Below, piece after piece: positions 1-20,823 of a stretch of DNA of 20,823 bases. The notes beneath the pieces are model-generated. The model worked only from the letters and a program-made list of their open reading frames with translations. It ran no database searches and was not told the origin of the DNA. This DNA is from a virus: the IMG/VR virus record IMGVR_UViG_3300020536_000045, positions 1 to 20,823 of that record; one strand, 5' to 3'. The translations under genes were made by a program, and so were the position numbers. Positions within the stretch are counted from its first letter, which is position 1. Each line of letters opens with the position of its first letter.

Positions 1-805
1 CACCTGAACCACCTGAGCCTCCGATTCGCTGATATGGAGCAGTATCGGATCCACTTCCACCACCGCCTGATCCAGTTTTTTCAGTAGCTGGCCCACCGTT
101 AGTTTCATTATTGCCACCATTTCCAGCACCACCTCCTCCACCCGAAGCACCAGATTGAACTGGACTTCCGCCGGCACCTCCGCCACCAGCGTAAGATCCT
201 CCAGATCCAGTAGAAGTTGCTGTAGCCCAAGTTGAATAAGCAGCCGTTGCTGACCCTCCGGTACCAAAATAAACTGGTGGTGCTGTAGCATTTTGTCCAG
301 CAGCATTTGCTCCACCACCACCGCCTGCTGCACCCCAGTTAGCTGACCAGTTTGCAGCATCACCACCTTTATTTCCTTGTCCGGGAGTACCAGAACCTCC
401 TGTTATTGCACCTACAGGAGCTGGTGCGAATGATGTTGATCCTCCACCAGATCCTCCAGAAAAACCAAATCTACCAGTTCCACCACCTTCACCACAAGCA
501 CCGCCACCTCCACCGGTGGCAGTTTGTGTTGAAAAATAAGATGGACTTCCATTAGCCCCAAAAGTTGCTGGTCCAGGAGTTGAACCAGTATCTGGTCCAC
601 CTCCGGCTCCTCCACCTCCAACGACTACTGTGTATGTTCCTTTTTTTATTTTTAAGTTATTGACATACAAAACACCACCCGCACCACCACCAGCTCCAGA
701 TATAGTTTGTCCTGAAGAACCACCACCACCGCCACCAGCGATAACTAAAAGTTCTAATTTTAATTCACTTGTTAAAGCTTGATTAAATTTTCTATGAGAA
801 AACAT
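1..805 (-). CDS. Glycine-rich tail-fibre tip / adhesin-like protein, partial at its C-terminus
   Basis: The reading frame starts at ATG 803-805 and stays open for 268 codons to the left edge, so the C-terminus is missing. Residues 1-22 (MFSHRKFNQALTSELKLELL) form a short non-glycine leader. A classic glycine-rich adhesin start follows: VIAGGGGG, then GAGGGAGGVLYVNN and YTVVVGGGGAGGG. The rest alternates Gly tracts with short Ser/Thr/Ala/Pro segments and a few aromatic residues (for example NWSANWGAAGGGG). Such glycine-rich domains are known at the distal end of phage fibres, where polyglycine loops bind receptors; T4-like gp38 adhesins are an analogy, not a demonstrated homologue. The start overlaps the stop of the upstream fibre gene as TAATG, which implies translational coupling. 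The likely role is host recognition. The open frame is seen directly; the receptor role is inferred. Confidence 0.8.
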   Translation of the reverse strand, partial: MFSHRKFNQALTSELKLELLVIAGGGGGGSSGQTISGAGGGAGGVLYVNNLKIKKGTYTVVVGGGGAGGGPDTGSTPGPATFGANGSPSYFSTQTATGGGGGACGEGGGTGRFGFSGGSGGGSTSFAPAPVGAITGGSGTPGQGNKGGDAANWSANWGAAGGGGGANAAGQNATAPPVYFGTGGSATAAYSTWATATSTGSGGSYAGGGGAGGSPVQSGASGGGGGAGNGGNNETNGGPATEKTGSGGGGSGSDTAPYQRIGGSGGSG

Positions 806-1383
806 TATAAGTAATAATCTTGTGAAACAGTTCCGTACCAGTTAGTTCCATCGGATATAAATGAAATTATATCCAAACGATTCAAAGATGTTGTAAACGC
901 TGGAGCACTATTTGATGGCCATTTAACAGAGGTAAATGTGGCAGTTAAGTTATTAGCCCCAATTCTCATTAAAACTGTAAAGCTTTTGCCTGCTGAAACA
1001 GAAGGCATTGTGAACGTACAATTTTGTGTTAGGTTAACAGTTTGTAATGTGCCGTTCGTTAATGATATTGTTTGTGAAGCACCAGAACTACCAATTGCAA
1101 CAACAGATTCAGTATAATTTGTGTACGTAGAATTTGTTAATGTTAAATTACTGACAGAAGTAACATTAGCTGAATAAGTAACTCTACCATCTTGACCAAT
1201 GGTTAAAGTTGGTATGCCTGTTGAACCACCGTAAACTCCAGAAGTAACACCGGTGTTTACTAAGTTCGAAGAACCGATTGTATACGGAGCTATTCTGTCG
1301 CCAGTAAAAGTACCAAGTTCAAAAAGATTACCAGTTATGGTGCCACTTGATATTAAGTTACCGTAAACTCTTGTGAGTGCCAT
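805..1383 (-). CDS. Tail-fibre protein (192 aa)
   Basis: The protein starts MALTRVYGNLISSG and is rich in Ser, Thr, Asn and Gly, as phage fibre proteins are. Residues 49-68 carry the fibre motif GGSTGIPTLTIGQDGRVT, which recurs in many phage fibres (G..GSST.IP.ITVD..GRVT). Residues about 125-192 (SVSAGKSFTVLMRIG, then a KWPSNSAP segment and ISFISDGTNWYGTVSQ) look like the beta-rich C-terminal domain that often ends short fibres. It follows the 106-aa gene after a 14-base gap; an AGAGAG stretch about 7 bases before the ATG may serve as ribosome binding site. It is one of four small fibre-type genes that together could build a composite fibre. The fibre assignment rests on motif and composition; the exact position in the virion is unknown. 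Confidence 0.75.
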   Translation of the reverse strand: MALTRVYGNLISSGTITGNLFELGTFTGDRIAPYTIGSSNLVNTGVTSGVYGGSTGIPTLTIGQDGRVTYSANVTSVSNLTLTNSTYTNYTESVVAIGSSGASQTISLTNGTLQTVNLTQNCTFTMPSVSAGKSFTVLMRIGANNLTATFTSVKWPSNSAPAFTTSLNRLDIISFISDGTNWYGTVSQDYYL

Positions 1384-1397
1384 TTATAATCTCTCTA

Positions 1398-1718
1398 TTA
1401 ACTGATTTCTAATACTGAGCAAATGACATCAGCGTTTGCTGAAGCTGACACTTTTAATGCATCGCTCGCTTCAAGAACCAATTTTTGGTCTCCACCTATT
1501 GGCACGAAAGAACCTCCAGCTGCAATCGTAACTTCTTTGATTAAATAATAATCGGTTCCACCTGCCGTCAAATATACATTTGCAGATATGGGAGAGTTAG
1601 TCATATTTGCTACACTCATACCAATCACCGTGGCCTGAACACCACCACCTGCGGTAAACACTGTTTGTGGCGTAGTGTTAGCGTTTTTAATTAAATAATT
1701 TTTAAAGGTGTTTGCCAT
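1398..1718 (-). CDS. Small conserved phage structural-type protein (106 aa)
   Basis: The protein is compact and beta-rich, with no signal peptide or membrane segment. The pattern FKNYLIKNANTT, VFTAGGGVQATVIGMSVANM, YYLIKEVTIAAGGSFVPIGG, QKLVLEASDALKVSAS, ICSVLEIS resembles a small family common beside fibre and baseplate genes of T4-like and other tailed phages, usually labelled only as structural or hypothetical. The start is supported by an AAGGA ribosome binding site 11 bases upstream and by a late-promoter-like motif at 1740-1747. The 37-base gap before it is the longest on the minus strand, so this gene probably begins its own late transcript with the downstream fibre genes. A minor fibre or decoration role is inferred from context. 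Confidence 0.65.
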   Translation of the reverse strand: MANTFKNYLIKNANTTPQTVFTAGGGVQATVIGMSVANMTNSPISANVYLTAGGTDYYLIKEVTIAAGGSFVPIGGDQKLVLEASDALKVSASANADVICSVLEIS

Positions 1719-1739
1719 TTTTTACTATCCTTGATGATC

Positions 1740-1747
1740 TATTTATG
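1740..1747 (-). promoter_or_regulatory. T4-type late promoter -10 motif (CATAAATA)
   Basis: On the minus strand the gap before the 106-aa gene reads CATAAATA, one base from the T4 late consensus TATAAATA. It ends 21 bases before the ATG at 1718. A start site about 6 bases downstream would leave a leader of roughly 15 bases that includes the AAGGA ribosome binding site. T4 late promoters need only this -10 element plus gp55 and gp33; no -35 box is expected. Confidence 0.55.
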
Positions 1748-1755
1748 TGTTTGTT

Positions 1756-2301
1756 TTATCCTAAAGCAATCGACAGAGCAACTGCATCATTTAAAGCTGT
1801 ATTGGCTGAATTGTAAGCCGCATTAGCATGGTCGTAAGACGAATTTGCTTGAATGAAAGCAGAATTAGCATAAGAACCAGAAATTGTCGCAGCAGAGGTT
1901 GAAATAGTTTGTGCTGCAGTGATACTAGAATAAATTAAAGTGTTCGCTGAACCAGTAAGAAAAGTTACATTAGCTGTTTGGAAATTACCATAATTTACTG
2001 AGGCATTTGCCAGAGTAGTATTTCCTCCAACTGTAAGATTGTTGGCAAATGATGCCGAACCATTCGAATTAATGTCATCGAAACTTACGGAATCTAATAC
2101 GATATTGCCCGAAACAGTTAAATCACCGCCAATTGTAAGGTTGTTCGCTACCGATAAGTTTGTATTGGCATAAAATGTCGTACTGCCTGGCCCACCAGGA
2201 CCACCATCAGTTAAATCATTTACCTTTGTAATAAGGTTTTGAGTGGCGGTTAACCATTGGCTAAACGTATTCGAGGTGCTTATTTGTGCAATAATAGCCA
2301 T
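1756..2301 (-). CDS. Short tail-fibre protein with adapter-like N-terminus and heptad-repeat C-terminus (181 aa)
   Basis: Residues 1-33 (TSNTFSQWLTATQNLITKVN) match the N-terminal attachment segment seen in many fibre proteins of marine T4-like phages (TFgdWv.atN.li..vN). Residues 34-40 are a Gly/Pro hinge (GGPGGPG). Residues 46-100 hold repeated beta-strand units such as LTIGGDLTVSGNIVLD and NNLTVGGNTTL. Residues 145-172 are four consecutive 7-residue units, each starting with Ala-Asn. The protein is short for this fibre type, and the distal part may be supplied by the separate downstream genes. The start overlaps the upstream stop (TAATG), and an AGGA sequence lies about 8 bases upstream. 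The N-terminus probably docks on the baseplate; that is inference from the family. Confidence 0.7.
   Translation of the reverse strand: MAIIAQISTSNTFSQWLTATQNLITKVNDLTDGGPGGPGSTTFYANTNLSVANNLTIGGDLTVSGNIVLDSVSFDDINSNGSASFANNLTVGGNTTLANASVNYGNFQTANVTFLTGSANTLIYSSITAAQTISTSAATISGSYANSAFIQANSSYDHANAAYNSANTALNDAVALSIALG
1786..1869 (-). repeat. Four tandem heptads starting Ala-Asn (residues 145-172 of the 181-aa fibre protein)
   Basis: The units read ANSAFIQ, ANSSYDH, ANAAYNS and ANTALND. Each has Ala-Asn at positions 1-2 and an aromatic or large hydrophobic residue at position 5. The 21-base period fits a trimeric coiled coil or similar fibre stalk. Much longer arrays of this kind occur in fibres of marine phages. 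Confidence 0.7.
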
Positions 2302-2531
2302 TATTTTTCCTGATTTGCGGCAAGCTTGTACAACAACTGTTTAATTTCTTGCATATCTTGTTCTAATTGTCCTATTCGATTTACGGTCTTTTCTTCTTCA
2401 AGCTGCTTCTTCTTAGCAATCGCTCTCTCTGTATAATACTCTTCTAAAGAGGATCGGTCAGTATTTAGAATGGCTTTTGAATGTGTATCCCTTACGAATT
2501 GTGGTGCATCTTTTACTTTTAAATATGCCAT
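2301..2531 (-). CDS. Small coiled-coil phage protein (76 aa)
   Basis: The chosen start is MAYLKVKDAPQF at 2531. The frame opens seven codons further upstream at 2552, but that extension lies inside the preceding gene, and the family start I recognise is the LKVKD...VRD...ILNTD form. The first 27 residues (LKVKDAPQFVRDTHSKAILN) form the conserved head. Residues about 30-76 are charged and helical (AIAKKKQLEEEK, IGQLEQDMQEIKQLLYKL), a likely coiled coil. Similar small proteins occur next to structural genes in many T4-like phages without an assigned function. The stop of the giant gene and this ATG are adjacent (TAATATG), implying coupling. A scaffold or fibre-assembly role is possible but not shown. 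Confidence 0.7.
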   Translation of the reverse strand: MAYLKVKDAPQFVRDTHSKAILNTDRSSLEEYYTERAIAKKKQLEEEKTVNRIGQLEQDMQEIKQLLYKLAANQEK

Positions 2532-2532
2532 A

Positions 2533-5500
2533 TTAACCCGCTGGTAAAGCAATTATACGAAGATCGGAAACTATTGGTACGTCAACAGTTGTTGTGCCCG
2601 ACATAACAATCTTAATTGCAAAGGTTCTAAATGTTGAATATGAAGTCGAACCAGATACGTAATTAACACTGTTATTCGCTGATCCACCAGAGCCTGGAGA
2701 GAACACTAAATCTCTATAATCATCAGGATTAGAAGATACAAAGTTCTCATTTCCCAATTCAGTCATTAACTGATAGTTCTTGTCATCAAATAAATCTGGA
2801 TCAGATTTAGAAAGAATCTTATAGTAGACAAGTATATTTGATCCTGATGGTTTATAGGCGTTCATATAAACACGAAGGTCTCCAGAATCAAAACCATCCG
2901 CTAATGTTACTTGTCTTGTCATGTAGCGAACATCAGAATTGCCACCAGATTTCTTATCTTCACCGTTATAAGTTACAGATGCGCCAGAACCACCACCAGA
3001 GCCTGGAGTTATGGTAATTATTGGTGAAGTTGTATATCCTGATCCACCGTCAATGATGTAAACGGCATCAATTGTATTAGCTACAACATTAGCGACCGCA
3101 GTAGCACCTGACCCTCCGCCTCCAGAAATTGTAACAGTAACATCTGAAGAGTTTGCATATCCTGAACCGGAAGAAGCGACTACAACATCGGCGTTTCTTA
3201 GAGGTAGGTTATTAATTATGTTACCAATTGCTACCACAGAAACACGATCAATGTCAATTGCCGGACTAATTGCTGATGAGAGGGTGGTCAGAGAAGCACG
3301 GATTTTAAATGAAGATGGAGAAGAAGTTATTACTCTTCTACCAAAACCATCAGTCATCTCATAGTTTTCAACCGGATCAAACACTTTATATCCAGCTGAA
3401 GCTCCTGTTCCGTCTACTGTCGAATTAAATTCATAAACAATCGATGTATTTCCTATTACAAATTCTCCAATAATTGGGCGAATCAAATCGAAAGGAACAT
3501 TTGCCGATGGAGGAATTAAGTTAAATTGTGCTACGCCAGTTGTTGTGGAGAACGTATTTCTGATAACTCTAAACATCATGTCGAAGGTCTGTTCTGCTGT
3601 CCAGGTATAAGCATTTTGTGACTTGAAGAAAGAGCCAATATATGGTTGTTCTGATATCAATCGGCCTGTTACCAAGTCGAAAGCGCCAGTTTCAGCATAA
3701 TATGTGAAATACTTATTCGAGTTTGCTAGAAGAACAAAGCTATACTCGTTTGGTTCTAGATAAACTGGTTGGTCAAAAATAAAATCAGTATACTTCGTAG
3801 GATTATCAAGGTCTGGAGAAGTAGTTATATTAACTCTATCTGGTGTCAATGTAACATCAGCATAAACCGTTGAGCTAGATGGATAACCATTTACCGTAGG
3901 ACGAAGTTGTAAGGTCACAGGAACAGTATCATCTTTCGATCTAAAACAAACTCGAATCCTATCGATGAATATTCCATCAGGATACAATTGACCGTCAACA
4001 AAGAAAGTCTGAGCAATTGGATCTATAGGGGGTGGAGCCACACTTGTTATAGCTGTTGTTGATCTTGAAGAGCTTCTTGATGTTGTAATTGTTCTTTCTT
4101 CTGTTACCTCAGTTCTTTCCACTCTTGGAACCACAGTAGAAAGAATTTCTTCTTGAACGGTTTGTAGAGTTCCTTGTGCAAAGAATCTGGTATCACCGTT
4201 TGATAACGATGTGAAGGTATCATTTGTATTATTATCAATCAGTCTAAAGCGTTTTTCACCTGTTCTGAAAGTAGATGTTGGGACATAGAATGTACCAGCA
4301 ATTGACCCTGCCTCATCACTAACAAGTCTACCAATAGAGTATATCGAGTTAGCAGAAATTGGTGTTGTTGTCCATGTTCCACTAATAGTTACATTTCTAG
4401 TTACCGGATCATAAGACTGTATTGTAGCTGATTGACCGGCACCTTCTCCAGAAACAATGAATATAACCGATGCATTGTAATCAGTAATATTATTAGCGAA
4501 CCCTGCATCTGGCGCTAAAGTAATTGTGCTAGAATCAGCACCCGATACAAAACCAGAGTAATGTTCATACGAAGTTATTGTTGCAACAGTGCCTGTATTA
4601 GAACCAACAACAGAGCTTCTATTCTGACGGAATCCAGTCGTAGCATTTACATCGGTAACAAAAGCTCTCGTATTCGATGTTTTAATAATATTAAAGGATC
4701 CATTTGTCGTTAAGGTAACATTATCTGTTACATTAGCACTTTCAAAATCACCGATTGTAGTTTTGAATAATAGGTTGTTATTAGCAAAAACAAACTTATT
4801 AGCTCTTGCAGTATAGTTTTCTACAGCGATGCCATCAAAGAATGAATACAGTGTTGTGTTCGGTGCAAAACTTGAGCCAACAAAAATAACTGTTTTCGCT
4901 CTCATGAAAGGAATAATTGATAGATCAAGAATTCTATCACCAAGAGATTGGAGAACTGTATCACCAACCAATCTTGTTACCACACCAGTTCTTACCTGTC
5001 CTTCAGTTGTAGTTCTTCTTCTTCTTCTACGTCTTGTGGTAAAGGTCGTTATAGGTGAAACACTAAATGATTGTACACTTTGTGTTGATGTTGTTGTTCT
5101 CGATCTAGAACTTGTTGTTGACCAAACAGTCTCCCAAGCTCCCCATTCGAATTCCCAAGGAGTATTATTAATCTGTTCCCAAACATCATTATTGTTTTCA
5201 TTGTTTATAATGACAGAAGGATTTCTAAGAGTGTCTACCCAAACATCACTTGTAGGAGAAAGTTCAACTTTACCCAAATAGCTTACTACATTAAATGGGT
5301 TAATGTTTACAGTTCCCGATGTTCTTGGTTGATCGATGAAAGTAGCTAAAGATGTTGTTGTGGTTACAAAGAAACCGTTTTGTGAAATGCCCGAAGAATT
5401 AGCAGCATCAAACTCAAGAGAGTATGAAGCAATATTAAAAGAGGGTCTTAACTCATTTTCGATTCTATCAATCGATGCTTTATAATCTAATTTAAAAACA

Positions 5501-8500
5501 TCTGCTACCGAATGACCAACAAAAGAGTCCACTAAAATTCCGTTTTTAGCTCTAGGAACATTCTGAGAATCTAGAATTGTTAAATCTTGTTGATTTAATG
5601 CTTGTAGTTCAGAAAATGTTAATGAAGTGTAATACTCTAAACTTTCGACACGTTTTTCAATTGTGCCGATATCTCTCATACGATAACGCTTGTGGCTTTC
5701 TGTTTGAGTCGAAACATTTGAAACATTTAAAACATATGCAGGACTCTCTAATGTAAACAGAGTCATAGCACCATCTTTGTCTTTAGGTATTTGTGGTGTT
5801 AAAGATGGAACACCAGTTACCAGTTCAAATGTTCTATTTTTATTTAATACGATCTTATCATTTCTTGGTAAATAATAAGAGTAGTCTAAAATTATATCCG
5901 ATCCGTTTTCGGGAATTTTAGGACCAGTAGTAGATGAATCAACATCAAAGACAACTGAATTTGCTGTTGCCGCTGTAGCTGCACTTCTTACTGGTCTAAA
6001 GTCAAAAACATCCCTCAATTCATACTTAATACCCGATGAAGATGTGTATGAAGGTATCGAAGAATAATTGTAACCGTTATAAGAATCTACAGTGAAATAA
6101 CCGGCACCCGAAGAATCGAACTTATTTACTTTGACTGCAAGAGGACCTTTTGGAGCAACAACACCAGATTTTAGCTTAATCGAAGCATGGTCATAATAAG
6201 AGTCTCTTTGTCCATTGTCTAAAGTGTACTTAGAAGTTACATCAATAGCCGATGAAGCATTTGAAACAGAAATTTGATTTCCGTTAAAATCTAAAACGGA
6301 AATCAAACTAACAACATCAGGCATATAAAGAGATTGTGCTGTCGATGGAGTTTTAACAACAGAGTTTGCAGAAATGTGTACTTGACCATTAGCAGCGAAC
6401 AACTGAACAGATCCATTTCCAAAAAGATTAACGCCACCAGAAACTAATATTTGGTTGTTTCCAGCATTGTATGTTTTAGTTTTCTGTGTTGGAGTTCCAG
6501 CGTCAATCGTAGCGATAATATTTGCTGTCATATTATTACCGTTTGTAACGGTAATTTTTCTAGTAGAGGTATCTACTGTGAACAGATCAGCCGGAATAAT
6601 CTGTCCGACTTTATAAGGTGATGTTCCTGCAGCGGTAACAACAACCATATAATTATCTTGTCTCGAAGATGTTGATGATCCCGATGCTAAGGTTTCACCT
6701 GTTCCTACAGATAGTGCTGGAGATTGGCTTGTAGCAAATGTTTGAGATTCATACAGTCTACGATGCGACATGGTAACATCAGCAATCGTGCTGTTTGCAA
6801 TGAAATTTTCACCAATTCTAAACAGTAGCGGTTCTAATGTCGTATCAGAGATGAAAGTATCCCCGTAAGGTGAAGCATAATCCTTAGAACGGTCATCTAT
6901 GTCTGCCGCAGCAACTCTAGTTGTTCCGTTAATGACAGCTAAAGACTTAACATCATTAAATTCGAAATCAATTGACCATGCCGACGAATTATCGAGTGTT
7001 GCTGTGAAAGGCTCGGATAGTTCTACAGTTTGATTTAGCCAGTTATAATTAGTAATTGTTTTTGGTAATTCGCCGGTTCCTGGTCCAGAAGTAATTCTAA
7101 ATTTAGCACCAACATAAGCATTATTAGAAGAAGCGGCATAACTGCTCGAAATTAAAGTGTTTGCAATCTGAACAGTTGAAATATTAATTGCCGAATTAAC
7201 TGTTCCTGTTAATGATCCAACGTCAACATCAAATAAGAATAGTTTGTATTCATATGTTGAAGAGTTTGAAGTATTTGCAGCCGAATCAAAAGCTATGGAC
7301 TTGACTCTCGCTGTTCCAACTTTAGTATTAGAAACTGTTGCGGTCGTCGATACATTAATTAAAGAGTTTGACACACAATGTAAATCTACAGTTGCCAAAC
7401 TATTAATTGGGAAAGTGCCATACAAAGTATTGGCATAAACATAGTAACCGTAATCTGTAGTGATTCTTTTGTTTGTTACCGCTGTTGTCGTTCTAGGTTT
7501 TGGAACTATTAATCTTGTTGGTGAAATTGTTTCAAACTCATAACCATAAACGTAGGCTTTTCCTGGTGAGATAACAGCAACCATATTTGCAGAGTTTGCT
7601 GTAGATTCTTCAACAACCATTCTAAATGGTTTTACTGTATAATTTCCAGATTCGTCATATGTTCTACGAGCTAAAGTATCTTCAATAACTGAATATTGAG
7701 GATATCTTGCTAACGTAATTACTTCACCATTTTCTATTCTAGAGATTTCTATAAACTTAGTATCATCAGTAGATGATAATGATCTTGTTGATAGAACTAA
7801 ATCAATTTTAAAACGATCTGATCCCGGAGCTTGATAATTGGATGCATCTAAAGCTGGATCTAAGAGTGATGTATCTGAAGAGGATGAAACGATGGTTTCT
7901 GTAATTTCAAAACCAACTCTTACATTACTTGCTGTTGTATATTTTGATGTGGCTATAGTTTGTGCCGACGATTTGACAAAAAAGCCATCATAGAAATATA
8001 CACCATCATCTATGGAAAATGTTTGTCCGGTGCCGGTTCCTCCAGCAGCAATTGTAGCAGAAACGGTATCTTGAGCGGATTCAAAAGTTTTAATTATTTC
8101 ACCAGCATTAAAAGTTCCATAAATTTCTTTAACAAGTAAAGTTTTTGGATCTCCGGTGCCAGCATCCGCATCATAGACTTTAATAACTTCAGCTCTTTTT
8201 GTTGGAATAGAAATATTATCGACAATTGTTTTACCAACAAAATCGTTAATGTCTACAGCAACACCACCAAAAGAAGTTTCTAGTTTTAAGAACTTAACAT
8301 TTTGGAAAAAGGACTGGCCGCCAGTAACAACTGAACCGTTTTGAAAAATATGATTACCAAATCTTTCAACTTGTTTCTGTAAAATCGTTTGTATCTGGGT
8401 TAGTTCACGAGCCTGAACGGCATAACCTGGCTTAAATAGTAAACGAAGATACTTTTTATCTTCATCAAAATCATCATAGTAAGGATTTACGTTAAAATTT

Positions 8501-8514
8501 GTGTCAAGTGCCAT
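2533..8514 (-). CDS. Giant virion structural protein, DUF4815-type N-terminus (1993 aa)
   Basis: This is the largest gene in the window. The N-terminus (NPYYDDFDEDKKYLRLLF, GYAVQARELTQIQTILQKQV, GNHIFQNGSVVTGG) is the hallmark of a structural family of marine T4-like myophages, which I recall as DUF4815. Around residues 1198-1220 is a conserved block (IIPFMRAKTVIFVGSSFAPN, followed by YSFFDGIAV). Around 1493-1503 is PPIDPIAQTFFVDG, which leads a beta-domain also conserved in this family. Residues 1161-1167 are seven consecutive Arg in a Ser/Thr-rich linker, and a second Ser/Arg/Thr-rich linker precedes DPIAQTF. Residues 1779-1850 hold two GxGY repeats. TAAGGA at the gp8 stop supplies a ribosome binding site before the ATG. 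Downstream of gp8, it occupies the place of T4 gp9-gp12, so a peripheral baseplate or fibre-network role is inferred; gp10-like function is possible. Confidence 0.85.
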   Translation of the reverse strand: MALDTNFNVNPYYDDFDEDKKYLRLLFKPGYAVQARELTQIQTILQKQVERFGNHIFQNGSVVTGGQSFFQNVKFLKLETSFGGVAVDINDFVGKTIVDNISIPTKRAEVIKVYDADAGTGDPKTLLVKEIYGTFNAGEIIKTFESAQDTVSATIAAGGTGTGQTFSIDDGVYFYDGFFVKSSAQTIATSKYTTASNVRVGFEITETIVSSSSDTSLLDPALDASNYQAPGSDRFKIDLVLSTRSLSSTDDTKFIEISRIENGEVITLARYPQYSVIEDTLARRTYDESGNYTVKPFRMVVEESTANSANMVAVISPGKAYVYGYEFETISPTRLIVPKPRTTTAVTNKRITTDYGYYVYANTLYGTFPINSLATVDLHCVSNSLINVSTTATVSNTKVGTARVKSIAFDSAANTSNSSTYEYKLFLFDVDVGSLTGTVNSAINISTVQIANTLISSSYAASSNNAYVGAKFRITSGPGTGELPKTITNYNWLNQTVELSEPFTATLDNSSAWSIDFEFNDVKSLAVINGTTRVAAADIDDRSKDYASPYGDTFISDTTLEPLLFRIGENFIANSTIADVTMSHRRLYESQTFATSQSPALSVGTGETLASGSSTSSRQDNYMVVVTAAGTSPYKVGQIIPADLFTVDTSTRKITVTNGNNMTANIIATIDAGTPTQKTKTYNAGNNQILVSGGVNLFGNGSVQLFAANGQVHISANSVVKTPSTAQSLYMPDVVSLISVLDFNGNQISVSNASSAIDVTSKYTLDNGQRDSYYDHASIKLKSGVVAPKGPLAVKVNKFDSSGAGYFTVDSYNGYNYSSIPSYTSSSGIKYELRDVFDFRPVRSAATAATANSVVFDVDSSTTGPKIPENGSDIILDYSYYLPRNDKIVLNKNRTFELVTGVPSLTPQIPKDKDGAMTLFTLESPAYVLNVSNVSTQTESHKRYRMRDIGTIEKRVESLEYYTSLTFSELQALNQQDLTILDSQNVPRAKNGILVDSFVGHSVADVFKLDYKASIDRIENELRPSFNIASYSLEFDAANSSGISQNGFFVTTTTSLATFIDQPRTSGTVNINPFNVVSYLGKVELSPTSDVWVDTLRNPSVIINNENNNDVWEQINNTPWEFEWGAWETVWSTTSSRSRTTTSTQSVQSFSVSPITTFTTRRRRRRRTTTEGQVRTGVVTRLVGDTVLQSLGDRILDLSIIPFMRAKTVIFVGSSFAPNTTLYSFFDGIAVENYTARANKFVFANNNLLFKTTIGDFESANVTDNVTLTTNGSFNIIKTSNTRAFVTDVNATTGFRQNRSSVVGSNTGTVATITSYEHYSGFVSGADSSTITLAPDAGFANNITDYNASVIFIVSGEGAGQSATIQSYDPVTRNVTISGTWTTTPISANSIYSIGRLVSDEAGSIAGTFYVPTSTFRTGEKRFRLIDNNTNDTFTSLSNGDTRFFAQGTLQTVQEEILSTVVPRVERTEVTEERTITTSRSSSRSTTAITSVAPPPIDPIAQTFFVDGQLYPDGIFIDRIRVCFRSKDDTVPVTLQLRPTVNGYPSSSTVYADVTLTPDRVNITTSPDLDNPTKYTDFIFDQPVYLEPNEYSFVLLANSNKYFTYYAETGAFDLVTGRLISEQPYIGSFFKSQNAYTWTAEQTFDMMFRVIRNTFSTTTGVAQFNLIPPSANVPFDLIRPIIGEFVIGNTSIVYEFNSTVDGTGASAGYKVFDPVENYEMTDGFGRRVITSSPSSFKIRASLTTLSSAISPAIDIDRVSVVAIGNIINNLPLRNADVVVASSGSGYANSSDVTVTISGGGGSGATAVANVVANTIDAVYIIDGGSGYTTSPIITITPGSGGGSGASVTYNGEDKKSGGNSDVRYMTRQVTLADGFDSGDLRVYMNAYKPSGSNILVYYKILSKSDPDLFDDKNYQLMTELGNENFVSSNPDDYRDLVFSPGSGGSANNSVNYVSGSTSYSTFRTFAIKIVMSGTTTVDVPIVSDLRIIALPAG
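2966..3180 (-). repeat. Two GxGY-type repeats near the C-terminus of the 1993-aa protein
   Basis: Residues about 1779-1850 read GSGYANSSDVTVTISGGGG, then a SGATAVANVV core, then IIDGGSGYTTSPIITITPG with SGASVTYNG. The unit is G-x-G-Y, a short beta strand ending in TITxG, a Gly-rich turn and an SGA strand. The same unit recurs in gp6, the 845-aa protein and gp8. Confidence 0.7.
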
Positions 8515-8523
8515 GCACAGTCC

Positions 8524-10125
8524 TTAGAAGCTTATAATTAATCTAATATTTTCAGCTTGACCGTCTGCTCGGTCAACTTTTGTTGTGTTTTCTACGTACA
8601 ATATATCACCACTATATGGCTCAAACTCTGGGTTTGCAACTCCAGTAACAGTTCTAGAGCGACCAGAAGTTAATCCAATTAAAGGCAAACCTGTTGTAAA
8701 CGTGCCTTTTGCTTTACTTATTCTTACTTTATTACTAGTTTGAGCGTGAACAAAACCATATGCTGTGGGGTTATCTAATGAGCTTTGATAAACATATTCA
8801 TTCAAGGCATAAGGAAAACCAGCCACCACATCCAAATCTGTTGTTTGAGAAATCACAGAATTAGCCGTGGATGTATTTGCTACATTTGATGATCCATATT
8901 TATACGGGCTTCTTAGAAGTCCATACTGCCTAAATGAGGTGTCAATAGATATTTTTCCACCCTCGGTCGAGTCTATTTCTCCAATTCTCACCGAAACCAT
9001 AACATTGTTGGCTCCAAGTTCTTTGGCTGGATTGAAACCGTGGCCAAATTTTGGAGGTAAAATAACTCTGGCATTAGCTCCAGAACCAGAGCCAAAGATG
9101 AAAGCGTTCGCTCTTGTATATCCTGTTCCAATCGTATCTACTGTAACTTTGGAGATATTTGCTAAAGATGAATCAACACCAACTAAAGTGTTTGATATTG
9201 TGGCGTTAGCTGCAACTCCAATACCATCTCCCGCTATATAAACTCTAGTTGCAATCGTAATGTTATTGGCGTTTCCACCAGAACCCGTTGTCGCTTCAGA
9301 TAAAGTAATTACACCAGTTACGTTAGATATTGAACTTATGTAAACATCAGCCGAAATCCCTGTTCCAGATATTGACATATTAGCTAAATTAGCTAAACTT
9401 GGAATATTAAAAATAGATAAAACATTAGCGGTGTTTGATAGTCGGATTGTAGACTGGGAAGAATTGAAACCGTCCACCCGAATAGTTGAAGATTGACGAT
9501 AGTTTTGTCCTTTACTTGTTACAACGATACTGGTCAATTCTCCATCGACAATTCCAGTTGAATTTATCCCATAGTCCAGTGCAGCAGATGAAACTGGAGT
9601 TGGCATCCATGAAGAGTTTAAAAACTTGTTAGATGGTTTAACATTGAAAAGATATTTCCAAACATAACCGTCGGCTGTACCAATATTACCGTTCGAAGTC
9701 GTGTAGTCACCTGTTGGTTCTACTGTAGAATTTGCAGAGGCATTATTCGATACACACAGATAAACATTTCTATCTGTAGTGATAATGTACATGGGTTTCA
9801 AATTCTGAGTCGAATTGGCAGACAACAGAGTTTCTATGCCAATTGTGTCATCATATTGGCGATATTTTGTGTTTGAGGTCCAATTAACTCTAGGAACAAC
9901 CAGATGCACATCATTTCCGGTTACTCTTTTTGCAGCAAAAACATTGTCCCATATTTCTTTTTCTGAATAACTTGTATCAACAATTGAATCTGGAGATGAT
10001 TCATTGGCATAAGGAACATGGTTTCCTAAAAACACATACGCTATTGTAGGATCGTTTTCGGAGAAAGATTCTTTAAACTGTTCAGCTGTATTGAAAGCCA
10101 GTTTTTTAGTGATTAACTTTGTCAT
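8524..10125 (-). CDS. 8: Baseplate wedge protein gp8
   Basis: This is a gp8 homologue, the wedge protein that T4 uses as a dimer with gp7 and gp10. The family pattern runs in order: an acidic IWDNVFAAKRV segment, VVPRVNWTS (T4: IPRRDW), YDDT, a VYLCVSNNASANSTVEPTG block at about residues 121-139, and DGYVWKYLFNVKPS at 152-165 (T4: DGYVWEYLFEIPP). The C-terminus EPYSGDILYVENTTKVDRAD, ending IRLIISF, is typical of marine T4-like gp8. At 533 aa it is much longer than T4 gp8 (334 aa); the extra length includes GxGY-like segments at about 196-215 and 323-356. A late-promoter-like motif ends 6 bases before the ATG and I see no clear ribosome binding site, so it may be translated nearly leaderless or by coupling to the gene 9 bases upstream. 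Confidence 0.88.
   Translation of the reverse strand: MTKLITKKLAFNTAEQFKESFSENDPTIAYVFLGNHVPYANESSPDSIVDTSYSEKEIWDNVFAAKRVTGNDVHLVVPRVNWTSNTKYRQYDDTIGIETLLSANSTQNLKPMYIITTDRNVYLCVSNNASANSTVEPTGDYTTSNGNIGTADGYVWKYLFNVKPSNKFLNSSWMPTPVSSAALDYGINSTGIVDGELTSIVVTSKGQNYRQSSTIRVDGFNSSQSTIRLSNTANVLSIFNIPSLANLANMSISGTGISADVYISSISNVTGVITLSEATTGSGGNANNITIATRVYIAGDGIGVAANATISNTLVGVDSSLANISKVTVDTIGTGYTRANAFIFGSGSGANARVILPPKFGHGFNPAKELGANNVMVSVRIGEIDSTEGGKISIDTSFRQYGLLRSPYKYGSSNVANTSTANSVISQTTDLDVVAGFPYALNEYVYQSSLDNPTAYGFVHAQTSNKVRISKAKGTFTTGLPLIGLTSGRSRTVTGVANPEFEPYSGDILYVENTTKVDRADGQAENIRLIISF
8897..8904 (-). promoter_or_regulatory. Perfect TATAAATA motif inside gp8
   Basis: On the minus strand this is an exact T4 late promoter -10 sequence, about 380 bases upstream of the giant gene's start. 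It also simply encodes Tyr-Lys-Tyr (residues 408-410), so it may be chance. If active it would boost the 1993-aa gene and the fibre cassette. Confidence 0.25.
9058..9159 (-). repeat. GxGY-type repeat in gp8
   Basis: Residues 323-356 read ISKVTVDTIGTGYTRANAFI followed by FGSGSGANARVIL, matching the strand, GxGY, strand, SGA pattern seen in neighbouring baseplate genes. A weaker copy (TSIVVTSKGQNYRQSSTIRV) lies at about 198-217. Confidence 0.6.
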
Positions 10126-10131
10126 AAGTCT

Positions 10132-10139
10132 TATTTATG
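10132..10139 (-). promoter_or_regulatory. T4-type late promoter -10 motif (CATAAATA) at the gp8 start
   Basis: The minus strand reads CATAAATA followed by AGACTT and the gp8 ATG. The motif overlaps the stop codon of the upstream 845-aa gene. With the usual T4 spacing the transcript would start at about the A of the ATG, which is unusually close. Confidence 0.5.
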
Positions 10140-12672
10140 TCACTATAATAAGTGTTTGTGCAGAAGCATTTGTGGTAAATGCTGAAGATACTGAAATATT
10201 TGTATTGCTAATTATATTATTAACTATTCTTAATTCTCCGTTCACAGCAATACTTGTACCAATCGTTAGTGTTCCACGTGAATTGGAAATATTGAACGAA
10301 GTGTTTGTACCTGTAACAAATATGGATCCATTTGTAACAGACACTTTACCAGAAACTACATTTTCAGTTATAGAAGATACAGTTACAACATCAGACTGCA
10401 CTATTGTTGTTTTATTGTAATCGGCGTAATTTACAAAGCCTGCTGGATGCAGAAGTTCACGGAGTATTGTTTTGTACTTCGTGAATTCGGTCAATGAAGA
10501 TGTTACATAAGAATAGTCAACATAATAATTTCCACCTTGCAATCTTCTTTCATTGCTTGAGATGATAGAATCGGATGTTGTCCATCTGCCTGGGAAAGTT
10601 TGATACGAAGAACCTATAACGGCATTTGCAACAGCTGATCCATCTCCACTATTAGTTAAATCGATTTGCGGAATATATTCGTAACTTGTTCCACCAGTCA
10701 AAACTCTAATCGACTGTATTTGACCAACAATCGAATCTGTTAAGGCTGTCAGTATTTCTCCGTCACCCATTAGAGAGGTAATAGCAATATTGGCTCCAGA
10801 ACCTCCACTTACGTTTGAAACACTAACTGTTGGGAAAATTCCTTGAGTGTAATTTACTCCACCCACAAACCCTCTAGAGTAAGAACCTATTGGATAATTA
10901 TTTGCCCAAGTTGTAGTATCACTAAAATTAAATGGGACATTAACTGTAGCAGTAGTTGATGAAGTTATAGCATTAATAAATCGTTCTTGACTTCGAATAA
11001 CAATTTTATCACCAACAACAACATCAACACCAAAGTCTGTATTTGTTCCCGTAATGGTAATGGAGTTATTTAATATGTTGGCTGTTCCACCAATTCTTTG
11101 TGGTTGTATTTGAACCTTCTCTACAGCACCATTTGCTGCAACTTGTAAGACCGCTGCAGCAGCTCCATATCCACTAGTTCCAGGCGGATTGGTGCCAAAT
11201 ATAATTTCATCACCGACTTTATATCCTGTTCCGCCAGCGTAAACGTCGATTCTTCCAACAGAACGGAATGTTTTTATATCTTGGAATGTGTTTCCTAATT
11301 GGAACTTAGCACCTTCAGAATCTATCGATGAGGTGTTTATTGATGTATTTGAGAATAATATTTTAGCATTTGTTATTGGGCCGAGATCAGTAACCACAGT
11401 TGAAGTTAAACTGTCGTATATTCTGGAATTAACATTTTCTCCAGTTGGTATAATAGAAGATGGAAATCCATAGTCTGAAGAAGAAATTAAAATGCTAGCG
11501 TAGTTTTCGATTAATTCATCGGTAACAACATAAAAATTATTTGTATAAACTCCCGAAGTGTCTATTCCATCAAGAGCGCCACGAATAAGTGTCAATGGTA
11601 TTTCACTCTCAAATTCACTAGCAACTTTAAATCCAGCACCACCATAATCAACTCTTATTCTATTTGTAAATCCAGAAGAAATTCTTTCAACTTCAGCAGT
11701 AGCAGGAGTCTCAGCACCACCTCCAAGAACTAAAACTGGATCACCAACATTATAATTTGATCCACCATTAGTAACAACAATCGAAGTTAAAATAGAAAAA
11801 GTATCTGCTGTTAAATCGATCTTCAGTCCGTTTGAATCGATAATATCAACCGAAATTTCTTCACCATTAGAAAAATTGCCACTTAAAGTTTTTGAATTAA
11901 TAAACAATTCAAAAGGCAATCCAAGGTTTAATCTATCAGTAATAATTTTTTTAGTAGAGCTTTCTACAATCGCTGTAGCACCAGATTTTAGACCAGTAAC
12001 TTTTCTATTATTAAATAGTTCAATATCAAAATCTGAATAAACAACTTTAACTTGAGAATTCGAAGATGGAGCTGTGTTGAATATTAGTTTTCTAGATTCT
12101 TTACGAATAAGGTAATCTGTTCCTACAGTTTTTAAAACTCCATCAATATAAACTTCAACTTCATCATTATCTACTTGTTGTGCCAAATAAAATGTTGTGT
12201 TTGAGCCGTTCGCTGTATAAACGCTTCGTACATCAGTTTCCAACTTTAAGATATTGTCAATTACCCATTTACCGTCGGAAGCACGGAGAACATTGTTTTT
12301 AGGTAAAAGAACTTCAACCTCATCATTAAACAAAAGTCTAAAGAGGAGTTTAAAAGACTTCTCATTGCCTCTTGCTAAGTACAAAGGTAAAACATTTTTA
12401 ATTAAAACTTCTTTGCTTACTTCAACATCTCTTGGGAAAAGAGAAGCATACATGTTAAAGAAACTCTCTTCAAAAGAAGATATTGAAGAATCTACATCAG
12501 AAACATATCTTAATTCTTTAGCCTTTACCGTCAGATCATTTTTATCTGTACCTTGAGCATTTTCCAAATATTCGTAGTAAGCTTCCAAAAAGGTAACGAA
12601 TAGTGGATATTCAGTCCTTACAAATTCAGGAACTTGTTTATTTACAAGTAAAGATGTTTTTAAATCAGTCAT
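10135..12672 (-). CDS. Baseplate wedge protein in the gp7 position (845 aa)
   Basis: The gene lies between gp6 and gp8, where T4 has gp7 (1032 aa). Residues 1-135 hold a conserved domain of marine T4-like phages (NKQVPEFVRTEYPLFVTFLE, AYYEYLENAQGT, IKNVLPLYLARGNEKSFKLL, ASDGKW). Residues 295-690 hold several GxGY beta-repeats. The C-terminal part (RRLQGGNYYVDYSYVTSS, then YKTILRELLHPAGF, residues 709-746) is another block I recognise from phage structural proteins. Residues 533-582 and 780-832 are two copies of a second module (TGTNT.F...VGD.I.V...R.I..I.S.T...V..AF). The ATG overlaps the gp6 stop (TAATG), so the two should be co-translated. Equivalence to gp7 is inferred from order and size; I cannot align it to T4 gp7. 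It is surely structural. Confidence 0.8.
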   Translation of the reverse strand: MTDLKTSLLVNKQVPEFVRTEYPLFVTFLEAYYEYLENAQGTDKNDLTVKAKELRYVSDVDSSISSFEESFFNMYASLFPRDVEVSKEVLIKNVLPLYLARGNEKSFKLLFRLLFNDEVEVLLPKNNVLRASDGKWVIDNILKLETDVRSVYTANGSNTTFYLAQQVDNDEVEVYIDGVLKTVGTDYLIRKESRKLIFNTAPSSNSQVKVVYSDFDIELFNNRKVTGLKSGATAIVESSTKKIITDRLNLGLPFELFINSKTLSGNFSNGEEISVDIIDSNGLKIDLTADTFSILTSIVVTNGGSNYNVGDPVLVLGGGAETPATAEVERISSGFTNRIRVDYGGAGFKVASEFESEIPLTLIRGALDGIDTSGVYTNNFYVVTDELIENYASILISSSDYGFPSSIIPTGENVNSRIYDSLTSTVVTDLGPITNAKILFSNTSINTSSIDSEGAKFQLGNTFQDIKTFRSVGRIDVYAGGTGYKVGDEIIFGTNPPGTSGYGAAAAVLQVAANGAVEKVQIQPQRIGGTANILNNSITITGTNTDFGVDVVVGDKIVIRSQERFINAITSSTTATVNVPFNFSDTTTWANNYPIGSYSRGFVGGVNYTQGIFPTVSVSNVSGGSGANIAITSLMGDGEILTALTDSIVGQIQSIRVLTGGTSYEYIPQIDLTNSGDGSAVANAVIGSSYQTFPGRWTTSDSIISSNERRLQGGNYYVDYSYVTSSLTEFTKYKTILRELLHPAGFVNYADYNKTTIVQSDVVTVSSITENVVSGKVSVTNGSIFVTGTNTSFNISNSRGTLTIGTSIAVNGELRIVNNIISNTNISVSSAFTTNASAQTLIIVT
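10177..10335 (-). repeat. TGTNT-type module, copy 2, in the 845-aa protein
   Basis: Residues 780-832 read GSIFVTGTNTSFN, then TIGTSIAVNGELRIVNNI and NISVSSAF. This matches copy 1 at 10927-11076 in order and spacing. It forms the very C-terminus of the protein. Confidence 0.6.
10603..10719 (-). repeat. GxGY-type repeat in the 845-aa protein (C-terminal copy)
   Basis: Residues 652-690 read IQSIRVLTGGTSYEYIPQID, then LTNSGDGSAVANAVIG. It has the same strand, GGxxY, strand, GDGSA layout as the copies in gp6 and the giant protein. Confidence 0.55.
10927..11076 (-). repeat. TGTNT-type module, copy 1, in the 845-aa protein
   Basis: Residues 533-582 read ILNNSITITGTNTDFG, then VVVGDKIVIRSQERFINAI and TATVNVPF. 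The second copy ends the same protein. Confidence 0.6.
11143..11265 (-). repeat. GxGY-type repeat in the 845-aa protein (middle copy)
   Basis: Residues 470-510 read RSVGRIDVYAGGTGYKVGDE, then IIFGTNPPGTSGYGAAAAVL. This is the clearest copy in the protein. Confidence 0.6.
11683..11790 (-). repeat. GxGY-type repeat in the 845-aa protein (N-terminal copy)
   Basis: Residues 295-330 read LTSIVVTNGGSNYNVGDPVL, then VLGGGAETPATAEV. It has the strand, GGSNY, GDPV strand, Gly turn, ATAEV strand layout. Confidence 0.6.
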
Positions 12673-14717
12673 TAAACTTTAACTAATTCCGTTGTAATTG
12701 ATGAAGAGTCTGTTTCATCAATAGTTATAATTGTATTTTTAACAGACTCAACAATCCCTCTTTCAGATTCTATGTCAAGTCTTATGTAGCCATCCGTAGA
12801 AGAAACCGAAAGTATTTTTATATCCGATATATTTAAGATGCCATTATCATAGTCTATTGTTCCAACGTTTTCATTAACAATTTGTTTCTCTGCATTACTA
12901 TCGTAATATATTGTAGAGAGTTGACCAGTTCTAGCATCAATAACAGCAATAGCAGAAGCACCTGATCCATTTCCACCAGTTATTGTTACAATAGCTCTTG
13001 TATAGTTTATTCCTCTTTTTGTGACATTTATTTTTTCTATTTTTCCATTAACAATTACAGCTTCAGCCGTAGCACCAGTTCCATCTCCAGTTATGGTCAC
13101 TGTAGGACTCTGTGTATATCCAGAACCAGAATTAGTTACACTTATAGAAGAAATACCGGAGTATGCTTGAGAAACTTCTTCGAAAATAACTGTTCTTTCA
13201 ACACCATCTGAATCCAATACATTGAATGTTGAAGAGGTCAATCTATTACTAATTGTTCCTCTATGTAAAGGAGAATTAAAAGCTATTATATAACTTTTGT
13301 TCGTATTCAGTGAAGGTAAAAATCTTTTCTGTAATCTTACAGTTACCTCTGAACCTATGATCGAATTTAAACTTGTACCATCAACATCATCTTGCATCTT
13401 TGAAAGAACAAATGTTGCTCCAAACTTATTTAAATTAATATCTCTATAATTAATGATGGCATTTCTGATAGAAGTTTTTAAGGCATCTTCAGATAAAACA
13501 GTTTTTCTAGAATCATACTTTACATAAGAGTTTACTAGAAGATACAGATATTCCGGGTCAACAATTTCCGATTGAACGGCAACAATTGACTTTGGCGTGA
13601 TTATGTCATCAATGATTCTTTGCTTTTCTGCTTCTGAAATATAATAGTTAGATTTCGGTTTAATCGAAATGTAAACTTTACCATAAACTGGTGGAGTTTC
13701 ATCTTCTCCACCCCAAACAGAAATAGAATCTAAAGATGGATAATTTTGGCTTATATAAGTTTCATAGTCTTTAAAAGTTACCAATCTATTTTGTGTAGCA
13801 AACTGAGAAGTCGCTGAAGATTTAATAGAATCAACGCTTTCTCTATCTGAGCCTCCAGCTGCAGCACTTACAACATTTACTGTAAAGTCGGTCAATCCAG
13901 ATAACGATGTACTAGCAACAAATCCTGCAACTCCATTTGGATCGGCGCCACTAGAAATAAGATATGACATTGTGATTACCGATCCATCTCCCAATTTTTT
14001 GCCTACAACACCATCTCCAAAGTAGATTTGAAATTTACCATTTCTGGCTTCTTGTAAAAAATAAACTTCGGAACTAGAACTAATATCTAAGATATCAGTA
14101 ACCTTATTATATGTCGATATTTCAGTATTTGAAGTAGATGGTCTAACAGTTACCTTTAATGTTGTTGTGTCAATGTTAGCATCAGGTAAAGTAAACACCT
14201 GCTTTGGATTTGAGGCATTATCTTGTACAAATTGTATAGAATTATACTGGCCCTCAAATAAATTTAAGTTTTCAAAATAGTAGCTAGTATTAGATTTCGT
14301 AACAGTTACATCATCTAAAACTATAAAGTTATAAGTGGTGTTATTGAGTGTTTCGGATAAAAATGTAAATCCTCTAGGAATGGTCAATGTTCCCGATGAA
14401 GTAGAAGTGGTGCCTACAGTTACATTACATATAGCTCTAGCTGATCTTGTCGAAAAGGGAGTATAACCTAAAGTTTTAGCATGAGAAACCACCGATTCTC
14501 TGAGAATAGCAGTATCTAAAAACGATTCATTTGCCACCATATTTAAATAGTAGGCATTGTAATGTGTATTATAAGCTAAAACATCCAATAAAACACTTAA
14601 ACCAGATCCATCAAAATCGTAATCTGTGAATTCGGATTGTTGTTTTAAATAGTCTTTTAAGTTTTGTTTAATTGAGTCGAAGTCTAGTTCAGACAACACT
14701 AATCGGTTTGTCGCCAT
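12672..14717 (-). CDS. 6: Baseplate wedge protein gp6
   Basis: This is a homologue of T4 gp6, the wedge component (P2 gpJ-like core) that forms the inner ring and governs the baseplate switch. At 681 aa it is close to T4 gp6 (660 aa). The N-terminus (LVLSELDFDSIKQNLKDYL, DFDGSGLSVLLDVLAYNTHY, then ANESFLDTAILRESVVSHAK and LGYTP, residues 6-86) is the conserved gp6 start. The wedge-core region with DRESVDSIK and RLVTFKDYETYI lies at about 290-322. Residues 524-595 hold two GxGY repeats inserted near the C-terminus. The ATG overlaps the gp25 stop (TAATG) and the gene ends overlapping the next ATG, which suits production of partner subunits in fixed ratio. Confidence 0.92.
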   Translation of the reverse strand: MATNRLVLSELDFDSIKQNLKDYLKQQSEFTDYDFDGSGLSVLLDVLAYNTHYNAYYLNMVANESFLDTAILRESVVSHAKTLGYTPFSTRSARAICNVTVGTTSTSSGTLTIPRGFTFLSETLNNTTYNFIVLDDVTVTKSNTSYYFENLNLFEGQYNSIQFVQDNASNPKQVFTLPDANIDTTTLKVTVRPSTSNTEISTYNKVTDILDISSSSEVYFLQEARNGKFQIYFGDGVVGKKLGDGSVITMSYLISSGADPNGVAGFVASTSLSGLTDFTVNVVSAAAGGSDRESVDSIKSSATSQFATQNRLVTFKDYETYISQNYPSLDSISVWGGEDETPPVYGKVYISIKPKSNYYISEAEKQRIIDDIITPKSIVAVQSEIVDPEYLYLLVNSYVKYDSRKTVLSEDALKTSIRNAIINYRDINLNKFGATFVLSKMQDDVDGTSLNSIIGSEVTVRLQKRFLPSLNTNKSYIIAFNSPLHRGTISNRLTSSTFNVLDSDGVERTVIFEEVSQAYSGISSISVTNSGSGYTQSPTVTITGDGTGATAEAVIVNGKIEKINVTKRGINYTRAIVTITGGNGSGASAIAVIDARTGQLSTIYYDSNAEKQIVNENVGTIDYDNGILNISDIKILSVSSTDGYIRLDIESERGIVESVKNTIITIDETDSSSITTELVKV
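12918..13148 (-). repeat. Two GxGY-type repeats in the C-terminal part of gp6
   Basis: Residues about 524-600 read SVTNSGSGYTQSPTVTITG with DGTGATAEAVIVNGKIEKI, then NVTKRGINYTRAIVTITGG with NGSGASAIAVID. The two copies repeat at about 38 residues. Confidence 0.7.
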
Positions 14718-15127
14718 TATCTTACCCGTTCAAGGAAAAAATTTATTGATATTGGTTCTGTTCTGTTCACAATAAAAAATTCCAATTCTACTTTGTATCC
14801 ATTGTTATCGTAATCTGGAATTAAAGTGGTAGTTTTTATTCTTGCTCTTGGTTCGTAACTTCCAATAACAGATTCTATTTCTCTTTCTATGCTTGCGGAA
14901 GTAACTGTATCGAGAGGTTCAAATAGTAGTCTTTGAATATTACTTCCAATATCTGGCTGAAAAGGCCTCTCATAATGATTTGTAGAAATTAAATTTTTAA
15001 CAGAATTAATTACAGCATATTCTCCAATATGCTTATTCACATCCTTTTTGACAGGATGAATATTAAAAAATAAGTCCAGGTCTTTATAAGTTCTGGATAT
15101 GTTACTATTTACAGTTGTAGTTGCCAT
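14717..15127 (-). CDS. 25: Baseplate wedge protein gp25
   Basis: The protein is 136 aa, the normal length for gp25 (T4: 132 aa). It belongs to the gp25 lysozyme-like-fold family, which is structural and clamps gp6 and gp53 next to the sheath. Visible motifs are the N-terminal RTYKDLDLFFNIHPVKKDV, FQPDIGSNIQRLLFEPLD at residues 56-73, and the diagnostic EPR at 92-94 (SYEPRARI). The PAAR gene ends 11 bases upstream. A late-promoter-like AATAAATA ends 4 bases before the ATG. GGAGGT at the end of the PAAR gene is 14 bases from the ATG, long for a ribosome binding site, so read-through and promoter-specific transcripts might be translated differently. Confidence 0.93.
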   Translation of the reverse strand: MATTTVNSNISRTYKDLDLFFNIHPVKKDVNKHIGEYAVINSVKNLISTNHYERPFQPDIGSNIQRLLFEPLDTVTSASIEREIESVIGSYEPRARIKTTTLIPDYDNNGYKVELEFFIVNRTEPISINFFLERVR

Positions 15128-15131
15128 GTAT

Positions 15132-15139
15132 TATTTATT
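15132..15139 (-). promoter_or_regulatory. T4-type late promoter -10 motif (AATAAATA) before gp25
   Basis: The minus strand reads AATAAATA, ATAC, then ATG. It matches the T4 late consensus at 7 of 8 positions and lies in one of the few gaps within the operon. It would start a transcript for gp25, gp6 and the gp7-position gene at or just inside the gp25 ATG. Confidence 0.45.
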
Positions 15140-15450
15140 CAACCTCCGACAAAGACGTTGGGGGAACCTTGCGTAATTATATTTGGTCCATACTCATCAC
15201 CAATTCTTCCCATTCCTTTTCCACCTATACTCACAGAACTGGAAAATGATGATAATGTTGAGGTGTCTGTCGTACATCCACGTTTTGGGTGAGCCGCAAT
15301 TCTATTGCCGGCTACAACGATTAATTTTCCGTTAGCATAAACACCCTTGTCGTTTACTTGTCCGACCGAAGTTCTCATGGGAGATTTACATTTTTTGCCG
15401 GATCCATCTCTCGACATAACGCTATCGCCCGATCTTGAAACTGCTGGCAT
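15139..15450 (-). CDS. 5.4: PAAR-domain spike-tip protein (gp5.4-like)
   Basis: This 103-aa PAAR-type protein would cap the trimeric gp5 beta-helix and sharpen the spike tip. The start MPAVSRSGD and the end MGRIGDEYGP, IITQGSPNVFVGG are typical of the family, in which the strands repeat as GDxxxx and GSPxVxVGG. A Cys at 21, His at 54 and Cys at 59 (HPKRGC) are candidates for the metal site that PAAR tips carry; the common early HGC motif is not seen. The gene follows the unknown 188-aa gene with a TAATG overlap and an AAAGGA ribosome binding site. T4 also places gp5.4 between gp5 and gp6. Confidence 0.85.
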   Translation of the reverse strand: MPAVSRSGDSVMSRDGSGKKCKSPMRTSVGQVNDKGVYANGKLIVVAGNRIAAHPKRGCTTDTSTLSSFSSSVSIGGKGMGRIGDEYGPNIITQGSPNVFVGG

Positions 15451-16016
15451 TAGTTTTTTCCTTTAGATACTAGTTCTATAATTTTGTTTCTAGCTGGATC
15501 ATATTGCCAATAATGCCATTGAAACAAGTCAACATCTGTTTCTTGTTCAGGCTCCGTTCCGCCAGCCGCAGTTCTTATTTTTGTTGGATAAGTTAGTTCT
15601 AATTCTGTCGGTTCTGGCATTACGTACTTGTTTAAACCATAAAAATCTTCTTTTGTATCTGGAGGTAAAACTTTTTCTTCATAATTGGGCATTGTAAATT
15701 GAAAAAATGTTCCAGGAAAAACATTTGAAGTTGTTCCACTTATTCTAATTGTATCGTTACTTATTTGTTCTGAAGTCAGCCCTATTTTTGGAAAATCATA
15801 AAGAACCTTTATCGACAAAACATCTAAGTAGACTTTGGTCGAAAGAAGGATATAATACCCTCTAAACGTAAGATCAACAGAAAAGGTATTTCCCTCATAG
15901 ACAGAGGGTAAGTATCTTTCTTTTAAATCAAGTTCAAAAATATCTTCTCTATCGTCGTCGGGTATTGTTACAAACCCAACTAAATTCGATTGAGTTACTT
16001 CAAAGCTTACAGCCAT
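15450..16016 (-). CDS. Conserved phage protein of unknown function between gp5 and PAAR (188 aa)
   Basis: I do not recognise a named family. The sequence is mostly beta, with no signal peptide, membrane segment or Cys pattern. It begins MAVSFEVTQSNLVGFVTIPD, has a strongly hydrophobic middle (FRGYYILLSTKVYLDVLSIK, residues about 51-70) and a Pro/Glu-rich stretch at about 127-155. It ends with an aromatic motif, LFQWHYWQYDPARNKIIELV. A comparable aromatic ending occurs in my recollection of cyanophage proteins at this locus. T4 has the small genes 5.1 and 5.3 at this position. The location inside the spike operon, one base after gp5 and overlapping the PAAR start, suggests a role in spike or hub assembly. 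That is inference only. Confidence 0.75.
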   Translation of the reverse strand: MAVSFEVTQSNLVGFVTIPDDDREDIFELDLKERYLPSVYEGNTFSVDLTFRGYYILLSTKVYLDVLSIKVLYDFPKIGLTSEQISNDTIRISGTTSNVFPGTFFQFTMPNYEEKVLPPDTKEDFYGLNKYVMPEPTELELTYPTKIRTAAGGTEPEQETDVDLFQWHYWQYDPARNKIIELVSKGKN

Positions 16017-16017
16017 G

Positions 16018-16878
16018 TTAGTTGAAATCTATACGTGGTGCATTGAACGTCATATTTCCTTCAGAGCTAATATCGCAAGTTCCGCCGATATCAACTTTAA
16101 AGTTTCCTCCAACTTCCATGTTTACATTACCATCGACATAAACGGTAACATCACCCTTGACATATACTTGGTCATTCCCAACAACGACTTCGAATTTATT
16201 TCTCTGTATTCTTTCCGCTCTGTCACCTTCTGGCCCCCACTCAATATAAGAACCCGCTCGATGATACAAATGAATTCTCTCCGCACCTTTCGTATCATCA
16301 AATTCTAATGCATGACCTGACTCAGATTCATACACATTGTTGTAAGGATACTTGGCGTTATAATACGGATCAGGTTCAACCTTACTTTCTTTTTTTGTCT
16401 TTTTAGCTTCAACAATTTCAGATTTATAATCACCATCATTTCGTGCAAGTCTTGACGTTGTTGGTTCATCCAGTTTACGTGGATAATTTGTAGCAGATTC
16501 ATATGGTTTTACTGGAGCCGAACCTAGTTGGTCACCTTCTCTTGGATCACTAAATGCTTCCTGTGGATTTGAAGGATTAATTGGTATCGAAGGAAAAACT
16601 CCAATAATAATTGGTGCTTGAGCGTTTTCGGAATCCATAAAGAAACCAAAAACCATATCACCTTCTTTTGGTGCATATGTGTTACTGTGATTTACAGGAA
16701 ACGCAACTTGAGCCCAAGGTAATGCATCAGTTGGTAGTTGCATTTTGTTGTCTGCATTCCAACCTACTGCACGAACTTTAAGACGACCTAACTTCATTGG
16801 GTCTTTTCGGTCTTCCACAAAACCAAACCACCAGTTAAACCCACCTTTACCAGCAAAATCTTTATCTTGTTGTTCCAT
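16018..16878 (-). CDS. 5: Baseplate hub/spike protein gp5, lysozyme domain absent
   Basis: The protein corresponds to T4 gp5, the central puncturing spike, but is 286 aa instead of 575. Residues 12-100 form the OB-fold hub domain (FNWWFGFVEDRKDPMKLGRL, LPTDALPWAQVAFPV, YAPKEGDMVFGFFMDSENAQ, PIIIGVFPSIP). Residues 100-180 are a charged linker rich in Pro, Lys and Glu, where T4 has its lysozyme domain (174-342). Residues about 186-214 (SGHALEFDDTKGAERIHLYH) resemble the VgrG/gp5 section before the needle. Residues 225-286 are the short beta-helix repeats (KGDVTVYVDGNVNMEVGG, ending FNAPRIDFN). No lysozyme catalytic motif is visible. It follows the gp27-type hub as TAATATG and needs the PAAR protein to cap it. 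Confidence 0.9.
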   Translation of the reverse strand: MEQQDKDFAGKGGFNWWFGFVEDRKDPMKLGRLKVRAVGWNADNKMQLPTDALPWAQVAFPVNHSNTYAPKEGDMVFGFFMDSENAQAPIIIGVFPSIPINPSNPQEAFSDPREGDQLGSAPVKPYESATNYPRKLDEPTTSRLARNDGDYKSEIVEAKKTKKESKVEPDPYYNAKYPYNNVYESESGHALEFDDTKGAERIHLYHRAGSYIEWGPEGDRAERIQRNKFEVVVGNDQVYVKGDVTVYVDGNVNMEVGGNFKVDIGGTCDISSEGNMTFNAPRIDFN

Positions 16879-16879
16879 A

Positions 16880-18217
16880 TTAATATTCTAAAATTTCTTG
16901 GTTTTGTCTTGCGTCACTTACAGGTATAAAATCATTGTTCGTTGATGTTGTAGCAACTTCAATAATAGTTTCGTGTTTATCGTAACCTATAATTTGGCGT
17001 GAACCTACAATGATGTATTTACCACTAATACTTGGGTCATCATTGTCTCCACCTTTTTCTTTTTTACCAAAGTTTGGTGCTTCAAGATTGATGTTGAAAC
17101 CTGATGTTAATTGAAAGTTACCTGGCATCGCCAATTTAACTCTTTTGTTCATTAAATGTGCCATAATGGCAGTTCTTTGAAACAACCAGTTTTCAATACT
17201 TTCTTCCTTTGAAAGAGAAGTCGGGTCGTTTTTCTTAATATAACTGCTCAATTGTTTTGCGGCATTAAAAGATGCCATAGAAATCTTTGATGCAAATGCT
17301 TCAACGCTTTTAACACCACCTCTGTTTTCAAATACAGACTGATTGGGTGTTTCACTACCATGTTCCATATTATAAAACATATCACCAAACCCAATGTTCT
17401 TTTTTGCAGTTGTTCGTGTAATTGGGTCAAAACCAATAAACTGTCCTGCATTAACACCAGACTTAATTTTCTCAAGCATATCAGTTTGTGATATAACTTC
17501 TAATCCACGAGCCGCACCAATTTCTTCAATTGCATTTACTTGTGTTTGATTTTTGAGTTCAAATCTAACATCAAGCAATTCTGGTTGTGTCAGTAGTTTA
17601 GAGAGAGAAACAAAGTTGTAACCAGTTGTGTTTTGATAGAACAAATAGTTTGGAGATTGTTTCGCATCCAAAGACCTTTTTGTTACCCATTCAATTGCTT
17701 CAATAGGTTTTAAATTAGGTATAACAATTTTTCGAATACCTGAAGTCGATTCAAAGAAACCACCAGACTGATTTTCAGGTATCTTTAAATAATCTGTAAG
17801 AATTTTTTCAACAACTTTTGAATATGTTCCTTCGTAAGACTGATTAATTCTTTGTTGATTGGAATAAATCATTTCATCGGAACAAAAATGCAATACAAAA
17901 AATTCACTATTCAGACCACTATTAATTCGGTCTGATTGTTTGTAGATTCTAAACGATTTTTTAAAATTGGCAATATCAGGGTCTTGTTCACTTTTAGAAA
18001 TGTCGATAAGCAAAGTTTCAGAACCATCAAAAATTAAAGAACCAGAAAGACCAATTGCATCTCTTACCATAATATGCCCGCTCATTACAGGCATAAAAAC
18101 AGAATCAAAGATATTGATTTCTTCGTAAATGGAAGAAATATCAATTGGTCCTGCTTTTGTCATCACCACAAGTTCATTAATTTTGAACTGTGTTGACTTT
18201 TTTACCGAAAAACTCAT
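16880..18217 (-). CDS. 27: Baseplate hub protein, gp27-type
   Basis: At 445 aa this is somewhat longer than T4 gp27 (391 aa). It begins FSVKKSTQFKINELVVMTKA. It then has the hub signature IYEEINIFDSVFMPVMSGHI with MVRDAIGL (residues 30-57), which places a bound domain against gp48/tube-like partners in this family. Later segments include YSKVVEKILTDYLKIP at about 131-147, IPNLKPIEAIEWVTKRS at about 170-186 and NINLEAPNFG near 376-385. Hub proteins of this kind trimerise and hold the gp5 OB domain, consistent with gp5 starting 2 bases downstream. The ATG overlaps the gp53 stop (ATGA). The gp27 assignment rests on motif and position; sequence similarity to T4 gp27 itself is probably weak. Confidence 0.78.
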   Translation of the reverse strand: MSFSVKKSTQFKINELVVMTKAGPIDISSIYEEINIFDSVFMPVMSGHIMVRDAIGLSGSLIFDGSETLLIDISKSEQDPDIANFKKSFRIYKQSDRINSGLNSEFFVLHFCSDEMIYSNQQRINQSYEGTYSKVVEKILTDYLKIPENQSGGFFESTSGIRKIVIPNLKPIEAIEWVTKRSLDAKQSPNYLFYQNTTGYNFVSLSKLLTQPELLDVRFELKNQTQVNAIEEIGAARGLEVISQTDMLEKIKSGVNAGQFIGFDPITRTTAKKNIGFGDMFYNMEHGSETPNQSVFENRGGVKSVEAFASKISMASFNAAKQLSSYIKKNDPTSLSKEESIENWLFQRTAIMAHLMNKRVKLAMPGNFQLTSGFNINLEAPNFGKKEKGGDNDDPSISGKYIIVGSRQIIGYDKHETIIEVATTSTNNDFIPVSDARQNQEILEY

Positions 18218-18870
18218 TGTTTAATAACTTTCTTAAATTCTTTTTCGACCGCAGATACAAACTCTGGTTTTAAAAGTTTAATACTTCTTTTATTTTCATT
18301 CAATTCGTTTTCATAATCATAATATGATTGTTTTTCTTTAGTGATGGCTTGTGTAATTGTAGAACTGTCTTGTAGGGTATAACTTGTGGTTGTAGGTGCC
18401 ACATTAGCCCAAGTATTAGCATCAACTTCTAATTTTTCGATGATTGAAATGTTATCGAAATTTGTTCTTGTTACGACTTTGTAATATGCATGAACATTGG
18501 TTACATTCATTGCCCACGAAAGACCAGTAACACTTGTATTTGCGGTATCCGCATAATTGTTTGCAGAGTATTTTTTATCAACATATTCAATGAATGTAGA
18601 ATATTGCAAAGGCCAATCATATTGTGGGTCGTAAATGTCATTAAACATTAAAACGATCCAATGTCTTTCAGGACTATCGTAAAATTTAGCCGCAACAATT
18701 TCAGGTGTGTCACCTTCTTGCAAATCGTATTTGTAAAATGCCGATGAGTTTTCTTTTAGTGATTGTTCAAAACCAAACCTTGCAGTAATGTTCGTAATCT
18801 CATCAAGGCCTGATGTTCTAGTATTTGAACTGTATAATGCTTTTGGAAAATAATTAAAATATTTTGCCAT
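18214..18870 (-). CDS. 53: Baseplate wedge protein gp53
   Basis: The 218-aa protein is close to T4 gp53 (196 aa). gp53 has a LysM-like fold and joins wedges around the hub. The start MAKYFNYFPKALY, the block WIVLMFNDIYDPQYDWPL at residues 71-88, and the C-terminal helix YYDYENELNENKRSIKLLKP (182-201) are typical of gp53 in marine T4-like phages. Residues about 101-180 form a Thr/Asn-rich extra segment. The start overlaps the gp48 stop (TAATG) and its stop overlaps the hub ATG, so gp48, gp53 and hub should be translated in series. Confidence 0.9.
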   Translation of the reverse strand: MAKYFNYFPKALYSSNTRTSGLDEITNITARFGFEQSLKENSSAFYKYDLQEGDTPEIVAAKFYDSPERHWIVLMFNDIYDPQYDWPLQYSTFIEYVDKKYSANNYADTANTSVTGLSWAMNVTNVHAYYKVVTRTNFDNISIIEKLEVDANTWANVAPTTTSYTLQDSSTITQAITKEKQSYYDYENELNENKRSIKLLKPEFVSAVEKEFKKVIKQ

Positions 18871-20123
18871 TATTTTCTCGCAGAACTTAGGGTTGCAGAT
18901 GTTGCTAAATCTTCCCTAAAGTCCTCTTTCGTTAGATATGTTGTTTCTTGGAATTGTAATGTGGCTTGAATTGCAACGGGCATACCAGTTCTACCGAGAG
19001 AAGGTTTGTTTTCACCAGGTACCTCATATGCAGAGAACCCGTTTGGTGCGTAATTGATATCAATTGTAGTCAAAACACAAGTTGCAATTTGTGGAATGTT
19101 TGGGTTTTCTCCACCTGCATAATAAAACTTAATATCGAACTCAGAGGGAGGTACTAAAAATCCTGAAGTTTCAGAACCTTTATCGCCTTTTAAAATTTCT
19201 GGCGCTTGATGAAAACGAAGTCTTTCTAATATTTTCTGAACTTCTAATGCTTCTCGTTCATCTCTTGGGTAAAAAGTAAAATCGAATTGAAATGTTCTAA
19301 AATTGGGCGACTTGTAAATCATTTCAAGCATTGGGTTTACAACACGACCAGTTCTTGCCAAAAATGCTGCGGCTGTTTGTTGACTATTCAATAAACTACC
19401 AAGTCCTTCTCCAAGTATTTGTTTTACATTTTCACCACCTGATTTTTGAAGTGATGCTCCTAATTTACCTAAATCGCCAGTTTTTTTATAATCTTCATAA
19501 GCAGATTGGCCTGCGGCAAAAACTTGACCCGCAAATTCACTACCTAAAGATAACTGGTCATAAGATTGTGAATAACTGTAATTCAAAGTATCTGGCATGT
19601 AAAGTGCAATTGCATCAGTTGTTAATGCTGTGGTTTTAAAATTTATATTCAAACCTTTTTCGGTAATTCTCTTAATCGAGGTATCAATTAACTTCTGTGA
19701 TTCTTCGGCATTAGGTGTGAAACCTCCACCTTTTTGTGCAAACAGATTATTAATACCACCAGTAATACCAGATGTTATTTTTCCAATAAAACCTGAAGCT
19801 GCATTTATCGCACCATTTTTAACTGCGTTTAATGCTTTACTTGGAATGTCTCCACCTGCTTTAATCGCATCAATTACACCTGCAGCGCCCACATTTGTAA
19901 CATCACTTGTAAATTTTTCACTACCAACGAATCTTTTTGTTAATGAAGTTGTTTTTTGTTGGCGAACATAAAAAACAACATAGTGTGCTTTGTCATAATT
20001 ACCAACATCAAGTGGATATCTTAATGTTGTTCTTTCAAATTCGCTTCCAACAAGTTTAGCTAAAGGTCCTCGTTTAGTTTGACCTTTGTCGAAAGAGATA
20101 TCAGAGAATCCAAAAAGTGCCAT
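18870..20123 (-). CDS. 48: Baseplate tail-tube cap protein gp48
   Basis: The chosen start is MALFGFSDISFDKGQ at 20123, preceded by CAGGAC at a good ribosome binding distance. The frame continues open to 20219, but that part is antisense to the opposite-strand gp4 gene and adds a non-conserved hydrophobic leader, so it is rejected. The 417-aa product has RYPLDVGNYDKAHYVVFYVR at 35-54, an Ala/Gly-rich helical insertion at about 75-130, and the strong gp48 C-terminal block (NPMLEMIYKSPNFRTFQFDF from 263, FYPRDEREALEVQKILERLR, VPPSEFDIKFYYAGGENP, NYAPNGFSAYE, TGMPVAIQATLQFQETTYLT). gp48 starts the tail tube on the baseplate. T4 gp48 has 364 aa; T4 also has the related gp54, which I do not see here. 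It is the first gene of the leftward operon. Confidence 0.9.
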   Translation of the reverse strand: MALFGFSDISFDKGQTKRGPLAKLVGSEFERTTLRYPLDVGNYDKAHYVVFYVRQQKTTSLTKRFVGSEKFTSDVTNVGAAGVIDAIKAGGDIPSKALNAVKNGAINAASGFIGKITSGITGGINNLFAQKGGGFTPNAEESQKLIDTSIKRITEKGLNINFKTTALTTDAIALYMPDTLNYSYSQSYDQLSLGSEFAGQVFAAGQSAYEDYKKTGDLGKLGASLQKSGGENVKQILGEGLGSLLNSQQTAAAFLARTGRVVNPMLEMIYKSPNFRTFQFDFTFYPRDEREALEVQKILERLRFHQAPEILKGDKGSETSGFLVPPSEFDIKFYYAGGENPNIPQIATCVLTTIDINYAPNGFSAYEVPGENKPSLGRTGMPVAIQATLQFQETTYLTKEDFREDLATSATLSSARK

Positions 20124-20149
20124 ATTTGTCCTGTAGGTTAGATAGATAA

Positions 20150-20157
20150 TATTTATG
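20150..20157 (-). promoter_or_regulatory. T4-type late promoter -10 motif (CATAAATA) for the leftward baseplate operon
   Basis: On the minus strand CATAAATA ends 26 bases before the gp48 ATG. The downstream leader holds the CAGGAC ribosome binding site. The same bases on the plus strand include the ATG of the divergent gp4 gene, so promoter and start codon overlap. Consensus match is 7 of 8. Confidence 0.55.
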
Positions 20158-20586
20158 TCATACAAAGGATGGTTTCGACCAAAAAACCCAAACAAATACA
20201 AAGGTAATGCGACCAACATTATCTACCGTTCCAATTGGGAACTGAGAGTAATGAAGTACCTAGATGATAATCCGGCAGTTATATGGTGGGCATCGGAAGA
20301 ATTGCCGATACCTTATGTTTCGCCAGTTGATAACAGAGTGCATCGATATTTTCCAGATTTCATTGTCAGGACCAAACGGAAAGATGGCTCCGAGCAGACT
20401 TCGATAATAGAGGTGAAGCCGTATAAACAAACGATGATGCCAACGCAAAAACGCAAGACCCAACGATACCTGGCAGAAGTTGCCACCTATGCCGTAAATC
20501 AAGCAAAATGGAAAGCTGCCGATTTATTTTGCAAAGAACATGGATGGCATTTTCAGTTAGTCACCGAAAAAGAGTTGGGACTTTGA
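20155..20586 (+). CDS. 4: Head completion protein gp4 (nuclease-fold)
   Basis: This 143-aa protein (T4 gp4: 150 aa) corresponds to the head-completion protein, historically also gene 50/65. The signature runs in order: WFRPKNPNKYKGNATNIIYR, SNWELRVMKYLDDNP, SEELPIPYVSPVDNRVHRYF, then PDFIV and SIIEVKPYKQTMMPTQ. Asp68 (FPDF) and Glu86-Val-Lys88 form a PD-(D/E)xK-type site, the restriction-endonuclease fold reported for this family. It is thought to trim or bind DNA ends before the neck seals. The start is fixed by conservation of MSYKGW; the nearest AGG lies about 19 bases upstream, so the ribosome binding site is weak. In T4 genes 4, 53 and 5 run the same way; here gp4 is divergent from gp48 with 31 bases between the start codons. 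Confidence 0.92.
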   Translation: MSYKGWFRPKNPNKYKGNATNIIYRSNWELRVMKYLDDNPAVIWWASEELPIPYVSPVDNRVHRYFPDFIVRTKRKDGSEQTSIIEVKPYKQTMMPTQKRKTQRYLAEVATYAVNQAKWKAADLFCKEHGWHFQLVTEKELGL

Positions 20587-20594
20587 GATAAATA
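20587..20594 (+). promoter_or_regulatory. T4-type late promoter -10 motif (GATAAATA) before the right-edge gene
   Basis: GATAAATA follows the gp4 stop (TGA 20584-20586) directly and ends 5 bases before the ATG at 20600. It matches the consensus at 7 of 8 positions. The spacing is again too short for a normal leader. Confidence 0.5.
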
Positions 20595-20599
20595 ACCTA

Positions 20600-20823
20600 A
20601 TGGCGACACTAATTGACAGAATTCAAGCATCATTGGCGAAAGAAGGACTTACGCCAAGGACAAATGCAGCCAGAGATTGGCTAAAAAAGAAAGTAAATGA
20701 TTTGAGACCTTCACCAGCATCAATAATGAGGGACAAAGAAAGACTTCGTGATAAGTCATTTATTGGTCGCATGTATTTTTATTTGTATGATCCAAAGCAC
20801 AAAGATACGCTGCCATACTACGA
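20600..20823 (+). CDS. Conserved phage protein of unknown function, partial at its C-terminus
   Basis: The frame starts ATG at 20600, 13 bases after gp4, and is open to the right edge (74 codons plus two bases). The product begins MATLIDRIQASLAKEGLTPR and has NAARDWLKKKVNDLRPSPAS, SFIGRMYFYLYDPKHK, ending DTLPYY. The segment MYFYLYDPKHKDTLPYY looks like a family I remember downstream of structural genes in T4-like marine phages (YDPK.KdtLPYYD.FPLV), but I cannot attach a function. T4 puts gene 2 and gene 3 on the far side of gene 4, so a DNA end protector or tail terminator is conceivable from position only. No internal Met offers a better start. There is no strong ribosome binding site. Confidence 0.75.
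   Translation, partial: MATLIDRIQASLAKEGLTPRTNAARDWLKKKVNDLRPSPASIMRDKERLRDKSFIGRMYFYLYDPKHKDTLPYY

Follow-up and report, generated by a model that had tools for sequence, protein, structure and literature searches.

Gene organization and late promoter motifs of the window

The window, that is, the whole stretch of DNA that was analysed, corresponds to a virus record of 20.8 kb. Its minus strand bears the baseplate cluster of a T4-like phage, and its plus strand gp4 together with the 5′ start of gp2. The N-terminus of the encoded gp2 can be aligned with the gp2 proteins of HTVC008M, Mosig and Melnitz. The gp4 gene is co-directional with gp2 and lies directly upstream of it, its TGA stop codon (20584-20586) abutting the motif in front of gp2. 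The start of gp48/54 was set at the ATG at 20123, downstream of its promoter and Shine-Dalgarno sequence. An Rfam search of the window gave no match, and no genes for gp55, gp33 or gp45 were found in this 20.8-kb fragment. The genes of relevance are:

20600-20823, plus strand: gp2 (DNA end protector), 5′ part, cut by the end of the window (phrog_429, E 1.6e-10)
20155-20586, plus strand: gp4 (head closure; phrog_218, E 8.6e-59)
18870-20123, minus strand: gp48/54 (baseplate tail tube cap; phrog_230)
14717-15127, minus strand: gp25 (baseplate wedge subunit; phrog_261, E 1.5e-45)
8524-10125, minus strand: gp8 (baseplate wedge subunit; phrog_438, E 5.8e-80)
1398-1718, minus strand: gene for a 106-aa protein of unknown function, downstream of a far promoter (phrog_26609, E 1e-5)

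Copies of a late promoter motif precede five of these genes, either a few bases before the ATG (near sites) or further upstream (far sites); the gap is the number of bases between motif and ATG.

20587-20594, plus strand: putative near late promoter of gp2, GATAAATA, followed by ACCTA and the ATG at 20600; gap 5
15132-15139, minus strand: putative near late promoter of gp25, AATAAATA, followed by ATAC and the ATG at 15127; gap 4
15143-15147, minus strand: GGAGG preceding the gp25 motif, at 15 nt from the gp25 ATG, by direct reading
10132-10139, minus strand: putative near late promoter of gp8, CATAAATA, followed by AGACTT and the ATG at 10125; gap 6
20150-20157, minus strand: putative far late promoter of gp48/54, CATAAATA; gap 26, with the Shine-Dalgarno sequence AGGA at 20133-20130
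1740-1747, minus strand: putative far late promoter of the 106-aa gene, CATAAATA; gap 21, with AAGGA at 1732-1728

A preliminary description of this DNA had placed NATAAATA 5, 6 and 4 bases before the ATGs of gp2, gp8 and gp25, and these positions and distances proved exact on re-reading. It had also set these sites against the promoters of gp48/54 and the 106-aa gene, which were said to lie further upstream and to be followed by a ribosome binding site, and this is correct for both genes. The consensus of the T4-type late promoter is an 8-base TATA box, TATAAATA or a one-base variant of it, and the near sites of the window, in which the first motif base is G, C or A, conform to this description. 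In keeping with the placement of late promoters before structural genes, the sites precede gp2, gp8, gp25 and gp48/54. The far promoter of gp48/54 overlaps the start codon of the divergent gp4 gene (ATG 20155-20157), the CAT of the promoter being the complement of that ATG; relatives repeat this overlap, with gacATAAATActatctag before gp48/54 and ctagatagtatttATG before gp4. A sixth copy at 8904-8897 on the minus strand is the only perfect TATAAATA in the window; it lies inside gp8, runs into an ATG and has no obvious role.

The number of ATAAATA copies in the window (6, against 9.0 expected) is not above chance and was dropped as evidence. Their placement is another matter: the motif occurs at a gap of 4 to 6 in 2 of the 16 called genes of the window, compared with 0.03 in dinucleotide-shuffled upstream regions, and none of 2000 shuffles reached 2. 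This statistic is conservative because gp2, an ORF cut by the window edge, is excluded from it. In the window the genes upstream of gp2, gp25 and gp8 are all co-directional with them and stop at the motif or shortly before it, so that a read-through mRNA of each is possible. The stop codon of the gp7-like gene upstream of gp8 (10137-10135) falls within the gp8 motif. The GGAGG, which codes for the final Gly-Gly of the PAAR protein, lies upstream of the gp25 motif, so it would be carried by read-through transcripts only.

Motif position in related contigs

A gp6-based scan of viral contigs yielded 80 related loci, of which 42, the window included, were left after removal of near-copies. Their upstream set comprises 378 genes with 60 bases upstream of each and contains 93 copies of ATAAATA. 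No fewer than 72 of these copies lie at a gap of 4-6 before the ATG; gaps of 0-3 do not occur, a gap of 7 occurs once, gaps of 8-17 do not occur, and the remainder fall at 18-42. Dinucleotide-shuffled upstream regions of the same contigs yielded on average 0.8 and never more than 5 copies at a gap of 4-6, with 0 of 200 shuffles reaching 72, and permuted words of the same letters were found there in 0 to 3 copies, words overlapping the motif excepted. This count of distances in relatives against a shuffled control, a check that had been set beforehand, thus came out in favour of the earlier proposal: the distribution is sharply bimodal, with gaps of 4-9 and of at least 13 and almost nothing between.

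By orthology, the related contigs have the near promoter before gp2 in 16 of 16 cases, before gp25 in 39 of 41 and before gp8 in 21 of 22. The near motif is absent in these contigs from gp4, gp53, gp5, gp6, gp7, the PAAR gene and the large VrlC-like gene. Motif and spacing are preserved among relatives where the flanking sequences diverge, and in the group of the window the gap is mostly 4 for both gp25 and gp2. A Shine-Dalgarno-like word accompanies 2 of 73 near genes as opposed to 16 of 19 far genes, a difference with a partly mechanical cause, as such a word would have to stand where the near motif is. For this reason a missing Shine-Dalgarno sequence was retained as a correlate and rejected as independent evidence.

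Cultured phages

Taken together, the pelagiphages HTVC008M and Mosig and the methylophage Melnitz contain 17 sites with a gap of exactly 5, besides four with a gap of 7-8. The whole genomes of T4, KVP40, Syn9 and S-PM2 contain no site at a gap of 4-9; a single one (gap 9) occurs in S-TIM4 and three (gap 5-6) in P-SSM4. The ratio of near (4-9) to far (13-30) sites is 21:31 in HTVC008M, Mosig and Melnitz versus 4:85 in the pooled genomes of T4, KVP40, Syn9, S-PM2, S-TIM4 and P-SSM4 (Fisher p 1.4e-7). Within the near class of the isolates T is the commonest first motif base (11 of 21). The near sites of HTVC008M precede gp2, gp25, the tail tube cap and other structural genes, and none is found before annotated replication genes; those of HTVC008M and Mosig belong to largely different genes. 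In P-SSM4 (AY940168) the near sites are located at 11737, 107316 and 172881, one of them behind a terminator-like hairpin. Caulobacter phage Cr30 was set aside as a comparison; it has only 6 copies of ATAAATA and its late promoters cannot be judged by the motif.

Searches by tblastn with HTVC008M proteins showed that gp55, gp33 and gp45 are all encoded by HTVC008M, Mosig and Melnitz, and that gp33 is also present in three contigs of the group to which the window belongs. The gp55 proteins of HTVC008M and marine cyanophages are about 62% identical, and the difference in promoter placement therefore does not arise from a very different sigma factor. Ribosomal protein bS21 is encoded by Melnitz, HTVC008M and Mosig (L082, L083, L084), and among the complete isolates searched these are exactly the three in which the near class is marked. 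The protein was not found in the nine other T4-like phages searched, nor in the contigs of the window's group, which are partial.

Genomic context of gp2 and gp25

A further 190 loci were obtained with gp2 and gp25 of HTVC008M and its relatives as queries. An ATG is present at the expected start of every gp2 and gp25 orthologue analysed, and the N-termini align. Among 65 distinct starts of pelagiphage-like gp2 genes the gap is 5 in 48 and 5-8 in 57. An intrinsic terminator stands directly before 24 of 59 near gp2 sites in pelagiphage-like contigs, against a rate of 0.0008 in shuffles; two of the hairpins have folding energies of about −19 kcal/mol (z about −4). Where the gene upstream of a terminator-bounded gp2 is in view it is co-directional, mostly codes for about 300 amino acids and ends 55-79 bases before the motif. 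In Mosig this is the gene for the ssDNA-binding protein and gp2 heads a run of baseplate genes, so the succession of terminator, late promoter and ATG probably marks the border of replication and late genes.

Where a terminator precedes the near promoter, the 5′ end of the gp2 mRNA must fall in the interval from terminator to ATG, which lacks a Shine-Dalgarno sequence. In HTVC008M gp2 is back to back with a divergent gp4 gene at a distance of 26 bp, has the motif at gap 5 and lacks a co-directional upstream gene. An upstream leader is unavailable to these gp2 genes unless the terminator is read through or antisense transcription crosses other genes. A terminator with a near late promoter directly behind it is found after the ssDNA-binding protein gene in both Mosig (L167:6670-6745) and HTVC008M, and in HTVC008M the same order was also read by eye after the major capsid gene (HTVC008M loci L154:6210-6280 and L157:15510-15560). 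Terminator and leaderless promoter are arranged as if they formed one module.

The gp25 gene belongs to the near class in the window's group, HTVC008M and Mosig and to the far class in Melnitz and many other contigs. Among 112 gp25 sequences a Shine-Dalgarno-like word was found in 2 of 68 near genes versus 34 of 37 far genes, which again is partly mechanical. On the gp25 tree five changes between near and far are needed, and strongly supported branches force at least two. The gene-by-gene element of the earlier proposal is borne out by these data: gp2, gp25 and gp8 are near and gp48/54 is far, and gp25 switches class between lineages along with its Shine-Dalgarno sequence.

Predicted position of the transcription start

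In the textbook account of T4-like late transcription a promoter is followed by a leader with a ribosome binding site. We consider it very likely that in the phages described here gp55-type late promoters form a near subset which gives rise to leaderless or near-leaderless late mRNAs and a far subset which yields leadered ones. The motif would act as a T4-type late promoter, read by the phage sigma factor gp55 with gp33 and the gp45 clamp. In T4 the late promoter motif spans positions −13 to −6, its first base being numbered −13 (PMC2988020). In this register +1 coincides with the A of the AUG when the gap is 5. The fixed short gap of the near genes (gp2, gp25 and gp8 in the window) would thus let transcription begin at the start codon or no more than about three bases away from it. 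At the far genes (gp48/54 and the 106-aa gene), a promoter at least 13 bases upstream together with a Shine-Dalgarno sequence would produce an ordinary leadered mRNA.

The sparse parts of the gap distribution can be understood in the same terms. Gaps of 0-3 would be absent because the AUG would then no longer be part of the RNA. Gaps of 10-12 would be nearly absent because they exceed what a leaderless RNA allows yet leave too little room for a Shine-Dalgarno sequence; both depletions are compatible with a transcription start at about the sixth base. For the gap 4 genes of the window's group the strict T4 register would place +1 on the T of the ATG, so initiation one base earlier would be required. 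For gp8, with gap 6, a leader of one or two bases appears more likely than none. Gap 6 and the gaps of 7-9 in relatives correspond to predicted leaders of 1-4 nt, hence the term near-leaderless. The earlier suggestion that transcripts from the near sites would be leaderless is thus supported by the spacing in relatives, the upstream terminators and the divergent neighbour of HTVC008M gp2 at 26 bp, with the start sites themselves placed by the T4 register and translation of the leaderless mRNAs a prediction.

Alternative explanations

The near motif could instead be a late promoter for genes further downstream, the adjacent gene being translated solely by coupling from read-through mRNA. The co-directional genes that end at or just before the motifs of gp2, gp25 and gp8 in the window would allow this, and the GGAGG 15 nt upstream of gp25 would be present on such an mRNA. 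A promoter serving downstream genes has, however, no reason to hold a gap of 5 (pelagiphage-like gp2) or 4 (gp25 and gp2 of the window's group) while the flanks diverge. Moreover, read-through is hindered by terminators at the 24 gp2 sites mentioned above and the neighbour of HTVC008M gp2 is divergent, and we regard this explanation as unlikely. AU-rich start regions can substitute for Shine-Dalgarno sequences, and since the motif is AU-rich and occupies the position of a ribosome binding site, it might be no promoter and act on translation at the RNA level, for example by binding S1 or by keeping the start region unstructured. Yet the same word is also found at 13-30 bases with a downstream Shine-Dalgarno sequence, as in T4, and permutations of its letters show no enrichment at the near position. 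The terminator-bounded gp2 genes would, in addition, be left without a promoter in view, and such an RNA-level signal is in our opinion very improbable.

Least credible of all is chance, by which an A+T-rich word would happen to lie near the ATGs of an A+T-rich genome and be repeated through common descent. The motif number in the window is indeed not above expectation, and its three near genes recur in relatives by orthology. The failure of all 200 shuffles to reach the count in relatives, the retention of motif and spacing where flanks differ, and the location of the HTVC008M and Mosig near sites on largely different genes leave chance with a negligible share. Leaderless or near-leaderless transcription from near late promoters is the reading we retain.

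Relation to known systems

The T4 late promoters (TATAAATA, with gp55, gp33 and gp45) resemble the sites described here in that the same 8-base element stands before structural genes and relatives of the window's phage encode the three proteins, and the far class with its Shine-Dalgarno sequence has the T4 layout. The shortest gap between motif and ATG found in T4 is 12, however, and the near class is missing in T4, KVP40, Syn9 and S-PM2. Late promoters with NATAAATA have been described in the cyanomyoviruses S-PM2 and Syn9 (PMC2984593). These related phages use the same element, but nearly always at 13 bases or more, and among four cyanophage genomes only P-SSM4 has sites at gap 5-6. For the lytic Thermus phage phiYS40 it was reported that most middle and late mRNAs are leaderless and that a shift in IF2/IF3 occurs (PMC3594737). 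The likeness lies in leaderless late mRNAs, which here are predicted from spacing, terminators and divergent context; phiYS40 is an unrelated phage, whereas in the window's phage group the mode would be gene-specific and tied to a T4-type late promoter. In the open-access literature that was searched, no account of leaderless late mRNA in a T4-like phage came to light. T4-type late promoters and leaderless mRNAs are each known, and it is their combination that is unreported there.

In a whole branch of the T4-like family, which includes phages of SAR11, an abundant ocean bacterium, some late genes appear to have promoter and start codon fused. In a study of pelagimyophages the prediction of late promoters was unsuccessful (PMC7029224), and the near sites offer a concrete answer to this that can be tested in cultured phages. 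As a broader and more tentative proposal, which we think possible though rather doubtful, T4-like phages of streamlined aquatic bacteria may have a set of leaderless late mRNAs from gp55 promoters whose +1 is fixed on the A of the AUG, used particularly after a terminator or a strand change and possibly aided by bS21. A divergent copy of bS21 has been reported from putative freshwater pelagimyophages (PMC7029224), and the HTVC008M protein is reported to enter Escherichia coli ribosomes (PMC9723584). That bS21 aids leaderless mRNAs is a guess, and as the cause of the near class it was rejected, the relation being a correlation within one isolate group and the gene not having been found in the window's group, whose contigs are partial; there is nevertheless reason to ask whether phage bS21 alters the choice of mRNA by the ribosome.

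The gp25 gene provides natural pairs of one gene with and without a leader. In one cluster of gp25 sequences (loci L320-L361, Mosig included) the gap is 7-9, which corresponds to a predicted leader of about 2-4 nt and which, if real, would be an odd intermediate between leaderless and leadered mRNA.
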